Assembly: GCA_036559195.1 (NCBI GenBank)
Contig: DATBTN010000073.1
Coordinates: 1 to 64,000 of the forward strand
Source: Candidatus Baltobacteraceae bacterium
Lineage (GTDB): Bacteria; Vulcanimicrobiota; Vulcanimicrobiia; Vulcanimicrobiales; Vulcanimicrobiaceae
Length of the DNA stretch: 64,000 nucleotides
Reading direction: 5' to 3'
Shown piece after piece: positions 1-64,000 of this stretch. The notes under the pieces were generated by a model. That model ran no database searches. It saw only the letters and a program-made list of their open reading frames with translations, and was not told where the DNA came from. Within the stretch, counting starts at the first letter, position 1, and each line of letters begins with the position of its first letter. The translations under genes were made by a program, and so were the position numbers.

Positions 1-540
1 GAAAAATTCAACATCACGAGCTTCAACACGCAGGTCGGAAACGTGTCGTTGACGCGTCTCACGGCCGAACAGGCGGCATGGCTGCAACAAGCGAATGCCG
101 ATCGCGCGACGTACGGTGCTTCGCCGTTGGTCTTCGACGAAATACTCGAAGAAGGGGCGCGACACTGGGCCGGCTATATGGCCGCGAACGGCCTCTATCA
201 GGAAACGTGTCCGGCGAGCGACCCGTCGTGTCAAACCGCGCTCGCGTACGAGCAAAGCCATGCGGGAACGTACACGTCGAACGGAAGCAACATCGATTCC
301 AAACAACCGCCGAGCACGTGGCAATCCGCCGAAGCCGACTTTCTGGCGCAGGCGAACAATTGTCCGCCGCCCGCGAACGCGGCGACCTGTCCGAACAACG
401 CCGGTACGAGTAAATTCCTCAATCTGGTAAACGCGCGCTTCATCTGGGTCGGACTCGCGCTCGCGCCGAACGGGCGAGGAAGCGTTCCGGGAAGCTTCGC
501 CGACTACTACGATGCCGAGTTCGGCACGCCGTATCAGTAA
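1..540 (+). CDS. CAP/SCP-like extracellular domain protein, 5' partial
   Basis: The reading frame is open from base 1, so the true start and any signal peptide lie outside the window; the first in-frame start codon inside it is a GTG at 43. The visible 180 codons resemble the CAP (cysteine-rich secretory/SCP) fold seen in many secreted bacterial proteins: an early helix with LNAxR-like spacing (QQANADRATYGASPL) is followed by a region containing ARHWAGYMAANG, matching the family's first helices. Four cysteines lie in the middle (TCPASDPSCQ and NNCPPP...TCPNN), suggesting an exported, disulfide-bonded protein. The usual catalytic-like His/Glu set of CAP proteins cannot be assigned safely here. 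Function unknown; the family call is moderate. Confidence 0.6.
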   Translation, partial: EKFNITSFNTQVGNVSLTRLTAEQAAWLQQANADRATYGASPLVFDEILEEGARHWAGYMAANGLYQETCPASDPSCQTALAYEQSHAGTYTSNGSNIDSKQPPSTWQSAEADFLAQANNCPPPANAATCPNNAGTSKFLNLVNARFIWVGLALAPNGRGSVPGSFADYYDAEFGTPYQ

Positions 541-585
541 AGCCCCGAGGGAGGAGTTCCTTCCGGTTCGGAGCTAGTAGCCGAG

Positions 586-1224
586 GTGCACGACCTTGGA
601 ATCATCGCGCCGGTGCCGATCAAGAACCGGCGCGTCTGGCGCGATCTCGCGAAGATTCTTTCCACGGTGTTCAACCCGTTTCTGACGGCGCTGGCGCTCT
701 TTATCATCCTGGCTCACGCCCGGGCGTTCGATACGACCAACTTTTGGTGGCTGCTCTTCTTGAGCACGTTCTTCACCTCGATCGGTCCGATGCTCTTCGT
801 GTTCTGGCTCTATGCCACCGACCGCATCTCCGATCTGGATATGTCGATCCGCGAAGAGCGCGAACGCGTCTTCGGAGCCTTCGTCATCTTCTATTTGCTC
901 GGCACGCTCGCGCTCTGGTTCACCCGCTCGCCTGCTCTGCTGATCGCTTCGATGGCGGGGTATACGCTCTCCACGATCGTCGTGCAGTACATCACCCGCT
1001 ACTGGAAGATCAGCACGCACGCGCTTGGAATCACCGCGCCGCTGGTCGCGCTGACCCTGCTCTACGGGCGCGAATTGCTGCCGTTCTTCATACTCATACC
1101 GATGGTCTGCTGGGCGCGCGTCTATCTTAAAGCTCACACCTTCATGCAGGTGGTCGCAGGATGTGCGCTCGGGACCTTCTCGGTGATGTTCTTCTTCCGC
1201 CTCTTTCACATTAGCACGCTCTAG
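586..1224 (+). CDS. PAP2-like integral membrane phosphatase family protein
   Basis: 212 residues with about six hydrophobic segments. Two features recall PAP2 (type 2 phosphatidic acid phosphatase) proteins: KISTHALG stands where the PSGH motif would be, and ARVYLKAHTFMQ where the SRx5Hx3D motif would be, so the second-motif His is kept but the final Asp is Gln. The KX6RP motif is not evident. PAP2 enzymes hydrolyse lipid phosphates or undecaprenyl pyrophosphate at the membrane; with degenerate motifs catalysis is uncertain. GTG at 586 is the only standard start between the upstream stop (538-540) and the first membrane segment, which shares its frame; the GGGAGGAG at 549-556 is rather far from it. 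Confidence 0.6.
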   Translation: MHDLGIIAPVPIKNRRVWRDLAKILSTVFNPFLTALALFIILAHARAFDTTNFWWLLFLSTFFTSIGPMLFVFWLYATDRISDLDMSIREERERVFGAFVIFYLLGTLALWFTRSPALLIASMAGYTLSTIVVQYITRYWKISTHALGITAPLVALTLLYGRELLPFFILIPMVCWARVYLKAHTFMQVVAGCALGTFSVMFFFRLFHISTL

Positions 1225-1266
1225 CGGGTCCTTCGGCCCAAGGACGCGCGTTCGGGCCGCTGAACC

Positions 1267-2742
1267 TTGCATGCAGTGCTCAACGAGATTCCGTCGGACG
1301 TCCTGCTCACCGCAACCGATGCGGCGACCGATTTTGTCATCCTCACCGACGCCACCGCCCCATCATGCGGCGGCCCGTTCATCACGTACGCTAACGCGCG
1401 CTTCCTCACCGAGACCCAGTACAAGGTCGACGACGTGCTCGGCAAAAGCCCGACGATGTTCTTCGGGCGAGCAACCGACACGAACGTGACGCTCGCCATT
1501 CGCACGGCGATCGAGGAGCAGCGCACGGCCAGCGCGCGGCTCGTGATCTACCGTCGCGACGGCAGCGCATTTTGGGCCGAATTCAACGGCTCGACGGTCC
1601 CCGGCGAGCACAACGATATCCGCGGCTGGATCGCCATCGGTCGAAACATCACCGAGCGAAAACGCGACGAAGATCAACTCGCGATGTTGTCCGCCGCGGT
1701 CGACAACACGTCGGATCAAATCGCGATTTACGCGATCAATGCGGTCGGGCGCCGCGCCCCGCGCCTGGTTTTCGTGAATGCAGCGATGCTCGCGCATACG
1801 GGATTCTCACGCGCCGAACTCTTCGCCGGGCGCACCGGCGTCGGTCCCGAGACCGACATGCGCGTTGTCGAACGCGTAACTGCGGCGCTGCGCAAAGGGG
1901 TGCCGATTCGCGAGCGCATGCGGCTCTATCGCAAGGACGGCAGCGCCTACTGGGGTGAGCTCGCCGGCCATCCCGTTCTCGACCCGTCCGGTCGCGCGAC
2001 GCACTGGATAACCGTCGAGCGCAATATCGACGACGCCGTCCATCAAGAGCTGGCGCTGGCCGAGTTGAGCCGCATGCAGAACGATTTGATCGCGATGCTC
2101 GCACACGACGTGAAAGGCCCGTTGACGGTGATTGCGGGCTACGCGCAGCTGCTGCGCGAGAGCTTGCCGGCCACCGAGGACGCGTTGAAGGCACTCGACA
2201 TCATCGACGAAACGGCCGAGCGTTTGACGCGCTTGGCCGACGAAACGCTCAGCATATCGTCGATCGAGAGTTCCGAGTTTCAGATCGAAAAAACGCTCTT
2301 CGACCTCGGGGAACTCTTGCAGCGCGTCGTCGACGAGCGCTCGGCACGCCATCCGATCAGCCTGTCGTATCCAAAAGGTGCGGCCCCGATAACGGCCGAC
2401 CGTGAAAAACTCTATCAAACGTTCGATAACATCGTGAACAACGCGATCAAGTATTCGAAGAGCGCTGCGACCGTCGAAGTGAAGCTCTCGAGGCTCGGCG
2501 GTATCTATCAAATCGTCGTGACCGACCACGGCATCGGCATTCCGCGCAAGGAGATCGACTATATCTTCGGCCGGTTCGCGCGCGGCTCGAACGCCAAGGC
2601 GCAAGGCGTGCCGGGTACCGGTTTCGGCCTCTATCTCGTCAAGACGATCGTCGAATTACACGGTGGGACGGTGCGTGCCGAAAGTAAGGAAGGCGCGTGG
2701 ACCTCGATCACCGTCCAACTCCCCATTACGCTAGGAACGTAA
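1267..2742 (+). CDS. PAS-PAS sensor histidine kinase, orphan
   Basis: 491 residues. Two PAS domains come first (about 15-130 and 140-255); each ends with a PAC-like block of the type GRNITERKR and ERNIDDAV, and each has a YRKDGSAYW-like core. HisKA follows with phospho-acceptor His about 280 in LAHDVKGPL. The HATPase_c domain shows an N box (NNAIKYSKS, about 390), G1 (DHGIGIP) and G2 (GTGFGLYLVKTI, about 450). There is no membrane segment or receiver domain, so this looks like a cytoplasmic kinase sensing a small ligand, redox or light through PAS. No response regulator gene is adjacent, so its partner is unknown. The start used is TTG at 1267; GTG at 1276 is also possible. Its end overlaps the convergent murI by 12 bases. 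Confidence 0.88.
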   Translation: MHAVLNEIPSDVLLTATDAATDFVILTDATAPSCGGPFITYANARFLTETQYKVDDVLGKSPTMFFGRATDTNVTLAIRTAIEEQRTASARLVIYRRDGSAFWAEFNGSTVPGEHNDIRGWIAIGRNITERKRDEDQLAMLSAAVDNTSDQIAIYAINAVGRRAPRLVFVNAAMLAHTGFSRAELFAGRTGVGPETDMRVVERVTAALRKGVPIRERMRLYRKDGSAYWGELAGHPVLDPSGRATHWITVERNIDDAVHQELALAELSRMQNDLIAMLAHDVKGPLTVIAGYAQLLRESLPATEDALKALDIIDETAERLTRLADETLSISSIESSEFQIEKTLFDLGELLQRVVDERSARHPISLSYPKGAAPITADREKLYQTFDNIVNNAIKYSKSAATVEVKLSRLGGIYQIVVTDHGIGIPRKEIDYIFGRFARGSNAKAQGVPGTGFGLYLVKTIVELHGGTVRAESKEGAWTSITVQLPITLGT

Positions 2743-3522
2743 CGCAAGCGGCGCGACCGCTTCGATGCGATCGCGCTCTGGGAGAGGGCCCATCAATCGC
2801 TCGACGTTCGCGCGAAACGCGCCAAGATCGCCGTTGGTCGTGTAGTGCGTGATGCCCGAACCGGGGGCCAGGCCGCGCTCGCGCACGAGCGTCGCCGTAC
2901 GCTCCGCCTGAACCAGCGCCGGATCGACCCGCACGACGCTTTCGCCGAGAGCGCGCGCGAAATGCGCGTCGAGAATCGGGTAGTGCGTGCACGCGAGCAA
3001 GACGGCGTCCAGATCGTGCGGCAGTTGCGCGCAGTAATCCGCGACGGCTTCGCGCGCCGCCGCGCCGTCCGCCAGCCCCGCTTCCACCAACGGAACGAGT
3101 TTCGGTGCGCCGATCTCGGTGACGCGCGCGTCGGGAACGCGCAGGCAAATCTGACGCGCGTACGACCCGCTGCGCGCGGTCGCCGCCGTAGCGACGACGC
3201 CGATCTTCTTATAGCCCGCGCGTTCCGCCGCGATCGCGGCCGATTCGATCAAATCGAGCACGGTCGCCCGCGCGGGCGGCCAACCGGCACGATCCGCGAC
3301 GGCGCACGATGTGTTGCACGCCATCACGATCGCCTCGACCGCCCGACCGTCGAGCCAGCCCACGTTGTGTTCGAGCAGCCGCACCAGTTCGCCGTCGCTG
3401 CGGTCGCCGTACGGAAGATGCGCTTGATCGGCAAAAAACAACAGATCGTGCGCGGGCAAGAGTTCGCGTACGCGACGCAGCACCGTCAGGCCGCCGAGGC
3501 CGGAATCGAAGAGTCCGAGCAC
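2731..3522 (-). CDS. murI: Glutamate racemase
   Basis: Interconverts L- and D-glutamate through two catalytic cysteines, supplying D-Glu for peptidoglycan stem peptides in the cytoplasm. The product is 263 residues. It opens with the family signature LGLFDSGLGG; the first catalytic Cys (about 69) is in MACNTSC, and the second is in LLACTHYP with its neighbouring His. The length fits the family. I choose the GTG at 3520-3522 because it begins right at the conserved N-terminus and shares one G with the amidase TAG stop (TAGTG), typical of coupled genes. A longer upstream reading would add a low-complexity arginine-rich leader. It lies last in a wall-related operon with the amidase and GerMN genes. 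Confidence 0.93.
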   Translation of the reverse strand: MLGLFDSGLGGLTVLRRVRELLPAHDLLFFADQAHLPYGDRSDGELVRLLEHNVGWLDGRAVEAIVMACNTSCAVADRAGWPPARATVLDLIESAAIAAERAGYKKIGVVATAATARSGSYARQICLRVPDARVTEIGAPKLVPLVEAGLADGAAAREAVADYCAQLPHDLDAVLLACTHYPILDAHFARALGESVVRVDPALVQAERTATLVRERGLAPGSGITHYTTNGDLGAFRANVERLMGPLPERDRIEAVAPLALRS

Positions 3523-5405
3523 TATTGCCCGCTGTCTTGCGAACCGGCGGGAGGCGCTCCGGCATAATCGCCGATACCGTCGGCGATCGCTTGGGCGACC
3601 TTTTGCCGCCAATCCGCCGATGCCAGCTTGGCAAAATCGTCGGGGTTGGTAAGAAACGCCGTCTCGACGAGAATCGCCGGCATCGCCGAATGCAGCGTTA
3701 CGTACAGTTTGCTTTTGACGATGCCGTCGTCGCTGGTGCCCAGCGTCGTCGCGAGCCGTCGCTCGACGTCTTTGGCAAACGGAACGTCGGAGGGCTTCGA
3801 GTAGTACGTCGTCGTGCCGTGCGGACCGGCATTGATAAATCCGTTGACGTGAATGGAGACGAACATTCGCGCTCCGGCGTGGTTGCCGATATCGACGCGC
3901 GCTTGCAGTTCGTCGTGCGCCGAATCGTACGGACCGAAGACGTCTTTATCCGTGTCCCGCGTCATCGTGACCTGCCACCCGCGCCCGACCAGAAGCGTGC
4001 GCAGTCGCTTGGCCATATCCAGCGTGAGATTTTTTTCCTCGAGTCCGCCGCGCACGGTTCCGCCGTCGCTGCCGCCGTGTCCGGGATCGATCACGATCAG
4101 ACGCGGATTCTGCGCGGCGTAGGGCTTCGCGCTATCCTCGGGTCGCGGCGAGAATTTCCACGCGTCGTTGCTATCTCCGGCGGGCGCATTCGCAATTGCG
4201 GAGCTGCCGATCGTGCCCGATCCGCTCTTCGGCGCATTCGCTACGTCGGCCGCGGTGCCGGATACGTCGATCGTAAGCCCGCTATCGGTCGGCCGCACGT
4301 CGACCGTGTCGTAATCGGTCAGGCTCAAGGCAACGCGCACCGTGCGATCGGCGGCTTGTCGTACGCGCACGGTCTGCACCGGGCCTTCGCCAGTTTGATC
4401 GCTCGGCGCCATACCGAGACTCGCTTCGTGAATGTCCACGTACCAGCGATTATCCGGTGGCCGAAGGCGGTGCCATTCGTAGGTGGCGTTTCCGCTGACC
4501 GCGATCGTAATATGATATCCCGCGGCCGTCGCGCTGCCGGTGACCGCATCCACGGTAACGCCCGACGCTTGGGCCGGCGCCGGCGTCACCGTCGCCGTTT
4601 GATCCGCCGGCTGTTCGGGCGTTGCCGCCGGCTGCCCGGCTATGGCGCTACCGAATCCCATCGTGAAATCGCGCTGATCGTCGGTCGACGGCGGCCCGTG
4701 CGCGGTTCCCGGCACGAGCGCGAGCGTCACGAGCGTCCGCGGATCGCGTACGGTGCCCTCGGTGCGAATGTCGATCTCACGTAAGCCGCTGGCCTGCACT
4801 CGCCGCGAGCGTTCGAGCGTCGTTCCGAGTCCTTCGAACGCGAGCACGATGCGATCTCCCGTTGCGCTCACTATGTGCGCGTCGATCGGAACCGCGGCGT
4901 GGGCGACCAGCTGCGTGCCGCCGCCGCTGCTGCGTATATCGATGCCGGCCAACTGCGGCTGAAGCACGACGTCGCTTCCGTCGCGTTTCGGCGCGAGATC
5001 GAGCGCGCGCACGAGTTCGTCGAGCGGCACGTACGCTTCGCCGTTCTTGATGAACGGTGCGAACGGCGCCTGTTGTTCGACCGGACCGACATCGTATCGC
5101 GTGTCGCCGACGGCAAAACTTACGACGATCGGCTGCGCCGTCGTCACCAGTACGTAGCGCTCGCCCGACTGCCACGTTACGGTAGCGCCGAGAGCCTCGA
5201 GCAACGCACGTAATCCGGGATCGTTGATGCCGATCGCTTCGCGGCCATTCTGCGAGTAGAGATGCGAGAACGTCAGCGGCTTTCCGGCGAAGACGTATGC
5301 CGAGCGCTGCTGCGCGGATGCGGGCACGGATGCGCCGCCGGCAACGAAGAGTGCCAGCGCTAAAGCGCTAAAAATCCGAACGCTGTAACGGTTGATCCAG
5401 CTCAA
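3522..5405 (-). CDS. N-acetylmuramoyl-L-alanine amidase with AMIN domains (Amidase_3)
   Basis: About 627 residues. The start has a signal sequence (SALALALFVAGGASVPASA). A copper-amine-oxidase-like N domain (PLDELVRALDLAP) follows, then two AMIN-like beta domains, a Pro/Ala/Thr linker and a C-terminal Amidase_3 domain. The zinc and catalytic residues are visible: His in DPGHGGSDGG, Glu in EEKNLT, His in VSIHVN, and the late Glu in LVETAFLTN. It should cleave the amide between MurNAc and L-Ala outside the cytoplasmic membrane; AMIN domains usually direct such enzymes to septal or envelope glycan. The start is uncertain: I use TTG at 5403-5405, six bases after a G-run, which overlaps the GerMN gene by 38 bases; a start at 5462 is also open. 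Confidence 0.86.
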   Translation of the reverse strand: MSWINRYSVRIFSALALALFVAGGASVPASAQQRSAYVFAGKPLTFSHLYSQNGREAIGINDPGLRALLEALGATVTWQSGERYVLVTTAQPIVVSFAVGDTRYDVGPVEQQAPFAPFIKNGEAYVPLDELVRALDLAPKRDGSDVVLQPQLAGIDIRSSGGGTQLVAHAAVPIDAHIVSATGDRIVLAFEGLGTTLERSRRVQASGLREIDIRTEGTVRDPRTLVTLALVPGTAHGPPSTDDQRDFTMGFGSAIAGQPAATPEQPADQTATVTPAPAQASGVTVDAVTGSATAAGYHITIAVSGNATYEWHRLRPPDNRWYVDIHEASLGMAPSDQTGEGPVQTVRVRQAADRTVRVALSLTDYDTVDVRPTDSGLTIDVSGTAADVANAPKSGSGTIGSSAIANAPAGDSNDAWKFSPRPEDSAKPYAAQNPRLIVIDPGHGGSDGGTVRGGLEEKNLTLDMAKRLRTLLVGRGWQVTMTRDTDKDVFGPYDSAHDELQARVDIGNHAGARMFVSIHVNGFINAGPHGTTTYYSKPSDVPFAKDVERRLATTLGTSDDGIVKSKLYVTLHSAMPAILVETAFLTNPDDFAKLASADWRQKVAQAIADGIGDYAGAPPAGSQDSGQ

Positions 5406-5886
5406 GATGCCCCCCAGGCAGCGTGCTAAGCTTTTCGCCGGCGATGCGAACGCCGACGGCATGAATGCCGGGCAAGCCGGTCAGCGTCCAGACGAGCGAC
5501 TTGAACTCGCCGCTCTCCCCGAACGTACCGGTCTGACTCTCGACCTCTTTGGAGAGATCGACGACGGCCGTCGAACCGGTAACGTCAACGGAGAGGACAT
5601 GCGTTCCAGTCGGGAACCGAACGGCGTTGACGTTGCTCGCAGGGCCGGCAACCGCTTGCGTCGCGGCATAGAGCGCCGCGTTATGTAGATGTTCGGCCGC
5701 GCTCTCACCCGAAGCTTGCGGACGCATCGAAACGCTCCACGGGATCTCGCTCTGACCATCGGCCTTGGTGTAATACACCGTGAGTTGACCGCCGACCGGG
5801 CTGCTCTGGCGAGAGAGAAAGAACCACGACGCCGCCGACACGAGAACGAGCAGCGCGATTAGAGACAGTATCCGTGTAGCTCTCAC
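5368..5886 (-). CDS. GerMN domain protein, membrane anchored
   Basis: 172 residues from the GTG at 5884-5886. One N-terminal membrane anchor (ILSLIALLVLVSAASWFFL) is followed by a GerMN domain (QLTVYYTKADGQ... to GVRIAGEKL), with the typical LNAVRFPTGT-like and VDVTGSTAVVDLS core. GerMN domains occur in Bacillus GerM and in LpqB-type proteins and are thought to bind peptidoglycan or a partner outside the membrane. The gene precedes the amidase and murI on the same strand, a wall-associated arrangement seen in several phyla, which supports an envelope role. A longer open frame upstream encodes an arginine-rich stretch and runs toward the divergent DoxX-like gene, so the shorter start fits better. 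Confidence 0.82.
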   Translation of the reverse strand: MRATRILSLIALLVLVSAASWFFLSRQSSPVGGQLTVYYTKADGQSEIPWSVSMRPQASGESAAEHLHNAALYAATQAVAGPASNVNAVRFPTGTHVLSVDVTGSTAVVDLSKEVESQTGTFGESGEFKSLVWTLTGLPGIHAVGVRIAGEKLSTLPGGHLELDQPLQRSDF

Positions 5887-5963
5887 GGACTCCGCACTTC
5901 GGCGATTGCGCGGAAACGGCCTTGTGGGCAGGAACGCTCCCGTACGCACGCGATAGGCGATAC

Positions 5964-6338
5964 ATGGGTATCGCGCGCCGCATCGCTCTCGTGCTGCTCG
6001 GAGCATTCTTTATTGCGGCCGGCATCAATCATTTCGTGCATGCGGCATTCTACATTCGCATCGTTCCCCCGTGGCTGCCCGCGCCGGGGCTGCTGGTGGC
6101 AGTCAGCGGCATCTGCGAGGCTCTCGGCGGAGCGGGCGTGCTGGTTCCGGCAACGCGTCGTATCGCCGGCATCGGCCTGATCGCGTTGCTCGTCGCAGTC
6201 TTTCCGGCCAACGTGCAGATGGCGCTCCACCCGCAACTCTACGGCGACGTCGGCTCGCCGACCGCGTTTTACGTTCGTTTGCCGCTCCAGGTGGTCGTTG
6301 TCGCATGGGTATGGTGGACGTGCTTGCGCTCGCGCTGA
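5964..6338 (+). CDS. DoxX-like small membrane protein
   Basis: 124 residues with four predicted membrane helices (ALVLLGAFFIAAGINHF; LLVAVSGICEALGGAG; GIGLIALLVAVFPAN; LPLQVVVVAWVW). The spacing and GINHF...GICEALGG pattern match DoxX/DoxD-like proteins. These are often linked to thiosulfate or redox functions, but most members are uncharacterised. ATG at 5964 is chosen over an upstream in-frame GTG at 5922 because it directly precedes the first helix. The gene overlaps the following hydrolase by 34 bases, so the two are probably co-transcribed. It is divergent from the GerMN gene, with the 77-base gap between them available for promoters. Confidence 0.75.
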   Translation: MGIARRIALVLLGAFFIAAGINHFVHAAFYIRIVPPWLPAPGLLVAVSGICEALGGAGVLVPATRRIAGIGLIALLVAVFPANVQMALHPQLYGDVGSPTAFYVRLPLQVVVVAWVWWTCLRSR

Positions 6339-7381
6339 TCGTTCTCGCGCTCTCCATTTGGATCGTGCTGCCGGGTCCGAATTTGCCGCTCTTCGCGCTG
6401 ACCGTTGGAGCGAGCGAGCTTTGGCCCATTCTCACGATCGTGGATATCGTCGCGCTCGCGGCGATCGTTCGCTTCGCGCGCGGACGGCTGCGCGCATTGC
6501 CCATCGCACTTGCCGCCGTCGCACTCGGATGCACGCTCGTCGTACCCGAAGCGTACGTCGCGTACGGACCGCACGTTCCGTTACAGGCGTTCTTTCGCGC
6601 GATCCCGCCGCGCAACGTCGCCTCGCCGCCGCCCGGTGCGCCGGTCGTCGTTGCGATTTACGGCGGCGCGTGGCAGCGCGGTTCGCCCGCTAACGATGCG
6701 GCGCTCAACGCAACGATCGCGTCGTGGGGCTATCGCGTCGTGCCGATCGATTACCCGCACGCGCCGCAAGCGCGCTGGCCCGCGCAGCGCGATGCCGTGC
6801 TCCGGGAGATCGACGCGATCGACGCGCGGCGAATCGTGCTGCTCGGTCACTCCTCGGGCGCGCAGCTCGCCTTGATCGCGGGCGCTCTGCGCTCGAAGCG
6901 CGTGAGCGCCATCGTCACCTACGAAAGCCCCGTCGATCTGCGGCTCGGCTACGAGTACCCCGCGCAGCCCGATATCATCCACGCGCGCGCGATCATCGGC
7001 GCGCTCTGCGACGGGCCGCCCGTTCGCAAGCCGGCGTGTTATCGCAGCGCGTCGCCGCGCTACGCCGTGCACGCCGGCATGCCGCCGGTCATGCTGATCG
7101 CGGCCGGCCGCGATCACGTCGTCAACCTGCAATTCGAACGTTTCCTGCGCGACGAGTTGCGCGGCGACGGCGTCCCGGTTACCTACCTCGAGCTGCCCTG
7201 GGCCGACCACGCTTTCGAAACGGTCGCCGGCGGCTTCCACGATCGAATCGCGCTATGGTACCTGCGCCGATTCCTAGCCCGAACGGCCGGTACTCAAGCG
7301 GGCGTTTCGCGCGATTCGTGGAACGCAGGCGAAGATGCTCGCTCTCTCTCACGTCGTCCTGCACCTCACGCTCGCGTGTAA
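6305..7381 (+). CDS. Alpha/beta hydrolase, membrane-anchored esterase-like
   Basis: 358 residues. Two or three N-terminal hydrophobic segments (about 1-85) precede an alpha/beta hydrolase domain of the HSL/BD-FAE-like type. The oxyanion-hole motif appears as YGGAWQRG (instead of HGGG), the nucleophile Ser is in GHSSGA, the acid is probably in AGRDHVV, and the His is in WADHAFE. The product is likely an esterase or acyl hydrolase with its catalytic domain next to the membrane; the substrate cannot be told. The start is an ATG at 6305 or 6311, inside the end of the DoxX-like gene. The 3' end overlaps the next gene by 47 bases. Confidence 0.8.
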   Translation: MGMVDVLALALIVLALSIWIVLPGPNLPLFALTVGASELWPILTIVDIVALAAIVRFARGRLRALPIALAAVALGCTLVVPEAYVAYGPHVPLQAFFRAIPPRNVASPPPGAPVVVAIYGGAWQRGSPANDAALNATIASWGYRVVPIDYPHAPQARWPAQRDAVLREIDAIDARRIVLLGHSSGAQLALIAGALRSKRVSAIVTYESPVDLRLGYEYPAQPDIIHARAIIGALCDGPPVRKPACYRSASPRYAVHAGMPPVMLIAAGRDHVVNLQFERFLRDELRGDGVPVTYLELPWADHAFETVAGGFHDRIALWYLRRFLARTAGTQAGVSRDSWNAGEDARSLSRRPAPHARV

Positions 7382-8048
7382 GTCCACCGCAAAACTTTCG
7401 GCCGAAGCGGCGGTTCCGATTCACGTCGTGCTCGCCTACCCCGTGCGCGCGCCGGAGATGGATCAAACCTTCAAGGTCCAGCGCGATAGCGACAACGTCG
7501 CGATCGTGGAATTCGATGCTCCGCAGGGCGTGTACCGGCTATTCGCCGACATCGGCGGTAAACGGCGGTGCGGCGGCGTGGATTACCTCGTCGTGTTGCC
7601 GGATCACGATCGCTCCTTCGCGCTAACGCTTACCGACCGGCCGGTGCCGCCGATTACACCGGCGCTCGTTGCCGGCTCGGCGGAGATGATCGCGCATCCG
7701 ACGGTCGTGCTCTTTCCCAAGAATACCGCCTGCAATAAGTCCGTCGGCGATCCGTTGAGCGAGCCCGTCGATAACGAGATCAGCCCCGGTGCGTACTATG
7801 CGGCGGTCAACTCCGCAATCGGCATTCACGAGCGCGGTTCGCGCATCATCGCGGTTCGGCTCACCGATTCGAGCGGCGGCTTTCATTACATTCGCGTGCG
7901 AATCGATTTTCCGAATTATACGAACGGGTGGCCGACGTTCACGCACTTCAACGTTTCGACCGATCTGATCGAATATGCGGCGGATAAACCCGAAGATACG
8001 CTGCTGTGTCCGCCGATGTATCGAACCTCAGTAGGCGGCCCCGGCTAA
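7335..8048 (+). CDS. Hypothetical secreted or lipid-anchored protein
   Basis: 237 residues, not recognised. The first 20 residues are hydrophobic and end in a Cys (HLTLACKS), which suggests either a signal peptide or a non-ideal lipobox. The rest is beta-rich, with several cysteines (RRCGG, NTACNKS, LLCPP) and no motif I know. It begins inside the end of the hydrolase gene, in a different frame, so the pair is probably translated together. It ends convergently, overlapping the isochorismatase-fold gene by 21 bases. Confidence 0.6.
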   Translation: MLALSHVVLHLTLACKSTAKLSAEAAVPIHVVLAYPVRAPEMDQTFKVQRDSDNVAIVEFDAPQGVYRLFADIGGKRRCGGVDYLVVLPDHDRSFALTLTDRPVPPITPALVAGSAEMIAHPTVVLFPKNTACNKSVGDPLSEPVDNEISPGAYYAAVNSAIGIHERGSRIIAVRLTDSSGGFHYIRVRIDFPNYTNGWPTFTHFNVSTDLIEYAADKPEDTLLCPPMYRTSVGGPG

Positions 8049-8618
8049 CGCTCCGACCACCGCATCGCTCGAGCGTACGATTCCCATGCGGCGGAAAACT
8101 CCGCCGACGGCGTGCGCGTGTTCCTCGGCAGTCATTGCGGCCATCGCGTCTTCCACGAAAAGGATCGGGTAGTTGCGCTCGTAGGCGTCGCGAGCCGTTG
8201 ATTCGACGCCGATGTTCGTGCTGATCCCGCAGAGTACGATGCGCGTTACACTGCGGCGGCGCAGTTGCAGATCGAGGTCCGTACCGTAGAACGCGCCCCA
8301 ATTTCGCTTGGTCACGATCGTATCGCTCGCGCGCGCGCCGAGGTCGGGAACGATCTCGTCCCAACCGGCTGGTCTGGAGGCGGCCGCGACGGCGTCGTCG
8401 AGCAATGGCGCGAGCGCGTCGCCGCCGCCGGCGTCGAACGAGACACGCACGAAGACGACCGGCAATCGCTTCCCGTGGAATGCCTCCACCAGGCGACCGG
8501 TTCTCGTTACGACATCCTTCGCCGTGTGCGGAGCGGTTTCGCGATCGACCACGCCCCTCTGCAGATCGATGACCACGAGCGCGGTTAAGCCGCTAAAAAA
8601 CTCGCGGGTATCGATCAT
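8028..8618 (-). CDS. Isochorismatase-fold hydrolase with Gly in place of the catalytic Cys
   Basis: 196 residues from ATG at 8616-8618. The isochorismatase/cysteine-hydrolase fold is clear: Asp18 in VVIDLQRG, Lys104 in TKRNWGAF, and the late signature GISTNIGVESTARDA. In cysteine hydrolases of this fold the signature carries the nucleophilic Cys; here that position is Gly137. EntB and PhzD, which hydrolyse the isochorismate vinyl ether, also have Gly there, so the product is more likely a vinyl-ether hydrolase-type or non-amidase member than a nicotinamidase. No isochorismate pathway genes are nearby. It lies 8 bases after a small membrane protein gene on the same strand. Confidence 0.82.
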   Translation of the reverse strand: MIDTREFFSGLTALVVIDLQRGVVDRETAPHTAKDVVTRTGRLVEAFHGKRLPVVFVRVSFDAGGGDALAPLLDDAVAAASRPAGWDEIVPDLGARASDTIVTKRNWGAFYGTDLDLQLRRRSVTRIVLCGISTNIGVESTARDAYERNYPILFVEDAMAAMTAEEHAHAVGGVFRRMGIVRSSDAVVGALAGAAY

Positions 8619-8626
8619 CGTTGCGG

Positions 8627-8974
8627 TCAGACTCGACCGGCCATATGGAAACCGAGCCAAATGGTTCCTACGATGACGAGCAAGCCCACGGCGGAGAGGA
8701 TGAGCGCGGCGTTCTTGTTACCGCGATCGCCGAACCGTCGCGCAAACACGTAAGCGAGCATCGCGGCGATGGCACCGAGGATATGCGCGATGATCTCCGG
8801 CGGCAGCGGCCGGTGCGAGGCGCCCCACATGCCGGCAACGATCAAGCCGACAACGACCTGCAAGCCGATGATTCCGACCATGACCCGCCGGCCCATCGGT
8901 ACCCACCCGACGAAGATCGCCAGCAGCAGGACGAGGTAAGCAATCACGAGGTGAATTTCCAAAACGATACTCAA
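8627..8974 (-). CDS. Small four-helix membrane protein, function unknown
   Basis: 115 residues with four hydrophobic helices (LEIHLVIAYLVLLLAIFVGW; VMVGIIGLQVVVGLIVAGMW; IAHILGAIAAMLAYVFA; AALILSAVGLLVIVGTIWLG). A His in the first helix (EIHL) and one before the third (IIAHIL) could bind haem or metal, but this is only a guess. I do not recognise the family. It is the first gene of a two-gene unit with the isochorismatase-fold gene. The following 197 bases up to the small secreted protein at 9172 contain no gene and no element I can name beyond a promoter-sized space. Confidence 0.6.
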   Translation of the reverse strand: MSIVLEIHLVIAYLVLLLAIFVGWVPMGRRVMVGIIGLQVVVGLIVAGMWGASHRPLPPEIIAHILGAIAAMLAYVFARRFGDRGNKNAALILSAVGLLVIVGTIWLGFHMAGRV

Positions 8975-9171
8975 ACGATAACCTCCGGCAAGCGAAGCGG
9001 CGACTTGCCTTACTCATACGTGCACAACTCTTGAAGCCCTTGCAACGTGCGGCGCACGCATGCTCGCGATTCTTTCGACGGCTGCCATCGGCAACGTTCA
9101 TTCGGCCGTCATGTAACGGGTCTATGCTGTGTTCAGAGCCCGGGACATCCAGCACCATTAGGAGACAATCC

Positions 9172-9456
9172 ATGACGACCAACAAGAAATTTCTGGCATT
9201 CGCGATCGCCGCCTTACTCGCCGTACCGGCCGGTTTGGCGATGCAGCACGCGGCTGCAGCGGCGACGCCGCCCGCGACGCACGCAACGATGACGGCTCCA
9301 GCCGCCGCCGATGCGGAGACCGCCGATGGCCCGTCGACGGGCGCCGACAAAGCCGATACCGAGCAACCCGGCGACAAGGCCGATACCGAACAGGGCGCCG
9401 CGAACGATAGCGAAACGAACGATTCGGGCCCCGATGGCGGCGAAGGCAACGGCTAG
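9172..9456 (+). CDS. Small secreted acidic low-complexity protein
   Basis: 94 residues. An AGGAGA ribosome binding site at 9160-9165 supports the ATG at 9172. A signal peptide (FLAFAIAALLAVPAGLAMQHAAAA) is followed by a tail made almost entirely of Ala, Asp, Glu, Thr, Asn, Gly and Pro, with a KADTEQ motif repeated twice. No fold or function can be assigned; the tail is probably disordered. A strong palindromic terminator follows 26 bases after the stop. Confidence 0.65.
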   Translation: MTTNKKFLAFAIAALLAVPAGLAMQHAAAAATPPATHATMTAPAAADAETADGPSTGADKADTEQPGDKADTEQGAANDSETNDSGPDGGEGNG

Positions 9457-9482
9457 AGCCTAAATCCCCTGGGGGGAACAAA

Positions 9483-9512
9483 AAAAGAGCCCGCCGATCG
9501 GCGGGCTCTTTT
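9483..9512. terminator. Bidirectional intrinsic terminator
   Basis: A perfect 30-base palindrome: a 15-base arm starting AAAAGAGCCCGCC is followed by its exact complement ending in CTCTTTT. It gives a GC-rich stem with a T-run on either strand, placed between the convergent genes ending at 9456 (plus) and 9530 (minus), so it can serve both. Confidence 0.92.
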
Positions 9513-9529
9513 CTTGTAAGCTTTACAGC

Positions 9530-9862
9530 TTAGCGGTAGCTCGGACGGCTCGCGAAGCAATCGCGGCAGTATACGGGCTTGTCGCCGCGCGGTTGGAACG
9601 GGACTTCCGCCACGCCGCCGCACTGGCTGCACGTTGCTTGGAACATCTCGCGACGCGCGCCGCCGCCACCGGCAGCTCCGCCGCCGCTGTAGTTACCACG
9701 GCCGCCGCCGCCACCCTGATTCGCCTTGCGCGCGGCGCGGCAATCGGGGCAACGATTCGGCTTGTTCTGGAAACCTTTGGCAGCGTAGAACTCTTGCTCG
9801 CCGGCAGTAAATGCGAACTCGCGCGAACAGTCAACGCAGTTCAGTTTTTCATCTTGGTACAT
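9530..9862 (-). CDS. Zinc-ribbon protein with Gly-rich linker
   Basis: 110 residues. The N-terminal half matches the probable zinc-ribbon family (zf-trcl): CVDCSREFAFTAGEQEFYA, then CPDCRAARK, giving two CxxC pairs. A glycine/arginine/asparagine linker follows (about 50-70). The C-terminal half has a second pair set, CSQCGG and YCRDCF, as in the CxxC..CxxC zinc ribbons that often sit beside the first type. The Gly/Arg-rich middle resembles RNA-binding RGG linkers, so a nucleic-acid role is possible but unproven. The ATG at 9862 is preceded by AAGGAG nine bases upstream. Confidence 0.8.
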   Translation of the reverse strand: MYQDEKLNCVDCSREFAFTAGEQEFYAAKGFQNKPNRCPDCRAARKANQGGGGGRGNYSGGGAAGGGGARREMFQATCSQCGGVAEVPFQPRGDKPVYCRDCFASRPSYR

Positions 9863-9953
9863 GGACGAGGACTCCTTAGTCTTCTTCTAATTGATGGTGT
9901 GATTGGTATCGACTCGCCTAGCACGCTAAGATGGTAACCGACTTCGAAACCTT

Positions 9954-10070
9954 AGGTGGCCAGGCTATCACGCTCGAGCCGAAAAAGCAAGGTATTCCTT
10001 TTCCGGCTCCTATGGCCACTCCCACCCTGAACCCCTGGCCCGGCCCTTTGGTTGCCGCTCCCGGCAAGCA
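9954..10070. other. Structured intergenic region upstream of the mscS-like gene
   Basis: The 238-base gap between the divergent zinc-ribbon and mscS-like genes holds nested complementary segments. GTGGCC (9956-9961) pairs with GGCCAC (10014-10019). Inside it GAGCCG (9976-9981) pairs with CGGCTC (10004-10009), extended by an AAAAG/CTTTT pairing. A separate hairpin is TTGCCG (10052-10057) with CGGCAA (10062-10067). This could be a 5' leader regulating the channel gene or a small RNA on either strand. I do not recognise a known riboswitch class. Confidence 0.4.
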
Positions 10071-10100
10071 CTACGCCCTCGGACGGGTAAGTAGAGCGCA

Positions 10101-11783
10101 ATGAGTCGTATGAAGGCCCTCTTTTGTTGCTTGGCCGCCTGCGCCGCGATGGCGGCGCCCGCGAGTGCCCAGCTCTTTCCGGGCTTTCCGGGCACCTCGT
10201 CCGCACCGGTCTCGCCGGGCGGAATTCGTCAAGAGGGCGTCTATACGACGGCTCCGGTCATGCTCGATGGCCAGGTCCTCTTTCGGATCGCCTCGCTAAC
10301 GTCGGCGCCCAGCGACTCGATGCCGCTCGGCCTGCGCCAGAGCTCTATCCAAAATGCGCTGGCGGAAATTGTCTCGGCGCAGGGCGCCGGGACGGCCTAC
10401 GACCCGCAGAGCTTGCGGGTCCAAATGCGGATGGTCGGCGACCAGGCGCTCCTGGAAGTGGTCGACGCAAAACATCGCGACCCGCTTCCATTGCTGACGA
10501 TTACCACCGTCGATGCCAAATACCATCAGCAGGCGGTCGCACACGTTGCGAAATCGTGGCAGAATACGGTACAAAAGGCGCTCGAAGCGGCACTTCGCAT
10601 ACGCGAGCCCGCACAGGTCCGCGATAACGTCGGCGATGTCGTGCGTCTGGGCATTGCGCTCGTCGTTCTCACGCTCATCGTGTGGGGAATCATGGCCGCC
10701 GTGGGGCGCAAGATCGCGGCCATCGAGGCGCTATCGGCGGCACGAGATCGCGAGCTGGAAAACGAGCAAGCGCGCTCCGCCCCGGAGCAGCCGCAGGCCC
10801 CCGAGAACCGCCGCCGTTTTCTGGCGCTGGCCTTACGCGCGGCCTCGCCGGTTCAACGCCTGCGGGTCTATCGCGCGATCGACGGGATCTTGCTCTGGGG
10901 TACGCTCCTGGTCTGGGTTGCCGCGATCACCTGGGGGCTCTCGCTCTTTTCGCAAACCACGCCGTACGCGCACGCTCTCGCGCGCGGCGCACTGGGCGTG
11001 CTCGCGATCTGGGTCGTTGCCGGACTGCTCGACCGCATACTCGACGTCGTTATCGCCCGATCGGCGACGGCGTGGCACTCGGGTTACTCGATGACCGCCG
11101 AAGAACGCGCGCGGCAGCTCCTGCGCATTCCGACGATCACCCAAGCGCTCGCGGGCTTCAAGACCTTCGTCGTCGTCTTTCTGGCCGCGCTCGCGAGCTT
11201 GAGTCAAATCGGTATCCCGATCGGATCGGTCGTCACCATCGGCGGCGTCGCCGCCCTTGCGGTGACCTTCGCAGCGCAGAATTTCGTCCGCGATTTCGTC
11301 GGCGGTTTTTTGATTTTGTTCGAAGATCAGTATGTGGTCGGCGACTACGTAACGATCAACGGGCACAGCGGATTGGTCGAGCAGTTAACGCTGCGCATGG
11401 TGCAGATCCGCGACGGCGCCGGCAATCTCATAACGATCTCGCACAGCGCCGTTACGCTCGTGATCAACCAATCACGCTACTGGTCGCGCGTGGACTATCG
11501 CGTCTCGGTCGATCCGGCCGCCGACATTTCGAAAGCGCTTGCGGCTCTGCGCGAAGCCGTCGAGGGACTCGCAACCGATCCGCAGTGGCGCAACGCCTTT
11601 CTCGGTCCGGTGGAATGGATCGGCGTCGAAGCGATGACGCGCGACTACGTCGCGATCCGCGCCAGCATTAAGACCGCTCCTCTACGACAGTTCGACCTGC
11701 GCCGCGAACTCAACGCGCGCGTTCAGGCAACGTTCGCCCGCGCCGGCGTGGGCTTCGGCGCCCCGCTTCCCGAGACGCTCTAG
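10101..11783 (+). CDS. MscS-family mechanosensitive channel with signal peptide and periplasmic-type N domain
   Basis: 560 residues. A signal peptide (AACAAMAAPASAQ) is followed by about 160 residues outside the membrane, then a first helix (LGIALVVLTLIVWGIMAAVG), a charged segment, several further helices, and an MscS core. The pore-helix and beta-domain region reads GGVAALAVTFAAQNFVRDF then FLILFEDQYVVGDYV, typical of MscS. The C-terminal alpha/beta domain follows (VDPAADISKALAALREA). The product should open under membrane tension and release solutes on hypo-osmotic shock. The long N-terminal extracytoplasmic part makes it closer to the large YbdG/MscM-like or YnaI-type members than to small MscS. 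ATG at 10101 begins the signal peptide. Confidence 0.88.
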   Translation: MSRMKALFCCLAACAAMAAPASAQLFPGFPGTSSAPVSPGGIRQEGVYTTAPVMLDGQVLFRIASLTSAPSDSMPLGLRQSSIQNALAEIVSAQGAGTAYDPQSLRVQMRMVGDQALLEVVDAKHRDPLPLLTITTVDAKYHQQAVAHVAKSWQNTVQKALEAALRIREPAQVRDNVGDVVRLGIALVVLTLIVWGIMAAVGRKIAAIEALSAARDRELENEQARSAPEQPQAPENRRRFLALALRAASPVQRLRVYRAIDGILLWGTLLVWVAAITWGLSLFSQTTPYAHALARGALGVLAIWVVAGLLDRILDVVIARSATAWHSGYSMTAEERARQLLRIPTITQALAGFKTFVVVFLAALASLSQIGIPIGSVVTIGGVAALAVTFAAQNFVRDFVGGFLILFEDQYVVGDYVTINGHSGLVEQLTLRMVQIRDGAGNLITISHSAVTLVINQSRYWSRVDYRVSVDPAADISKALAALREAVEGLATDPQWRNAFLGPVEWIGVEAMTRDYVAIRASIKTAPLRQFDLRRELNARVQATFARAGVGFGAPLPETL

Positions 11784-11851
11784 CGGAGCGGGTCTTTTCA
11801 GGGGCCGCATCATCCAATAGGTCCCGTCGTGGCGTATGCTAATCGTGTACC

Positions 11852-12421
11852 ATGGGATACCAGCCGTTGCTCAACGATCTCGCGGACGATAAGGACGCGC
11901 TGGCGCGCGCCTTCGCGGCGCACGATCGGACCGCGTTCGAGGAGGCCTACCGCCGCTACGGGGCGCTGCTCTATTCCGTCGCGTACAACGTGCTCCACAA
12001 TACCGACGACGCGCAGGATTGCGTTCACGACAGTCTCGTCCGAGTCTGGCGAAACGCCCGTGCCTACAGCCTGCAGCGCGGCGCACTTCGCTCGTTCTTG
12101 GCGGTCTGCGTCCGCAACGAAGCGATCTCCCGGCAGCGCACCGCAACGCGGCGCAGCCGCCTGAGCGAACGGATGGAACGAGAGGCAACGGTGAGTGAAG
12201 AGTTTGCGATCGAGGACTTCGTGGAAAATCGCCGGCTTCACGATGCGCTCGCGACGCTTCCCGAAGAGCAGCGTCTTCCGCTGCTGCTGGCCTATTTCCG
12301 CGGCAAGACGCACGTTGAAATCGCGCAAGAACTCGGGGCGCCGCTGGGCACGATTAAGAGCCGCATCTCCCACGGCCTGCGCAAGTTAGGCAGCACCCTT
12401 CAGGTAGAAACGGCGCCATGA
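11852..12421 (+). CDS. ECF-type RNA polymerase sigma factor
   Basis: 189 residues. Region 2 spans about 30-95 (LLYSVAYNVLHNTDDAQDCVHDSLVRVW, quoted only as VAYNVLHNTDDAQDCVHD), and region 4 spans about 125-180 with the helix-turn-helix GKTHVEIAQELGAPLGTIK and SRISHGLRKL. The absence of regions 1.1 and 3 marks it as an extracytoplasmic-function sigma factor. The stop overlaps the ATG of the next gene (ATGA at 12418-12421), and that gene encodes a zinc-binding anti-sigma factor, so the two form a sigma/anti-sigma switch. No clear ECF promoter is visible in the 68 bases upstream, so autoregulation cannot be claimed. Confidence 0.93.
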   Translation: MGYQPLLNDLADDKDALARAFAAHDRTAFEEAYRRYGALLYSVAYNVLHNTDDAQDCVHDSLVRVWRNARAYSLQRGALRSFLAVCVRNEAISRQRTATRRSRLSERMEREATVSEEFAIEDFVENRRLHDALATLPEEQRLPLLLAYFRGKTHVEIAQELGAPLGTIKSRISHGLRKLGSTLQVETAP

Positions 12422-13062
12422 ACGATCACATCGACGAACTTGCCGAACTCTATGCGCTCGGTACGCTGGACGCGGCGGAGCACGCCGCGGTGGAACGTCA
12501 CATAGCGACGTGTGCGGCGTGCGCGCGGCGTTTGCGCGAAGCCGAGGCGACGGTGACGGCGATGGCCGAACTTCAGCCGCGTCATAACCCGCCCGAGCCC
12601 TTGGGCCGCCGCATCCTGGCGAGCATTACGCCGCGCGGCACGCGATTCGATCCGCGCGCGTTCGGCGGCGCATTGGCCGCCGCGCTCATCGTCGCCGTGG
12701 GGGCCTTCGGGTACGCGAACGTTCAGATCGGCGGCATGCATCGCGCCATGTCGCAGGACGATCGAGCGCTCGCGCAAATCGCCGCCGGGCCGTTCGCACA
12801 CGTCGCCTTCGAAACGCGAGCGCGACCGACCTCGGCGCAGGTGCTGTACTCGCGCGACGGTGCGTGGTACTACGTGGTCGTGATGCATCCCGATCCCGCG
12901 ATGCAGATCGCTTACGTGCACGATCATCGCATGGAGATGCTCGGCCACGTGCGCATGCACGGCAGCAGCGGTACGCTCTACCTCCCGGTCAATCACAAAA
13001 TGGACGATCTCGCGCTCATCGAGGACGGCACGGTGATAGCCGACGCGCACCTCACCTACTAG
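12418..13062 (+). CDS. Anti-sigma factor with zinc-finger ZAS domain (RskA-like)
   Basis: 214 residues. The N-terminal cytoplasmic anti-sigma domain has the ZAS motif HIATCAAC (HxxxCxxC, about residues 26-33). One membrane helix (FGGALAAALIVAVGAFGYANV, about 82-100) follows, then a roughly 110-residue extracytoplasmic domain of the anti-sigma-K (RskA) type, with beta strands and many His/Met residues in its last 60 positions (VVMHPDPAMQIAYVHDHRMEM). It should hold the upstream sigma factor inactive until an envelope or redox signal releases it. The His/Met-rich end might bind metal such as copper; that part is speculation. It overlaps the sigma gene by four bases. Confidence 0.87.
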   Translation: MNDHIDELAELYALGTLDAAEHAAVERHIATCAACARRLREAEATVTAMAELQPRHNPPEPLGRRILASITPRGTRFDPRAFGGALAAALIVAVGAFGYANVQIGGMHRAMSQDDRALAQIAAGPFAHVAFETRARPTSAQVLYSRDGAWYYVVVMHPDPAMQIAYVHDHRMEMLGHVRMHGSSGTLYLPVNHKMDDLALIEDGTVIADAHLTY

Positions 13063-13078
13063 AAAGAGTCGAATCGAA

Positions 13079-13591
13079 ATGAACGTGTTCTTGAGCGCCG
13101 TACTTACGGCGAGCCTTCTGGCGGGCGCGAGCGCCCTCGCGGGGCATTCCACCTCGCTGCCCTCGCTCCAACCCGTTTTGCAGGACACGCGCTGGTATAA
13201 CGGGCGCGCCGACGCAGCCTCGCTCAAGGGCAAAGTCGTTGTGGTCGACGTGTTTACCGTGGATTGCATCAACTGTCAAAACGTCACGCCGGAACTGCGG
13301 AAACTTCACGCAAGCGACGCGCGGCGCGGCCTCGCCGTCATCGGCGTTCACACGCCCGAGACCTCGTGGGAGAAAAATCCGCGCCACGTGGCCGCCGGCT
13401 TGGCCCAGCTCGGGGTCACGTGGCCGGTCGCGATCGACGACGATCGACGCATTTGGAACGCCTATGGCGTAAGCGCGTGGCCGACTCAGCTGATTTTCGA
13501 CCGTCACGGCGTGCTGCGGGCCACAATCGTCGGCGATTCACAAGACGCGCAAGTCGAGCGCGTGGTAAATGGCTTACTCTCGCAGCGTTAG
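13079..13591 (+). CDS. TlpA/DipZ-like thiol-disulfide oxidoreductase
   Basis: 170 residues with an N-terminal signal peptide (SAVLTASLLAGASALAG). The thioredoxin fold has the active-site CINC in VFTVDCINCQNVTPEL and the cis-Pro loop in SAWPTQLIFD. The TVDCINC context is like the C-terminal domain of DipZ and other TlpA/ResA relatives, which act outside the cytoplasmic membrane on protein thiols. It follows the anti-sigma gene by 16 bases on the same strand, so it may belong to the regulon and operon of the sigma factor, giving an envelope redox theme. Its stop overlaps the convergent TPR gene by 18 bases. Confidence 0.87.
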   Translation: MNVFLSAVLTASLLAGASALAGHSTSLPSLQPVLQDTRWYNGRADAASLKGKVVVVDVFTVDCINCQNVTPELRKLHASDARRGLAVIGVHTPETSWEKNPRHVAAGLAQLGVTWPVAIDDDRRIWNAYGVSAWPTQLIFDRHGVLRATIVGDSQDAQVERVVNGLLSQR

Positions 13592-15127
13592 CGCGCGCTC
13601 GAACATCGCGCCCACGGCGGCGACGATCCGCGCGACTGCGGGCGGCTTGTACGGGAAGCGCTCCGGAGAATCTTTCGCGTGCACGAACGTTGCGGCGTCG
13701 GCTTCGAACACGAGCAGTTCGCCGCCATCCGTGCGCGCCGCGTCGATGCCGAAGTAGTCGAGGCCGATCGCCGCGGCGAGAGCCTCCATTGTCTCGATCC
13801 AATATGGAAATACCGCGCCGGGATCGTTGAGGAAGGCGGCTTCTTCGTCGCGCATCCACTGGCAATCGAACATCGCGCTCGTCTTGTAGTGAATCATCCA
13901 GTTCGGCGAGATCGCCAAATGATACGGGTACGCGAGACCGTCGACGAACATGATGCGATACTTGCGGTAATATCCGTCGGCGCTGCGATACTCCACGTAC
14001 TCCGTTACATCGAAACCCGGTTCGCTCGGCCGATCGGCGATGTAGGCCGCCAATTCGGCGTTGTTTTCGACCCGTTCCAAATCGCGCCCGGCATGGCTAT
14101 CGATCGGCCGTGCGAGCAGCGGAAAGCTCGCTGCGTCAAGCGATACGTCGCGGGCGAGTCGCCGCGTCTGCGGAACGATGCAATGCGGGACGTCCCGTAA
14201 CGCGGGCGCCAACGACGGCCGCGCCGTCTTCCACAGGTTGCGCGGATGATTGAATACGGGCTTGCTCTGCGAGTCGATAAACTGCGCGGCGAGCCCGACG
14301 GCGCCTGCCGCCGCCTCACTCTCAGAGACGGCATTGAAAATCAGGTCGTACGACGGGAGCGGCGACGATAACGCCGCGGTGTCGTCGTTGGGCAGATACA
14401 GCCGGTGGATCGCGATTCGTTCGTGATCGACCACGAAGTCGAGCGGAACGTTCGCGCTGCCCGGCGCCGGACGGGCAAGCACGAGCACCGAGCGGCGCGC
14501 GCCTTGCGGAGCGGGAGTGCTAAATAGAATGCACCGGGCGAATGCGTTCGCATAGTGATAGCGCGCGCTTTCCAGATCGTCGAAGTTGTATTCTATCTCG
14601 GCCGTCGCGAGTTGCGCGTCGGCCGCATCGGGCTCGAGCAATACCGCGCGGCGATACGCCGCCAGCGCTTCGGCGAAAGCGCCGGTTCGCGCGAGCACGT
14701 TGCCGAGCGCCGCGTGCGCGGCGCCGTTGCCGGGATTCAAGGCCACGGCTTCGTCGAGGAGAGCGCGCGCGCGATCGAGCGCGGGGAACGCCGGCAGCGT
14801 TCCAGGCGCGAGATGGTGCGCGGCAATATCCGGCCGAAGTTCGCAGGCGGCGGCAAACGCCGCGTCGCCGGAGGCTCGCGATGGGAACGGCGCCAACGCT
14901 CGATCGAGATCGGCCCTTGCGCGCGTGTGCTCCGGATCGACGAGCAAGGCGTGACGCTGGAATCCGATCGCGGCAACCGCATCGCCGCCGGCGCCGCAGA
15001 GCCGGCCCATCAAGTTGAGCGCGTCGGCATCGTCGGGCACTGCGCGCAGAGCGTCGGCGCAGAGTCGAAAGCTTTCGAGCATCCGGCCGGCCCGCTCGGC
15101 CTCGAGCGCCGCGCGCAAAGGAACCAT
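13574..15127 (-). CDS. TPR protein with C-terminal ATP-grasp-like domain
   Basis: 517 residues. Residues about 1-190 form TPR-like repeats (ALNLMGRLCGAGGDAVAAIGF; AHAALGNVLARTGAFAEALAAY). The C-terminal 280 residues resemble an ATP-grasp ligase fold: FPLLARPIDSHAGRDL looks like the nucleotide-binding strand and lid, VTEYVEYRSADGYYRKYRI the strand pair carrying basic residues, and GLDYFGIDAARTDGGELLVFE the metal-binding end. ATP-grasp enzymes join a carboxylate to an amine or thiol, and RimK-like members modify proteins or make peptides. TPR-fused members are known only as uncharacterised proteins, so substrate and product are open. A secreted lipoprotein gene lies 52 bases upstream on the same strand. 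Confidence 0.68.
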   Translation of the reverse strand: MVPLRAALEAERAGRMLESFRLCADALRAVPDDADALNLMGRLCGAGGDAVAAIGFQRHALLVDPEHTRARADLDRALAPFPSRASGDAAFAAACELRPDIAAHHLAPGTLPAFPALDRARALLDEAVALNPGNGAAHAALGNVLARTGAFAEALAAYRRAVLLEPDAADAQLATAEIEYNFDDLESARYHYANAFARCILFSTPAPQGARRSVLVLARPAPGSANVPLDFVVDHERIAIHRLYLPNDDTAALSSPLPSYDLIFNAVSESEAAAGAVGLAAQFIDSQSKPVFNHPRNLWKTARPSLAPALRDVPHCIVPQTRRLARDVSLDAASFPLLARPIDSHAGRDLERVENNAELAAYIADRPSEPGFDVTEYVEYRSADGYYRKYRIMFVDGLAYPYHLAISPNWMIHYKTSAMFDCQWMRDEEAAFLNDPGAVFPYWIETMEALAAAIGLDYFGIDAARTDGGELLVFEADAATFVHAKDSPERFPYKPPAVARIVAAVGAMFERALTLRE

Positions 15128-15179
15128 GCCGTCGTCTACGGCGGCCAGCCGCCCAACCCTCGCCGGGCCTCGCTAGTTT

Positions 15180-15632
15180 TTACGTCGAGAACGTATAGAG
15201 CGGGTAGGCGCTGCAGTAACCGTTGCTATTCTGCTGCAAGCCGACGTTCCAGGTGCGGCCGCTCGGCAGCGACTGAATCGACGCCGAGTAATAAAAATCC
15301 GACCCATACGGGTGCGGGCCGTTCGGATCGCTGACCAAATTGAGCTGCGAGCTTTGCATTTGCGGGTCGACGTTGTCGCTCAGCACCAGGCTCCAATTAC
15401 GATACGTATTGAAGAGCGTGTTGTTATTGCCGTTCGCGACGATCGTGATCGAGCCGATGTTCGGATTCACGCCCGACTGCCCGTTGGTTGGATTGGCAAG
15501 CTGGACTTGCGTGCCGGGATTACATTGAAAGCCCGAACCGCCGAATATCCCGCCCAGTGCGCCTCCGCCGCTGCCGCAGGCGGTTAGAGCAAGCAGGGCA
15601 ACCCCGAGAGCCAGCGCGCGCGCATAAGACAT
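15180..15632 (-). CDS. Putative lipoprotein of unknown function
   Basis: 150 residues. The signal peptide ends in a good lipobox (ALGVALLALTACGSGGG), so the Cys at about 19 should be lipid-modified and the protein anchored in the envelope. The mature part looks like one Ig-like or SbsA-like beta domain (NPTNGQSGVNPNIGSITIV, then YRNWSLVLSDN) of a kind often found in surface proteins. No catalytic motif is seen. It precedes the TPR/ATP-grasp gene on the same strand. The 137 bases between it and the M56 peptidase gene contain no gene that I can support. Confidence 0.65.
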   Translation of the reverse strand: MSYARALALGVALLALTACGSGGGALGGIFGGSGFQCNPGTQVQLANPTNGQSGVNPNIGSITIVANGNNNTLFNTYRNWSLVLSDNVDPQMQSSQLNLVSDPNGPHPYGSDFYYSASIQSLPSGRTWNVGLQQNSNGYCSAYPLYTFST

Positions 15633-15769
15633 GACTCAATACCTCAAGCAAGGAAGTAGTAGTCTTGCAACGTGAGGATTATCGGTTTTGTTCCGAGGAT
15701 GCGAGCCGCGCGTACGCCGGCATGTCGCAGACCGAACGTGAGCGTCCTCGCACCTGCAGTAAGCGTGCG

Positions 15770-17596
15770 CTACCGAGAACCAGCCCGGGACCACAGCGGA
15801 GCGACGAGAGGCGAGGTATCGCGCGTGGCGGTCGTCGTCCACAGATAGTCGGACGGCAACGGATCGCACTTCGAGTACACCGTGGATCCATGAGCACGAT
15901 TCCACGCAAGCGACGTGTGACTCGGACGAACCGGCTTGAATCCCGAAGTCTCCGTCATCGGATATTTCTCGGCGCGCGCGGTCGCCAGCACCGCATCGTC
16001 GAGAGACGCATTTCCGCTCGGCGTCACGACGGCCGCGCCCGTTACGGAACCGGCGGCATCGACGTGCACGCGAACCGATGCGGTCAAGGTGCTCGACTCA
16101 TTTCGCAGCGATGCCGGAAACGCCGGGACGCCGGTGTGAAGCACATTCGGCACCTTGCACGATGTCGGGTGGAGCGCTCTCCAGCCGGCTGGATACGACG
16201 GAGTGACCATCGAGAGCGTTTGGTCGCGCGGGTTGCCGCGCGCTCCAACGTACGCGCTCATTCGGAGCGTCGAGGTAATGGCGGCGCAGTCGTGCAAGGC
16301 CGGCTCGTACGTTTCGTGCATGAACGTGCGCGCGATCATTTCCACAAGGCCGGGAATGGAAGGTGCCGAAACGACCGCGAGCTTGCGCACCACCCCGGCT
16401 GCATCCACCGTCAGGTCGACGGTCGCAATGTGGGAGGCTCCTAGCCGCCGCACGTATTTGCTCGGATCGGCCGGTCCAACCCAATACCTTTCAACGCTCG
16501 CCGTGCGGTCGATTTCCATCATCATTCGAATTCCGCGATTCGGTGACGCACAACCGCTCGCGAGTTGGAGCTGCGCCGGTAGCGGCGACGGTGCATACGC
16601 GAGCACCGGAGAGACCGATTGAAGAACGATCGCGATGAGGGCGAACAGCATCAGCGTACCTCCTAGGGCGGAAAGCGAGAGGCGAAGACTTCGGGGCCTA
16701 GCGTCGAGGAGGCGTTCGATTCGCGCGACGAGGGAGTGACGCGAGCCGACGGCGCTCGGGGCGGCGAACGGAGCGCGGGTACCCGCGCGGTTCGCCATGG
16801 CCGCTAAAGTCCGCGCGAACACGTCTCCCGCGCCGAGTCGCGCGACGACCCAGTCGTCGCATGCGATCTCGCGCTCCGTCGCGAGCCGGTTCAAAACGAA
16901 CCACGCAGCCGGGTTAAGCGCAACAAACGCTTCGAGAATTCGCGCGAGCGCATTCGTCCACACGTCGTTGCGCCGCAGATGCGACGTTTCGTGCATGACG
17001 ATCGCGTCCAGAGCGTCGAGCGACTGCTCTTCCACGAGCGAGGCGGGCAGGATGACGGCCGGACGCAGGAAGCCCATGGCGAACGGAACGCGGGCGCGCT
17101 CGGAGAGCAAGACCGGGTAATCGTGCGTCAAAGACCAGACTCGCGCTTTGCGCCGAAGCGTTGAAAGCTGGAAAAGATTGAACGCGAGAAGAGCGCCTCG
17201 TGCGAACGCCACGAGCACCCAGACGAGCGCGAACGTGATTGCGAGCTTCTGCGAGACAGGGATGCGCGGCGCTTGCGGCGTTTCGATCGACGGCGCAGCA
17301 GGCAGCGCAACGTCGGGTAGGTTTGTGAGCGCGGACGGAGCGGAAACCCCGGCCGGAGCCGCGATGCTCGCGGGGGCGGAACGCTGTGGCGATGCGGGCA
17401 CCGAGACCGTCGCCAGCGGAACGAGCACGAGCGCTGCCAGCGCGCACAGCCAAATCGCGTAGCGCGTCGCCGCGCCGAGTCGCGGCAAGCAGCGCAGGCC
17501 CAGCCACACGAGGCCGACGATCAGCGCGCCTTCCCATAGGCTGTCGAACAACGCACCGGAAATAAAGAGCGCCGCCTGCGCTACGATCGTCATCAT
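15770..17596 (-). CDS. BlaR1/MecR1-like M56 membrane peptidase with TonB-C-like domains
   Basis: 608 residues. Four membrane helices are spread over about the first 320 residues. The M56 zinc site is HETSH (HExxH) in VMHETSHLRRNDVW, with the later Glu in ATEREIACDDWV. The extracellular C-terminal region is not a penicillin-binding sensor; it holds two TonB-C-like beta domains, GASHIATVDLTVDAAGVV and SSTLTASVRVHVDAAGSV. In BlaR1 systems an outside signal activates the protease, leading to loss of the BlaI repressor. Here the ligand is probably different. The ATG overlaps the end of blaI-like gene 17593-17979 by four bases, so the pair forms one unit. Confidence 0.87.
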   Translation of the reverse strand: MMTIVAQAALFISGALFDSLWEGALIVGLVWLGLRCLPRLGAATRYAIWLCALAALVLVPLATVSVPASPQRSAPASIAAPAGVSAPSALTNLPDVALPAAPSIETPQAPRIPVSQKLAITFALVWVLVAFARGALLAFNLFQLSTLRRKARVWSLTHDYPVLLSERARVPFAMGFLRPAVILPASLVEEQSLDALDAIVMHETSHLRRNDVWTNALARILEAFVALNPAAWFVLNRLATEREIACDDWVVARLGAGDVFARTLAAMANRAGTRAPFAAPSAVGSRHSLVARIERLLDARPRSLRLSLSALGGTLMLFALIAIVLQSVSPVLAYAPSPLPAQLQLASGCASPNRGIRMMMEIDRTASVERYWVGPADPSKYVRRLGASHIATVDLTVDAAGVVRKLAVVSAPSIPGLVEMIARTFMHETYEPALHDCAAITSTLRMSAYVGARGNPRDQTLSMVTPSYPAGWRALHPTSCKVPNVLHTGVPAFPASLRNESSTLTASVRVHVDAAGSVTGAAVVTPSGNASLDDAVLATARAEKYPMTETSGFKPVRPSHTSLAWNRAHGSTVYSKCDPLPSDYLWTTTATRDTSPLVAPLWSRAGSR

Positions 17597-17979
17597 TTCC
17601 GTCCCTTCGGTTTGCGCTCGAGCAATTCGCGAATCGCTTTGCGATCGGCGTCGCGCAATGGAACGTCGTCGAGCAGGCTGACGGCGAGCGCGTTCGGAGA
17701 ATTCTGAAAGAACCGCGACAGCACATGACTCACGGCGGATTTCGCGGCGTCGCTTCGCTCGACGAGGGGACGATAGGTGAAGGCGCGGCCGGTCTCTTCA
17801 TGGGCGACGTAGCCCTTTTGTTCGAGCGTCCGCATTGTAGAAAGCACGGTGTTGTACGCCAACGGCGGCGGCGCCAGCGCCGATGTAACCTCGGAAACGG
17901 TCGCTCGGCCCTTGGCCCAGAGCGCGTCCATCAATCGCAACTCGTGATCGGTGAGCACCAGAGCCTTCTTACGCGGCAT
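17593..17979 (-). CDS. BlaI/MecI-family transcriptional repressor
   Basis: 128 residues: a winged-helix N-terminal domain (LTDHELRLMDALWAKGRATVSEV, quoted in part as LMDALWAKGRATVSEV; then YNTVLSTMRTLEQKGYV) and a C-terminal dimerisation helix region. These repressors bind palindromes and are removed when the partner M56 protease is activated. I choose ATG at 17977-17979 because AGGAGG lies five bases upstream; an in-frame GTG at 17985 would overlap that binding site. The promoter at 18005-18033 lies directly upstream, with a candidate operator on each side, so negative autoregulation is likely. Confidence 0.92.
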   Translation of the reverse strand: MPRKKALVLTDHELRLMDALWAKGRATVSEVTSALAPPPLAYNTVLSTMRTLEQKGYVAHEETGRAFTYRPLVERSDAAKSAVSHVLSRFFQNSPNALAVSLLDDVPLRDADRKAIRELLERKPKGRK

Positions 17980-17988
17980 TAGCACCTC

Positions 17989-18000
17989 CTAGTTTCCTAG
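17989..18000 (-). promoter_or_regulatory. Candidate BlaI operator, start-site side
   Basis: On the minus strand it reads CTAGGAAACTAG, with CTAG arms around GAAA. It lies between the -10 box and the ribosome binding site of the blaI-like gene, over the expected transcription start, where a bound repressor would block initiation. It matches the 18034-18045 site in 11 of 12 positions. Confidence 0.65.
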
Positions 18001-18004
18001 TTGC

Positions 18005-18033
18005 ATAATACGTCGCGAAAGAACGCGTGTCAA
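18005..18033 (-). promoter_or_regulatory. Sigma-70-type promoter of the blaI/blaR1-like operon
   Basis: On the minus strand it has TTGACA (18028-18033), 17 bases, then TATTAT (18005-18010). This is close to the ideal housekeeping promoter and points into the blaI-like gene. Both sides carry a CTAGGANACTAG site, so it should be strong but repressed. Confidence 0.85.
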
Positions 18034-18045
18034 CTAGTATCCTAG
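18034..18045 (-). promoter_or_regulatory. Candidate BlaI operator, upstream side
   Basis: On the minus strand it reads CTAGGATACTAG and abuts the -35 hexamer directly. It is the second copy of the site at 17989-18000, with centres 45 bases apart, so two dimers could sit on about the same side of the helix or cover the promoter completely. A divergent effect on arsR, whose promoter starts at 18093, is possible. Confidence 0.62.
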
Positions 18046-18091
18046 GAGTCCGACTAAGGCCACGAGCGGCCAGCGCAGCAGACGGTGCTAT

Positions 18092-18120
18092 ATTGACAAT
18101 ATTCAATATTAGCGTAGTAT
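18092..18120 (+). promoter_or_regulatory. arsR promoter with overlapping ArsR operator candidate
   Basis: TTGACA at 18093-18098, a 16-base spacer and TAGTAT at 18115-18120 form a sigma-70-like promoter; the arsR ATG follows at 18127, so the transcript leader is very short. The AT-rich inverted repeat ATTGA-CAATAT-TCAAT (18092-18107) covers the -35 box and resembles known ArsR/SmtB operators in position and base content. Bound ArsR would block polymerase until As(III) or a related ligand releases it. Confidence 0.72.
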
Positions 18121-18126
18121 CGAAGT

Positions 18127-18459
18127 ATGTCAATGCAACGGTGCTGCCCACCGGCATCGGTCGTGAACGACGACTTCAACGACCGGGCCTCCCTTCTAAA
18201 GGCAGTCGCAGACCCATATCGACTCATGATGCTCTCGACAATGGCGGCCAGCGAAGGCGAGGTCTGTGTGTGCGACTTCACCGAGGCCCTTCCGCTTAAT
18301 CAGCCGACGGTATCACATCACCTCCGCATCCTAAGGGAGGCAGATCTCGTGACCTGCGAACGCCGAGGCACCTGGGTGTACTACCGACTCGCAGCGGATG
18401 CCAAGGCGCGCCTAGACGATGCATTGACCTCCATTTTTCGACAGAAAGTACAAGCGTGA
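18127..18459 (+). CDS. arsR: ArsR-family arsenic-responsive repressor
   Basis: 110 residues, a typical length. The winged HTH is visible (LPLNQPTVSHHLRILREADLV), and the metal site motif EVCVCDFTEAL has two cysteines (CxC) as in E. coli-type ArsR, but the third Cys three residues later is absent. Two further cysteines in the N-terminal QRCCPP could complete a trivalent arsenic site. It should repress the operon until As(III) or a trivalent organoarsenical binds. It is first in the order arsR-arsI-aqpS-arsC, and its stop overlaps the next GTG (GTGA, 18456-18459). An ATG at 18133 is an alternative start. Confidence 0.92.
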   Translation: MSMQRCCPPASVVNDDFNDRASLLKAVADPYRLMMLSTMAASEGEVCVCDFTEALPLNQPTVSHHLRILREADLVTCERRGTWVYYRLAADAKARLDDALTSIFRQKVQA

Positions 18460-18893
18460 AGACCCACCTGAACCTTGCGACCACTGACCTCGCCAAAAGC
18501 GTGGAGTTCTACTCCACGTTACTCGACGCAACCCCGGCAAAACTTCTGGGAGACTACGCACTCTTCATCACCGAGCAACCGGGCCTCGAACTCGCCCTTG
18601 ATTTGCGAGAATCCGTTTCCCCGACGCTCGATGCGCACTACGGCGTGTATGTCGAAACGGATGGCGACGTCGAACGCGCTATCACGCGCCTGCAGTCGGC
18701 GGGTCTTGCCTCGTCCATCGAGCGTGAAGAGACGTGCTGCTACGCCAATCAAACCAAAGTCTGGGCGACCGATCCGGAAGGCCGGCGTTGGGAGGTCTAC
18801 ACCGTTCACGAAGATACGGAAGAACGGGATAACGAGGAAACCACTTGCTGCACGAGCGACACCGAAGCGCAACGTTCATGCTGCGTCCAATAA
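18456..18893 (+). CDS. arsI: ArsI-like C-As lyase (VOC family dioxygenase)
   Basis: 145 residues. A vicinal-oxygen-chelate fold (HLNLATTDLAKSVEFYSTLL) carries the ArsI hallmark ETCCYANQTKVW, where the paired Cys binds trivalent organoarsenic. His in HLNLA, His in DAHYGVY and Glu in RRWEVYTV are good Fe(II) ligands. ArsI cleaves the carbon-arsenic bond of MAs(III) and aromatic arsenicals, releasing As(III). The tail is rich in Cys pairs (TTCCTSD, RSCCVQ), as in several ArsI proteins. It is coupled to arsR by a four-base overlap. An alternative would be a CadI-type protein, but the CC motif fits ArsI better. Confidence 0.88.
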   Translation: MKTHLNLATTDLAKSVEFYSTLLDATPAKLLGDYALFITEQPGLELALDLRESVSPTLDAHYGVYVETDGDVERAITRLQSAGLASSIEREETCCYANQTKVWATDPEGRRWEVYTVHEDTEERDNEETTCCTSDTEAQRSCCVQ

Positions 18894-18977
18894 TGGCTGC
18901 ACTCCTTGGTACACCTCGGAGCGCAAGGGCTCGCGTCGAGATCCACGTGCTCTTCCTCCGATGAATGGAATGCCTGC

Positions 18978-19697
18978 GTGACTTTACTGAAAAGAAGCGT
19001 CGCGGAAGCCTTAGGTACGGCATTCTTGCTAGCGGCGGTGGTAGGATCGGGAATCATGGCTCAACGTTTAAGCGGAGGGAACATAGCGATTGCACTTTTA
19101 GCCAATACGCTTGCCACAGGCGGTGCGCTCTTCTGCCTCATCTCTGCGTTCGGGCCGATTTCCGGAGCGCACTTCAATCCCGCGGTCACCCTGTGCGACG
19201 CATGGCAGAAGGGCTTACCATGGCCGGAAGTTCCGGCATACGTTGGTGCCCAAGTGATTGGCGCGTTGACGGGAACGGCGATGGCTAACCTGATGTTTGG
19301 GCTGCCGCTTTTCTTCCCGTCGCATCACATCCGCACCGGCGGCGCGCAGTGGCTTGGCGAGTTCGTCGCCACGTTTGGGTTGCTCGCCGTGATTTGGGGA
19401 TGCGTGCGCTTCAAGAACGGCCTGGTCCCCTTCGCCGTCTCGGCGTACATCGTCGGAGCGTATTGGTTCACGTCTTCCACGTCGTTTGCTAATCCGGCCG
19501 TGACGATCGCGCGGTCGATGAGCGACACGTTCGCGGGTATCCGCCCGAACGACCTATTTGGGTTCATCTTAGCGCAACTATTCGGCGCGTTTGCCGCCAC
19601 CGCTGTCTTCGCATGGTTAGCGCCAATATCGAAAGATGAAGCGAAATCCGTACTGCTTCCCCATGAGGTTCGGGAGATTTCGACACATGCCGTCTGA
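18978..19697 (+). CDS. aqpS: Aquaglyceroporin, arsenite channel AqpS type
   Basis: 239 residues from the GTG at 18978; six membrane helices and two NPA half-helices (HFNPAVTL and FANPAVTI). In most glycerol channels Arg follows the second NPA; here Val follows it, as described for the Sinorhizobium meliloti AqpS, giving a wider pore. In that organism AqpS lets As(III) leave the cell down its gradient after ArsC reduces arsenate, replacing an ArsB/Acr3 pump. No pump gene is present here, so the same logic applies. Its end overlaps arsC by 11 bases. An upstream GTG at 18906 would add a hydrophilic leader unlike the family. Confidence 0.88.
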   Translation: MTLLKRSVAEALGTAFLLAAVVGSGIMAQRLSGGNIAIALLANTLATGGALFCLISAFGPISGAHFNPAVTLCDAWQKGLPWPEVPAYVGAQVIGALTGTAMANLMFGLPLFFPSHHIRTGGAQWLGEFVATFGLLAVIWGCVRFKNGLVPFAVSAYIVGAYWFTSSTSFANPAVTIARSMSDTFAGIRPNDLFGFILAQLFGAFAATAVFAWLAPISKDEAKSVLLPHEVREISTHAV

Positions 19698-20094
19698 CAA
19701 GAAGCCATTCGTGCTGTTCGTTTGTCGCCACAACACTGGCAGAAGCCAGATGGCGGAAGCCTATCTCCGCCACTTTGCCGGCGACGCCGTGGAAGTTGCA
19801 TCCGCGGGCACGGAGGCGGCCGATATGCCAAACGAGGGAGTCGTCGCAGTGATGGGTGAGGACGGCATCGATATATCTTTAGCCAGGCCGAAAGTAATCG
19901 ATGCAGGTATCGCGGCTCGTGCGGACCGCATCATTACGATGGGCTGCGACGTTCGGGGCGTAGCGCGTATTGACGACGACTGGGGACTGCCGGATCCCAA
20001 AGGACAACGGGCGGAGCGCGTGCGGGAAATCCGCGATATGGTCAAAGAGAAGGCCAAGACGCTGGCAGCGGAACTTCTGATAACGCAAAAATGA
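19687..20094 (+). CDS. arsC: Arsenate reductase, low-molecular-weight phosphatase type
   Basis: 135 residues. The CX5R loop is CRHNTGR (Cys13 to Arg19) in VLFVCRHNTGRSQMAEAYL, followed by later cysteine in MGCDVRG and the general-acid region LPDPKGQ. This is the thioredoxin-coupled, PTPase-like ArsC family rather than the glutaredoxin-linked one. It reduces As(V) to As(III), which can leave through the adjacent aquaporin. ATG at 19687 lies inside the aqpS end, so the two are translationally coupled. The usual third redox Cys is less certain: I see only Cys13 and the Cys near residue 82. No trxA is adjacent. Confidence 0.9.
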   Translation: MPSDKKPFVLFVCRHNTGRSQMAEAYLRHFAGDAVEVASAGTEAADMPNEGVVAVMGEDGIDISLARPKVIDAGIAARADRIITMGCDVRGVARIDDDWGLPDPKGQRAERVREIRDMVKEKAKTLAAELLITQK

Positions 20095-20148
20095 AAACGC
20101 CCTATCCCAAGGAATGCATGGTATTCATGTCATTTTTGGGATAGAGCG
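20087..20148 (-). terminator. Probable intrinsic terminator of ssrA
   Basis: Arms CGCCCTATCCCAA (20098-20110) and TTGGGATAGAGCG (20136-20148) pair with one mismatch, with a short GAAT/ATTC hairpin in the loop. On the minus strand the stem is followed by GTTTTCATTTTTG, a T-rich run, so it should stop transcription coming from ssrA. On the plus strand no T-run follows, so it is a poor terminator for arsC. Confidence 0.7.
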
Positions 20149-20153
20149 TACAA

Positions 20154-20508
20154 TGGTGGAGCTGTCGGGGTACCGCCCCCCGAGTCCGAAAAGCCGGACC
20201 AATGCTTTCTCCAGGCTCAGCTTCGACTTTATCTTACTCGAACGTACTCCTCGAAGCAGGGATTACCGTTCGCAGCAGATCCTGTTTCTCGCATGCGCTG
20301 CGGATCAGCTTCGCATACCAGCCCGACTTTGTGGCGGGAAGACGGAGTGGTTCGGGCCGACTCTCCGCGTCCCGTCGCTAACCTAAATTAGGCAGCGAGT
20401 GCGTATTGATTGTTCGCGTGTATAACGCTTGCGATCGTTTTTGGAGAGCTCGCAACTCCGCCTGCTTACATTGACCGCGGATCTTCCCGTCGAACCTATT
20501 TCAGCCCC
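20154..20508 (-). ncRNA. ssrA: Transfer-messenger RNA (tmRNA, SsrA)
   Basis: A 355-base one-piece tmRNA on the minus strand. The 5' end GGGGCTG pairs with CAGCTCC before the encoded ACCA tail, giving a seven-pair acceptor stem with G3:U70, the alanine identity pair. The 5' domain continues ...GGTTCGACGGG, the conserved tmRNA start, and the 3' end reads GGACTCGGGGGGCGGTACC with a T-arm. The tag frame ends at TAA (20388-20390) and encodes ...HANNQYALAA; reading back to the likely GCA resume codon at 20430-20432 gives A-SVIHANNQYALAA. It rescues stalled ribosomes with SmpB (no smpB here) and marks proteins for ClpXP-type proteases. Its promoter must lie in the end of the upstream GGDEF/EAL gene; a TATGAT at 20522-20527 is a possible -10 if a 5' leader is processed. 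Confidence 0.93.
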
Positions 20509-20522
20509 GCGACCGTCATCCA

Positions 20523-22652
20523 TCATAACACGGGTGGCAAGTTGAGGGTGGCAGCCCGGCGCTCCCGAGCGAAAGCGAGCAGATCGGCCTCCGGCATGGG
20601 CCGGGCCAGGTAGTAGCCTTGAACTGCCAAACATCCAAGCTCGCGCACGGCGTCGAACTGCTCGATCCCCTCGATGCCCTCCGCAACGACGTGTAAGCCG
20701 GCACTGTTCCCCAGCTGCACGATCGCTTTGGTGATCGCTCGATCGAACGGGTTTCCGGGCAGATCGGCGATGAAGCTGCGATCGATTTTGAGCGTATCGA
20801 GCGGAAATCGTTTGAGATGGCTGAGCGAACTGTACCCGGTGCCGAAGTCGTCCATTGCGAGCCGTACGCCGAGCGATCGCAGGCGCGTCATGATCTCGAT
20901 CGCGTTACCGACGTTGAGCATGACGCCGCTCTCGGTCAGTTCCAGCTCCAGCATTTCGGGCAAGAGCCCCGACGCGCGAATGGCGCGCTCGACGGTGGTG
21001 ACGATATCGCCTTGCTCGAAATCGCGCGCCGAGACGTTGACGGCGACGGGAATCGCCATGCCCGCGAGCGACCACGCGCGCGCGGCCGCGCAGGCTTGCC
21101 GCAAAACGAATTCGTCGATCGCGACGATGAGGCCGGTCTCTTCCGCAACATCCATGAAAGAACCGGGTGCGAGGATGCCGCGTTCGGGGTGCCGCCAGCG
21201 AACGAGCGCTTCGGCGGCAAGCACGCCGCCCGTCACGACGTCGACGATGGGCTGGAAGACCAGCAAGAACTCGCTCGCCTTGAGCGCCGCGCGCAGGCCG
21301 TTTTCCAGCTCCAGGCGCTCGCGGGCCGCGGCGTGCATCGGGCGATCGAATACTTCGAATGCGGTCTTGCGGCTCTTGGCCGCGAACATGGCGGTATCCG
21401 CATTGCGAATCAACTCGTTCGCGCTTGGGCCGTGTTCGGGGTAGATGCTGATGCCGATGCTCGGACGCGTATGCAGGAGGCGCCCATGCAACTCATACGG
21501 ATCTTCGAGCGTCTGCAGCAATCCGCGTGCGAGTGCCGAGGCCGCCGCGACGCCGCCGATCTCCGGAGCGATGATGAGAAACTCATTGCCTCCCCACCGC
21601 GCGACCATCGTTCCCGCCGTCACCGCGCTCTTGAGCCGCTGCGCCGACTCGCGCAACACGTCGTCGCCGGCGCCGTGACCGAGGGTTTCGTTGATCGACT
21701 TAAACCCGTCGAAGTCGATGAAGAGTACGACGAGGCTTTCCGGGGTTGCGCGGCCGAGCAGACGTTCGAGCTCGCTCTCCGCCGAGCCGCGATTATGCAG
21801 CCCCGTCAGCCGATCGTGACGCGCGAAAAAGTCGAGTGCGGCCTCGGCCGCTTTGCGTTCGGTGATGTCGAGCAGCGTACCGATCAACATGACCGGCGTG
21901 CCGGCATCGTCGAACTCGTATCGCCCCTGCACGTGCACCCAGCGCACTACGTCGTCCGCGCGCACGATGCGGTGATCGAGGCGATAGGTTCCGTCGCCGG
22001 CCTGGGCCGCAGCTAGCGTACGATTCACGAGCGCGCTATCGTCGGGGTGCGTCAGCAGGAGCCGCCGCCGCAAAGCGGGGTTGCGCACTTGCTCGGGCGT
22101 TACGCCGAAGATCCGACAGAGTTCGTCCGACCACGTTGCTTCGTCTGTCCGCAGATCGCGCCGCCACGTACCGAGATGCGCGGTTTCCTGCGCTTCGCTC
22201 ATCCGCTGTTCGGAGTCGCGCAACGCCTGCTCGGCCAGCACGCGCTTCGTTGCGTCGATCGCGACTACGGCACGCGTCGCACGGCCCTCGAAGTCGCCGG
22301 TCGTTGCGATCGCCTCGACCAGAAGCACGTCACCGGATTTCGTGAGGTGCCGCCACGGACCGGCGACCTTCGGATCCAAACTCCGCGAGCGAATCGCCCG
22401 TTCGGTCTTCGCCCGATCCTCCGCCGGCCGAATATCCAGCAGCGTCATCGCGAGAAACTCTTCGCGGGTATATCCGTATCGCTCGATTGCGGCGTCGTTG
22501 ACGGCTAAAAACCGCAGCGTTTCGCGATCGTAAAACCACGCTGGACAGGGAAGATCGAAGAGCGAAACCGTGTACCCAGCCACTCTTTTTCTATCGGCCA
22601 ACTCATTCGAGGGCGTAAGGTCGGGTCCCGTCTCCGGCCTCGGCGTTTCCAC
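20523..22652 (-). CDS. PAS-PAS-GGDEF-EAL c-di-GMP signalling protein
   Basis: 709 residues. Two PAS domains (about 25-145 and 150-270, the second ending in TLLDITERKAAE) precede a GGDEF domain whose signature is GGNEF, with Asp replaced by Asn, and an EAL domain with intact motifs: EALVRW, DDFGTGYSS and VVAEGIE. The EAL part should hydrolyse c-di-GMP; the GGDEF part may be inactive or may bind GTP to regulate the EAL domain. No signal peptide or membrane segment is seen, so it is a soluble sensor-regulator. GTG start at 22650-22652. Its 3' end lies 14 bases from ssrA, so part of the tmRNA promoter must overlap it. Confidence 0.9.
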   Translation of the reverse strand: METPRPETGPDLTPSNELADRKRVAGYTVSLFDLPCPAWFYDRETLRFLAVNDAAIERYGYTREEFLAMTLLDIRPAEDRAKTERAIRSRSLDPKVAGPWRHLTKSGDVLLVEAIATTGDFEGRATRAVVAIDATKRVLAEQALRDSEQRMSEAQETAHLGTWRRDLRTDEATWSDELCRIFGVTPEQVRNPALRRRLLLTHPDDSALVNRTLAAAQAGDGTYRLDHRIVRADDVVRWVHVQGRYEFDDAGTPVMLIGTLLDITERKAAEAALDFFARHDRLTGLHNRGSAESELERLLGRATPESLVVLFIDFDGFKSINETLGHGAGDDVLRESAQRLKSAVTAGTMVARWGGNEFLIIAPEIGGVAAASALARGLLQTLEDPYELHGRLLHTRPSIGISIYPEHGPSANELIRNADTAMFAAKSRKTAFEVFDRPMHAAARERLELENGLRAALKASEFLLVFQPIVDVVTGGVLAAEALVRWRHPERGILAPGSFMDVAEETGLIVAIDEFVLRQACAAARAWSLAGMAIPVAVNVSARDFEQGDIVTTVERAIRASGLLPEMLELELTESGVMLNVGNAIEIMTRLRSLGVRLAMDDFGTGYSSLSHLKRFPLDTLKIDRSFIADLPGNPFDRAITKAIVQLGNSAGLHVVAEGIEGIEQFDAVRELGCLAVQGYYLARPMPEADLLAFARERRAATLNLPPVL

Positions 22653-22657
22653 CTCGA

Positions 22658-23014
22658 CTACACCGCTCGGGCGCCTTCGGCCTTGAACAGGTGCGAGACG
22701 AAAAACGAGACGATCATCATGACGATCGCGCCTTCGAGTGCCGGCACAAATCCGTCGACTTTGAACCCGGGCGCGATCGCAGCGGTGAGCCAGAACATCA
22801 GCGCATTGATGATAATAATGAAGAGCCCAAGCGTGACGATCGTCAGCGGCAACGTGATGAGCAAGACGAGCGGCCGGATGATCGCATTGACGAGACCGAA
22901 GATGATCGCCGCAACGAGGGCCGCGACGAACGAACTTACGTGAAACCCCGGTATGTAGGTCGCAATCAGGTAGAATGCGACGGCATTGACGAGCAGCCGG
23001 ATAATGAGATGCAT
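22658..23014 (-). CDS. Phage-holin-4-2 family membrane protein (non-phage)
   Basis: 118 residues, four membrane helices (LLVNAVAFYLIATYIPGF; FVAALVAAIIFGLVNAIIRP; LLITLPLTIVTLGLFIIIINAL; ALEGAIVMMIVSFFVSHLF). The IIRPLVLLITLPLTIVTLG motif is typical of the PF04020 family, common in bacterial chromosomes and named after a holin but of unknown role. There is no phage context. It is 1 base after the uvrC stop and 5 bases before the GGDEF/EAL gene on the same strand, so it is part of that operon. Confidence 0.85.
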   Translation of the reverse strand: MHLIIRLLVNAVAFYLIATYIPGFHVSSFVAALVAAIIFGLVNAIIRPLVLLITLPLTIVTLGLFIIIINALMFWLTAAIAPGFKVDGFVPALEGAIVMMIVSFFVSHLFKAEGARAV

Positions 23015-23015
23015 G

Positions 23016-25031
23016 TCACTCTCCTAAGGCAGCCTTGATCTGGGAGGCCAGGGCGGGCGTCATCCCTTTGACCGCGGCAATCTCGTCGACGCTCGCGCGT
23101 TTGAGCGAGGCGAGAGAACCGAAAGCCGTAAGTAACCGCTTCTTGCGAACCGGCCCGACCCCTGCGAGCGCGTCGAGCGCCGAACGCGTCATCGCCTTAT
23201 CCCGCCGCTGGCGATGGTAGGTGATCGCGAACCGGTGCGCTTCGTCGCGGATGCGCATCACCAAATGAAGCGCGGCGGAGTTGGGCGGCAGAACGATCGG
23301 ATCGGATTGCCCGGGCAGATAGAGCCACTCGTGTTCCTTGGCGAGGCCCGCGACCGGCACGCCCGTCATATCGAGTTCCTCAAGCACCTCGACGACCGCT
23401 CCGAGCTGACCCTTCCCGCCGTCGATGAGCAGCAAGTCGGGACGCTTGTCGAACTTCTCTTTTTTCGAGAGTTCCCGTTCGATGCCGCGATCGGAGCTGC
23501 CGTCGGGATCGTGACGTTTGACGTCCTCGTCGGTTTTCGCGCGCAGATAGCGCAAGCGGCGACGCAGCGTCTCCTGCATCATCGCAAAATCGTTCGGACC
23601 CTTATCGTATTGAATCTTGAATTTGCGGTACTCGCTTTTCTTCGATCGGCCCTCGTGAAACACGACCATCGAACTGACGGCGTTGGTCCCCTGAATGTTC
23701 GAGATGTCGTAGCACTCGATGCGATGCGGCAAATCCGGAAGCTCCAACGCATCGGCGAGTTGCGTGAGCGCCTGCGCCTGCGCGGTTTCCTGCACTTCTT
23801 GATTGACGAGGAATGCCTTGAGGTTTTGCTCCGCATTCTTCTGCACCAAGCGCATGTACTCGGCGCGATCGCCGCGCTGCGGCACCAGCAAACGAACGCG
23901 CTGGCCTTTAATCTCGGTTAGCCAACTCTCGATCACGCTCGAGTCGCCCGGGAACCCTTGCACCAGGATCTCTTTCGGCACCGCCGTCGCGCTCGCGCGG
24001 GTGCGCGCTCGCCGCTTGATCGCCACCGGCACGTCGTTGCCGCGCGCCTCGCGATGCTTTGCAAACGCCGAGGCGCCGGCCGGCTCGGGTGCTCCGGCGG
24101 TCCGCGCCGTGTAGAACTGTTTTACGAACTCGCTGAAGAGTTCGGCATCGGGTTGCTCGTGAACGCCGTCGAGAATGAAGTGCTCTTGGCCGATCAGCTT
24201 GCCGCCGCGGACCATAAAGACTTGCATGCACGCCTGACCCTGCCCGCGCGCGACGGCGATCAGATCCATGTCCAGCCGCGTACGCCAGACGACGGTCTGC
24301 TTCTCGGTGACGCGGCGAACTTGAACGATGCGATCGCGCAGCCGCGCCGCCGTTTCGAAACCGAGGGCCTCGGCGGCTCGAACCATGTCGTTCTGCAGCC
24401 GCGCCAGCAGCGAGTCTTGCTTCCCCTCGAGAAAGAGCACCACTTCTTCGATCATCGCGTCGTATTCGGCCTCGGATTGGTATCCAACGCACGGCGCCAA
24501 ACAGCGCTTGATGTGGTATTGCAAACACGGACGATTGCGCCGCCCGTCGATCGGCTCGCGGCACGTACGCAGCGGAAAGACCAAGCGCACGAGATCGATC
24601 AACTCGCGCAACCCGTGCGCGTTGGTGTACGGGCCGAAGTACCGCGCGCCGTCGTCCTTGACCACCCGCGTGAAAACGACGCGCGGAAAAGCTTCGTCGG
24701 TGACTTTAAGGTACGGATAGCGCTTGTCGTCGCGCAGGCGCACGTTGAAGGGCGGCTGATACCGCTTGATCAGATTGGCTTCGAGGATCAGCGCCTCGAT
24801 CTCGTTGTTGACTACGATCGTGCGCACGTCAACGACGCGCTCGACCATATGCTGCGTGCGGATATGGTGTGCGGCGCTCTCCTGAAAATACGAACGCACG
24901 CGGCCGCGCAGCGAGATCGCCTTGCCGATGTACAGCACCTCGCCCTCCTTGCCTATCATCTGATAGACGCCGGGGGCGTCGGGGATCTGGCTGAGCGTCG
25001 TTGCGAGCGAGCGGCGATCGATGGTGGACAT
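23016..25031 (-). CDS. uvrC: UvrABC system protein C
   Basis: 671 residues. Domains in order: GIY-YIG nuclease (about 10-95, with DAPGVYQMIGKEGEVLYIGKA quoted in part as GVYQMIGK and VLYIGKA), a UVR/UvrB-binding motif (about 200-240), the RNase H-like endonuclease domain with HRIECYDISNIQGT, and a tandem helix-hairpin-helix end (VGPVRKKRLLTAFGS). It makes both incisions in nucleotide excision repair with UvrA and UvrB, which are not in the window. ATG at 25029-25031 is chosen; a longer open frame to 25235 encodes a proline/arginine-rich stretch that overlaps the divergent helicase gene and is not UvrC-like. Confidence 0.95.
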   Translation of the reverse strand: MSTIDRRSLATTLSQIPDAPGVYQMIGKEGEVLYIGKAISLRGRVRSYFQESAAHHIRTQHMVERVVDVRTIVVNNEIEALILEANLIKRYQPPFNVRLRDDKRYPYLKVTDEAFPRVVFTRVVKDDGARYFGPYTNAHGLRELIDLVRLVFPLRTCREPIDGRRNRPCLQYHIKRCLAPCVGYQSEAEYDAMIEEVVLFLEGKQDSLLARLQNDMVRAAEALGFETAARLRDRIVQVRRVTEKQTVVWRTRLDMDLIAVARGQGQACMQVFMVRGGKLIGQEHFILDGVHEQPDAELFSEFVKQFYTARTAGAPEPAGASAFAKHREARGNDVPVAIKRRARTRASATAVPKEILVQGFPGDSSVIESWLTEIKGQRVRLLVPQRGDRAEYMRLVQKNAEQNLKAFLVNQEVQETAQAQALTQLADALELPDLPHRIECYDISNIQGTNAVSSMVVFHEGRSKKSEYRKFKIQYDKGPNDFAMMQETLRRRLRYLRAKTDEDVKRHDPDGSSDRGIERELSKKEKFDKRPDLLLIDGGKGQLGAVVEVLEELDMTGVPVAGLAKEHEWLYLPGQSDPIVLPPNSAALHLVMRIRDEAHRFAITYHRQRRDKAMTRSALDALAGVGPVRKKRLLTAFGSLASLKRASVDEIAAVKGMTPALASQIKAALGE

Positions 25032-25063
25032 CCGTACAAATTCCTTCGAGGCGCGGCCCCGAG

Positions 25064-26689
25064 ATGCTTCGAACACGGTGGCTCGGCATGGAGTTGCTTG
25101 CATGGAGGCTGCCGCTGCGCCGGTGGCAGAGCGAGGCGTTCGAGACGTGGTGGGCCGATCGCCCGGCAACCGCGCTCGTGGTGGCGACCCCCGGCGCGGG
25201 CAAGACCCGCTTCGCGGCCCGGCTAGCCCACGCACTGCTGCAGGCAGGCGAGGTTCGTCAGGTGATCGCGGTCGTGCCGCGCGAGCATCTCAAGGGACAG
25301 ATCGCCGCCGCTATGGCCGGGGCGGGCATCCACCTCGACGCGCGTTTCGATAATGCGGCCGGCGCGATCGCCTCGGATATGCACGGCGTCGCCGTGACGT
25401 ATCAGCAGGTAGCCTTTTCGCCGCAGCTCTATCGCGCGCTCGCGCGAATGCCGACGCTCGTCATCCTCGACGAGCTGCATCACGCAGGCGACCAGGCAAC
25501 GTGGGGGCAGGCGCTTCGCGACGCGTTCGGCGGCGCGCGCTATCGCGTCGGAATGTCGGGAACGCCGTTTCGCAGCGACGGGACGCCGATTCCGTTCGTG
25601 CGCTATCACCACGGCCTCTCGCAGGCCGATTACACGTACGACTACACGCAAGCCTTAAACGACGGCGTCTGCCGTCCGTTGGTCTTTCCGCTTCAAGGCG
25701 GGTACGCGGAATGGGTGAGCAAGGACGGCGTTATGCTCGCCGCATCCTTCGATACTGCGCTAAAATCGCGCGCCCAGCAGAGCGAACGGCTGCGCACGGC
25801 ACTCACGCAAAAGGCGTGGCTCGGCGACGTCATCGTGAAAGCCGATGAAAAGCTGCGCGAGATTCGCCGGAGCGGACACGGCGATGCGGGCGGCCTCATC
25901 ATCGCCATGAATCAAGCGCACGCGCGCTTCGTCGCCGACCTCGTGCGCGAACGCGTCGGAATCGAGCCGGCGATCGTCCTCTCCGACGAAGACGGCGCGT
26001 CGCGCAAGATATCGAAGTTCGGCCGCTCGCGCGATCCGTGGATCGTCGCCGTGCACATGATCTCCGAAGGGGTCGACATCCCGCGGCTGCGAGTCGGCAT
26101 CTTCGCAAGCAACGTCAATACCGAGATGTATTTTCGGCAGTTCTGCGGCCGTTTCGTGCGCACGCAGCGCACGGGCGGCACGCAGCACGCATTCGTCTAC
26201 CTTCCCGACGATCAGCGGATCCGCGAGTTGGCCTCGCGCGTCACGATCGACGTCAAAGCCTATCTCAAGGTGCAGCGCGAGTTCGACGATCTGACGCTAG
26301 CCAACCGCGTTCAAACCGAGACCGGCGAAACGACGAGCCTTTTCACGAGCATCAACGCCATCGTGCAGGACGAGCGCGTGCTCGACTACGGGCCGCTCTT
26401 CAATCCGCAGACCTACTACGTGGAGGAGGCACCCGTCGAACTCGCCCGCACCCTCGAGCCCGAGTTCGTGCTGAGCAAGAGCGAGGAGAAAGAACTTCTG
26501 CGCAAATCGCTCCAGGGACTCGTCGCCCAGGCCTCGCAGCGCTTCGGCATCGAGCACCGCAAGATTCACGCCACGCTCAATCAGCGCTTCGGCGGCCCGA
26601 TCGCCGCCGCGACCTCCGACACGCTCAAACAACGCCGCCACGCCGTCCTTCGCTGGCTCGAACGCGACAGATACGACGGCTTGAAGTAA
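25064..26689 (+). CDS. SF2 DEAD/DEAH-type helicase (XPB/restriction-subunit like)
   Basis: 541 residues. Helicase motifs: Walker A TPGAGKT (motif I), DELHH (motif II, DExH), SGTPF (motif III/SAT-like), and late motifs VHMISEGVDIPRLRVG and FCGRFVRTQR (V-VI). The family resembles Rad25/XPB and the R-type helicase domains. About 120 C-terminal residues after the helicase core have no known domain. It lies 32 bases from uvrC in the opposite direction, which may hint at a DNA-repair role. Alternative start is ATG at 25091. No nuclease or methylase gene accompanies it, so a restriction system is unlikely. Confidence 0.85.
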   Translation: MLRTRWLGMELLAWRLPLRRWQSEAFETWWADRPATALVVATPGAGKTRFAARLAHALLQAGEVRQVIAVVPREHLKGQIAAAMAGAGIHLDARFDNAAGAIASDMHGVAVTYQQVAFSPQLYRALARMPTLVILDELHHAGDQATWGQALRDAFGGARYRVGMSGTPFRSDGTPIPFVRYHHGLSQADYTYDYTQALNDGVCRPLVFPLQGGYAEWVSKDGVMLAASFDTALKSRAQQSERLRTALTQKAWLGDVIVKADEKLREIRRSGHGDAGGLIIAMNQAHARFVADLVRERVGIEPAIVLSDEDGASRKISKFGRSRDPWIVAVHMISEGVDIPRLRVGIFASNVNTEMYFRQFCGRFVRTQRTGGTQHAFVYLPDDQRIRELASRVTIDVKAYLKVQREFDDLTLANRVQTETGETTSLFTSINAIVQDERVLDYGPLFNPQTYYVEEAPVELARTLEPEFVLSKSEEKELLRKSLQGLVAQASQRFGIEHRKIHATLNQRFGGPIAAATSDTLKQRRHAVLRWLERDRYDGLK

Positions 26690-26695
26690 TCCAGG

Positions 26696-27313
26696 CTAGA
26701 GCTTCGCTTCGGCCTTGGTGCGCGCGCGCACGATGAAGAACGCGGCGATGCCGACGACGACGGCCAGCGCGAGCACGATGAGTCCGAACTTGTGGATGAT
26801 CGGAACGATCTGATCGATGTGATTGCCGAGCGAGTTGCCCAAGAGCACCAAGCCGCCGCAGAAGATCAGCGAGCCGAAGAACGTCCACAGATAGAACGGC
26901 ACCAGCGGCATTTCCGCAATGCCGGCCGGAAAGCCGACGATGCCGCGCAACACGGGCACGAACCGGCAAATAAAGATCGCGAAGCTGCCGAAACGCGCGA
27001 AGAACGCTTCAACCCGCAGCAGCTCGGCCTCGTGGAAGCGCACGTATTTGCCGTACCGCTCGATAACCGGACGGCCTCCGTAGAAGCCGATCGCGTACGC
27101 GATACTTTGGCCCGCCAATTCGCCGAGGACGGCCGCCGCAACCGCGATCCACAGGCTCGGCAGATGACCGGTGGCAACCAAGGCCCCGGCCGCCGGGACG
27201 ATGACCTCGGCCCCGACCGGCGCACCGATGTTCCCAAGCATGAGCGCGACGAAAAGACCGATATAGCCGACGTGCTCGACGAGGTTCAGCGCGATGGTGG
27301 TGAGGTGCTGCAC
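26696..27313 (-). CDS. DedA/SNARE-associated family membrane protein
   Basis: 205 residues with five to six hydrophobic segments. DedA signatures are present: GNIGAPVGAEVIVPAAGALV near the N-terminus, then GFYGGRPVIERYGKYV, FFARFGSFAIFICRFVPVLRG, and PAGIAEMPLVPFYLWTFFGS. These proteins take part in membrane homeostasis, and some act as undecaprenyl-phosphate or phospholipid flippases. The RFxPxxR-like motif (CRFVPVLRG) is intact. GTG start at 27311-27313, eight bases after the Clp-N-like gene ends on the same strand. Confidence 0.9.
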   Translation of the reverse strand: MQHLTTIALNLVEHVGYIGLFVALMLGNIGAPVGAEVIVPAAGALVATGHLPSLWIAVAAAVLGELAGQSIAYAIGFYGGRPVIERYGKYVRFHEAELLRVEAFFARFGSFAIFICRFVPVLRGIVGFPAGIAEMPLVPFYLWTFFGSLIFCGGLVLLGNSLGNHIDQIVPIIHKFGLIVLALAVVVGIAAFFIVRARTKAEAKL

Positions 27314-27321
27314 GGGATTCC

Positions 27322-27729
27322 TTACTCGGAGGCCGCGGCGGTATTTCGCCCCGACTTGGCGCGGCGGAGTATCTCGGAAGCCAAGCTTCCGCCTTCTTGG
27401 CGCATGGCCTCAAACAGATCGGCCGGCTCGACGTCGCGATCCGCCGCCCGCTCTTCGGCCAGCGCGACGATCTTGCGCACGCGCGGCGTGACCAGGATGC
27501 CTTCCCACGTTCGGTCTTCGCCGGTTCCGAGCGCGCGACGAACCTCCGAGTGCGCCTCGGCGATCTCGATTCGGTCCAAACGCAAGCGTTCGATCACGGC
27601 GGCGTCGTGCTCTTCGAGCAACGCGAGCAGCAAATGTTCGGCGCCTACGTAATAGTGATTGTGGTTGCGGCACTCTTGCTCGGCGGCCCGCAGCACGCGC
27701 CGAGAAGCGGCACTAAATCGAGAAAACAA
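27322..27729 (-). CDS. Clp N-terminal domain protein, stand-alone
   Basis: 135 residues. It begins with a double Clp-N repeat signature: FSRFSAASRRVLRAAEQEC and YYVGAEHLLLALLEE, then the second half LGTGEDRTWEGILVTPRVRKIVALAEERA. It lacks any AAA+ ATPase domain. Such stand-alone Clp-N/ClpS-like proteins may be adaptors for ClpC or may bind substrates. The start is not certain: I use TTG at 27727-27729 because homology begins there, whereas the open frame to 27789 adds 20 unrelated residues. It follows tRNA-Pro on the same strand. Confidence 0.75.
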   Translation of the reverse strand: MFSRFSAASRRVLRAAEQECRNHNHYYVGAEHLLLALLEEHDAAVIERLRLDRIEIAEAHSEVRRALGTGEDRTWEGILVTPRVRKIVALAEERAADRDVEPADLFEAMRQEGGSLASEILRRAKSGRNTAAASE

Positions 27730-27807
27730 TATATCCCGTGGTATGGGCCGGATGCCGGTGCTTGGTGGCAGCCCCAGGCATTGCAGCATGCTGCTTGGGG
27801 GTAAATA

Positions 27808-27881
<74 letters not shown>

Positions 27882-27993
27882 ACAAAAACTCCCATTGATT
27901 CGGACGTTCGAGATGCCTTCCTGCAAGTCTTGGCATCTTCTCTCGAAGACAAAACAGGCCCGCCGACGCCGTTAGCGAAGGTTCTGGCCGCTC

Positions 27994-28668
27994 ATGAGAT
28001 ACCTCATCGTCGGGTGCGGCCGCGTCGGATCCACCCTCGCGAAGCTCCTCGATGCCGACAATCACGAAGTTACCGTCATCGACGAAAACCCCTCCGCGTT
28101 TCGCCGCCTCGGGCCCGGTTTTAAAGGGCACGTGGTCGTTGGAACGGGCATCGATTACGACGTGCTCGCGCGAGCCGGCGCCGAGCAGACCGACGGGTTC
28201 ATCGCCGTAACCAACGGCGACAATCGCAACGTGATGGCGGCCCTGATCGCGCAGCGCATGTTCGCCGTCAAGAAGATCGTTTGCCGCATTTACGATCCGC
28301 CCCGCGGGTTGATGTATCGCGATCTCGGTATCGACACGGTCTGTCCGACGACGATCGGCGCGAAGATGATTCGCGACATGCTGATGGAAGCGCCTTGGGA
28401 CACGCTGCAGTCCTTCGATTTCGGTAAGGTTACCTCGCTCACGGCCATCGTCGGCGCGTCGTACGCGGGTAAGCGCGTGAGCGATGTCGAGCAGCCCGGA
28501 CGCATCCGCATCGCCGCCATCCGCACCGGCAAGACCGTGCGCGTTGCCGCCAACGACACCGAACTCGCCGAAGGCGACGAGATCAATGCCATCGTCGCTC
28601 CCGAGGCGATCAGCGAGTTCGCTCAAACGTTCGGATCTGCCGCGCCCGCGGCGAAAGTCGGCGCGTAG
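27994..28668 (+). CDS. TrkA-N/TrkA-C potassium-uptake regulator, first copy
   Basis: 224 residues: one Rossmann NAD-binding RCK domain (YLIVGCGRVGSTLAKLL, with Asp/Glu end in TVIDEN) and one TrkA-C (RCK_C) domain at about 140-220 (VEQPGRIRIAAIRTGK). It gates K+ channels or Trk/Ktr transporters in response to NAD(H), ATP or cyclic di-AMP. A second, related gene begins one base after its stop, so the two single-domain RCK proteins may assemble as a heteromeric ring instead of the fused TrkA of E. coli. No trkH/ktrB gene is in the window. Confidence 0.9.
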   Translation: MRYLIVGCGRVGSTLAKLLDADNHEVTVIDENPSAFRRLGPGFKGHVVVGTGIDYDVLARAGAEQTDGFIAVTNGDNRNVMAALIAQRMFAVKKIVCRIYDPPRGLMYRDLGIDTVCPTTIGAKMIRDMLMEAPWDTLQSFDFGKVTSLTAIVGASYAGKRVSDVEQPGRIRIAAIRTGKTVRVAANDTELAEGDEINAIVAPEAISEFAQTFGSAAPAAKVGA

Positions 28669-28669
28669 G

Positions 28670-29374
28670 ATGTTCGTGCTCATCGTCGGCGGCGGAAAAG
28701 TCGGCTCCTATCTTACTCGCGCGTTACTGCAAGAGGGCCACGAGGTCGTCGTGGTCGAGAAGGAAGAGCGCAAAGCGAAAATGCTCGAAACGCTGCTCGA
28801 AACCAACGTGACGGTCGTCGGCGACGGCTGCGACCCCTTAATCCTCGAGGGCGCCGGCATCGGCCGCGCCGATGTCGTGGTCGCCGACACGGGCGACGAT
28901 GAAGACAATCTCGTCGTCTGCTTGATCGCCAAGAAAAAAACGAAAGCGCGCTGTATCGCGCGCGTCAACAATCCGGGCAACAAGTTGATCTTCGAATCCC
29001 TCGATTCCGAGGATCCGATCACGGTCATCTCTTCCACCGAGATCATTCTCGACGTTCTCAACGAACACGTGAGCGCCTCGAAAGGCACCAATCTCGAGAC
29101 GATGCACCTCTTTGGTAAAGGCCAGATGCAGATGGTCAAGGTCGGGGTCCCGGCCCGTTCTCCGGCCGACGGCAAGCGCGTGAGCGATCTCGACTTTCCG
29201 CGCAACAGCGTGCTGGTCGCCGTCGTACGCGACGAGGAAGACTTGGTAATTCCCACGAGCGACACGGAGCTGCACGTCGGCGACAAAGTGATCGCCATCG
29301 TACGCGACGGCGCGGCCGAACAATTGCGCGCGCTGCTCGCCGGAGGCGAGGCCTCTAACGGAGGCTCGCCGTAA
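28670..29374 (+). CDS. TrkA-N/TrkA-C potassium-uptake regulator, second copy
   Basis: 234 residues: RCK N domain (FVLIVGGGKVGSYLTRALL, acidic end VVVEKEE) and RCK_C domain (VPARSPADGKRVSDLDFP, about 155-225). It is paralogous to the preceding gene with similar length and layout. ATG at 28670 follows the first gene's stop at once. Its stop is TAA (29372-29374), which overlaps by three bases the likely non-standard GTA start of the next gene. The two TrkA proteins and the KdpD-sensor protein form a three-gene potassium-regulation cluster. Confidence 0.9.
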   Translation: MFVLIVGGGKVGSYLTRALLQEGHEVVVVEKEERKAKMLETLLETNVTVVGDGCDPLILEGAGIGRADVVVADTGDDEDNLVVCLIAKKKTKARCIARVNNPGNKLIFESLDSEDPITVISSTEIILDVLNEHVSASKGTNLETMHLFGKGQMQMVKVGVPARSPADGKRVSDLDFPRNSVLVAVVRDEEDLVIPTSDTELHVGDKVIAIVRDGAAEQLRALLAGGEASNGGSP

Positions 29375-31476
29375 ACCGCAACGAACGCAAACGCGCCGCC
29401 TCCACGACGACTCTTGAAGACTCGGGCACGCAGGCCCGGCTCCTCGTCTACATCGCCGCCGCATCCGGTGCGGGCAAGACGCGCCGCCTGCTCGACGACG
29501 CTCACCGTGCCCGCCTAGCGGGCAAGAACGTCGTCATCGGCTGGCTCGAGGTGAGAGGCCGCGCCGATCTGGAACGGCTCGCCGAAGATATTCCACGAGT
29601 GCCCCCGCACTTGGTAAAAGTCGGTACCGCGAGCGTTCCCGAATTCGATTTCGAGGCGGCGGTCGCCATGCACCCCGACGTCGTCTTGCTCGACGACCTC
29701 GCCCACGACAATAGCCCCGGCTCCCCGAACGCCAAACGCTGGCAGGACGCGCTTGCGTTACGCGAACGCGGCATCTCGGTCTTGAGCGCTTTCAATATCG
29801 CGCATCTCGAGACGGCCGCGCCGATCGCGCAAATCGTGACCGGATGTCCGGTTCGCGAGACGGTGCCGATCTCGTTTCTCAAGGCCGCCGAAGAGGTCAT
29901 CGCACTCGACGTCTCCCCGCAGCTGCTCCAGCGCCGACTGATCTCGCAAAAGGCCGTCAAGAGCGAAACCCTTCACGCACTGCGCGAACTTCTGCTGCGC
30001 ACGATCGACGATCTCACGATTCCGGCCATATCCGCCGACGCCGTCTCGACGGCGGCCGCGATCGTGCTGCCCGGCTTCAATCCGGTCCCGTTCATCCGCC
30101 GGACTGCCGCCATCGCATCGGCGCTCGATCTCGCGCTCGAAGTGCACACCGCGCCGAGCGTCTCCGTCGACGAGTTCGCGGCGCTCACGCACGGCGAGTA
30201 CGAATGCGAAGTCTTTCCCGGCGACGTGCAGGGAGCGATCGAGGATATCGACGACTTGCGAGCGTCGCTCGTTGCGGTTCCGATGAGCAAGTTCGCAAAA
30301 CAATTGGCCAATCGCAAAGCCGAACGCGATCTCTTTCTGGTTGGCACCGACCAAACGTTTCTCTCGCAGCCGCCGCTCTCGTCGCGTCTCTCCGGCGCGC
30401 TCGGCGACCGGCTGCGCATCGGCTACGGCAAACTTACGGTCTATCTCGGCGCGGTGGCCGGCTCCGGAAAAACGATGGCCATGCTCGATCGCGGCCATCA
30501 GTTGCTGAGCGAAGGCGTCGACGTCGTCGCCGGTTTCATCGAGACGCACGGGCGCGCGGAGACGCAGGCGCTCGTCGCCGGACTCGAAGTGGTGCCGCGC
30601 AAGCGCGTCGATGCCAACGGCGTGGCCCAGGAAGAGTTCGATCGCGACGCGCTCATCGCGCGCCATCCGAAGGTCGCGCTCATCGACGAGCTGGCCCACA
30701 CCAACGCCCCGGCATCGGCCGCGCGGAAGCGATACGAGGACGTGCTCGCCGTGCTGCGCGCCGGAATCGACGTCGTCACGACGCTCAATATCGCGCACCT
30801 CGAGGCGCTCGGCGACGCCATCTTTCGCTTGACCGGAACGACCGTTCGTCAGACGCTGCCCGATGGAATTCTCGCGCTAGCCGACGAGGTCATTTTAATC
30901 GACGTCACGCCCGAAGCGCTGCGCGAACGCTTGCGCGAAGGGAAGATCTTTCCGCCCGAACGCGTGGAGACGGCGCTTGGAACCTTCTTCCGCACCGATA
31001 ACCTTCGGGCGCTTCGCGAACTCGCCGTACGCGAAGCGATGCAAGCCAAAGATCGCGAGCGGGTCTGCGCCCCGTTCGAGCGGCTGCTGCTCACGATCGC
31101 GCCCCGCGAGAGCGATATCGCGCTGGTCACGCGCTGCTCGAAGATTGCCGGACGCCTGAGCATCGATTTTGCCGTCACCCACGTGGCGGCAGCTAACGAG
31201 CATCCCGACGCGGCGATGCTGGCAACGCTGGAGCAAGCCGTCAAAGCGGCCGGCGGCAAATGGATCTACGATCGCAGCGCCGATCCGCCCAAACGGGTGA
31301 TCGAAATGGCTCGCGCGGTCCTCGAAACCACCGTCGTCGTCGGCGGCACGTTGCGCAACCCGCGCTGGCCGCAGCCCAACGCCTACGCGCGCCGTTTGAT
31401 CGATGCCGGGGCGCGCGAACTCATCATCCTCGCCCGCCGCCACGAGGGAACGCAGGAACTCACCGGTTCCGACTAA
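29371..31476 (+). CDS. Tandem KdpD sensor-domain protein with USP-like end and no histidine kinase
   Basis: About 701 residues. Two KdpD N-terminal P-loop modules occur in tandem: ASGAGKT (about 31-37), LDDLAH and FNIAHLETAAP, then AGSGKT (about 363-368), IDELAHTNAP and LNIAHLEALG. A USP-like domain (LLLTIAPRESDIALVTRCSK) follows each logical end only once, at about 570-701. There is no membrane segment, GAF domain or HisKA/HATPase. In KdpD this region senses K+ and, through USP, binds c-di-AMP in some phyla. The first Walker A lies upstream of the first standard start (GTG 29551), so the true start is earlier: GGAGG at 29360-29364 lies six bases before GTA at 29371. The gene follows two TrkA genes. 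Confidence 0.78.
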   Translation, partial: VNRNERKRAASTTTLEDSGTQARLLVYIAAASGAGKTRRLLDDAHRARLAGKNVVIGWLEVRGRADLERLAEDIPRVPPHLVKVGTASVPEFDFEAAVAMHPDVVLLDDLAHDNSPGSPNAKRWQDALALRERGISVLSAFNIAHLETAAPIAQIVTGCPVRETVPISFLKAAEEVIALDVSPQLLQRRLISQKAVKSETLHALRELLLRTIDDLTIPAISADAVSTAAAIVLPGFNPVPFIRRTAAIASALDLALEVHTAPSVSVDEFAALTHGEYECEVFPGDVQGAIEDIDDLRASLVAVPMSKFAKQLANRKAERDLFLVGTDQTFLSQPPLSSRLSGALGDRLRIGYGKLTVYLGAVAGSGKTMAMLDRGHQLLSEGVDVVAGFIETHGRAETQALVAGLEVVPRKRVDANGVAQEEFDRDALIARHPKVALIDELAHTNAPASAARKRYEDVLAVLRAGIDVVTTLNIAHLEALGDAIFRLTGTTVRQTLPDGILALADEVILIDVTPEALRERLREGKIFPPERVETALGTFFRTDNLRALRELAVREAMQAKDRERVCAPFERLLLTIAPRESDIALVTRCSKIAGRLSIDFAVTHVAAANEHPDAAMLATLEQAVKAAGGKWIYDRSADPPKRVIEMARAVLETTVVVGGTLRNPRWPQPNAYARRLIDAGARELIILARRHEGTQELTGSD

Positions 31477-32573
31477 GCGTCGAGCCCCAATTCGCGGACG
31501 CGCGGTTCGATCGTAAACGAACTGACCAGCACGGTTACCAGCACCACCGCAAACGTCGCATCGATAATGATGGGCCGCTGCTCGATCGCGAGCGGAGTCG
31601 CGAGCGCGAGCGCGAGCGAGAGCGCGCCGCGTACGCCCGCCAATCGCACGACGGTTTTCCAGCGAAGATCCAACCGCGGACGAACCAGCGCCAATCCGCC
31701 GTACGCCAGCAGGATGCGCGCCGCGGCGACGGCGAGCAGCGTGAGCAGAATCACGAGCGGAGCGTGCAGCAGGCGGGTGACGTCGAGGGCGGCACCGACC
31801 AGAAAAAAGAGCACCGCGTTGGCGGCGGCGGCGGCGATCGACCAGGCGCGCTCGACGCCGTCGGCGCGCCGCACGACGTCGTGCCGCGTCTCCAGCGCGC
31901 GCAAAACGATACCCAGCGACACGACCGCGAAAATGCCGGACCACTGCAAGCGATCCGCCGCAAAGTACGCTCCGTACGCCGCTACAAACGTCAAACCGGT
32001 CTGTGCGACCGCGCCGATTCCGCGGCGCAGAATCAGCGAGGTCACGAAGGCGGCAACCACTCCCAGCCCGATCCCGAACGCGGTTCCTAGCACGGCACCG
32101 GCGGCGATTTGGACGGTGCCGGCAGCAGTCGCTCCAATCGCAAACGTCATTAAGATGACTCGATACACGACGACGGCGACCGCATCGTTGAGCAGCGCTT
32201 CGCTCTCGACGATCGTGGCGAGCGTCTTTGGAACGACCAACTGGCGAAAGATCGCCACCACGGCGACCGGATCGGTCGCGCTAAGCACCGCGCCGAGCAA
32301 AAGTGCGACGCGCCACGGCAGGGCGCCGGCAACGTGCGTTGCCGCGCCGACGATCGCGGCCGTTACGAGCACGCCCGGAAACGCGAGCAACACGATCGGA
32401 CGCCACACCTGACGCATGACCCGCAAGTCGAGCTGCCAGGCCGCTTCGAAAATCAGCGCCGGCAAAAACACATAGAGCGTCACCGTGCCGAAGAGGCCCG
32501 TCAGCCGGCCGGGAAAAGCGACGCCCACACCGATGCCCGCGATCAGAAGCACCGCAATCTGCCAGAGCTTCAC
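31473..32573 (-). CDS. CPA1-type Na+(K+)/H+ antiporter
   Basis: 366 residues, about 11-12 membrane helices. The transport core is clear: SATDPVAVVAIF and ESEALLNDAVAVVVY are the CPA1 motifs with the Asp pair used for ion exchange; LAGVRGALSLALALATPL is the usual late segment. It exchanges H+ for Na+ or K+ and helps pH and salt homeostasis. It has no long cytoplasmic tail. It converges with the tandem KdpD-sensor gene (four-base overlap), and so sits next to potassium-sensing genes, which suggests ion-balance functions together. GTG start at 32571-32573, 27 bases after the radical SAM gene's end. Confidence 0.88.
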   Translation of the reverse strand: MKLWQIAVLLIAGIGVGVAFPGRLTGLFGTVTLYVFLPALIFEAAWQLDLRVMRQVWRPIVLLAFPGVLVTAAIVGAATHVAGALPWRVALLLGAVLSATDPVAVVAIFRQLVVPKTLATIVESEALLNDAVAVVVYRVILMTFAIGATAAGTVQIAAGAVLGTAFGIGLGVVAAFVTSLILRRGIGAVAQTGLTFVAAYGAYFAADRLQWSGIFAVVSLGIVLRALETRHDVVRRADGVERAWSIAAAAANAVLFFLVGAALDVTRLLHAPLVILLTLLAVAAARILLAYGGLALVRPRLDLRWKTVVRLAGVRGALSLALALATPLAIEQRPIIIDATFAVVLVTVLVSSFTIEPRVRELGLDA

Positions 32574-32600
32574 GACGATCGCACGATTCGGCGCACCTCG

Positions 32601-33809
32601 CTAGTGCGTGTGTGTGAAGTTGCCGACGCGCACGCCGCGTTCGCGAATGGCGGCGATCGCGCGCTGCATCCCGAGCGGGTTGCTAGGGCGGCCCACCGCG
32701 GCGAAATACCACTCGGGGTCGATATTGAGCGTGCGCGTCTGGATCATGGTCACGCGCGCGCCGTCGAGGAACGCGCCCATCGCCGCCAATTCGGCCTCGT
32801 CGTCGGTAACGCCGGGATGCGTAAGCAGGTTGAGCGAGACGCGTAGACCCGCGTCGACCGCCAGCCGGATCGAATCGAAGACGTTTTCGAGCGTATATCC
32901 AAGCGGGCGATAATACGCCGCATAGACGTCCGGGCGAAACGAATTGAGGCTCACGCGAACGGCCTGGAGTCCGGCATCGATACAGCGACGCAATTCGCCC
33001 GTCATGCTGCCGTTCGTGTTGAGGTTGATCGTGCCGTTCGCGCGGCGAGCGCGAATCAACTCGATCGCGCGCGCGATCGTCACGCCGCGCAGCAGTGGCT
33101 CGCCTTCGCAACCTTGCCCGAACGAAACGATACCTTCCGGCACGCGTTCGAGATGATAGATTCCGATGCGCGACAGTTCTTGGGCGTTGGTCTCGAAGGC
33201 GATTCGCGTTTGCGGCGAAGGCAGGTGTGCCTCGGGAGCGAGTTCGGAGATGCAGCCGACGCAGCGCGCGTTACACTTCGGCGAGACCGGCAACGCGGCT
33301 TCGCCGCGCGCGAGAAACACGTTTTGCGCCGTGAAACAGCCGTACTCGCGCGAGCAGAGCGCGACTTGCTCGAGCACGCGATTGTGCGGATCGGTCGCGA
33401 GACGGCGCTCGAGAATGCCTTCGAGTTCGCCCGACTCGAAATAGCGCGGCTGCCAGTCTTCGCCCTCGTCGGTACGCATCGCCGCGACGTGCAGCGCGTC
33501 GTCGACGACGCACGCGAAGGTGTATCCGAAGAGCGGCAGCGTCGGCGCGTCTTCTTCTTTCACGTAGGCCGGGACGAGTAGCCGCGTGTAGCCCGCGGGC
33601 AAGATCGCCGCCAAGGCGTAGCGTCGTTTGGTACTTCCGCGCGCGAGCATCGGACGGCGGCCCGGCAAGATCGTTTCCACCGTGCCCGGCGGAGCGGGAA
33701 TCAATTCGCCCGGCTCGACTCGACGAATCAGGCCGCCGTCGGCGAGCGGTTCGCGCGATTCGTCGTAATAGATGCGCCCCTCGCGGTCGCAATACGCCAG
33801 TCCGATCAC
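32601..33809 (-). CDS. Radical SAM protein, AnSME/pyruvate-formate-activator like but unassigned
   Basis: 402 residues. The CX3CX2C cluster motif is CNARCVGC (about residues 180-190), in SPKCNARCVGCISEL. The first 170 residues are not a known domain and include an eight-stranded-like start (GLAYCDREGRIYYDES). Other radical SAM features include a GGG-like loop replaced by GQGCEGEPLL, and NLNTNGSM for the SAM-binding strand. There is no extra SPASM cluster. The substrate is unknown. The GTG at 33807-33809 overlaps the GNAT gene's TGA stop (GTGA). It ends a long minus-strand operon of repair, tRNA-modification and lysine-pathway genes. Confidence 0.82.
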   Translation of the reverse strand: MIGLAYCDREGRIYYDESREPLADGGLIRRVEPGELIPAPPGTVETILPGRRPMLARGSTKRRYALAAILPAGYTRLLVPAYVKEEDAPTLPLFGYTFACVVDDALHVAAMRTDEGEDWQPRYFESGELEGILERRLATDPHNRVLEQVALCSREYGCFTAQNVFLARGEAALPVSPKCNARCVGCISELAPEAHLPSPQTRIAFETNAQELSRIGIYHLERVPEGIVSFGQGCEGEPLLRGVTIARAIELIRARRANGTINLNTNGSMTGELRRCIDAGLQAVRVSLNSFRPDVYAAYYRPLGYTLENVFDSIRLAVDAGLRVSLNLLTHPGVTDDEAELAAMGAFLDGARVTMIQTRTLNIDPEWYFAAVGRPSNPLGMQRAIAAIRERGVRVGNFTHTH

Positions 33810-34255
33810 AGCGATTTTGCAAACAGGTGCTGCGTTTTGAGAACCGCATACCCGTGGCGCCGATAGAACTCGTGGGCGCGCTCGCGAACCACGTTGGCGC
33901 GCAGCCGCACGGCGGTACACTCGCGGGCTCGCGCCCACGCTTCGACCCGCTGCAGTAACGCCTCGCCGACGCGCACGCCGCGGTACTCATCCTCGACGAC
34001 GAGCCCATCGACGACGGCATGCTTCGCGGCGGTCAGCGGCGCGCTCGCATGTGCGCCGATCCACCCGACCACCCCCGCGCGCGGGACGACGGCGACGAAC
34101 AGTTCGCGCTCGTTCGTGCGCGCCGCGAGAAAGGTCTCGACGTGCGCGATCGTCACGTCGTACCCCAGTTGCAGAGCGAGCGCGGCGATGCGCCGAGCAT
34201 CGGATGCAAGCGCCTCGCGGACGTTGACCTCGAGCCGCTCAAACGAGGACTGCAT
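33806..34255 (-). CDS. GNAT-family N-acetyltransferase
   Basis: 149 residues. The GNAT fold is shown by the acetyl-CoA loop in VVEDEYRGVRVGEALLQRVE (Q/RxxGxG/A as RGVRVG) and the C-terminal strand YRRHGYAVLKTQHLF. It transfers an acetyl group to an unknown amine. It overlaps dapF by 17 bases at its start and the radical SAM gene by four bases at its end, so it is co-translated in the operon. An N-terminal peptide or small-molecule role cannot be told apart from sequence. Confidence 0.85.
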   Translation of the reverse strand: MQSSFERLEVNVREALASDARRIAALALQLGYDVTIAHVETFLAARTNERELFVAVVPRAGVVGWIGAHASAPLTAAKHAVVDGLVVEDEYRGVRVGEALLQRVEAWARARECTAVRLRANVVRERAHEFYRRHGYAVLKTQHLFAKSL

Positions 34256-35039
34256 CGGCGACCTCGATCGACGTATCGAACGCCCGCACGGCGGGACCGG
34301 TTAGATACGACTCTCCACGTCCGTCCCACTCCACGCGCAGCCGCCCGCCCGGCACGTACACCTCGACCGGCGATTCGACCATCCCGCGCACGATCGCGAC
34401 CGCGGCGCAGGCGACCGCGCCGGTGCCGCACGCGTGGGTGAGACCCACCCCGCGTTCCCAGTGCCGTACGTCCAAACGTCGCGCGCCGGAACGAACCGCC
34501 ACGTGAACGTTCGTGCCCTTCGCGAAGGCCGGATCGCGCTGCAGCTGTATGCCGGCCGCCGGCAGATCGATCGCATCGAGCGCCGCGGCGAAGATGACGA
34601 CGTGCGGGTTCCCCATCGAAACGAACGCGGCATCCGGAAACGGAATCGCACGCGGTTCGAAGCGCGGCACGCCCATGCGTTCGCGAATCTCGTACGAACC
34701 GCGATCGTCCTTGGCAACGACCGCCGTTTCGATGATTCCGGCCAGCGTCTCGATTCGCAGCGTATCCGCCGATCCGGCTTCGCTCAAGAAGCGCGCGACG
34801 CAGCGAATCCCGTTGCCGCACATTTCGGCCTCGCCGCCGTCCGCATTGATGACGCGCACGCGCGCGTCGGCGTTCGCGGAAGGCAGAATGGCGAGTACGC
34901 CGTCGGCGCCGATGCTTCCGCGGCGATCGCAGACGGAGCGGGCGAAGGCGGAGAGATCGGCGAGTTGCGACGAGCGCTGGTCAACGACGACGAAATCGTT
35001 GAGCGTGCCGTGCATCTTCGTCACGGCCACGGTGGGCAT
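34239..35039 (-). CDS. dapF: Diaminopimelate epimerase
   Basis: 266 residues. It converts LL- to meso-diaminopimelate for lysine and peptidoglycan. Both catalytic cysteines are visible: MCGNGIRC in the first half and THACGTGAVA in the second. The N-terminal MHGTLNDFVVVDQR is the family's start. The length is normal. The ATG at 35037-35039 shares one base with the hfq stop (TGATG), so translation is coupled. Meso-DAP in the wall is consistent with the amidase and murI found elsewhere in the window. Confidence 0.95.
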   Translation of the reverse strand: MPTVAVTKMHGTLNDFVVVDQRSSQLADLSAFARSVCDRRGSIGADGVLAILPSANADARVRVINADGGEAEMCGNGIRCVARFLSEAGSADTLRIETLAGIIETAVVAKDDRGSYEIRERMGVPRFEPRAIPFPDAAFVSMGNPHVVIFAAALDAIDLPAAGIQLQRDPAFAKGTNVHVAVRSGARRLDVRHWERGVGLTHACGTGAVACAAVAIVRGMVESPVEVYVPGGRLRVEWDGRGESYLTGPAVRAFDTSIEVADAVLV

Positions 35040-35311
35040 CAGACGGCGGGAACCTCGTCGACCTGCGCGGGCGCGGGATCGTGGTTCGCGGCGTTAAACG
35101 GGCCGAGCGGCGAGATCGTCGATACGGCGTGCTTGTAGATCAGATGCGTCTTGCGTTCGTATTCGAGCAAAATGGTGAATGGATCGAAGCCTTTAACGAT
35201 GCCGCGCAGTTGAAACCCATTCATCAAATAGATCGTGACGGGGACGCCCTGACGTTTGATCTCGGCGAGGTACGTGTCTTGCTGACTCGCGGGCATGCGA
35301 TGCGGCTTCAT
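35039..35311 (-). CDS. hfq: RNA chaperone Hfq
   Basis: 90 residues. Sm1 and Sm2 motifs are clear: VPVTIYLMNGFQLRGIVKGF, DPFTILLEY and YKHAVSTI. The hexameric ring binds sRNA and mRNA U-rich and A-rich sequences. The YLMNGFQLRG and LIYKHA details resemble Gram-positive and thermophile Hfq more than the enterobacterial protein. The ATG at 35309-35311 overlaps the miaA stop by four bases; the miaA-hfq order is widely conserved. The C-terminal tail is short (about 18 residues after the Sm fold). Confidence 0.96.
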   Translation of the reverse strand: MKPHRMPASQQDTYLAEIKRQGVPVTIYLMNGFQLRGIVKGFDPFTILLEYERKTHLIYKHAVSTISPLGPFNAANHDPAPAQVDEVPAV

Positions 35312-36216
35312 GCCCACGCGAGCTTTTCCCTTGCCGCGGCGGCCACCGCGGCGGCCGGCAGCCAATGCGTCTGCGGCTCCGAACGAAACCACGCTTGCTG
35401 CCGTTTGGCGTAGCGGCGCGTCGCGCGCACCAAGAGCGTGCGCAATTCGGCAAGCGTGCACCAGCCGCGAGCGTATGCGAGCGCCTGCGGATAGCCGACC
35501 GCGTTCGCCGCGACCGCCTCCGTACCGACTCGCTCGGCTTCCTCAACGAGTCCGGCGGCCAACATCGCGTCGGTGCGCCGCAGGATGCGCGCGTCGAGCG
35601 CAACGGAGTCGATTTCGAGAAAGACCTTCACGAACGGGATGCCGGCCGCGGGCAGCGTGAGCGATTCGGCGGCGTCGCCGCGCACGGCACCGGCGGGTGC
35701 GAGCGCGATCTCGAGCGCCCGCAGCACGCGATACCGATCGGCGGGGTGCAGCATTGCCGCCCGTCGCGAATCGCGCCGGCGGAGCCACTCGTGCAGGAAC
35801 TCGCTATCGTGAATGCGCGCCTCGCGCGCCAACCGGTCGCGCAGCGCCGCGTCGTATGCGGACTCAAGCGCGACGGCGCCGGTGAGGGCTCGTAGGTAAA
35901 AACCCGTGCCGCCGGCGACGATCGCGCGCTTCCCGCGAGCGTGAATCGCCGCGATCGCCCGCGTCGCATCCGATGCGAACCGCGCCGCCGAATAGGCGTC
36001 GTGCGGATCGAGGAAGCCGACGAGATGGTGCCGCACCGCGGCCAACTGCTCCGCCGAGGGCGCCGCGGTGCCGATCGGCATGCCGCGATAGATCTGGCGG
36101 GAGTCCGCACCCACGATCTCCGCGTCGAATTCGCGCGCCAGCGCGATCGCGAGATCGGTCTTTCCCGACCCGGTCGGCCCCGCGAGAATCAACACGCCGG
36201 GCGCGGAAGCGCTCAC
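35308..36216 (-). CDS. miaA: tRNA dimethylallyltransferase
   Basis: 302 residues from the GTG at 36214-36216. The P-loop is AGPTGSGKT near the N-terminus, followed by DSRQIYRGMPIGTA and the GGTGFYLRALTG motif. It adds dimethylallyl to A37 of tRNAs that read UNN codons. The partner MiaB, which methylthiolates the same base, is encoded in the same operon (40373-41776). The start is fixed by its overlap with the mutL stop (GTGA) and by homology; a longer open frame to 36378 encodes an arginine-rich leader. The stop overlaps hfq by four bases. Confidence 0.96.
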   Translation of the reverse strand: MSASAPGVLILAGPTGSGKTDLAIALAREFDAEIVGADSRQIYRGMPIGTAAPSAEQLAAVRHHLVGFLDPHDAYSAARFASDATRAIAAIHARGKRAIVAGGTGFYLRALTGAVALESAYDAALRDRLAREARIHDSEFLHEWLRRRDSRRAAMLHPADRYRVLRALEIALAPAGAVRGDAAESLTLPAAGIPFVKVFLEIDSVALDARILRRTDAMLAAGLVEEAERVGTEAVAANAVGYPQALAYARGWCTLAELRTLLVRATRRYAKRQQAWFRSEPQTHWLPAAAVAAAAREKLAWA

Positions 36217-37892
36217 AACCGTTTGAATAAACGAGCGATCGCGTCGGGCGCGAGATGAACGATCGTAGGACGGCCGTGCGGGCAGTGCATCGGGTTCTCG
36301 CACCGCTGCAACCGATCGACGAGCGACGTCATCTCGGCATGCGCGAGCGATTCGCCGGCGACGGTTACGGAATGACACGCCAACGACGCCCAGATGCGCT
36401 CGCGCACGTCGCGCGCTTTTGGCTCCTCGGTGAGATCGTCGAGAAAACCGCGCAGGTCGAAGGGACGCGCGCCGTACCCGGCCGGCGTCGCAACGATGCG
36501 ATACGTGCGCTCGCCGAACGACTCGATATCGAGCCCGCCTTCGCGCAAGAGATCGAGCGTTCGATCGAGCGCGACGCTCTCGCTCGGCCCCAGTTCGAAA
36601 CTCATCGGGACCAGCAGCGGCTCGCTCGGCGCGCGCGTCTGCGCGCGATTCACGATCGCTTCGTACGCGATTCGCTCGTGCGCGGCGTGCTGGTCTACGA
36701 GCACGAGCGCCTCGCCGTCGGTCGCCACGATGTACGTGCGATCGAGCTGGGCGAGCACGCGCAGCCGCGGCGCGTCCGGCGGCGGCTCGCCCGACTCGAG
36801 GCCGCGCTCGATATCGAAGAGCGATTGCAGCGCGGGCGGCGTTGCGTCCATCGCACCAGGCGCGAGCGAGACGTGCAGCACGTCGCGAAACGTTTGCGTC
36901 GCGGCACGCCGGAGGGTCGCCGCGATCGTGCGTTTGGCCGCATCGAAGACTTGATGCCCGTAACGGAGGCGCACGTCGTTCTTGGTCGGGTGAACGTTCG
37001 GATCGACGTGCTCCGGCGGCAGCGTGAGAAAGAGCACGCCGTACGGATGGCGCCCGATCATCGCAAAGGTGGAGTAGCCGGCCGTCCAGGCACCGGCGAG
37101 CAGCGTGCTGCGCAACAGACGGCCGTTAACGAAGAGCAGCTGCATGCGCCGGTCGCCGCGATCGCTGCCGGGCCGGCTGACGTATCCCGAGAGCGTTCCC
37201 TGCAAGCCGGCGGCGGCATCTACGTCCAGCGGCATCAGCGTTTCGGCCGCCGGTTTCCCGAAGACCGTCGCCAACCGCTGACGCGGATCGTCGCTGGCGG
37301 GCATCACCCACGTTTCCTTGCCGTCGTGCGCGAGCGCGAACGTGATGCGCGGATAGGCGAGTGCGAAGGTCGAGAGCCAGCCGGAGATGCGATTGAATTC
37401 GGCGCTCGCCGATTTTAAATATTCGCGACGCACGGGAACGTTCTCAAAGAGGCGCTCCGCACGCACCATCGTACCTGGCGGTGCGGGCACCGGTTCGACC
37501 GGCTCCGCGCGTTCCGCGTGCGCGCGAATGCGCGCGCCGATCTGCTCGCCTGCGCGGCGCGTGACGATCGTAAGGTGCGCGACCGCCGCGATGCTGGCCA
37601 GCCCTTCGCCGCGAAATCCGAGCGAATCGATCGACTCCAAGTCGCTCGCGATCGACAATTTGCTCGTTGCGTGGCGCAACACGGCGAGCGGCAATTCCGC
37701 GGCCGGTATCCCGTCGCCGTCGTCGACCACCTCGACCAAGGCGATTCCGCCGTCTTTGAGGGAGACGGTAATGCGGGACGCGCCGGCATCGACCGCATTT
37801 TCGACCAGTTCCTTCACCACCGAGAGCGGGCGCTCGACGACTTCGCCGGCGGCAATCTGGCCGACCGTTTGCGGATCGAGAAGCGCGATCAC
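36213..37892 (-). CDS. mutL: DNA mismatch repair protein MutL with endonuclease motif
   Basis: 559 residues from GTG at 37890-37892, which overlaps the mutS TGA stop (GTGA). The GHKL ATPase N-terminal domain has IAAGEVVERP and ENAVDAGA. The C-terminal domain holds DQHAAHERIAYE, matching the DQHA(X)2E(X)4E motif of MutL endonucleases, so this MutL likely nicks DNA itself; this fits organisms without MutH. Mismatch repair with MutS takes place after replication. It is followed by miaA with a four-base overlap. A longer open frame to 38174 lies within mutS and is not MutL-like. Confidence 0.95.
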   Translation of the reverse strand: MIALLDPQTVGQIAAGEVVERPLSVVKELVENAVDAGASRITVSLKDGGIALVEVVDDGDGIPAAELPLAVLRHATSKLSIASDLESIDSLGFRGEGLASIAAVAHLTIVTRRAGEQIGARIRAHAERAEPVEPVPAPPGTMVRAERLFENVPVRREYLKSASAEFNRISGWLSTFALAYPRITFALAHDGKETWVMPASDDPRQRLATVFGKPAAETLMPLDVDAAAGLQGTLSGYVSRPGSDRGDRRMQLLFVNGRLLRSTLLAGAWTAGYSTFAMIGRHPYGVLFLTLPPEHVDPNVHPTKNDVRLRYGHQVFDAAKRTIAATLRRAATQTFRDVLHVSLAPGAMDATPPALQSLFDIERGLESGEPPPDAPRLRVLAQLDRTYIVATDGEALVLVDQHAAHERIAYEAIVNRAQTRAPSEPLLVPMSFELGPSESVALDRTLDLLREGGLDIESFGERTYRIVATPAGYGARPFDLRGFLDDLTEEPKARDVRERIWASLACHSVTVAGESLAHAEMTSLVDRLQRCENPMHCPHGRPTIVHLAPDAIARLFKRL

Positions 37893-40366
37893 CCGTCGCT
37901 TCCCAGGAACGAAAGCTGACGCTCCGGCGCAACGGTTTTCGGCAGCCGCTTGCGCAACGGCACCTGCACTTCGAGGTCGGCGTGACCCGAGAGCGCGTCG
38001 GCGATCTCGGTGGCGCGCTCCACGACCTCCGGCGGCAGACCCGCCATCCGCGCGACTTCGATCCCAAACGAACGCGACGAACTGCCGGGAAGCACGCGAT
38101 GCGAAAAGACCGGAGCGCCGCTGCGGCTGGTATTCTCGACCGCCGTGATGTGATAGTTTGCCACCAGCGGCCAATGCTCCGAGAGTGCGACCAGCTCGTG
38201 GAAATGCGTCGCGAAGAGCGTCATCGGCGCGTGCGTTTCGAGACCCAGCAAAAACTCGCAGATCGCCTGCGCGATGGCCAGCCCGTCGATGGTGCCGGTG
38301 CCGCGCCCGACCTCGTCGATGAGCAGCAAGCTGCGCTGCGTGGAGCGGCGCAGAATATTCGCCGCCTCGGCCATCTCCAAATAAAACGTCGATTGTCCGG
38401 AAGCGAGATCGTCGCCCGCGCCGATCCGCGTGAAGATGCGATCGACCACGCCGAGCGTTGCGGATTTTGCGGGAACGTACGATCCGATCTGCGCCATGAT
38501 CGTTAGCAGGGCCGCCTGACGCAAGTAGGTGGATTTACCGCCCATATTCGGTCCGGTCAGCAAGATGAATCGATGGTCGTCCGCGCGCAAGTGCAGATCG
38601 TTCGGCACGAAGTTCGTCCGCAGGACCGTTTCCATGACCGGATGGCGGCCGTCGACGATCGCGAGCGTGCTGCCGTCGATCAGCTCGGGGCGCACGTATC
38701 CGCGTTCGGCCGCGCATTGGGCGAGCGAACAGAGAACGTCGATCTCTGCCAGCGCATCGGCCGCCGCGAGCAAGTCGTCGATCCGCGCGCCGATGCGATC
38801 GACCAATTCGCCGAAGAGCTGATCCTCCAGCCGCAATTGACGCGACTGCGCCGTCTGAATCGCGATCTCCAATTCTTTGAGTTCCGGCGTGATGAAGCGC
38901 TCGCCGTTGGTCAGCGTTTGTTTGCGCACGTAGTCGGCGGGCACTTGCGCGACGTAGGCCTTACTCACTTCGATCGCATAGCCGAAGGCGCTCGCGTACT
39001 TAATCTTCAGCGATTTAATGCCGGTCCGCTCGCGTTCGCGCTCTTCGAGTTCCGAGAGCTTCGAACGAGCGTCGGTTCGAAGACTCACGCATTGCGCGAG
39101 TTCGGTGCTTGCATCGGGCCGAACCACGCCGCCGTCGTTGAGCTGCGCTGGAGGTTCGTCGACGAGCGTCCGCGCGAGATCGGCGGCCAACTCCGTGAAA
39201 TCCGCCATCCGTCCGAGTTGCGCCGCCAGCGACGGCGGCGTGACTTGACGCAGCGGGCGTACGATCTCGAGCGTGCGGCGCAGCGATGCGAGGTCGCGCG
39301 GCAGCGCGCGCTTGAAGCGCACTTTCTGTGAGATGCGCTCGATGTCGAAACACCCGCGAAGCAGTTCCTGCATCGAGTCGCGACGCACGTGTTCGTCGAT
39401 GAGCGCCTGCACGCCGGCCTGTCGCTGCAGGATCGCGTCGCGATCGATCAGCGGCGCCAGGATCCAGCGCGCGAGCATTCGCGAGCCCATCGACGTGGCG
39501 CACTTGTCGAGGGTGGCCAGCAGCGTCGCCTTCGGATTCGCACCGAGCGCCTTCGTTAGCTCGAGGTTTTTGCGCGTGTTGGGATCGAGCGAGAGAAAGG
39601 TTTGCTGACGGTAGTACTGCGGCGGGTTGAGCGCTTCGCCCGCGCTCACGCCGGTGCGTTTTACGAAGGCGAGCAGGGCGTCGAGCGCCCGGTGCATCGC
39701 GAGCGATTCGTCGACGGAATACCCGGCGATCGCTTTGCGTTCGCGCGTTCCGACCGCCGAAAGATTCGGCGCCGCGACGCGCGCGCCGAAGCCCTCGATC
39801 GCTCCGGCCATCGTGGCCCGCAGATCGGGCGGCAAATCGGCAACGACCTCGGCGGGTCCGATACGGCCGATCTCCGCGAGCAGTTCGTCGTAGGCAAGGT
39901 CGCCGCTCAACGCCGTGGCCGCACAGTAGCCGGTGGAAACGTCGGCGTACGCGAGCGCGAAGGTCTCCTCGACCACCGTGATCGCGGCGAGATAATTGTT
40001 CTGCTTGCCGTCGAGCAATTGATCTTCGATCAGCGTCCCGGGGGTGACGATGCGAACGACGTCGCGACGCACGAGTTTGTTGGGCTGCGGCACCTCCAAT
40101 TGCTCGGCGAGCGCGACGATGAAGCGCTGCTGCACGAGTCGCGCGAGATACTGCGCGAGGGCGTGGTGCGGAACGCCCGCCATCGCCACACGCTGTCCGC
40201 CGCCGGCCTCTTTCGAGGTCAACGCGATCGAGAGCGCGCGCGCGACCGTTTCCGCATCCTCGCCGTAGGCTTCGTAGAAGTCACCGACGCGCGCGAGCAA
40301 AATCGCTTCGGGATGGCGGTTCTTCATCCCAAAGTACTGCTCGAGCATCGGCGAGTATTGGTTCAT
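37889..40366 (-). CDS. mutS: DNA mismatch repair protein MutS
   Basis: 825 residues. The mismatch-recognition domain starts with QYFGMKNRHPEAILLARVGDFYEA, quoted in part as FYEAYGEDAE; GVGDFYE-like Phe-x-Glu is visible as VGDFYEAYG. The ATPase Walker A is TGPNMGGKST, Walker B is LLLIDEVGRGT, and the dimer end has GIEVARMAGLP. Length is in the normal 800-860 range. It binds mismatches and hands over to MutL, encoded directly downstream. The ATG at 40366 lies six bases after the miaB stop. Confidence 0.97.
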   Translation of the reverse strand: MNQYSPMLEQYFGMKNRHPEAILLARVGDFYEAYGEDAETVARALSIALTSKEAGGGQRVAMAGVPHHALAQYLARLVQQRFIVALAEQLEVPQPNKLVRRDVVRIVTPGTLIEDQLLDGKQNNYLAAITVVEETFALAYADVSTGYCAATALSGDLAYDELLAEIGRIGPAEVVADLPPDLRATMAGAIEGFGARVAAPNLSAVGTRERKAIAGYSVDESLAMHRALDALLAFVKRTGVSAGEALNPPQYYRQQTFLSLDPNTRKNLELTKALGANPKATLLATLDKCATSMGSRMLARWILAPLIDRDAILQRQAGVQALIDEHVRRDSMQELLRGCFDIERISQKVRFKRALPRDLASLRRTLEIVRPLRQVTPPSLAAQLGRMADFTELAADLARTLVDEPPAQLNDGGVVRPDASTELAQCVSLRTDARSKLSELEERERERTGIKSLKIKYASAFGYAIEVSKAYVAQVPADYVRKQTLTNGERFITPELKELEIAIQTAQSRQLRLEDQLFGELVDRIGARIDDLLAAADALAEIDVLCSLAQCAAERGYVRPELIDGSTLAIVDGRHPVMETVLRTNFVPNDLHLRADDHRFILLTGPNMGGKSTYLRQAALLTIMAQIGSYVPAKSATLGVVDRIFTRIGAGDDLASGQSTFYLEMAEAANILRRSTQRSLLLIDEVGRGTGTIDGLAIAQAICEFLLGLETHAPMTLFATHFHELVALSEHWPLVANYHITAVENTSRSGAPVFSHRVLPGSSSRSFGIEVARMAGLPPEVVERATEIADALSGHADLEVQVPLRKRLPKTVAPERQLSFLGSDG

Positions 40367-40372
40367 AGCGCT

Positions 40373-41776
40373 CTAGACCGCGAGCAGATCGAGCACGGGC
40401 GGCGCAACGCGAATGCCCACGCCGGCGCAGCGTTCCGCGCGACGGCGAATCGTTCCGGAGCAGCCCCAGACGTGCGCGCTCGCTACCTCGACGTCGAGCC
40501 ATGGCTCGCGCGCGTAGAGGACGTCGTCGTAGTCCGGCGGCATCGGCGCGATCACCGTTACGTTATCGAGCGTCTTGGCGGCGAGTTTTGCCGGATCTTT
40601 GCGCGACGGTCCTTGGATCAGGCAGCGAACCACGCTGCCGATCTTGCGATCGTGATACGCCCGCGAGGCGCGGTTCTGCGCGGCGGCGAGCCGGTCGAAG
40701 CGCGCGTGTACGACGTCGTTGGGAACCGGCTCCCAGTTGGCGGCCGGCGTACCGCGGCGCGGTGAATAGATGTACGAGTAGACGTTTGCGAAGACGCCCG
40801 TTTCCACGAACTCGAGCGTACGCTCGAAGTCTTCGCCGGTTTCGCCAGGAAAGCCAACGATGACGTCGCTCGTGATCGCCCAGCCGGGAAGGTAGCGGTG
40901 AATCCACTCCACCCGCGCGGCGAACTCGGCAAGCGTATATTTGCGGTTCATCCGGCGCAGGATCGAATCGCTGCCCGACTGCAGCGGAAGGTGGATGCGC
41001 GGATTGAGTGCCGGCAGATCGGCGAGATCCCGCACGATCTTCTCGGTAAAATCTTTCGGATGCGGTGAGATGAACGCCAAACGTTCGAGCCCGGGAGTCG
41101 CTGCCGCCGCGCGAACGAGATCGCCGAAATCCGCGCCGGTAGCCGGATCCTTGTGCGCGTTGACCGTCTGTCCGACGAGCATCACCTCGCGCGCGCCCGC
41201 GGCGACGCGTTCGCGAACCTCGGCGAGAATCTCGCTCGTCGGCCGATGATCGAAGCGTCCGCGAACGTGCGGAACGATGCAAAACGTGCAGTAATACGAG
41301 CAGCCGCGCTGCACCGTCACGAAGCCGCGCAACGACGTAAAGGCATCGGTGATGCAATCGGCGGCGCCGCCGAGCGGCAACAACAGCGCGCGCTCCTGCG
41401 CGAGTTCCGTCTCCTCGAATTCCGGCCGCCACGCTTCGAGCGTGTCTGCGAGCAGGGCCAATTCTTTGGTCCCAAACACCGCATCGATGTGCGGGGCGCG
41501 CCGCTGCATGCGATCGCGATCCTGTTCGGCCAAACAACCGGTCACGATCATGCGCAGATTCGGATCGGCCTCTTTGAGCACTTTGAAATGCCCCATGCGT
41601 CCGTACGCGCGCCGTTCGGCATTGTCGCGAACCGTGCACGTGTTGAGGATGAGGACGTTGGCTTCTTCGGCCTTCGTTGCGAGCGTATAGCCCGCCGCTT
41701 CGGCGCGCTGCGCGATGTACTGGGAATCGGCTTCGTTCATCTGGCAGCCGAACGTCTCGATGTAGATGCTTGCCAT
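40373..41776 (-). CDS. miaB: tRNA-2-methylthio-N6-dimethylallyladenosine synthase
   Basis: 467 residues. The UPF0004 N domain has three cluster cysteines (FGCQMNEADS, NTCTVRDNA, TGCLAEQ), the radical SAM site is CSYYCTFC, and a TRAM domain lies at the C-terminus (about 400-467). It inserts sulfur and methyl at C2 of i6A37, completing the modification made by MiaA from the same operon. ATG at 41774-41776; seven bases separate it from the PEGA protein gene upstream. A ligand near the TRAM domain has an unusual Cys-rich tail (HVWGCSGTIRRRAERCAG). Confidence 0.96.
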   Translation of the reverse strand: MASIYIETFGCQMNEADSQYIAQRAEAAGYTLATKAEEANVLILNTCTVRDNAERRAYGRMGHFKVLKEADPNLRMIVTGCLAEQDRDRMQRRAPHIDAVFGTKELALLADTLEAWRPEFEETELAQERALLLPLGGAADCITDAFTSLRGFVTVQRGCSYYCTFCIVPHVRGRFDHRPTSEILAEVRERVAAGAREVMLVGQTVNAHKDPATGADFGDLVRAAAATPGLERLAFISPHPKDFTEKIVRDLADLPALNPRIHLPLQSGSDSILRRMNRKYTLAEFAARVEWIHRYLPGWAITSDVIVGFPGETGEDFERTLEFVETGVFANVYSYIYSPRRGTPAANWEPVPNDVVHARFDRLAAAQNRASRAYHDRKIGSVVRCLIQGPSRKDPAKLAAKTLDNVTVIAPMPPDYDDVLYAREPWLDVEVASAHVWGCSGTIRRRAERCAGVGIRVAPPVLDLLAV

Positions 41777-41783
41777 GGCCTTC

Positions 41784-42542
41784 TTACCGGGATTTTCCGC
41801 CCGTTATCGCGAGGATCAGGTCGAGCGGAAGATAGAGCTTCCCACGGACCATTCCGGCGGGTGCGTCGTACACCTGATCGCGGCGATCGACGGTGAAGCG
41901 CGCATCGCCGACGCGGCCCACGACGACGTGACCGCCCCAGCGAATCACCAAGCGCCCGCTAGCGTCGATTTTACTCGCCGATTCCGGAAAATAGTCCGCG
42001 ACCGGCGCGACGACGGCGGAGCGGGTGTCGTCGAAGGGCGACCGGTACAACACGTGCGTCGTCTCGTCCGGATAGACGCTAACCGAGCGGTCGTAGCGTT
42101 CGTGCGGCTCGCGCACCACGATTTTGTGCGCGCCGACCGGCTCGTCGTAGCTGGATCGCAGCGGCTCCGGCGCCGCACCGTCGAACGATACGCGCGCCCG
42201 TCCGTCGAGTCCGTGCAGGACGACGACGCCGCGCTGCTTGACCGGATGCAGCGGATCGAGCTGAACGCTCGCCATGGTGGTTTGCCCGCCGTTGACTTGC
42301 TGGTCGTCCTCGGATACCTTCCAGCCGGTCTTCGTGAAGGTGACCGTGTGTTTGCCGGCCCGCAGTCCGTCGAGTAAGACCGGCGTGCGACCTATGTAGC
42401 TTCCGTCGACCCACACGTCGGCTCCCGTAGGCAGCGACGACAAATAGAGCGCCCCGAACGCAGTCTCCGCCCGCGCGGGAACGATCGGTATGCAGGCCAA
42501 CAGCGCGACGATGAGCAGTCGTCCGAGCAAAAATCTTCCCAT
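41784..42542 (-). CDS. Secreted PEGA-domain protein with C-terminal oxidase-like beta domain
   Basis: 252 residues. A signal peptide (LLIVALLACIPIVPARA) is followed by a PEGA domain (LYLSSLPTGADVWVDGSYIG and KHTVTFTKTGWK), a second beta domain, and a C-terminal stretch VYDAPAGMVRGKLYLPLDLI that resembles copper-amine-oxidase-like N domains. It is exported; the role is unknown. It is the first gene of the minus-strand repair/tRNA operon and is divergent from der with an 84 to 114-base gap. A wall or surface role is possible, since the same type of domain occurs in the window's amidase. Confidence 0.75.
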   Translation of the reverse strand: MGRFLLGRLLIVALLACIPIVPARAETAFGALYLSSLPTGADVWVDGSYIGRTPVLLDGLRAGKHTVTFTKTGWKVSEDDQQVNGGQTTMASVQLDPLHPVKQRGVVVLHGLDGRARVSFDGAAPEPLRSSYDEPVGAHKIVVREPHERYDRSVSVYPDETTHVLYRSPFDDTRSAVVAPVADYFPESASKIDASGRLVIRWGGHVVVGRVGDARFTVDRRDQVYDAPAGMVRGKLYLPLDLILAITGGKSR

Positions 42543-42656
42543 GGATTTCGCATGGTTTTCATTTTAAGCGCCAGCCCGGCCTGCGCGCCAAAGTATTTCC
42601 GCCCCGAGTCCGAATAGGCTGTTCCCGTGCAACCCATAGAATTAGACGAAGCTCCC

Positions 42657-44006
42657 ATGCTTCGGCCCGCGACCGTTGCGATCGTCGGACGCCCGAACGT
42701 CGGCAAGAGCGCGCTCTTCAACCGCCTGATCGGCCAGCGCCTCGCGATCGTCGAGGATACCCCCGGCGTCACGCGCGACCGTCTCTACGGGCTCTGCGAA
42801 TGGCGCGGACGGACGTTCAGCTTGGTCGACACCGCGGGCATCGACCCCGACGCCGATAAAGAGGGCGACCACGTCGTCACCTCGACCCGCCGCCAGGCGG
42901 AGGTCGCTGCCGAAGAAGCCGACGCGATCATCTTCGTCGTCGACGCTTCGACCGGGCGCAATCCCATCGATGAAGACGTGGCGGGCATTTTGCGCCGGAC
43001 GCGACGGCGCGTGGTGCTGGTCGCGAACAAAGCCGAAGCGCCGAGCGCCGCTAGCGCCGTACACGGCGAGTTCGCCGCCTTCGGATTCGGCGAGCCCTTT
43101 GCGGTTTCAGCGATCCACGGCGAAGGCACCGGCGACTTGCTCGACGCCGTCCTCGACCTCTTGCCGCCCGACGCGCCGTCGGCCGTCGCCGAAGGCGAAC
43201 TCTCGATCGCCCTGGTCGGCCGGCCCAACGTCGGCAAGAGTTCGCTGCTCAACTCGCTGCTCAACGAGGAGCGCGCAATCGTCTCCGACGTCCCCGGTAC
43301 CACGCGCGACGCCATCGATACGATCCTTCAGTTTCACGACCAGAAGATTCGGTTGATCGATACGGCCGGCGTTCGCAAGAAACCAAAACAGCACGGCGCG
43401 ATTGAATATTATTCGGCGCTGCGGTCGCTCTCGGCGATCGCACGCTGCGATATCGCGATACTGCTCTTCGATTCGATGCAAGGATTGCTCGCGCAGGACC
43501 GGCGCCTCGCCGGCATGGTACTCGAGGAACGCAAAGGGCTCATCATCGTCGGGAACAAGTGGGATTTGGCCCGCGAACAGGGCGAGTTCAGCCAATCCGA
43601 ACTCATCGACGTGATCTACAGCCACGTTCCGTTCGCCAAATTTGCGCCGGTTACGTTCCTCTCCGCCAAGACCCGTCGCCGCCTCAGCAGCCTGATGCCG
43701 CTCGTGATGAAGGTTTCGGCCAATCTGGATCGCCACGTTCCGACGGCGAAGCTCAACTCGGTCATACGCGACGCGACGCTCGCGCATCCTGCGCCGGCGC
43801 CGGGCGGAAAGCCGTTCAAGATCTACTACTGCTCGCAGCCGTCGTCGCATCCGCCGCTGTTCGTCTTTCATTGCAACGACCCCGAACTCGTGCAGACCTC
43901 GTACAAGCGCTTCTTGGAAAACATCATTCGCAGCAGCTTCGAATTCGAGGGCGTTCCGCTCACGCTCGAGTTCCGCGCAAGGCGGCGCGACGAGGAAACG
44001 GAGTAA
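42657..44006 (+). CDS. der: GTPase Der (EngA), double G-domain
   Basis: 449 residues. Two G domains in tandem: GRPNVGKSALFNRLIG, DTPGVTRD, DTAGID, NKAE in the first; GRPNVGKSSLLNSLLN, DVPGTTRD, DTAGVRKK, NKWD in the second. A KH-like C-terminal domain follows (KFAPVTFLSAKTRRRLSSLM). It acts in 50S ribosome assembly. I use ATG at 42657, which sits next to the conserved start; a GTG at 42627 would add ten residues. Its stop is directly followed by plsY's GTG. Confidence 0.96.
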   Translation: MLRPATVAIVGRPNVGKSALFNRLIGQRLAIVEDTPGVTRDRLYGLCEWRGRTFSLVDTAGIDPDADKEGDHVVTSTRRQAEVAAEEADAIIFVVDASTGRNPIDEDVAGILRRTRRRVVLVANKAEAPSAASAVHGEFAAFGFGEPFAVSAIHGEGTGDLLDAVLDLLPPDAPSAVAEGELSIALVGRPNVGKSSLLNSLLNEERAIVSDVPGTTRDAIDTILQFHDQKIRLIDTAGVRKKPKQHGAIEYYSALRSLSAIARCDIAILLFDSMQGLLAQDRRLAGMVLEERKGLIIVGNKWDLAREQGEFSQSELIDVIYSHVPFAKFAPVTFLSAKTRRRLSSLMPLVMKVSANLDRHVPTAKLNSVIRDATLAHPAPAPGGKPFKIYYCSQPSSHPPLFVFHCNDPELVQTSYKRFLENIIRSSFEFEGVPLTLEFRARRRDEETE

Positions 44007-44639
44007 GTGGCCACGCCGCCCGTTATCGTACTCGCCGTCGCCGCGGTCGCATTTCTGATCGGTTCGATTCCGTTCGGGTACCTGATCGGACGCGTCTTTT
44101 ACCGGACCGACATTCGAAAATCGGGCAGCGGCAATATCGGTGCGATGAACGCGTTGCGCACGCTCGGCAAAGGCGGTGCCATCGCCGTCTTACTGCTGGA
44201 CGCGGCAAAGGGGTTTCTGCCGGCATTTCTCTCGCTCGCGATCCTCCATAGCGATCTCCTCGCCGTGATTGCCGCCATCGCGTCGGTGCTCGGACATTGT
44301 TTCTCGCCCTGGCTCGGCTGGAAAGGCGGCAAGGGCGTCGCGACCTCCTTTGGGGCGATCTTCGCGCTCAGCTGGCAGGCCGGAATCGTGGCGGTTGCGG
44401 CTTGGATTGCCGGGGCGCTCGCGACCTCGTACTCGTCGGTCGGGTCGATGCTCGGCAACGTCGCCGCGCCGTTCGCACTCTTCTTCTTCACGCGGAGCGT
44501 CCCGATGGCCGTCTACGGCGCGTTCGCCGCGGCGTTCATCGTCTACACGCATCGTGAGAACATCGGCCGCCTGCGAACGGGCACCGAGAGCGGGATTGGG
44601 TTCCTGCGGCGACGGGGGCCCGACGCCAACCAGGGCTAG
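44007..44639 (+). CDS. plsY: Acyl-phosphate glycerol-3-phosphate acyltransferase
   Basis: 210 residues with seven hydrophobic segments. PlsY motifs are clear: GSIPFGYLIGR, then SGNIGAMNALRTLGKGGA, and GHCFSPWLGWKGGKGVATSFG. It transfers acyl from acyl-phosphate to glycerol-3-phosphate, the first step of phospholipid synthesis, in the inner membrane; PlsX is not in the window. The GTG at 44007 starts immediately after the der stop, and der-plsY is a common pair. Confidence 0.95.
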   Translation: MATPPVIVLAVAAVAFLIGSIPFGYLIGRVFYRTDIRKSGSGNIGAMNALRTLGKGGAIAVLLLDAAKGFLPAFLSLAILHSDLLAVIAAIASVLGHCFSPWLGWKGGKGVATSFGAIFALSWQAGIVAVAAWIAGALATSYSSVGSMLGNVAAPFALFFFTRSVPMAVYGAFAAAFIVYTHRENIGRLRTGTESGIGFLRRRGPDANQG

Positions 44640-44668
44640 CGCAGCCGGGGTGCGTATTGGCCCTGGTC

Positions 44669-45232
44669 ATGATTTCTTCGAACGATTTCCGTAACGGCGT
44701 CACCATCGTTATCGACGGCCACCTCTGGACCGTCATCGAGTTTTTGCACGTCAAACCGGGCAAGGGATCGGCTTTCGTGCGGACGCGTTTGAAGAACGTG
44801 AAGTCGGGCGCGACCGTCGAACGTACCTTTCGCGCCGGCGAGAAGCTGGAGCGGGCGACGGTCGACAACCGTCAGATGCAGATGCTGTACAACGACGACG
44901 ACGGTTACCACTTCATGGACCAGGAGTCGTTCGAGAACGTCACCATCCAGCGCGATCTTATCGGCGATCCCGCCGACTTCCTCAAAGATGCGATGGTCGT
45001 GGACGTGCAATTTCACGACGGCGTGCCGATCGGCGTCGATCTCCCGGCGCACGTAGAACTGAAGATCGTCGAAACCGATCCGGGCTTTAAGGGCGACACC
45101 GCGACCGGCACCACCAAGCCGGCGAAACTCGAATCTGGTGCTACCGTCAACGTGCCGCTTTTCGTCAATCCGGGCGACACGATCCGCATCGACACCCGCG
45201 ATCGCCGTTATATCGGCCGCGCCAACGGCTAA
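44669..45232 (+). CDS. efp: Elongation factor P
   Basis: 187 residues. The three OB-like domains are complete; N-terminal MISSNDFRNG is the family start. The modifiable loop is KPGKGSAFVR with Lys32 at its tip, so a lysine-type EF-P (rather than the rhamnosylated Arg type) is present; no epmA/epmB genes are nearby. It relieves stalls at polyproline. I choose ATG at 44669; a TTG at 44657 would add four residues. It lies 29 bases after plsY. Confidence 0.96.
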   Translation: MISSNDFRNGVTIVIDGHLWTVIEFLHVKPGKGSAFVRTRLKNVKSGATVERTFRAGEKLERATVDNRQMQMLYNDDDGYHFMDQESFENVTIQRDLIGDPADFLKDAMVVDVQFHDGVPIGVDLPAHVELKIVETDPGFKGDTATGTTKPAKLESGATVNVPLFVNPGDTIRIDTRDRRYIGRANG

Positions 45233-45244
45233 GCCGGTTCCGGC

Positions 45245-46030
45245 GTGACCGAGGCTACGGCGCTTCTTTACGGAGCGCTTTTTCTCGTCGGGATCGCGGC
45301 GAGCACGTTCGGCTCGATGGTCGGTCTCGGCGGCGGCTTCATCATGGTGCCGATCTTACGGCTCTTTTTCGGCCTCTCGCCCGCGATGGCGGCCGGCACC
45401 TCGCTGATGCTGGTGGTCGCCAATAGCGGCAGCGGTTCGGTCGCGTACCTGCGCCAAAAACGCGTCGACATTCGACTCGGCTTGCTGGTGGCGGCGGGCG
45501 GTTTCCCGGGCAGCATCCTCGGCGCGATTCTGGTCGCGCACGTTTCGGGCGGCCTCTTCGACGTGCTCTACGCGCTGCTCTTAGGCGCCGTCGCCTTCGA
45601 CATCATTCGCAAACGCGGCGCGCGTGCCGGCGAGCGCGACGAACGGACCGCGATCGCCGGCGCGCGCGCGATGCCGGTGTGGCGATCGCTTCTAACGGGC
45701 CTGGCGGTAGGATTCGTTTCGAGTCTCTTCGGAGTCGGCGGCGGCGTGGTGCTCGTTCCGGTACTGCTGTATTTCTCCGCACTTCCAGCCCACGCGATCA
45801 GCGCGACGTCGCACTTCGCGATCGTCCTCACCTCGCCGGTCGGACTCGTCGCGCAAATCGTGCAGCACAACATTCGCGCCGCCTATGCGATTCCGCTCGT
45901 TCTCGGCGGCATCATCGGCGGCCAGATCGGCGCGCGTCTCTCGATGCGCCTCAACTCGCCCCTGCTCATCAAGTTCGTAGCGATCGCACTCCTCGTGGCC
46001 GCCGTCGCGCTGGTTCTGCGCCACCTTTAG
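45245..46030 (+). CDS. TauE/SafE-family membrane transporter
   Basis: 261 residues, about eight membrane helices. The repeated motif of the family appears twice, GSMVGLGGGFIMVPIL and VSSLFGVGGGVVLVPVL, each preceding a helix. The family moves small anions such as sulfite, sulfonates or organic acids across the membrane; the substrate here is unknown. GTG start at 45245, 12 bases after efp, so it is the last gene of the der-plsY-efp unit. It converges with the IstA-like HTH gene (four-base overlap). Confidence 0.88.
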   Translation: MTEATALLYGALFLVGIAASTFGSMVGLGGGFIMVPILRLFFGLSPAMAAGTSLMLVVANSGSGSVAYLRQKRVDIRLGLLVAAGGFPGSILGAILVAHVSGGLFDVLYALLLGAVAFDIIRKRGARAGERDERTAIAGARAMPVWRSLLTGLAVGFVSSLFGVGGGVVLVPVLLYFSALPAHAISATSHFAIVLTSPVGLVAQIVQHNIRAAYAIPLVLGGIIGGQIGARLSMRLNSPLLIKFVAIALLVAAVALVLRHL

Positions 46031-46392
46031 GCGGCGAGCATCATCGGCTCGGCGCGGCGCCCGCGCAGCGACGACGTGCGAACGTAGCGTTTTAGCGCGC
46101 TGTAACTCGCGGGAAACGCTTCCTCACGTACGAGCGTCTCGTGAAGCGCCCGCAACGAGTCTCCCTCGAACAGCGCGCGTTGGATTCGCTCGCGAAAGCG
46201 ATCGCAGACCGATACCGGCTGGCGCGGCCGCTCGAACGGCACGACGACGCCGCCGATGAGGCCGGAGCGCCGGCCGTACGCCGCGATCGTCTCGCGGCGA
46301 TGCCCCGTCTCGTTCTCGATGCGGCGCAGCGTTTTCCCCGCACGCAGCATCGCAAGGATGCGTTCTTCCTGCTCTCGGGTCAGCGTGTTCAT
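46027..46392 (-). CDS. IstA-like DNA-binding HTH protein, truncated IS21-type or domesticated
   Basis: 121 residues. The N-terminal HTH is EERILAMLRAGKTLRRIENE then HRRETIAAYGRRSG, and the second part FRERIQRALFEGDSLRALHE with SYSALKRYVRT resembles the second DNA-binding segment of IS21 IstA. The DDE integrase domain of a full IstA (about 400 more residues) is missing, and no istB-type ATPase gene is near. No terminal repeats are seen. So it is either a remnant or a captured regulator. ATG at 46390-46392. It is divergent from clpP (102 bases between starts), so control of clpP is possible. Confidence 0.6.
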   Translation of the reverse strand: MNTLTREQEERILAMLRAGKTLRRIENETGHRRETIAAYGRRSGLIGGVVVPFERPRQPVSVCDRFRERIQRALFEGDSLRALHETLVREEAFPASYSALKRYVRTSSLRGRRAEPMMLAA

Positions 46393-46494
46393 CGATCGTT
46401 CTTTCGCATCCCGGCGGTACCCGAACCTCCATGACCTGGCCGCTTTTCGGTGTCCGTTTCGCGCGCCGGGCACGGACTGGTTTATACTGCGTCG

Positions 46495-47094
46495 ATGAGC
46501 CATCTCGTCCCCATCGTCGTCGAACAAACCGCCCGCGGCGAACGCTCGTACGACATCTTCTCGCGGTTACTTCAGGACCGCATCGTTTTCGTAACCGGAA
46601 CGATCGAAGACAACCTCGCCAATCTGGTTATCGCGCAGTTGCTCTTCCTCGAACGCCAAGATCCCGATCGCGATATCGACCTGTATATCAACAGCCCCGG
46701 CGGGAGCGTGAGCGCGGCGCTGGCGATGTTCGACGCGATGCAGCTCGTCAAGCCGGAAATCGCGACCATCTGCGCCGGATTCGTCGCGTCCGCCGCCTCG
46801 GTGCTGCTCACCGGCGGCGCGCCGGGCAAACGCATGGCGCTCCCGTACAGCAAAGTGCTCATCCACCAGCCGTCGATCGGGCAGATCGGCGGCCAGGCCA
46901 CGGAGATCGAAATCACCGCGCGCGAACTGATCGCGACGCGTCACATCATCGCCGACATCTACGAACGAACCACGCACCAAACGCGCGAGCGAATCATGCA
47001 CGATATCGAGCGAGACTACTATATGACGGCCGCCGAGGCATTGGAATATGGCATCGTCGATCGCATTCTGGACGGCGACGCACGCCACGCGTGA
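46495..47094 (+). CDS. clpP: ATP-dependent Clp protease proteolytic subunit
   Basis: 199 residues. The triad is visible: Ser99 in [11 protein letters not shown], His124 in LIHQPSIG, and Asp about 175 in [12 protein letters not shown]. It forms the tetradecameric chamber that works with ClpX or ClpC/ClpA and degrades, among others, ssrA-tagged proteins. The HQPSIG in place of HQPxGG and the GFVASAASV instead of GxAASMGA mark a divergent ClpP; such forms often are second paralogs. A TATACT at 46483-46488 ends six bases before the ATG, so a leaderless message is possible. Confidence 0.92.
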
Positions 47095-47106
47095 ACTCGC
47101 CGCAGG

Positions 47107-47823
47107 CTATCGCAATTGCGATCGCTCGGTCGGCTCCAGTCGCAGCACGCTGGCCGGTGCGTTAAGCCAAGCGTTCAGCTCCGGGAGAACGTCGTTCCAC
47201 TCGGCGGAGCGCGCCAGCGAGTCGACGTGCCGGTCGTGCTGCGCGGCGTCCTCGAAGATCGCAAACCAGACGAACGTATTTTCGCCCGATCGGACGGGTA
47301 AATCCGGATACGAATTCTCAGCGGTTTCGGTTTCAAAATACGCGATCGGGCGCGCGCCAAAACGCGTCATCGGCGGCGCGACGCGCTCCTCGAAGAAGCG
47401 TACGAACGCCGGACCCGCCGGCTCGCGCAGATCGTAGATCGTCGCGGTTACGAGCGAACGCGGACGCTCGGTCGCGCCCGCCGGAGCCCGCGGCGATTGC
47501 GGCACGGCAAATTCCGATGCCGTTGACGGCCGAAGGAGCAACACGTTGTCCGAATCGATCATCGTGGCATTGGCGGCATCGCGATGGGCCTTCCACACCG
47601 GCCCTTTGTAGAACGCGCCCAGGGCCAGCCTGCGTGCCTCCATGTCCGGGAAACCGCGTAGCCAGACGAACATGTCGGGGCGATCTCGATCGCGGAACTG
47701 ACCCACCAGCCGAATGCCGGCCTCCTCTTGGCTTTCCACGAACTCGCGCTCGAATAAGTCGATGAGCGCGTCGCGTTTACCGGGATGCAGCGTGTACCGG
47801 CGCAGTTCGAAAACGGAACTCAT
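47107..47823 (-). CDS. NIPSNAP-family protein
   Basis: 238 residues with two repeats of the dimeric alpha/beta barrel NIPSNAP fold: FELRRYTLHPGKRDALIDLFE at the start, and ATIYDLREPAGPAFVRFFEE in the second half. Bacterial members bind small molecules or take part in oxidative metabolism, but few are characterised. It is ten bases after the VOC gene on the same strand and convergent with clpP. Function unknown. Confidence 0.82.
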   Translation of the reverse strand: MSSVFELRRYTLHPGKRDALIDLFEREFVESQEEAGIRLVGQFRDRDRPDMFVWLRGFPDMEARRLALGAFYKGPVWKAHRDAANATMIDSDNVLLLRPSTASEFAVPQSPRAPAGATERPRSLVTATIYDLREPAGPAFVRFFEERVAPPMTRFGARPIAYFETETAENSYPDLPVRSGENTFVWFAIFEDAAQHDRHVDSLARSAEWNDVLPELNAWLNAPASVLRLEPTERSQLR

Positions 47824-47833
47824 AGTCAGGATG

Positions 47834-48202
47834 TTAGCGATTACCGTTAGCTGGAGTCCACAAACCGAGCATGGCGCCGGTCGGATCGGCGATAACGCTG
47901 AACGACCCGTATCCCGGAATCTCCGTCACATCTTTGACGACGGTGGCGCCGAGCGACGCCGCCTTCTTCGTCGCGTCGGCAACGTTCGCGACGGCGACGT
48001 AGGCGAGCCATGCAGACGGAGCGCCGGGCACCGGATTGCGCATCATTCCGCCGCCGGTACCTTCACCCACATCGATCGTGGTGTACGACTCCGGACCCAT
48101 CGGGACGTCCTCGAGCTTCCAGTCGAACAGCGCTCCGTAAAAGGCTTTCGCCTTTGCGAGATCGCTGGTGCTCAGTTCCACGTGCACGAAGGAATTTGCC
48201 AT
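47834..48202 (-). CDS. VOC-family protein (glyoxalase-like)
   Basis: 122 residues from ATG at 48200-48202. One glyoxalase/bleomycin-resistance-type repeat: FVHVELSTSDLAKAKAFYGALF and YTTIDVGEGTGGGMM, then a second beta-alpha-beta half ending IADPTGAMLGLW. The metal-ligand pattern of true glyoxalases is not complete (only His in VHVEL is clear). The GAMLGLW end is typical of the 27-kDa-antigen-like (Cfp30B) subset of uncharacterised VOC proteins. It precedes the NIPSNAP gene. Confidence 0.82.
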   Translation of the reverse strand: MANSFVHVELSTSDLAKAKAFYGALFDWKLEDVPMGPESYTTIDVGEGTGGGMMRNPVPGAPSAWLAYVAVANVADATKKAASLGATVVKDVTEIPGYGSFSVIADPTGAMLGLWTPANGNR

Positions 48203-48277
48203 AACGTTCTCCCGTTGACGCCCCGTATCAGGACGAAACCATACTTGAACGGGCCCTGTCAAGGCTGCGCGGAAACG

Positions 48278-48511
48278 TTACGAGGCGACGTACCGGTACT
48301 GCCCCGGCTGCCATCTGCAAACGCTCTTGTCGCGCATTGCGAACGACTCGCAGCCGTCTACGTCTGCGTTGAAATCGACGTTGAGCGATTTGGTTGCTTC
48401 CCAATCGACCGCCGGTTCTTGCCGCGCCGCCGCGCGCGCCTTCGTGTAGGCGAACTGCGGGTTCTTCGTGAGCGCGTTGAGCGCTTGCGCGAGGCGCTGG
48501 GCGTCAGTCAC
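48278..48511 (-). CDS. Small hypothetical protein
   Basis: 77 residues, not recognised. It is hydrophilic, with two cysteines (DVDGCESFA and KSVCRWQ) and no signal peptide or membrane segment. GTG start at 48509-48511 lies six bases after the infA stop on the same strand, so it is probably co-transcribed. The coding call rests on that spacing and on its codon use; it could also be a chance frame. Confidence 0.5.
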   Translation of the reverse strand: MTDAQRLAQALNALTKNPQFAYTKARAAARQEPAVDWEATKSLNVDFNADVDGCESFAMRDKSVCRWQPGQYRYVAS

Positions 48512-48517
48512 GCGGCA

Positions 48518-48820
48518 CTACGTGCGGCGCGGTTCTCCCGCACGATAGCGATAGACGATGCGTCCCTTCGTCAGATCGTACGGCGAGAGTTCGAGATCGA
48601 CGCGATCCCCGGGAAGAATTTTGATGCGATGGCGGCGCAGACGCCCGGCGATATGCGCGAGAATCGTGTGACCGTTCTCAAGCTCGACCGAAAACGTCGT
48701 GCTGGGGAAGATCTGTTTGATCGTGCCGAAGACTTCGAGCGGCGCTTCTTTCGTCGGCTCGGCGGCGGGCCGCGGCGTGCTGGGGCGCGGTGATTTTTTT
48801 CGGCTATTCCGAGCGGCTAT
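48518..48820 (-). CDS. infA: Translation initiation factor IF-1 with non-standard start codon
   Basis: The frame encodes IF-1 clearly: [39 protein letters not shown] and [20 protein letters not shown], ending [10 protein letters not shown]-1 binds the 30S A site during initiation. Between the upstream in-frame TAG and the stop there is no ATG, GTG or TTG codon. GTGAGG at 48826-48831 reads on the minus strand as a ribosome binding site; AUA at 48818-48820 is five bases away and AUC at 48821-48823 two. I use the AUA, giving 100 residues with a basic, proline-rich N-terminal extension. ACG at 48752-48754, next to the conserved KEAPLEV, is another candidate. A frameshift in the A7 run at 48794-48800 would not rescue a standard start, since the other two frames are closed upstream. 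Confidence 0.82.
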
Positions 48821-48940
48821 GATGGCCTCACTTTCAAAACGTGCATACCGGTAGAACTCAGACTACGACAAGGAAGTTGTGTTTGCAAAGAAACCGAACG
48901 GACGTTCGACCGGGCGGAGTAGCGGGCCTCCCGCCGGCTG

Positions 48941-48976
48941 CAAAACGAACGGACCGGCTAACCGCCGGTCCGTTCG
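48941..48976 (-). terminator. Intrinsic terminator downstream of fumC
   Basis: On the plus strand CGAACGGACCGGC (48946-48958), a five-base loop and GCCGGTCCGTTCG (48964-48976) form a perfect 13-pair stem. Read on the minus strand it is followed by GTTTTG, so it should end the fumC transcript before infA. Confidence 0.85.
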
Positions 48977-48996
48977 CCGCTCGCTCGCTGCGGGTC

Positions 48997-50427
48997 CTAT
49001 TTGGGATACGTCATCTCTTTGGGGACGACGAAGGCGTCGAATTCTTCGGAGGTCACGTAGCCCAAGCCGACCGCGGTCTCTTTGAGCGTCGCCTTATTGT
49101 GATGCGCCTTTTTGGCGATCTCCGCGGCCTTGTCGTACCCGATCTTCGGGGAAAGGGCGGTGACCGTCATGAGGGATTCACTCAAGTACTTCGCAATGAT
49201 ATCTTCGTTGGCTTGCAGCCCAACGACGGCGTGCTCGCGGAACATCGTGCACGTATCGCGCAGTAAATTGCACGAGTGCAGGAAGTTGTAGATCATCACC
49301 GGGTTAAAGACGTTGAGTTCGAAGTTGCCCTGCGAGGCACCAAAGCTGATCGCGAGATCGTTTCCGAACACTTGCGCGACGACCATCGTCATCGCTTCGG
49401 ATTGCGTCGGATTCACTTTGCCCGGCATGATCGAGCTGCCCGGCTCGTTCTCCGGAAGGGTGAGTTCGCCGATCCCGGCGCGGGGACCCGACGAGAGCCA
49501 GCGGATGTCGTTGGCGATCTTCATGAGCGCCGCACCGAGCATCTTGAGCGCGCCCGAGGCGAAAACGAAGTCATCGTGCGAGGCGAGCGCGGTGAACTTG
49601 TTCGGGTGCGACCGCAGCGGCAGACCGGTCAGCTCGGCGAGTTTTTTCGCCGCGCGATCCGCGAATTCGGGATGGGCGTTGAGCCCCGTTCCAACGGCCG
49701 TTCCGCCGATGGCGAGATCGTAGAGATGGTTGAGCGCTTCGTTGCAGGCGACCATCGCACGATCGATTTGGGTCACGTAGCCCGAGAACTCTTGGCCGAG
49801 CGTGAGCGGCGTGGCATCCTGCAAATGCGTACGGCCGACCTTCACGATCTCTTTCCACTGCTTGGACTTCGCGTCGAGCGCGTCGCGCAATTTTTTCACG
49901 GCCGGCAGCATCTCGACCATCGCCTCGGCCGCCGCCATATGCATGGCCGTCGGAAAGGTGTCGTTCGAGGACTGCGACATGTTCACGTGATCGTTCGGAT
50001 GCACGGGCTTCTTGCTGCCCATCTCGCCGCCGGCGATCTCGATCGCACGGTTCGAGATCACCTCGTTGACGTTCATGTTCGTCTGCGTCCCCGAGCCGGT
50101 CTGCCACACGCGCAGCGGGAAGTGCGCGTCGAGTTTACCGGCGATCACTTCGTCGGCCGCGGCGACGATCAGGTTCTTCTTCGCTTCGTCGAGCTTGCCC
50201 AGATCGTTATTGACGAGCGCGGCGGCTTTCTTGAGCGTAGCCATCGCTTTGATGACGGCCTTGGGCATCTGATCGCGCGGCGTGCTGCCGTCGCCGATAT
50301 CGAAATGGATGAGCGAGCGCGCCGATTGCGCGCCGTAATACTTGTCCGCGGGTACGTCAATGGGTCCCATCGAGTCTGACTCGACGCGCGTTTTGGCCCC
50401 GTTGGTGTTCAAATTCGCAGTGGTCAT
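48997..50427 (-). CDS. fumC: Class II fumarate hydratase
   Basis: 476 residues. It hydrates fumarate to malate in the citric acid cycle. Family signatures: [52 protein letters not shown], and [16 protein letters not shown] with the catalytic Ser. Length is usual for a class II (iron-free, homotetrameric) enzyme. ATG at 50425-50427. It is followed by a strong terminator, so it is a single-gene unit. Confidence 0.97.
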
Positions 50428-50470
50428 GGCCCCGATATCTTCGCTCTTTTGGGCCTCTTTCAGCCTCGAC

Positions 50471-51031
50471 CTAGGTCGCAGGCCGCCTGCCCTGGGCCGC
50501 GGCCCCCAAGGTCGTGCCGACGGGCCGAGTCTCCACCACCTCGAAAATCGTGAGGGGAAACCGAGGATCGAAGCCCCGCCGCGAGCAGCGGCCGCAGCTC
50601 ATCGGGGCGGCCGGGCGGCGCTTTCGAAGGACCTCCATGGCGCAACGCTCGCAACGCAAAATATAGCGCTTGGCGGATTCGTTGAGCGGCCTCGCGCTGC
50701 CCAAATCGTGGTAGATCGAGGTCAGACCACATTCGCGCATCTTCTTCTTGAAGCGCGCGCCGTGACCCGTATCGCGATGACGGTCGAAGAGCCAGGCGTG
50801 AATCATCTCGTGCAAGAGCGTCTCGCGCAGCGCCTCGGGATGAGTCTGGAAATGCTTGGGCGAGAGTTCGATCAGCAGCGGCCGCACGCTATAGGTGATG
50901 CGCCCGGCGGAGTTTGAAAAGCGCGCGTTGTACCGAATGCGGCAGGCCGGTACTTCACCGTTGAAATGAAAGTTATTGAGCTCCGCGAAGAGCAACTGGA
51001 GATCGGTCTCCGAAGCCTGCACCGTTATCAC
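50471..51031 (-). CDS. SprT-like zinc metalloprotease
   Basis: 186 residues. The HEMIH zinc motif is in [20 protein letters not shown] (with the third His in GHGARF), and a C-terminal zinc ribbon has CERCAME and CGRCSRR. This is the SprT/Spartan-like family; in eukaryotes Spartan cleaves DNA-protein crosslinks, and bacterial SprT is poorly studied. It may have a DNA-repair role or act on other proteins. It is divergent from the TPR protein gene (34-base gap) and follows fumC in the same direction with a 43-base space. Confidence 0.85.
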
Positions 51032-51065
51032 GAAGAGTTTTTCGGCGTTCGTCCAAACGAGTCTT

Positions 51066-51515
51066 GTGCCCGATTCAAAACAACGCGGTTTACCGCCGCG
51101 CCTCTACGTGCCCATCGTTGCGGTCTTCGCGATCGTCTTCTTGGGCGCGATGGCCTGGCTGCTTCGCATCGGATTCGGCACGAGCGGCGGCGTCTTCGGT
51201 TCGGGAACCGGAGCGCCGGCGGCCGGAGCGAGCGCGCTGCCCGTCTCCGCGCAGTCGCAGGGTTCCAACGTCAACGTCGAAGGCGGAGGTCCGCCGCCGG
51301 CGGTGCAGGTGCAGCTCGCGCAGTTGCGCGCGCGCATAACGAAGAATCCGAAGGACGACGTCGCGCTCACGCAGCTCGCCGATCTCTACCTCGCGGCCGG
51401 CATGTACGCGAAAGCCGTTCCACTCTACAAACGAGCGCTAGCTGCCAACCCGCGCAACGCCGCCGCCGCCGAAGGCTTCAGCCAAGCACAAAACGCCCTC
51501 TCACAGGAGCACTAG
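51066..51515 (+). CDS. Single-pass membrane TPR protein
   Basis: 149 residues from GTG at 51066. One membrane segment (LYVPIVAVFAIVFLGAMAWLL) is followed by a Gly/Ala/Pro/Ser linker and a TPR pair (ALTQLADLYLAAGMYAKAVP and YKRALAANPRNAAAAEG). The layout resembles CcmH/NrfG-like or BamD-like scaffold proteins, but there is no cytochrome c assembly gene near. It lies 8 bases before the first M55 aminopeptidase gene. An upstream in-frame start at 50976 overlaps the SprT-like gene and is less likely. Confidence 0.72.
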   Translation: MPDSKQRGLPPRLYVPIVAVFAIVFLGAMAWLLRIGFGTSGGVFGSGTGAPAAGASALPVSAQSQGSNVNVEGGGPPPAVQVQLAQLRARITKNPKDDVALTQLADLYLAAGMYAKAVPLYKRALAANPRNAAAAEGFSQAQNALSQEH

Positions 51516-51523
51516 ACACAAGC

Positions 51524-52357
51524 GTGCGCATTTATATTTCTTGCGACATGGAAGGCACGGCGGGGGTTTGCAGCTGGATGCAGTGCGACCCGTCGAATAC
51601 GGTCGAGTATCCCGTCTACCGGCGATACATGTCGCAGGAAGTGCGCGCGGCAATCGAAGGCGCCCGCAGCGGCGGCGCGACGGGCGTGCTGATCAACGAC
51701 TCGCACTGGGATATGCGCAACCTGCTTTGGGACGAGTTGCCGGCCGACGTGCGCCTGATCTCCGGTTCGCGCAAGCCCTTTTCGATGGCGCAGGGTATCG
51801 ATGGCGACGTTGCCGGCGCGTTCTTTACCGGCTATCACGCGAAGTCGGGCGATAAGGACGGGGCGCTCGCGCACACCTACACCGCCGACGTCCTTTACAA
51901 CGTGCGCATCAACGGAACGGCGTGCAGCGAAGCGCTCTTAAACGCGGCGCTGCTCGGTTACCACGGCGTGCCGCTGCTGCTCGTAAGCGGCGATCGCACG
52001 ATCGTCGAAGAGGTCGGCCGGCAGATGCCGTGGGTTACCCCGGTGATCGTCAAGGAGAGCATCGGGCACTACGCAACCAATTCGCTCACGCCGGCGGCAG
52101 CTCAGGCGGCGATTCGCGCTGCGGCCGGCGACGCGATGCGGAACGCCGGATCGGCGAAACCGTTCGTCTTCGAGCCTCCGATTAGGATGGAGCTGGAAAC
52201 GACGCGCGTGGAACAAGCGGATTTCATCGAGTTGATGCCCGGCTTCGAGCGCATCGGCGGCCGCACGGTACGATTCGTTCACGACGATTATGCCGCCGTA
52301 TTCCGCGCGTTCGTGGCGGCCTTTCGTTTGGGCGGCGCCGCCTCGGTCGTGGCATGA
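51524..52357 (+). CDS. M55 D-aminopeptidase (DppA-like), first copy
   Basis: 277 residues from the GTG at 51524. The M55 binuclear zinc site is visible: Asp8 and Glu10 in ISCDMEG, His61 in INDSHWDM, and His in TGYHAKSG. DppA of Bacillus subtilis cleaves D-Ala-D-Ala-type dipeptides from the N-terminus. It is probably cytoplasmic, since no signal peptide is present. It is followed by a paralog with a four-base overlap (ATGA). Possible role: recycling of D-amino-acid peptides from the cell wall. Confidence 0.9.
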   Translation: MRIYISCDMEGTAGVCSWMQCDPSNTVEYPVYRRYMSQEVRAAIEGARSGGATGVLINDSHWDMRNLLWDELPADVRLISGSRKPFSMAQGIDGDVAGAFFTGYHAKSGDKDGALAHTYTADVLYNVRINGTACSEALLNAALLGYHGVPLLLVSGDRTIVEEVGRQMPWVTPVIVKESIGHYATNSLTPAAAQAAIRAAAGDAMRNAGSAKPFVFEPPIRMELETTRVEQADFIELMPGFERIGGRTVRFVHDDYAAVFRAFVAAFRLGGAASVVA

Positions 52358-53184
52358 AGCTCTACATTTCGAGCGACATGGAAGGCGTCGCCGGCGTCTG
52401 CAGTTGGGAGCAAGTCGACGCGCGCGGTTACACGCCCGAATACGCGATCTATCAGCGCTATCTCACGCAGGAAGTCCGCGCTGCCATCGACGGCGCGCGC
52501 GATGCGGCCGCGTGCGAGATCCTGGTCAACGACTCGCACGGTCCGATGCGCAATCTGCTCTTCGACGGTTTACCCGACAACATCCGCGTCACGTTCGGAA
52601 ATCGCAAACCCTTCTCGATGGTGCAGGGTATCGATGCGGGTTTCGACGGCGTCTTCTTCACCGGCTATCACGCGGCGATCGGCTCGGCCGGCGCCACGCT
52701 CTGTCACACGTATACGCCCGGCGTGATCTACGATCTGCGGGTCAACGGCGTGCGCTGCAGCGAGGCGACGCTCAACGCCGGCCTCGCCGGACACTACGGC
52801 GTGCCCGTGCTGTTGGTAACCGGAGATCGCACGACGATCGCGGAGGTCACCGCGCAGATGCCGTGGGTGACCGGTGCGATCGTGAAGGACAGCATCGGGC
52901 ACTTGGCCGTCGACTCGCTCTCGCCCCAAGCCGCGCAGGCTGCCATACGCGCCGCCGCGACCGACGCCGTACGGAACGCCGCCGGGGCTAAGCCGTACGT
53001 CTTCGAGCCGCCCATTACGTTGGAGATCGACGTCACGCGTGTCGAGCAGGCCGACCTTATCGAATTGATTCCCGGCTTCGAACGCACGGCCGGCCGCACC
53101 GTCCGGCTGGTGCATGACGACTATCCGACCGTCTTTAAAGCCTTCGTCGCGGCCTTCCGAATGGGAGCGCTCGCGCTCTCCTAA
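52354..53184 (+). CDS. M55 D-aminopeptidase (DppA-like), second copy
   Basis: 276 residues. Zinc site: Asp8 and Glu10 in ISSDMEG, His in VNDSHGPM and His in TGYHAAIG. It is colinear with the preceding copy over its whole length, and both end in GFER..GRTVR(L/F)VHDDY. The ATG overlaps the first gene's TGA. Two subunits may form a hetero-oligomer (DppA is a decamer of one type), or the copies may differ in substrate. Convergent with the MFS gene by four bases. Confidence 0.9.
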   Translation: MKLYISSDMEGVAGVCSWEQVDARGYTPEYAIYQRYLTQEVRAAIDGARDAAACEILVNDSHGPMRNLLFDGLPDNIRVTFGNRKPFSMVQGIDAGFDGVFFTGYHAAIGSAGATLCHTYTPGVIYDLRVNGVRCSEATLNAGLAGHYGVPVLLVTGDRTTIAEVTAQMPWVTGAIVKDSIGHLAVDSLSPQAAQAAIRAAATDAVRNAAGAKPYVFEPPITLEIDVTRVEQADLIELIPGFERTAGRTVRLVHDDYPTVFKAFVAAFRMGALALS

Positions 53185-54416
53185 CGCGTTTCGCCGCGAA
53201 TCGTCGGCGACGAGATCGCGACGACGGCAACGGCGAGACAGGCGAGTGCGGAGATCGTCATTCCGGCGCGCGCGCCGTAATGATCCGCCACGTAGCCGAA
53301 GAACAGCGTTCCGATCGGGACGCCGCAGAGCACGAGAAGGCGCACGGCGCCGAAGACGCGCCCCACGTAGTCTTCGTGGATGACGCGCAACCGAAAACCG
53401 ATCACCTGCGAGATCTCGAATTGCACGCAAGCGTTACCGATTGCCCAGAACAGGCCGGCGATCCAGAGATTGTGCGTGAGCACGACCGGAATGAAGAGGA
53501 TCGTGTCCACGATATAGGCGGTCGTGAGCGCTCGTCCGAACGGCCACCGGCGCGCGAACTTCGAGGCAAAGACCGATCCGGCGACCGCGCCGACGCCGGC
53601 AATCATCCAGAAGAGCGAAACCTGATAGTCGCTCGCACCGAAGCCGCGTTTTAAGAACGGGATCAAGATCGTGAATCCGCCGAACCCGACGATATTGAGC
53701 GTCAAACCGATGAACGATTGCGCGCGCATCCCGGGATCGGCAAAGAGCAGCCGAAAACCGGTTCGCATATCTTCGACCAGTTCGCGCCCGTTCGGCAGCC
53801 CGCTGGTTTTTTCGGGGCCGAGCGTAGGAATTCGCGAGAGTGAGTATTGCGAGACCAAATACGTCAGCGCGTTGAGCAGCAGGGCCGGCAGCGGCCCAAA
53901 TGCCGCCAGCAGCGCGCCGCCCGCCGCAGGCAGGGCCATCTGCGAAACGCTGTCGGCGCCCATCAACGCGGCTTGCGCCGCGGTCGCACGCTCTTTGCCG
54001 AGCAAGAACGGAATGCTCGACGATTGACCGCCCATGAAGACCGCCGCGCCGATCGAAAGCACCACCAGGCCCGCGTAGACGCCGGCCACCGGCAGAGCGT
54101 GGCGTAGGAACAGGACGGCCATCGCGACCATGACTAAAAAGCGCACGACGTCCGCGCCGATCATCAGCGCGCGCCGGTCCACGCGGTCGGCGAGCGACCC
54201 CGCGGGAACGCTCAAGAACGCGAACGGTACGAACTCGCACGCATACGCGACGCCGGTCGAAAGCGCCGACCCGGTCAATCGGTAAACGAGCAGCGGGATG
54301 GCGAGCGTGCGCAGCCCATCGCCGGCCATGCTGAAGGCCTGGCCGATATAATATTGACGAAAACTTCGGGAAGCGAAGACGCCTTCGCGCTCGGCGACGG
54401 CGGTGGCGGACGACAT
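53181..54416 (-). CDS. Major facilitator superfamily transporter (EntS-like)
   Basis: 411 residues, 12 predicted helices. MFS motif A-like ADRVDRRALMIGADVVRF is between helices 2 and 3. The fold resembles the DHA3 group of exporters such as EntS and MefA: GVAYACEFVPFAFLSVPAGSL and the second-half motif. It likely exports a small molecule by proton antiport; the substrate is unknown. A strong sigma-70-like promoter is present just upstream (54494-54522). ATG at 54414-54416. Confidence 0.88.
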   Translation of the reverse strand: MSSATAVAEREGVFASRSFRQYYIGQAFSMAGDGLRTLAIPLLVYRLTGSALSTGVAYACEFVPFAFLSVPAGSLADRVDRRALMIGADVVRFLVMVAMAVLFLRHALPVAGVYAGLVVLSIGAAVFMGGQSSSIPFLLGKERATAAQAALMGADSVSQMALPAAGGALLAAFGPLPALLLNALTYLVSQYSLSRIPTLGPEKTSGLPNGRELVEDMRTGFRLLFADPGMRAQSFIGLTLNIVGFGGFTILIPFLKRGFGASDYQVSLFWMIAGVGAVAGSVFASKFARRWPFGRALTTAYIVDTILFIPVVLTHNLWIAGLFWAIGNACVQFEISQVIGFRLRVIHEDYVGRVFGAVRLLVLCGVPIGTLFFGYVADHYGARAGMTISALACLAVAVVAISSPTIRGETR

Positions 54417-54493
54417 ACGAAACTCCCAACAACTGGTGCGGATGGTACGTGACGTGGGATGTGGGGCGTATGTCGCTATCGCATAGTTAGGCG

Positions 54494-54522
54494 ATTTTAC
54501 AAATATTCGTCTACGTTGTCAA
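54494..54522 (-). promoter_or_regulatory. Sigma-70-type promoter of the MFS gene
   Basis: On the minus strand TTGACA (54517-54522), 17 bases, TAAAAT (54494-54499). It overlaps the end of the small membrane protein gene. Just downstream, near the expected start, CTATCGCATAG (54475-54485) is a short inverted repeat that could be an operator, although the repressor is unknown. Confidence 0.78.
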
Positions 54523-54909
54523 GTTTTTTGCGTCGCGTACCAGCATGCCGCCGACGACCGCGCCGATCGCTCCGAGCACGGCAACGAGCGGTTCGTACCA
54601 ATTGGGTACGAGCGACTGCGGGCTCGGGAAAATCAACGCGAAGACGCCGATCGAAAGGAGCGCCACGCCGAGGCCTGCGGCGTGATAGATCGGGCGCGAC
54701 GGGGCAACCCGGGCCGTGAGCGCACCGCCGGCGATACTCGAAACGAATGCGAGCACGGCGTTGGCCGCGATAAATTTCGGCGGCGCGACTGCCATCGGCA
54801 GCCCGTGAAACATCGCCGCCGCGATAACGATCGCGCCGAGGAGAATCATCACGAGCACGACCACATACCCGCACCCGATCGCAAAGATCGTACGAACGTA
54901 CGTCCTCAT
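54511..54909 (-). CDS. Four-helix membrane protein of unknown function
   Basis: 132 residues from ATG at 54907-54909. Four hydrophobic segments (FAIGCGYVVVLVMILLGAIV; FIAANAVLAFVSSIAGGAL; AAGLGVALLSIGVFALIF; PLVAVLGAIGAVVGGMLV). I do not recognise the family. GAGGGG about eight bases upstream supports this start over GTG at 54942, which would add a charged leader. It lies between the repeat cluster and the MFS promoter on the same strand. Confidence 0.6.
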   Translation of the reverse strand: MRTYVRTIFAIGCGYVVVLVMILLGAIVIAAAMFHGLPMAVAPPKFIAANAVLAFVSSIAGGALTARVAPSRPIYHAAGLGVALLSIGVFALIFPSPQSLVPNWYEPLVAVLGAIGAVVGGMLVRDAKNLTT

Positions 54910-54934
54910 CGCCCACCCCTCACGCGCATCGCCG

Positions 54935-55413
54935 TTCGACAAGCTCGTCCTTCGACAAGCTCGTCCTTCGACAAGCTCAGGATGACAAGGGGCGCCGCCG
55001 CTGTCGCTGGGCCGCCGCCGATTGTCCGCTGGGCAACGGGCCTTGTCGTCGTTCTCATGCTGCGCCGTCGTCGTTTGTCATGCTGAGCCTGTCGAAGCAC
55101 GAGTCCGGTCGTCCTTCGACAAGCTCAGGATGACAAAAAAGGGGTGTTATCGTTGTTGTCATGCTGCGTCGTTGCTGTTTGTCATGCTGAGCTGTCGCTG
55201 CTGTTTGTCATGCTGAGCTTGTCGTTGCTGTTTGTCATGCTGAGCTGTCGTTGCTGTTTGTCATGCTGAGCTGGCGTTGCTGTTTGTCATGTTGAGCTGG
55301 CGTTGCTGTTTGTCATGCTGAGCTTGTCGAAGCACGAGCGCGTTCCTCGCATCGTCCGTCCTTCGACAGGCTCGTCCTTCGACAGGCTCGTCCTTCGACA
55401 GGCTCAGGATGAC
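54935..55413. repeat. Cluster of short palindrome-like repeats
   Basis: The 517 bases between the small membrane protein gene and the LeuA-like gene contain no gene. Blocks of TTCGACAAGCTCGTCC (three, 54935-54986) and of TTCGACAGGCTCGTCC (three, 55370-55413), each set ending with CTCAGGATGACA, face the inverse form GTCATGCTGAGC..GTCGAAGCACG (55076-55105, 55312-55336). Together they form inverted pairs able to fold into long stems. Such repeats are dispersed in many bacterial genomes. Confidence 0.85.
55158..55336 (+). repeat. Tandem array, 26-base period
   Basis: GTCATGCTGAGC-type units begin at 55158, 55181, 55207, 55234, 55260, 55286 and 55312, with period 23, 26, 27, 26, 26, 26. Units read about GTCATGCTGAGCTGTCGTTGCTGTTT with small changes (TGTCG/TTGTCG/TGGCG). 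There are no distinct spacers, so it is not CRISPR. It looks like local expansion of one arm of the surrounding dispersed repeat. Confidence 0.85.
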
Positions 55414-55426
55414 AGGAAGGGGCAAG

Positions 55427-56821
55427 TTAGGCTACGGCTTGGGGTTTGGCTAGGGCGATGGCGATGGCGGCGACGTCGGACTCGGTGATCGAGAGGCGGC
55501 GCATCGCGGATTCGTATGCGTCGATGGCCTCTTCGCTCTTGCTCGAGGCGGCTCGCTCTTCGCGCAACCGCTTGATCTCTTCGGTCACGCGCCCGGCAAG
55601 TTCGGGCGTGACCTCGATGCCGTGACTTGCGAGCTCTTCGGAATGATGGCGCAACGTGTCCTCAACGAGCGCAACGCCGGAGTGTTTGCCGAATATCCAG
55701 TTGGTCTCACCGCCGACGAGGGCGGCGGGCACCGCTTCGTACATGCGGTGATCGATCAGCATGGCGTGCGTGTGGATCCCGGACTCGTGTGCGAAGACCT
55801 TCTCGCCCACGATCGGCTCGTGCTGCTGCATCGGGATGCCGCTAATGCGCTCCATAAAACGCGCGAGTTCGCGCAATTTGTGATACTTGAAGCCGGGAAT
55901 CTCCACGCCATAGAGCACGTTGAGCGCGGTCACGAATTCGTGAAGTTTGACGTTGCCGGCCCGCTCGCCATAGCCGTTGGCGGTCACCGAAACCACTTTG
56001 AATCCGCACGAAACCGCGGTGATGGCATTGATCGTCCCTAGGCCGTAGTCGTTGTGGAAGTGGCAAACCATCGGCAATCCCTTCGGCATCGCCGCCACGA
56101 TCCGGCTGGAGTACCACTTGGCCGCTTCGGGCGTGAGGCAGCCGACGGTGTCGGGCCACGCGGGACGATTGCCGCCCGCCTCCATGCCGGCCTTAAAATA
56201 TGAAATGAAATATTCAACGTCGCCGCGACTGCCGTCTTCGGCGCCGAATTCGATCTTCGTGACGCCGCGCGAGCGCGCGTAGGCAATCGCGTCGCACTGC
56301 AGCTTGATATTCGCATTGCGGTAAAATTCGAGCGGAAGGTCGAGCCATTCGCTCTCGTCGCGGCCTTCTTGCTTGAGCAGCATCTTGCCGATCTTGTATT
56401 TCAAATGCAAGTCGCTGCCGCTCGTGAAGATGAAAAACGTCACCTCCGAGGGCGAGATGCCGACCTCTTCGAGCGTACGCGCCGTGACGTCGATGTCTTT
56501 GGCGCTGCTGCGGCACATCACGACGATCTCGGTCTCGCCGAGTTCGCCGCGGCGCTTGCCTTCCATAACCAATTGCAGCGTCTTGCGATCGCCGGCCGAG
56601 GCGGCCGGAAATCCGACGCTCATGATATGCACGCCGATATCGGCCAACCGCTTGGCGATCTCGTACTTCTGCGCCGGCGTGAAACAGACGCCCGGCATCT
56701 GCTCGCCGTCGCGCAGCGTCTCGTCGTAGAGCCGGATCGAGCTCGCATCGGGGAAGTTCAGCGCGCGCGTGAACTCGCGCGGGTCGCGAATCAGCCGTTC
56801 GATGGGTTCTCGAAATTCCAT
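55427..56821 (-). CDS. LeuA/homocitrate-synthase-family acyltransferase
   Basis: 464 residues from ATG at 56819-56821. The HMGL-like barrel is clear: LYDETLRDGEQMPGV at the start (R/DGxQ), metal-binding HFHNDYG and GYGERAGN, and HESGIHTHAML late. The allosteric C-terminal domain of 2-isopropylmalate synthase (about 120 residues) is missing; only about 90 residues follow the barrel. So it could be an isopropylmalate, homocitrate or citramalate synthase, or a relative with another 2-oxoacid. No leuCD or nif genes are near. It lies 60 bases downstream of NDH-2 on the same strand, and its end borders the repeat cluster. Confidence 0.82.
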   Translation of the reverse strand: MEFREPIERLIRDPREFTRALNFPDASSIRLYDETLRDGEQMPGVCFTPAQKYEIAKRLADIGVHIMSVGFPAASAGDRKTLQLVMEGKRRGELGETEIVVMCRSSAKDIDVTARTLEEVGISPSEVTFFIFTSGSDLHLKYKIGKMLLKQEGRDESEWLDLPLEFYRNANIKLQCDAIAYARSRGVTKIEFGAEDGSRGDVEYFISYFKAGMEAGGNRPAWPDTVGCLTPEAAKWYSSRIVAAMPKGLPMVCHFHNDYGLGTINAITAVSCGFKVVSVTANGYGERAGNVKLHEFVTALNVLYGVEIPGFKYHKLRELARFMERISGIPMQQHEPIVGEKVFAHESGIHTHAMLIDHRMYEAVPAALVGGETNWIFGKHSGVALVEDTLRHHSEELASHGIEVTPELAGRVTEEIKRLREERAASSKSEEAIDAYESAMRRLSITESDVAAIAIALAKPQAVA

Positions 56822-56881
56822 GATGCGCCCCCGACGTGTGTTGCTCGTTTTAAGACTTCTCGCGCGCGGCACCGTTCTACT

Positions 56882-58216
56882 TCACGGCCGGTCGAATGGC
56901 GGCGCCTCGTCGCGAGGGGCGAGCCCGGCGTCGACTGCCGCGCTCGACTGCGCGCGGCGCGTGTAGACGCGCAACTCGGACATGTCGCGTGGGAAGAGCA
57001 GCTCGAGCGCCCAATCGAACGCGACGCGCAACTTGCGATCGAGCCCCGGCAGGCGCGAGAGATAGTAGGCGCGCCAGAGAACCCACGCGAGAAAACCCGT
57101 CAAGACGCGATCGCCGGGCAATTGCGCGACGGCATTACGCGCCCCAAGCGAGGCCATCATACCGAGCGAGCGGTACCGAAACGGTCGCGTTGCTTCGCCG
57201 CGCAACGTGGCGACGAGGTTGGCCGCGAGCACCGGCCCTTCGCGAATCGCGTGCTGCGCGGTCGGCGGGTAAAACCCGCCGGCCTCGTTTGGAATCGCCG
57301 CGCAATCGCCGATCGCCCACACGTCGCGCGCCGTCGCAACGCGCATATCCGGCCCCACGAGAATCGCGCCGTTCTTGGCGTGCGGCAGCGGCGCCGCCGC
57401 GATCAGCGGCGAGGGGCGCACGCCGGCGCTCCACACGATCGTGCGCGTCTCGATCCGGCGCCCGCTCTGCAGTTCCAGCCCGTCGGCAGTGGCGGACCGG
57501 ACGTTGTCGCCGAGCACGATCTCGACGCCGCGTTTGGCGAGAGCGCGCGCCGAATACGTCCCCATCGTTGGCGGCAGACCGGGGAGCAGCGAGGCGCCGC
57601 CTTCGACGAGCACGATGCGAATGTCGTCGCGGCGCACGTGCGGATAGAACCGTTCGACGCTGCGAAAGAGTTCGACCATTTCGCCGGCCGTCTCGACGCC
57701 GGTAAATCCGCCGCCGACGACCGCTAAGGTGAGGAGGCGCCGGCGTTCGGCGTCGTCGCGCGCGCTGTCGGCAAGTTCCAGCAGCCACATGAAGCGGTTG
57801 CGCAGGATGCCCGCGTCTTCGAGCGTCTTGAGCGCGAAGACGCGTTCGGCTACGCCCGGCAGATCGAACGTCGACGTCACCGACCCGAGTGCGAGCACCA
57901 GCTGATCGTACGCCAGCGACTCGGTTACGCCGGTAAGCGTGTGAACGTACGTCACGCTCTTCGCCGGCGGATCGAGCGCCAGCACTTCGCCGAGGATGAA
58001 GCGCGAAGATCGCAGCTGCGAGCGCACCGGCGTCACGATGTGACGCACGTCGAGCGCACCCGAACTCACTTCGGGCAGCATCGGCGTGAAGAGCGAGAAA
58101 TTCTCGCGCCCGATCAAGACGATCTCCGCCTCGTTCGGGGCGAGCAGCCGCTCCAACCGGTGCGCGGTCGCAATGGCGGCGAAGCCCCCGCCGAGAATCA
58201 CGATTCGTACGGCCAT
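56882..58216 (-). CDS. ndh: Type II NADH:quinone oxidoreductase
   Basis: 444 residues from ATG at 58214-58216. Two dinucleotide-binding folds: GGGFAAIATAHRL (FAD) and VVGGGFTGVETAGEM (NADH), with the flavin end VWAIGDCAAIP and then a hydrophobic, amphipathic tail (FLAWVLWRAYYLSRLPG) that can sit on the membrane. It passes electrons from NADH to quinone without pumping protons. A longer open frame to 58318 overlaps the divergent protease gene and adds residues unlike the family. Confidence 0.92.
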   Translation of the reverse strand: MAVRIVILGGGFAAIATAHRLERLLAPNEAEIVLIGRENFSLFTPMLPEVSSGALDVRHIVTPVRSQLRSSRFILGEVLALDPPAKSVTYVHTLTGVTESLAYDQLVLALGSVTSTFDLPGVAERVFALKTLEDAGILRNRFMWLLELADSARDDAERRRLLTLAVVGGGFTGVETAGEMVELFRSVERFYPHVRRDDIRIVLVEGGASLLPGLPPTMGTYSARALAKRGVEIVLGDNVRSATADGLELQSGRRIETRTIVWSAGVRPSPLIAAAPLPHAKNGAILVGPDMRVATARDVWAIGDCAAIPNEAGGFYPPTAQHAIREGPVLAANLVATLRGEATRPFRYRSLGMMASLGARNAVAQLPGDRVLTGFLAWVLWRAYYLSRLPGLDRKLRVAFDWALELLFPRDMSELRVYTRRAQSSAAVDAGLAPRDEAPPFDRP

Positions 58217-58277
58217 AGCTGAGATCGTTCTTCCCGAGAAGGCCTGGCTCTCCCGGCCCGTCAAGAGACGACTCATC

Positions 58278-59195
58278 GTGCCAGAAGACGACAAACAGCC
58301 GAAAAAACCGCCGGTCAATCCCTACGCGGGCAAGTGGAGCGCCGAGCGCCCCGAAGACCGCCAATACGACGTGCGCGAGGGCGAGTATCTCCCGCCGGAC
58401 GGAAGCGAGAAAAAGCAAAACACCGCCAAGGGCGTCGGGGCCGGTCTGGTCGGCATCGGCCTGCTGCTGGCGAAGTTCAAGGGGCTGCTTTACATCCTCT
58501 TTAGTCTCAAGTGGCTCTTCGTAAGCGTAAAACTGCTCGCATACAGCTGGACGTTCTTCCTCTCGCTCGGCATCTACGTGCTCTTCTTCGGCTGGAAGAT
58601 CGCGATCGTGTTCATCCTCGTGCTGTTGACGCACGAACTCGGGCACTACTTCGCGTTTCGGAATTACGGTTTGGAAGCGCGCCTGCCGGTCTTCATTCCG
58701 CTGCTCGGTGCGTTTACCGCCGGAACGCCGCCCAAAGACTTGGAACAGGACGCCTATATCGCGCTCGCCGGCCCGCTCACCGGTCTCGTGCTCGGCATAG
58801 CGTGTTACGCCTTCGGTACGATAACGCACGATGCGTTTTGGTACGCCTCCGCGTACATCTGCGCGTTTTTGAATCTCTTCAACATGATTCCAACTCCGCC
58901 GTTCGACGGCGGCCGCGTTATCAACGCGATCGCTCCGGTGCTTTGGATCGCGGGCTTCATTTTGTTTATCGTTCTCGCGATCGCGTTGCACATATCGCTG
59001 ATCTTCATCGTAATCATCGGGCTTTTCGGGCTGCCCTCCGTCATTGCGGCGTTTCGCGGACACGTCGACCCGCGGGCGGCCGCGATGACGAACTGGGCGC
59101 GGGCGCGCGTGGGCGCGTGGTATCTCGTCGTTCTCTTCGGTTTAGTCTTTCTCACTTCGTACGCTCACGTCGCCGTGCCGAACGGGTTCCGGTAG
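58278..59195 (+). CDS. M50 (site-2-like) membrane metalloprotease
   Basis: 305 residues. An acidic cytoplasmic start (about 1-60) is followed by at least six helices. HELGH in LLTHELGHYFAF is the zinc site, and NMIPTPPFDGGRV is the second conserved motif with the Asp ligand. Members cleave in or near the membrane and often control sigma factors or other signals. A similar set of loops (LEARLPVFIPLLGAF) is typical of the FtsH-like/SpoIVFB-independent subgroup with no PDZ domain. The GTG at 58278 is 61 bases from the divergent NDH-2 start. Confidence 0.88.
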   Translation: MPEDDKQPKKPPVNPYAGKWSAERPEDRQYDVREGEYLPPDGSEKKQNTAKGVGAGLVGIGLLLAKFKGLLYILFSLKWLFVSVKLLAYSWTFFLSLGIYVLFFGWKIAIVFILVLLTHELGHYFAFRNYGLEARLPVFIPLLGAFTAGTPPKDLEQDAYIALAGPLTGLVLGIACYAFGTITHDAFWYASAYICAFLNLFNMIPTPPFDGGRVINAIAPVLWIAGFILFIVLAIALHISLIFIVIIGLFGLPSVIAAFRGHVDPRAAAMTNWARARVGAWYLVVLFGLVFLTSYAHVAVPNGFR

Positions 59196-59200
59196 GACTC

Positions 59201-59755
59201 GTGAGCGACGAGCGGACGCCGGATTTCGCGATGCTGCGCGCCGTTGAGATTCTCGCCTCGATGCACGATCGCGCGCGCAAAGCCCCAAATAGTCCGCCGC
59301 CACCGCTCGATCGCCCCGTCGTGCTCTTCAACGAACGGATCGCCTTTGCGATCGGCTCGACGACGCGCGACCAGGTCGAACGCGAACTCGGCATCGCGTT
59401 TAGCTATCCGGCACGCGGCTGGCACACCTACGCGATCGCCGGGCCTAATCGCGAACGACGTTTGTTGAGCGCGTTTTACAAAGACAACGCGTTGCTGGCG
59501 GCTGAGTTCTACGTCCCGCGGACCGACGGAGCGCCGACGCTCGAACCGCGAGCGCTGGGATCGTTTCGGTTCGTACCCGGCGAGATCGCATTGGGTATGG
59601 CCGGCACGGCGATCCCGGAACACTTCGTGCCGGCCGTCGGCGGCCCCGGCACGATCGTCTTCGACGAAGCGTTCGAAGCGCGTTTCGATGGCGGAGTCGC
59701 CTACGCGATGGCGCGCAAGGGAACCATCGAGCGGCTTGCCCTCTACAAAGCGTAA
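59201..59755 (+). CDS. Hypothetical soluble protein
   Basis: 184 residues, not recognised. It is a cytoplasmic-like protein with no signal peptide; the middle has beta strands (YTAIAGPNRERRLLSAFYKDN, quoted in part as AIAGPNRERRLLSAF) and the C-terminal half has GTIVFDEAFEARFDGGVAYA. GTG at 59201 lies five bases after the M50 protease stop, so they may form an operon. It overlaps the GT87-like gene by about 20 bases. No function can be given. Confidence 0.6.
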   Translation: MSDERTPDFAMLRAVEILASMHDRARKAPNSPPPPLDRPVVLFNERIAFAIGSTTRDQVERELGIAFSYPARGWHTYAIAGPNRERRLLSAFYKDNALLAAEFYVPRTDGAPTLEPRALGSFRFVPGEIALGMAGTAIPEHFVPAVGGPGTIVFDEAFEARFDGGVAYAMARKGTIERLALYKA

Positions 59756-61157
59756 CGTTCAACTCGTCCTGGCCGTGGTCTGCGTCGCAAGTGCGTTGCT
59801 CTTCGCGCGCCCGCACGCCACGCCCGGCCCCGCGCTGCGCGATTTCGAATCGTACTACGCGGCCGGCGCCACGTGGCTGCGCGGAGAGGATCCGTACTCC
59901 ACGGCAATTTGGGCGAGCGAACGGCAAATCCCCGGCGTCGATCCCGCGCGCTACGAACTCTTACCGTTCGTAGGGCCGCCCGCGTCGCTGCCGCTGTGGG
60001 CGATGTTCGCGCGCATGCCGTTCTCACTCGCGGCCATCGCGTGGAGCCTCGTACTCGTGGCGAGCTTCGCACTCGTCGTGCTGTTCGCACTTCGCGCGTG
60101 CGGCGTTGCACTCACTCCCATGGCCGCGATCGCGGGCGTCGCGATCGGGTTGGGCTTCGGTCCGCTCACGAGCGCGATCGCGCTCGGACAAGTCGCTCTG
60201 CCCGCCTTCGCCTTCGCGCTGATTGCGCTGTTCGCCATCGAGCGCACCGCAGTCGGAACCGCCGTCGCCGCGCTGTTCGCGGCGCTTCAGCCGAACGTCG
60301 CGCTCGTGCTTGCATCGCAGGCCGGCCGCTTGCGCGCCCTGGGCGCCTTCGCGGGCGCCGCGCTCGTCTTTGCGGCGGCTTCTCTGTACGCAACTGGCCC
60401 GCACGCGCTGACGGCGTACCTTCGGGTGTTGAACGAACACGGAGCTGCCGAACGCTTCAGCACCATCCAGCTAACGCCCGCGGCGATCGCGTACGGTTTC
60501 GGGATGGGACGCGCGTGGTCCGCGGGGGTCGGTCTGGCAGTCGCCGCCGCGGCCGTCTGCGCGTGGGCGATCCTTTCACTGCGCGCCGACGGCGCGCGCC
60601 GGCGCTTCGCAATCGCGTGTGCGATCTTGCCGTTCGCCGTTCCGTTTTTTCACGAACACGATCTCTGCATCGTCTTCGTTCCGGCACTCGCGGCGACGTT
60701 GGGCGCCGAACGCCGCATCGCACCGTCGGCGATCGCGGCCGCGCTCCTCGTGGCGATCGACTGGCTCGGCCTCGCGCAGCGGCCGGACGGTACGCTTCAG
60801 AGTCTCTTGCTTGCGAGCGGCGCACTCTTCGGGTACGCGGCGCTGCGCGAGGATCTGCCGTGGCGATCGTTCGCGTTGCCGGCCGCGTCGCTCGTACTGC
60901 TCGGAATCGCCGGCGCGAACGCGCACGCGCACCCGGCACCGATCTGGCCGGACGCGATGCACGCGTTCGGAGCGCTCCCGCCGAACGCTTCGGCCGCATC
61001 GGTCTGGGCGGCCGAACAGACGGCGAGCGGTTTGTTGACGCCCAATGCATTTTGGGCGGCGCTGCGCTGCCTGCCGCTAGCGGGCTGCGTGCTGCTGCTC
61101 TGGCTTAATTCGAAATCTGCGCCGCGTTCCAGAACAGCATCTCGGGTCCGGGCATGA
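59736..61157 (+). CDS. GT87-like (DUF2029) polytopic membrane protein
   Basis: 473 residues from a TTG at 59736, with about 10-12 hydrophobic segments. The early DFESYYAAGATWLRGEDPYS motif is typical of the GT87/DUF2029 polyprenyl-phosphate mannosyltransferase group, with Asp in the first loop. Members add mannose or arabinose to cell-envelope lipids from prenyl donors. The second half is highly alanine-rich. The end overlaps the convergent SBP gene by 53 bases. Alternative start: 59688, inside the previous gene. Substrate not determined. Confidence 0.78.
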   Translation: MPSTKRNVQLVLAVVCVASALLFARPHATPGPALRDFESYYAAGATWLRGEDPYSTAIWASERQIPGVDPARYELLPFVGPPASLPLWAMFARMPFSLAAIAWSLVLVASFALVVLFALRACGVALTPMAAIAGVAIGLGFGPLTSAIALGQVALPAFAFALIALFAIERTAVGTAVAALFAALQPNVALVLASQAGRLRALGAFAGAALVFAAASLYATGPHALTAYLRVLNEHGAAERFSTIQLTPAAIAYGFGMGRAWSAGVGLAVAAAAVCAWAILSLRADGARRRFAIACAILPFAVPFFHEHDLCIVFVPALAATLGAERRIAPSAIAAALLVAIDWLGLAQRPDGTLQSLLLASGALFGYAALREDLPWRSFALPAASLVLLGIAGANAHAHPAPIWPDAMHAFGALPPNASAASVWAAEQTASGLLTPNAFWAALRCLPLAGCVLLLWLNSKSAPRSRTASRVRA

Positions 61158-62724
61158 ACCCGTGGAAGTCGTCGTCGAACGTGATGTGGTCGGTGCGCTG
61201 GCTGAGCACGACGAACGGCACGTCCCGAGCGAGCAGTTCCTGCACGGCGATGTAGTCGCGCGTGCGCCGCGCGCGCTCGTAGTGCCCGAGCGCGTCCGCC
61301 AATAACCGATCCACCTGCGGATTGCAGTAGCCCATGTAGTTCTGGCCGTTCGGCGAGATGCGCGAGCACGCGATGTAGTTTGTCATATCCGGGTCGGGCT
61401 GCAGCGACCACGCGTATGACGTGAGGTCGTAGTGACGCGTCGCATCGATGCCGCCACCGGCGTACGACGCGAAGAGCTTGCTCGTCGGATAGCGGAAGTA
61501 TTCGAGCGCGGCGCCGATCTCTTTGAACCACCCTTGGATCAATAACACGCGAGCGTCGAGCCCCGGATTGCCCGTATTGCCGGCAAAGCTAAAGCGCAGG
61601 GTCCGGCCATCTTTGTGCCGCAGCCCGTCGCCGCCCATCGTCCAGCCGTCGCGCTGCAGCAGCGCGTTCGCGCGCGCGAGATCGAACGCGTAGCACGGCG
61701 CGTGCGCGTCGTAGGCCCAACTCAAATGGCTCACGGGCGTGCAGGCCAGAAACCCCGAGCGGTGGTCGACCTTCTCCCAAAGCGTCTTCACGTCGATCGC
61801 CCGGGTTAGCGCCCGCCGTACGATCGGGTCGGCAAGGATCGGATTTGTCACGTTGAAGTCGATGTGGCCGTAGGAGTTTACGTCGTATCCGATCGTCTTC
61901 GTGTCCGGCGTTTCGATCACGCGTGCGAGTTGCTGGGTCGGAACGCGCACGAATGCGTCGATCTCGTGCGTGCGCAGCTGCGTCATCGCCGTGTTCGTAT
62001 CGGGAATAATTTTGAAAACGACGTGCTGGAGTTTGGGCTTGCCTCCCCACCAGTACGGCGAGGCCTCCATCTCGACTTCGCTGCTGCGCACCCACTTCGT
62101 GTAGCGAAACGGCCCGAGGCCGACCGGCAGTGCGTTGTAGGGCGCGTGGTTGATATCTTTGCCCGCGAGCAGATGCTCGGGCAGGATAGCCGGATTGCCG
62201 AGCGGCGTGAAATACCGATTGATAAAGGCCGCGTACGGCGCCTTGAGGTGAAAGACGACCGTATACGCATTCGGCGTATCGACCCGCGTGATGAGATCCC
62301 AGCCGTCGCGGCTCAATACGTTGGTGCGCGGATCGAGAATCGTTTTGACCGTAAACGCAACGTCGGCTGCGGTAAAGGGCGCGCCGTCCTGCCAGCGTAC
62401 GCCGCGGCGCAACTCGAACGTCAGCGTCCGTCCGTCGGGCGAGATCAAGTGGTTCGCTTTGGTCGGCACCTCCAGGCAGAGCGACGGAACCGGATTGCCT
62501 TTTTCATCGAAGACGAAAAAGTAGCCCATCGTAAACGCCGAGAGATCGTCGACGACCGTTTCGGTAGAGAGGAGCGGGTTGAGATTGTCGACGTCTTCGG
62601 CGTCCGCCCAGCGCAGCGTTCCCGGAATCGTCCAGGGATGGCGGCCGCCGCGCCCGCCGCCGGTGTTGGTGCAGCCTCCGAGAACGAAGGCCGCCAGCAC
62701 CATCGCGGCGAGCAATCGGCGCAC
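61105..62724 (-). CDS. ABC transporter oligopeptide-binding lipoprotein (SBP family 5), first
   Basis: 539 residues from GTG at 62722-62724. The signal peptide ends in a lipobox (MVLAAFVLGGCTN). The SBP_bac_5 fold is clear: LRWADAEDVDNLNPLLSTE, FELRRGVRWQDGAPFTAADVAFT, and the late block ALGHYERARRTRDYIAVQELL. It binds a peptide or sugar/nickel ligand outside the membrane and hands it to a permease. The start shares one G with the TAG stop of the second paralog. No permease or ATPase gene is in the window; these may lie beyond the right edge. Confidence 0.92.
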   Translation of the reverse strand: MRRLLAAMVLAAFVLGGCTNTGGGRGGRHPWTIPGTLRWADAEDVDNLNPLLSTETVVDDLSAFTMGYFFVFDEKGNPVPSLCLEVPTKANHLISPDGRTLTFELRRGVRWQDGAPFTAADVAFTVKTILDPRTNVLSRDGWDLITRVDTPNAYTVVFHLKAPYAAFINRYFTPLGNPAILPEHLLAGKDINHAPYNALPVGLGPFRYTKWVRSSEVEMEASPYWWGGKPKLQHVVFKIIPDTNTAMTQLRTHEIDAFVRVPTQQLARVIETPDTKTIGYDVNSYGHIDFNVTNPILADPIVRRALTRAIDVKTLWEKVDHRSGFLACTPVSHLSWAYDAHAPCYAFDLARANALLQRDGWTMGGDGLRHKDGRTLRFSFAGNTGNPGLDARVLLIQGWFKEIGAALEYFRYPTSKLFASYAGGGIDATRHYDLTSYAWSLQPDPDMTNYIACSRISPNGQNYMGYCNPQVDRLLADALGHYERARRTRDYIAVQELLARDVPFVVLSQRTDHITFDDDFHGFMPGPEMLFWNAAQISN

Positions 62725-64000
62725 TAGATATCGACGTCCATCATGTTATCGAACGGCACCGCGGCGCCGGGAGTGAAGTTCTTGACGTCCTTGTTGACCA
62801 CGAACGTCTGCTCGAGGCCGATGGTCACGATCGTCGGCGTGTCTTTTTGCAGTTCCGTCATGACGATTGCATCGTCTTTCTTGCGTTCGCCAGGAGTGAA
62901 AGCCGAATAGAAATCCGCCATCGCGCGGCTGGCGCGCTGGTTGCACCAATGCAGATCGTTCTGCCCGTTGGGCGGAAATTGGTTGCAGGCGTAGAGGTTG
63001 GAAAGGTCTCCCAGCGGATCCAATCCCCACGCGGCGTAGAGCAGATCGAACTTGCCGCCGTAGAGGATGCCGCCTGCCGAAGCCGGGGCGAACATCAGTG
63101 CCGAGAGGTAGTGGTGCACGTCGAGGCTTACGCCGATCTGCTTCCACCAGCTTCGCTCGAGTTCGATCTGATTGTCGGCATCGGGCGTTCCCGAGGTCGT
63201 CGCTAAATCGAGCACCAGCTTCACGCCGCCCTTGCTGCGAATACCATCGGGTCCCGGCTTCCAGCCGTCTTGGTCGAGGAGCTTGTTGGCAAGCGCGATA
63301 TCGAACGGCTTCTGTTTGGCGATCGACGGATCGTAGTACGCCGAAACCGAGGGCGCCGGCTCTTCTTGCAGGATGCCGAATCCGCGACCGATCTTCGCGC
63401 GAATCGTCGGCCGGTCCGTCGCGTATTCCAGGGCTTCGCGAACGATGGGATCGCTGACGGTCGCGTGACTCGTATTGAAGTCGATGTGGTCGAATTCAAA
63501 CCCCGGCTGGCGCATAATGGCTAAGCCCGGAGCGTTCTCTAAACGCCTGAGGTACAAGCCGGGGACGCGATACCACATATCGAGCGAATGGGCCTGAAGC
63601 TCGGTCTGCACGGTATCGCGGCTCGGGATGATCTCGAAATCGACTTCCTTTAATTTCGGAAGCCCGCGGAAATAGTAAGGATTCGCGACCATCACGACTT
63701 TTTGTCCGCGCAGCCATTGCTTGTATTTGAACGGACCGATTCCGACCGGCAGCGAGTTATAGGCGGCGTTGTTGATGTTCGGAAGATTGCCCAAAAGGTG
63801 CTTCGGCAACACGCACGGATTCGCGCCCGCACTCGAAAAAAACGTGACGAGGAACGGTGAATAGGGCTTTTGCATCTGGAGGACGACCGTATATTTATCC
63901 GGCTCGTCGATCTTCTGGATCAAATTCCAGCCGCTGCGGCTGATCTCGTTGGTGGCCGGGTTTAAAACGGTCTTGATCGAGAAGACGACGTCGTCTGCGT
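62724..64000 (-). CDS. ABC transporter oligopeptide-binding protein (SBP family 5), second, 5' partial
   Basis: At least 425 residues; the frame is open to base 64000, so the N-terminal signal sequence lies beyond the window. It shows ADDVVFSIKTVLNP at the edge, then LPVGIGPFKYKQWLRGQKVV, MIQKIDEP and the C-terminal DTPTIVTIGLEQTFVVNK. It is paralogous to the gene that follows it (61105-62724), with which it overlaps by one base. Two adjacent binding proteins suggest two ligands, or a duplication with separate specificity for a shared permease. Confidence 0.9.
   Translation of the reverse strand, partial: ADDVVFSIKTVLNPATNEISRSGWNLIQKIDEPDKYTVVLQMQKPYSPFLVTFFSSAGANPCVLPKHLLGNLPNINNAAYNSLPVGIGPFKYKQWLRGQKVVMVANPYYFRGLPKLKEVDFEIIPSRDTVQTELQAHSLDMWYRVPGLYLRRLENAPGLAIMRQPGFEFDHIDFNTSHATVSDPIVREALEYATDRPTIRAKIGRGFGILQEEPAPSVSAYYDPSIAKQKPFDIALANKLLDQDGWKPGPDGIRSKGGVKLVLDLATTSGTPDADNQIELERSWWKQIGVSLDVHHYLSALMFAPASAGGILYGGKFDLLYAAWGLDPLGDLSNLYACNQFPPNGQNDLHWCNQRASRAMADFYSAFTPGERKKDDAIVMTELQKDTPTIVTIGLEQTFVVNKDVKNFTPGAAVPFDNMMDVDI

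What the first reader, a model, noticed from the sequence alone, without database searches (positions are those of the whole stretch)
29356..31476. Tandem KdpD sensor modules without a kinase, in a potassium-regulation cluster
Seen: two KdpD-type P-loop modules in one protein (ASGAGKT about residue 31; AGSGKT about 363), each with its DELAH/DDLAH-like Walker B and NIAHLE motifs, then one USP-like domain; no membrane helices, no HisKA. It follows two single-RCK TrkA genes and faces a CPA1 antiporter. Known: in KdpD this module senses K+ and its USP domain can bind c-di-AMP; stand-alone short KdpD forms are known. Inference: a soluble duplicated sensor may report K+ or c-di-AMP to the TrkA ring or to a transporter instead of to KdpE.
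Basis: partly seen in the sequence, partly recalled or inferred. Interest (0 to 1): 0.62.

Follow-up and report, generated by a model that had tools for sequence, protein, structure and literature searches.

The report
Orphan duplicated KdpD potassium-pump regulator
The gene encodes a soluble protein made of two fused copies of the regulatory half of the potassium sensor KdpD; in this bacterial class it accompanies the Kdp potassium pump and probably switches it off by serine phosphorylation, but the copy in this window has been left behind without its pump and appears to be decaying.

Summary
Window 29371-31476 (+) encodes two KdpD P-loop modules with no histidine kinase and no clear membrane helices. 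Three corrections: each module has its own USP-like domain (two, not one); no ATG/GTG/TTG precedes the first P-loop (the likely start is a GTA where relatives have GTG); and the genome has a second, better-conserved copy beside kdpABC.

Across 83 related Eremiobacterota-class genomes, KdpA and KdpD occur as both 61, KdpA only 0, KdpD only 5, neither 17. The tandem gene normally lies between kdpCBA and a TM/GAF histidine kinase plus NarL-type regulator. Both modules invariantly keep the residues shown in E. coli KdpD to form an atypical serine kinase for KdpB Ser162, and KdpB keeps TGES wherever readable. So the family is most likely a duplicated, kinase-less KdpD that brakes the Kdp pump.

The TrkA-reporter idea is not supported: the TrkA pair is universal with or without the tandem gene, and TrkH is absent from all genomes tested. 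The window copy is an orphan from which regulator, kinase and pump genes were lost on both sides. Orphans arose about seven times and most show relaxed constraint. This is a new variant of a known kind.

The parts
29371..31476 (+). tandem KdpD gene, (KdpD-USP)x2, no kinase; likely original start at GTA 29371
29360..29364 (+). GGAGG, Shine-Dalgarno-like, 6 nt before GTA 29371
29371..29373 (+). GTA at the position where relatives have a GTG start; overlaps the TrkA2 stop TAA 29372-29374
29431..29979 (+). KdpD (PF02702) module 1
29467..29481 (+). Walker A of module 1 (GAGKT)
29692..29697 (+). Walker B Asp-Asp of module 1; the second residue (E. coli E110) is Glu in all 58 Kdp-bearing copies
30022..30375 (+). 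USP-like domain 1
30427..31038 (+). KdpD (PF02702) module 2, catalytic motifs intact
31081..31431 (+). USP-like domain 2
27994..28668 (+). TrkA1, single RCK (conserved neighbour, not shown to be a partner)
28670..29374 (+). TrkA2, single RCK (conserved neighbour)
31473..32573 (-). CPA1-type Na+/H+ antiporter, convergent (conserved flank)
32601..33938 (-). radical SAM protein (conserved flank)
26696..27313 (-). VTT/DedA-type protein (conserved flank)
27322..27789 (-). Clp-N domain protein (conserved flank)

Best explanation
The family is a duplicated short KdpD, (KdpD P-loop domain + USP) x2, without a histidine kinase. Its ordinary job is to be the soluble post-translational brake on the KdpABC pump: when K+ is sufficient, an ATP-bound P-loop module phosphorylates the serine of the TGES loop of KdpB, while transcription is handled by a separate TM/GAF histidine kinase with a NarL-type regulator encoded beside it. 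The USP domains are the likely input sites (c-di-AMP or another nucleotide). The window copy is an orphan of that family. At its locus the RR-HK pair and kdpCBA were lost on both sides of it, leaving TrkA1-TrkA2-tandem facing CPA1. It probably has reduced expression (GTA in place of GTG) and a weakened module 1, while module 2 could still act on the KdpB encoded elsewhere in the genome. Shown here by sequence: architecture, linkage, co-occurrence, motif conservation, repeated orphaning, relaxed constraint. Inferred: kinase activity, substrate, input signal, expression level.
For: Linkage: in most intact loci the order is RR-HK (opposite strand), tandem, kdpCBA. Co-occurrence in 83 genomes at least 85% complete: both 61, KdpA only 0, KdpD only 5, neither 17 (Fisher p 1e-13, genomes not independent). 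The 58 Kdp-bearing copies (the genome's own C65 copy among them) keep the E. coli ASK residues in both modules: GKT 57/57 and 58/58, D109-E110 58/58 and 58/58, R190 58/58 and 58/58. KdpB keeps TGES wherever that region was covered. E. coli KdpD NTD phosphorylates KdpB S162 through these residues, and a short KdpD/Usp from D. geothermalis does so under c-di-AMP control; split ASK plus TM/GAF/DHpCA kinases are known (PMC11018627). The neighbouring HK has N-terminal hydrophobic helices, GAF (L082), HisKA and HATPase_c. Folds: 2r8r (KdpD N-term) TM 0.95 and 7ji4 (KdpD USP) TM 0.82. Orphan decay: departures at otherwise invariant columns, window 8/108, G018 14, G017 12, against a Kdp-bearing median of about 0.5% (Mann-Whitney p 4e-5); seven independent Kdp losses on the tree; faster evolution than the sister in 5 of 7.
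Against: No biochemistry. The window copy is still under purifying constraint (codon-position differences 0.24/0.15/0.49 against G011), so 'decaying' may be too strong. Two orphans (G036, G042) evolve no faster than their sisters, and the window's own excess is modest (Tajima chi-square 3.0 or 5.4 by outgroup). In five orphan loci the tandem gene lay between the lost genes, so keeping it took two flanking losses each time, which could mean it was selected for. One Kdp-bearing copy (G022) is as divergent as the worst orphan. No tandem protein has the published c-di-AMP motif.
Confidence: 0.6

Rival explanations
1. The orphan tandem gene has been re-used: after the pump and two-component genes were lost it joined the TrkA1-TrkA2 operon and now serves a Kdp-independent K+ regulatory role, such as reporting a nucleotide or K+ signal to TrkA or the CPA1 antiporter.
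For: Five genera (window, G071, G036, G032, G018) show the tandem gene directly downstream of TrkA2 in the same orientation after loss of genes on both sides. Distances are short (overlap in the window, 5 nt to ATG in G032). All are open frames and codon-position differences against the sister still point to constraint.
Against: TrkA pairs occur in 22/22 genomes, including 15 without the tandem gene. No TrkH or Ion_trans_2 channel. Orphans lose, rather than gain, shared conserved residues, and mostly different ones. The window copy lacks a normal start codon.
Confidence: 0.17
2. The window copy is a plain pseudogene: the start codon is lost, module 1 is disabled, and it is not translated.
For: GTA in place of GTG; E110 to D in module 1; next in-frame start after the first P-loop; the genome has another tandem gene with a normal start.
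Against: 701 codons remain open, third-position excess persists, module 2 motifs are intact, and the ribosome site GGAGG is kept at proper spacing. GTA could also be a base error in a metagenome assembly.
Confidence: 0.18
3. The duplicated protein is a pure sensor for the adjacent histidine kinase (a split KdpD) rather than a serine kinase.
For: HK and tandem gene are divergent neighbours in most intact loci.
Against: Invariant Walker B Glu and most of the serine-kinase residue set in both modules; literature shows ASK activity in short KdpD without any kinase (PMC11018627).
Confidence: 0.1

Closest known systems
Short KdpD/Usp serine kinase (Deinococcus geothermalis DgKdpD, PMC11018627); NCBIfam NF038185 KdpD-like non-kinase potassium sensor
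   Same: KdpD P-loop domain followed by USP, soluble, no histidine kinase, ASK residues conserved, linked to the Kdp pump
   Different: The whole unit is duplicated in one chain. Module 1 has A/S for the first P-loop Gly and R/H for the adenine-stacking Trp. No match to the Firmicutes c-di-AMP motif. Partner regulator is NarL-type. The orphan copy has no kdp genes beside it.
Full-length KdpD (E. coli, PRK10490)
   Same: The N-terminal KdpD domain and USP correspond to the first ~370 residues
   Different: No DUF4118 membrane helices, GAF, HisKA or HATPase_c in the protein; the unit is duplicated
Split ASK + TM/GAF/DHpCA kinase pairs described in Acidobacteriota and Chloroflexota (PMC11018627)
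   Same: Kinase and P-loop/USP parts on separate chains in one kdp locus
   Different: ASK chain duplicated here; the regulator is NarL/LuxR-type, not KdpE (OmpR-type)

Membership tests
KdpD sensor domain (PF02702) | profile match over the curated cut-off | tested here: met
   two domains, 444.8 bits against 26.1
KdpD-type atypical serine kinase (ASK) | Walker A GKT, Walker B Asp-Glu, Arg190 equivalents | tested here: met
   window module 2 keeps all; module 1 has Asp in place of E110; family-wide invariant in Kdp-bearing copies
KdpD-type atypical serine kinase (ASK) | aromatic adenine-stacking residue (E. coli W39) | tested here: not met
   window: Arg in module 1, Met in module 2; family module 2 is mostly Tyr/Phe, module 1 Arg/His. 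So the window copy is described as ASK-like, not filed as a proven ASK
KdpD-type atypical serine kinase (ASK) | phosphorylates KdpB Ser in TGES | not testable with these tools
   substrate loop TGES is present in readable KdpBs; activity not tested
KdpD histidine kinase | HisKA and HATPase_c domains in the same protein | tested here: not met
   absent
NCBIfam NF038185 KdpD-like non-kinase sensor | score over the curated cut-off of 550 | tested here: not met
   431.6 bits, two stretches
c-di-AMP-binding KdpD-USP of Firmicutes | (A/G/C)XSXSX2N(Y/F) motif (PMC8214093) | tested here: not met
   0 of 65 tandem proteins; D. geothermalis KdpD, which responds to c-di-AMP, was not compared
Trk/Ktr K+ uptake system component | co-occurrence with a TrkH/KtrB channel | tested here: not met
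   0 of 14 genomes

The most novel reading that the evidence does not exclude
One chain carries two P-loop serine-kinase sites, both catalytically conserved but with different adenine pockets: a covalent pseudo-dimer or two-substrate kinase (for example KdpB plus a second K+ transporter or the neighbouring kinase). In several lineages that lost the pump, the protein has been taken over by the TrkA operon.
Probability: 0.2. Interest if true: 0.65.

Novelty: new variant of a known kind. Interest (0 to 1): 0.45.

Why it matters
KdpD's N-terminal domain was recognised as a serine kinase only in 2024, and how kinase-less KdpD forms are controlled is still open. A class in which that domain is duplicated, uncoupled from the histidine kinase, never missing where the pump is present, and repeatedly orphaned gives a natural test: motif decay after pump loss points to KdpB as the constraint on the module, and the orphans ask whether the module has any other client.

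Tried and rejected
TrkA-ring reporter as the family function: rejected because the TrkA pair is universal and independent of the tandem gene and TrkH is absent. Truncated full-length KdpD: rejected; all KdpD genes found in the class are kinase-less tandems, apart from ones cut by contig ends or split. Recent duplication of the gene inside this genome: rejected; the two copies are 57% identical and fall in different supported clades. Mis-binned C65 contig: its tetranucleotide distance lies within the range of this genome's own contigs and its GC is only slightly low, so not favoured, though not excluded. Which copy is ancestral: unresolved; the TrkA tree groups this genome with G032/G026 while the window tandem groups with G011. 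Ion_trans_2 in this genome: no match. Tandem form outside the phylum: the non-Eremiobacterota KdpD loci carry single modules, and the one plasmid record covering over 80% of the query has a single-module-sized match; this is a limited survey. Published description of tandem KdpD: no paper found in the held library; supplements of PMC11018627 could not be read.

Full report
Observation. The window is G000:C73, part of a 2.48-Mb, 97% complete genome. A family member (G021) has a contig of the same length and gene order as JAFAXE010000185.1, titled Candidatus Eremiobacterota, so the window is placed in that phylum. The frame 29359-31476 contains two KdpD domains and no kinase. There is no ATG, GTG or TTG before the first P-loop; GTA 29371 sits 6 nt after GGAGG and overlaps the TrkA2 stop, where relatives begin with GTG-N-D-R. 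AlphaFold with 49 relatives gives pLDDT 88 (pTM 0.66, so relative domain placement is uncertain) and shows P-loop, USP-like, P-loop, USP-like. The P-loop module matches the KdpD N-terminal structure 2r8r and the full model matches KdpD-USP 7ji4. The middle domain modelled alone has USP structures as its top 14 hits (E-values only around 0.002).

A second copy. The same genome has a second tandem gene on C65, convergent with kdpA-kdpB-kdpC-HK-RR. Among 83 class genomes this is the only one with two tandem genes. The copies are 57% identical and fall in different supported clades. C65 resembles the other contigs of the genome in tetranucleotide use, so mis-binning is not favoured.

Family context. 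In relatives carrying Kdp, a common order is TrkA1-TrkA2, RR-HK (opposite strand), tandem, kdpCBA, BBP2 porin, CPA1, radical SAM; in other genera the TrkA part lies elsewhere but RR-HK, tandem and kdp genes stay together. The HK carries N-terminal hydrophobic helices, GAF, HisKA and HATPase_c; the RR is NarL/LuxR type. KdpA and KdpD counts in 83 genomes at least 85% complete: both 61, KdpA only 0, KdpD only 5 (G071, G036, G017, G018, G042), neither 17 (Fisher, with the caution that genomes are related). Modules 1 and 2 form two separate, fully supported groups, consistent with one duplication. In other classes of the phylum KdpD is single: a KdpD-USP of 397 aa (G055) and a KdpD-DUF4118-GAF protein without kinase (G058).

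Mechanism. Silberberg et al. 2024 (PMC11018627) showed that the KdpD N-terminal domain of E. coli is an atypical serine kinase that phosphorylates KdpB S162 and needs Walker A, D109, E110 and W39/R190; that short KdpD/Usp forms exist; and that D. geothermalis KdpD is stimulated by c-di-AMP. Mapping on E. coli KdpD, the 58 Kdp-bearing tandem proteins keep GKT, D109, E110 and R190 in both modules without exception. Module 2 also keeps the first P-loop glycine (58/58) and an aromatic at W39 (54/58). Module 1 mostly has Ala or Ser at the first glycine and Arg or His at W39, so both look catalytic but with different nucleotide pockets. KdpB has TGES in every locus where that part was covered. I therefore infer a soluble brake on the pump. 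The input is probably through USP; a diadenylate cyclase is present in 9 of 10 genomes, but the Firmicutes c-di-AMP motif is absent (PMC8214093).

The window copy. Here, and in G071, G036, G032 and G018, the tandem gene lies directly after TrkA2 and both RR-HK and kdpCBA are gone from the locus (G018's contig ends in TrkA2). The tree needs seven separate changes for the seven orphan or Kdp-less copies. At columns almost invariant among Kdp-bearing copies, orphans depart more often (window 8 of 108; p 4e-5), including catalytic positions (window E110D in module 1, G018 Walker A Lys to Thr in module 2). Five of seven have more unique changes than their sisters, G018 and G017 most clearly. G042 keeps only fragments of an RR beside its tandem gene, as expected of stepwise loss. 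The pump was never found without the tandem gene, while the tandem gene is found without the pump: the asymmetry expected of a brake. Against simple decay: in the sisters of the five orphans the tandem gene lies between the lost genes, so it survived two flanking losses each time, and codon-position differences still show constraint. A secondary role therefore cannot be excluded.

TrkA. The TrkA pair is present in all 22 genomes tested, with or without the tandem gene, and TrkH/KtrB in none of 14. TrkA adjacency is therefore a conserved neighbourhood, not evidence of partnership.

Verdict. A real, well-conserved new architecture (duplicated KdpD-USP serine-kinase candidate) of a known kind, represented in the window by an orphan, probably weakened copy.

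Noticed in passing
27994-29374: Pair of single-RCK TrkA proteins universal in the class (22/22) although TrkH/KtrB (0/14) is absent, and Ion_trans_2 channels are absent from this genome; K+ uptake candidates here are two Kup proteins (G000:C37) and Kdp. The membrane partner of this RCK pair is unknown.
   Followed up: partly
L005:971-2125: BBP2/OmpL-like beta-barrel porin gene next to kdpA in many loci, and next to the orphan tandem gene in G032 and G018; possibly an outer-membrane component for K+ uptake.
   Followed up: partly
L081:6155-7825, L143:12718-14454: Second, divergent KdpA copies near the kdp locus in several genomes (59% and 55% identical), also seen as second KdpA hits.
   Followed up: no
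L060:6777 and 9785: Actinobacterial contig with two neighbouring KdpD-domain ORFs (771 and 460 aa), one of them strongly diverged.
   Followed up: no
L077 (G042): No diadenylate cyclase and no KdpA found in a 96% complete genome that keeps a tandem gene and fragments of a regulator gene.
   Followed up: no

Follow-up and report, generated by a model that had tools for sequence, protein, structure and literature searches.

The infA gene of Candidatus Baltobacteraceae bacterium (GenBank assembly GCA_036559195.1), encoding translation initiation factor IF-1, is well supported by comparison with its relatives as being translated from an AUA codon or the AUC codon adjoining it, rather than from ATG, GTG or TTG (here termed canonical). 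Such starts, written AUH (where H is A, C or U), are kept as a class at the head of most stand-alone infA genes across the Vulcanimicrobiota (Eremiobacterota), a lineage consisting mostly of uncultured bacteria. The reading favoured here is that infA probably joins infC, the gene for IF-3, in a start-codon feedback in which IF-3, helped by IF-1, would reject AUH codons. The gene lies on the minus strand of the window, the 64,000-nucleotide stretch of contig DATBTN010000073.1 that was analysed.

Results

The infA reading frame

A preliminary description of this DNA had claimed a complete IF-1 in a frame devoid of ATG, GTG and TTG, which is confirmed by profile matches and by a scan of the frame. 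The minus-strand frame extending from an upstream TAG to the stop at 48520-48518 (Table 1) encodes a full IF-1, matching TIGR00008 at 103.2 bits (cut-off 61.15) over model positions 1-69 of 69, and PF01176 at 85.6 bits (cut-off 30.2). No ATG, GTG or TTG occurs between the TAG and the stop, the IF-1 domain included; in the phylum, six of 71 infA copies of the stand-alone kind described below lack these codons even inside the domain. The places given in the preliminary description for the GTGAGG motif, the AUC, the AUA, the A7 run and the ACG were all correct on the letters. In no other frame at the locus does a canonical upstream start stay open into the domain.

The source genome (2.48 Mb in 80 contigs, with a completeness of 96.9%) yielded a single PF01176 match in a profile search of its contigs, namely this gene, and the 41 bases separating map and rpmJ in its ribosomal operon, where the order is map-rpmJ-rpsM, contain no infA. 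A second intact infA, named in the preliminary description as evidence that would tell against this copy, was not found in this genome of 96.9% completeness; with one match and none in the operon, an essential factor thus seems to depend on the frame at 48518-48820. No fumC neighbourhood was found by other stand-alone infA genes within the fetched stretches, which reach 1-2 kb. Elsewhere in the window, two adjacent plus-strand frames at 50966-53184 encode similar proteins beginning (M)xxYISxDMEGxAGVCSW, a tandem pair that we take to be D-aminopeptidases (DppA-like) from their appearance.

Table 1. Coordinates, within the window, of the infA gene and of the sequence features around its start.
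Feature	Position	Strand	Remarks
infA CDS	48518..48820	-	AUA 48820-48818 to TAG 48520-48518; 100 residues; N-terminal basic extension and IF-1 OB-fold domain
In-frame TAG closing the infA frame upstream	48863..48865	-	
AUA, likeliest start codon	48818..48820	-	aligned relatives have ATA-GCN
AUC, alternative start adjoining AUA	48821..48823	-	two consecutive AUH codons also in several relatives
GTGAGG with Shine-Dalgarno core GAGG	48826..48831	-	4-nt match, a level also reached by 32% of control windows
A7 run	48794..48800	-	
ACG, third candidate of the preliminary description	48752..48754	-	rejected as start

Distribution of AUH starts in the Vulcanimicrobiota

Matches to PF01176 were present in 136 of the 149 genomes of the phylum, and frames were read in 140 fetched loci among the matches listed. 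Two further loci, L140 and L142, were truncated at the end of a contig or stretch and set aside at frame reading, and three were omitted before the tally: L139 and L141, operon copies with a broken frame, and L143, which has undetermined bases. After L246, L175 and L178 had been retyped from B to A, the final sets comprised 71 stand-alone copies (types B and C, as at 48518-48820) and 66 of type A; the seven canonical and four ambiguous starts among the stand-alone copies were decided by visual inspection ahead of the tally.

An AUH codon occupies the start place in 60 of the 71 stand-alone genes, representing 22 of 27 genera (frames of fetched loci), and is AUA in 24, AUU in 20 and AUC in 16. 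A second, canonical codon lies 18-32 codons ahead of the domain in four of these 60 loci, while 37 of the 71 stand-alone copies (20 genera) have no ATG, GTG or TTG from the upstream stop, or stretch end, to the domain. The conservation for which the preliminary description had looked to relatives is therefore present, the AUA/AUC/AUU class and its place being kept in those 22 genera. Canonical starts in relatives, which it had named as evidence to the contrary, were encountered only as a minority: seven of the 71 begin at ATG or TTG (genera g6, g10, g13, g14 and g26), with four more ambiguous, so the AUH device is not universal. In genomes with a completeness of at least 90% and contamination of at most 5% whose single match was a stand-alone copy, a hand count among the matches listed gave AUH in 27 of 32, a canonical codon in four and an ambiguous start in one. 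Within genus g26, the stand-alone gene has TTG in three loci, and in the remaining three the start could be either ATT or TTG (L227, L229, L230, L131, L217 and L219 in all), a pattern that may point to a recent changeover between the AUH and canonical classes.

By contrast with the stand-alone genes, type A copies have a canonical codon in frame in 65 of 66 cases, the exception, L243, beginning at a contig end. Most type A genes belong to the ribosomal operon: among 63 rows first typed A, map was found in 54 and rpmJ in 57 of the fetched stretches. A tree of 76 columns, many forks of which are not resolved, splits stand-alone from type A infA with 94/76 support. Ahead of its domain, the IF-1 at 48518-48820 has about 23 additional N-terminal residues in which Arg, Lys and Pro are abundant, and a similar extension is found in type A copies. 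The operon infA frame looks broken in L139 (G028) and L141 (G005), both of whose genomes also carry a stand-alone copy; this could be decay after replacement, or an assembly error.

Evidence that the AUH codon is the start

In 27 of 57 loci the first AUH is preceded by an in-frame stop no more than 10 codons away, and in L117 and L200 only a single sense codon separates the stop from the AUA. A Shine-Dalgarno match of 5 nt or longer is found ahead of the AUH in 32 of 60 loci, compared with 5.7% of 296 control windows, and one of 6 nt or longer in 20 of 60, compared with none of the 296. In type C genes, AAGGAG is found 5-7 bases upstream of AUU or AUC in 11 of 11. A further 14 of the 60 AUH loci are without any 4-nt match, and the gene at 48518-48820 stands at 4 nt; the Shine-Dalgarno sequence for whose conservation the preliminary description had looked to relatives is common among them and weak at the locus itself.

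The distribution of substitutions between relatives is likewise in keeping with a coding sequence that begins at the AUH codon. Across 26 disjoint pairs, the three codon positions downstream of AUH differ at 172, 170 and 269 sites (P 1.5e-7), whereas the 33 nt upstream differ at 165, 145 and 145 (P 0.42), amounting to no third-position bias, although the rows are related and the P values consequently overstate independence. Codons 2-6 alone gave 10, 10 and 16 (P 0.37), this stretch being too short for a signal. AUA itself accounts for 24 of the 60 starts, compared with 16 of 372 isoleucine codons inside the same domains. With codon class and place conserved, a Shine-Dalgarno sequence usual and the arrangement recurring in a second phylum, the earlier claim that IF-1 is initiated at a non-standard codon is now strongly supported.

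Among the three start candidates of the preliminary description, the relatives point to AUA or the AUC next to it and not to the ACG: the latter lacks conservation, and the coding signal is already present upstream of its place, where 16 closer pairs show 35, 33 and 88 substitutions at the three positions (P 7e-9). Frameshifting from another frame was also rejected, there being no option for it at the locus and no conserved layout among relatives; a canonical start in another frame open into the domain exists in 16 of the 60 AUH loci, at varying frames and distances. Nor does a sequencing error or broken frame account for a feature seen in many independent assemblies with the IF-1 domain intact. 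In one of these, G008 (a single contig of 3.5 Mb, 99% complete), the only infA match begins AAGGAG...AUU. An RNA structure hiding the start was discarded too, as the 96-nt leader has no greater tendency to fold than shuffled versions of itself (z 0.83). A promoter scan of 48300-49100 detected no sigma-70-like promoter; -10-like boxes are visible by eye upstream of the infA genes of some relatives.

infA in other phyla and a second AUH lineage

Outside the Vulcanimicrobiota, infA had a canonical codon near the domain in 59 of 59 loci. The same was true of 58 of 60 loci drawn from the phyla to which an Enterorhabdus (Actinomycetota) and an Aliiroseovarius record belong, namely the 30 with the best scores from 100 genomes each, and of 16 of 16 loci from the phylum of the Zixibacteria record. 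Among 20 loci from the low end of the Enterorhabdus and Aliiroseovarius lists, the canonical codon was near the domain in 13, further up in six and absent in one. This last locus, L363 (G235), an operon-like infA of the Actinomycetota set, is without ATG, GTG or TTG upstream and may start at CTG, reading GAGGAGAAGTT-CTG-GCG.

The two exceptions among the 60 best-scoring loci (L295 and L304) fall in a single class of the Enterorhabdus phylum. This Actinomycetota class comprised 40 genomes, 39 of them with an infA match, of which 36 were read, the other three being partial matches at contig ends. All 36 genes have an AUH codon four codons ahead of the domain (AUU in 30, AUA in four and AUC in two), the same place at which other Actinomycetota infA genes start, and 31 of the 36 are without a canonical codon upstream in frame. 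A Shine-Dalgarno-like four-base core lies within the 18 nt before the second codon in all 36, a count made without control windows. The infA genes of this class are found near rpmJ. On a joint tree of 69 columns, for which the bootstrap had not settled, the Vulcanimicrobiota stand-alone genes form their own clade (100/100) apart from the Actinomycetota class; two origins of AUH-start infA therefore appear likely.

Start codons of infC

The infC gene of the source genome (TIGR00168, 207 bits; G000:C67, L161, L255), which lies outside the window, reads TAA-AAGGAG-AGACTC-AUA and has no normal start. Of 58 matching genomes in the Vulcanimicrobiota, 50 were read: AUH, mostly AUA, was present five codons before the RINDQ-like conserved stretch in 44 and one codon further up in four, giving 48 of 50; in 26 of the 50 loci the frame upstream is free of canonical codons. 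Among the 48, L165 carries an ATG two codons ahead of the AUH; the two exceptions are L156, cut by a contig end, and L258, without AUH at the expected place. Similarly, in the Actinomycetota class, where infC was read in 30 of 34 matching genomes, ATG was near the expected place in none of 30 and AUH in most, with a GTG upstream in L417. Six loci (L425, L429, L432, L433, L438 and L440) combine a strong Shine-Dalgarno sequence with neither AUH nor ATG, GTG or TTG at a usable distance. In other phyla, where infC was scored for presence only, matches were found in eight of nine genomes.

Discussion

A proposed start-codon feedback

The checking of start codons is mostly carried out by IF-3. AUU, AUC and AUA are reported as the codons subject to IF-3 discrimination, with IF-1 supporting this fidelity role (PMC4611024), and a high concentration of IF-3 leads to discrimination against its own AUU start (PMC9410913). 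Given this discrimination by IF-3 with the backing of IF-1, translation of infA, read from AUA or the adjoining AUC, would be expected to drop when both factors are abundant and to rise when they are scarce. The infC gene would respond equally, and since that of the same genome begins at AUA, the stringency of start-codon selection may act as a single sensor that adjusts IF-1 and IF-3 jointly. The stand-alone infA lies away from the ribosomal-protein operon, in which the infA start is normal, so the start codon may stand in for operon control.

The preliminary description had suggested an IF-1 checking its own start codon, a formulation that may be too narrow: IF-3 does most of the checking, which makes joint IF-1/IF-3 control the likelier arrangement when set beside control by IF-1 alone. 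Literature support for a joint role of IF-1 in discrimination is weaker than that for IF-3. Two features of infC-type autocontrol are found at infA, namely a start codon of the class rejected by IF-3 behind a Shine-Dalgarno sequence (AUA or AUC, with 4 nt) and conservation of that class (60/71 in the Vulcanimicrobiota and 36/36 in the second phylum).

Alternative explanations

The strongest competitor accepts AUH as the true start and has it merely fix a low, constant output of IF-1, without feedback from IF-1 or IF-3. AUH starts are generally weak, an AUU start occurs in Borrelia PncA, which is not an initiation factor (PMC13398362), and the scattered returns of infA to ATG or TTG fit constant weak expression and count against feedback. 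Weak expression is nevertheless reachable by many other routes, AUH is retained in 27 of 32 sole-copy genomes among the matches listed although AUG is one mutation off, and the codon class is common to infA and infC in two phyla; feedback is favoured on these grounds, and constant output is judged unlikely.

It is less probable still, at the level of an outside chance, that control passes through IF-3 alone, whose stringency would act on infA with no self-sensing by IF-1. Discrimination against AUU, AUC and AUA is indeed the work of IF-3, and infC in the Vulcanimicrobiota has the matching codon class, but IF-1 backs the fidelity of IF-3 (PMC4611024), so that some self-sensing by IF-1 would be expected.

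A general relaxation of initiation, by which these bacteria would use AUH starts freely, might be suggested by the occurrence of AUH in two different genes, infA and infC, and is rendered highly improbable by the two control genes, rpsM and rpmJ. Every rpsM (59 of 59) and every rpmJ (61 of 61) read in the phylum, mainly at operon loci of largely type A genomes, has a canonical start (ATG, TTG or GTG), both begin at ATG in the source genome, and rpmJ begins at ATG in 35 of 35 loci of the Actinomycetota class. Equally hard to credit is a start elsewhere (at ACG or through a frameshift), or a frame broken or wrongly sequenced: the genome is metagenome-derived, judging by its relatives, and what is missing at 96.9% completeness could hold a second infA, but many independent assemblies agree, including G008, the ACG is unconserved and inside the coding signal, no frameshift layout is conserved and the IF-1 domain is intact.

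Comparison with known systems

Autocontrol of infC is a textbook case, and translational autocontrol of the E. coli gene through its AUU start was reportedly described by Butler in 1987. E. coli infC resembles the present gene in being an initiation factor gene with a start class discriminated by IF-3 (PMC9410913, PMC4611024), but it encodes IF-3 and begins at AUU, whereas the gene here is infA, the feedback is one that we infer, and the local infC begins mostly at AUA. The chloroplast infA of Chlorella and tobacco is likewise an IF-1 gene with a non-AUG start, UUG, the change of which to AUG raised output strongly (PMC9845219). UUG, however, is in the canonical class spared by IF-3 (PMC4611024), and the gene is a plastid one that shows no class-wide AUH conservation. 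Borrelia pncA, also bacterial, has its translation start at AUU and had been mis-annotated as a truncated gene (PMC13398362), but it specifies a metabolic enzyme unconnected with initiation factors.

The autoregulation of eukaryotic eIF1 also involves a start-policing initiation factor whose own start site is poor. In that case it is the context around an AUG that is poor, rather than the codon being non-AUG, and the system is otherwise unrelated. A 2020 preprint by Gvozdjak and Samanta is said to treat bacterial genes preferring non-AUG starts, and may touch on AUH infA. Searches of one open-access library yielded no account of an AUA, AUC or AUU start in a bacterial infA gene, the nearest being the UUG of chloroplast infA (PMC9845219).

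Implications

A second initiation factor with an infC-like start codon, present in two phyla, makes the in vivo role of IF-1 in start stringency directly testable, together with the idea that initiation factors are balanced through the start codon itself. To our knowledge, little has been established of how cells set their level of IF-1. The evidence leaves evenly poised the broader proposal of a start-codon regulon, in which the levels of IF-1 and IF-3 would be set by initiation stringency, which would have arisen at least twice (in the Vulcanimicrobiota and in the Actinomycetota class), and both genes of which would be missed or shortened by gene finders. Programs limited to ATG, GTG and TTG may thus overlook or truncate infA and infC, both essential, in these groups.
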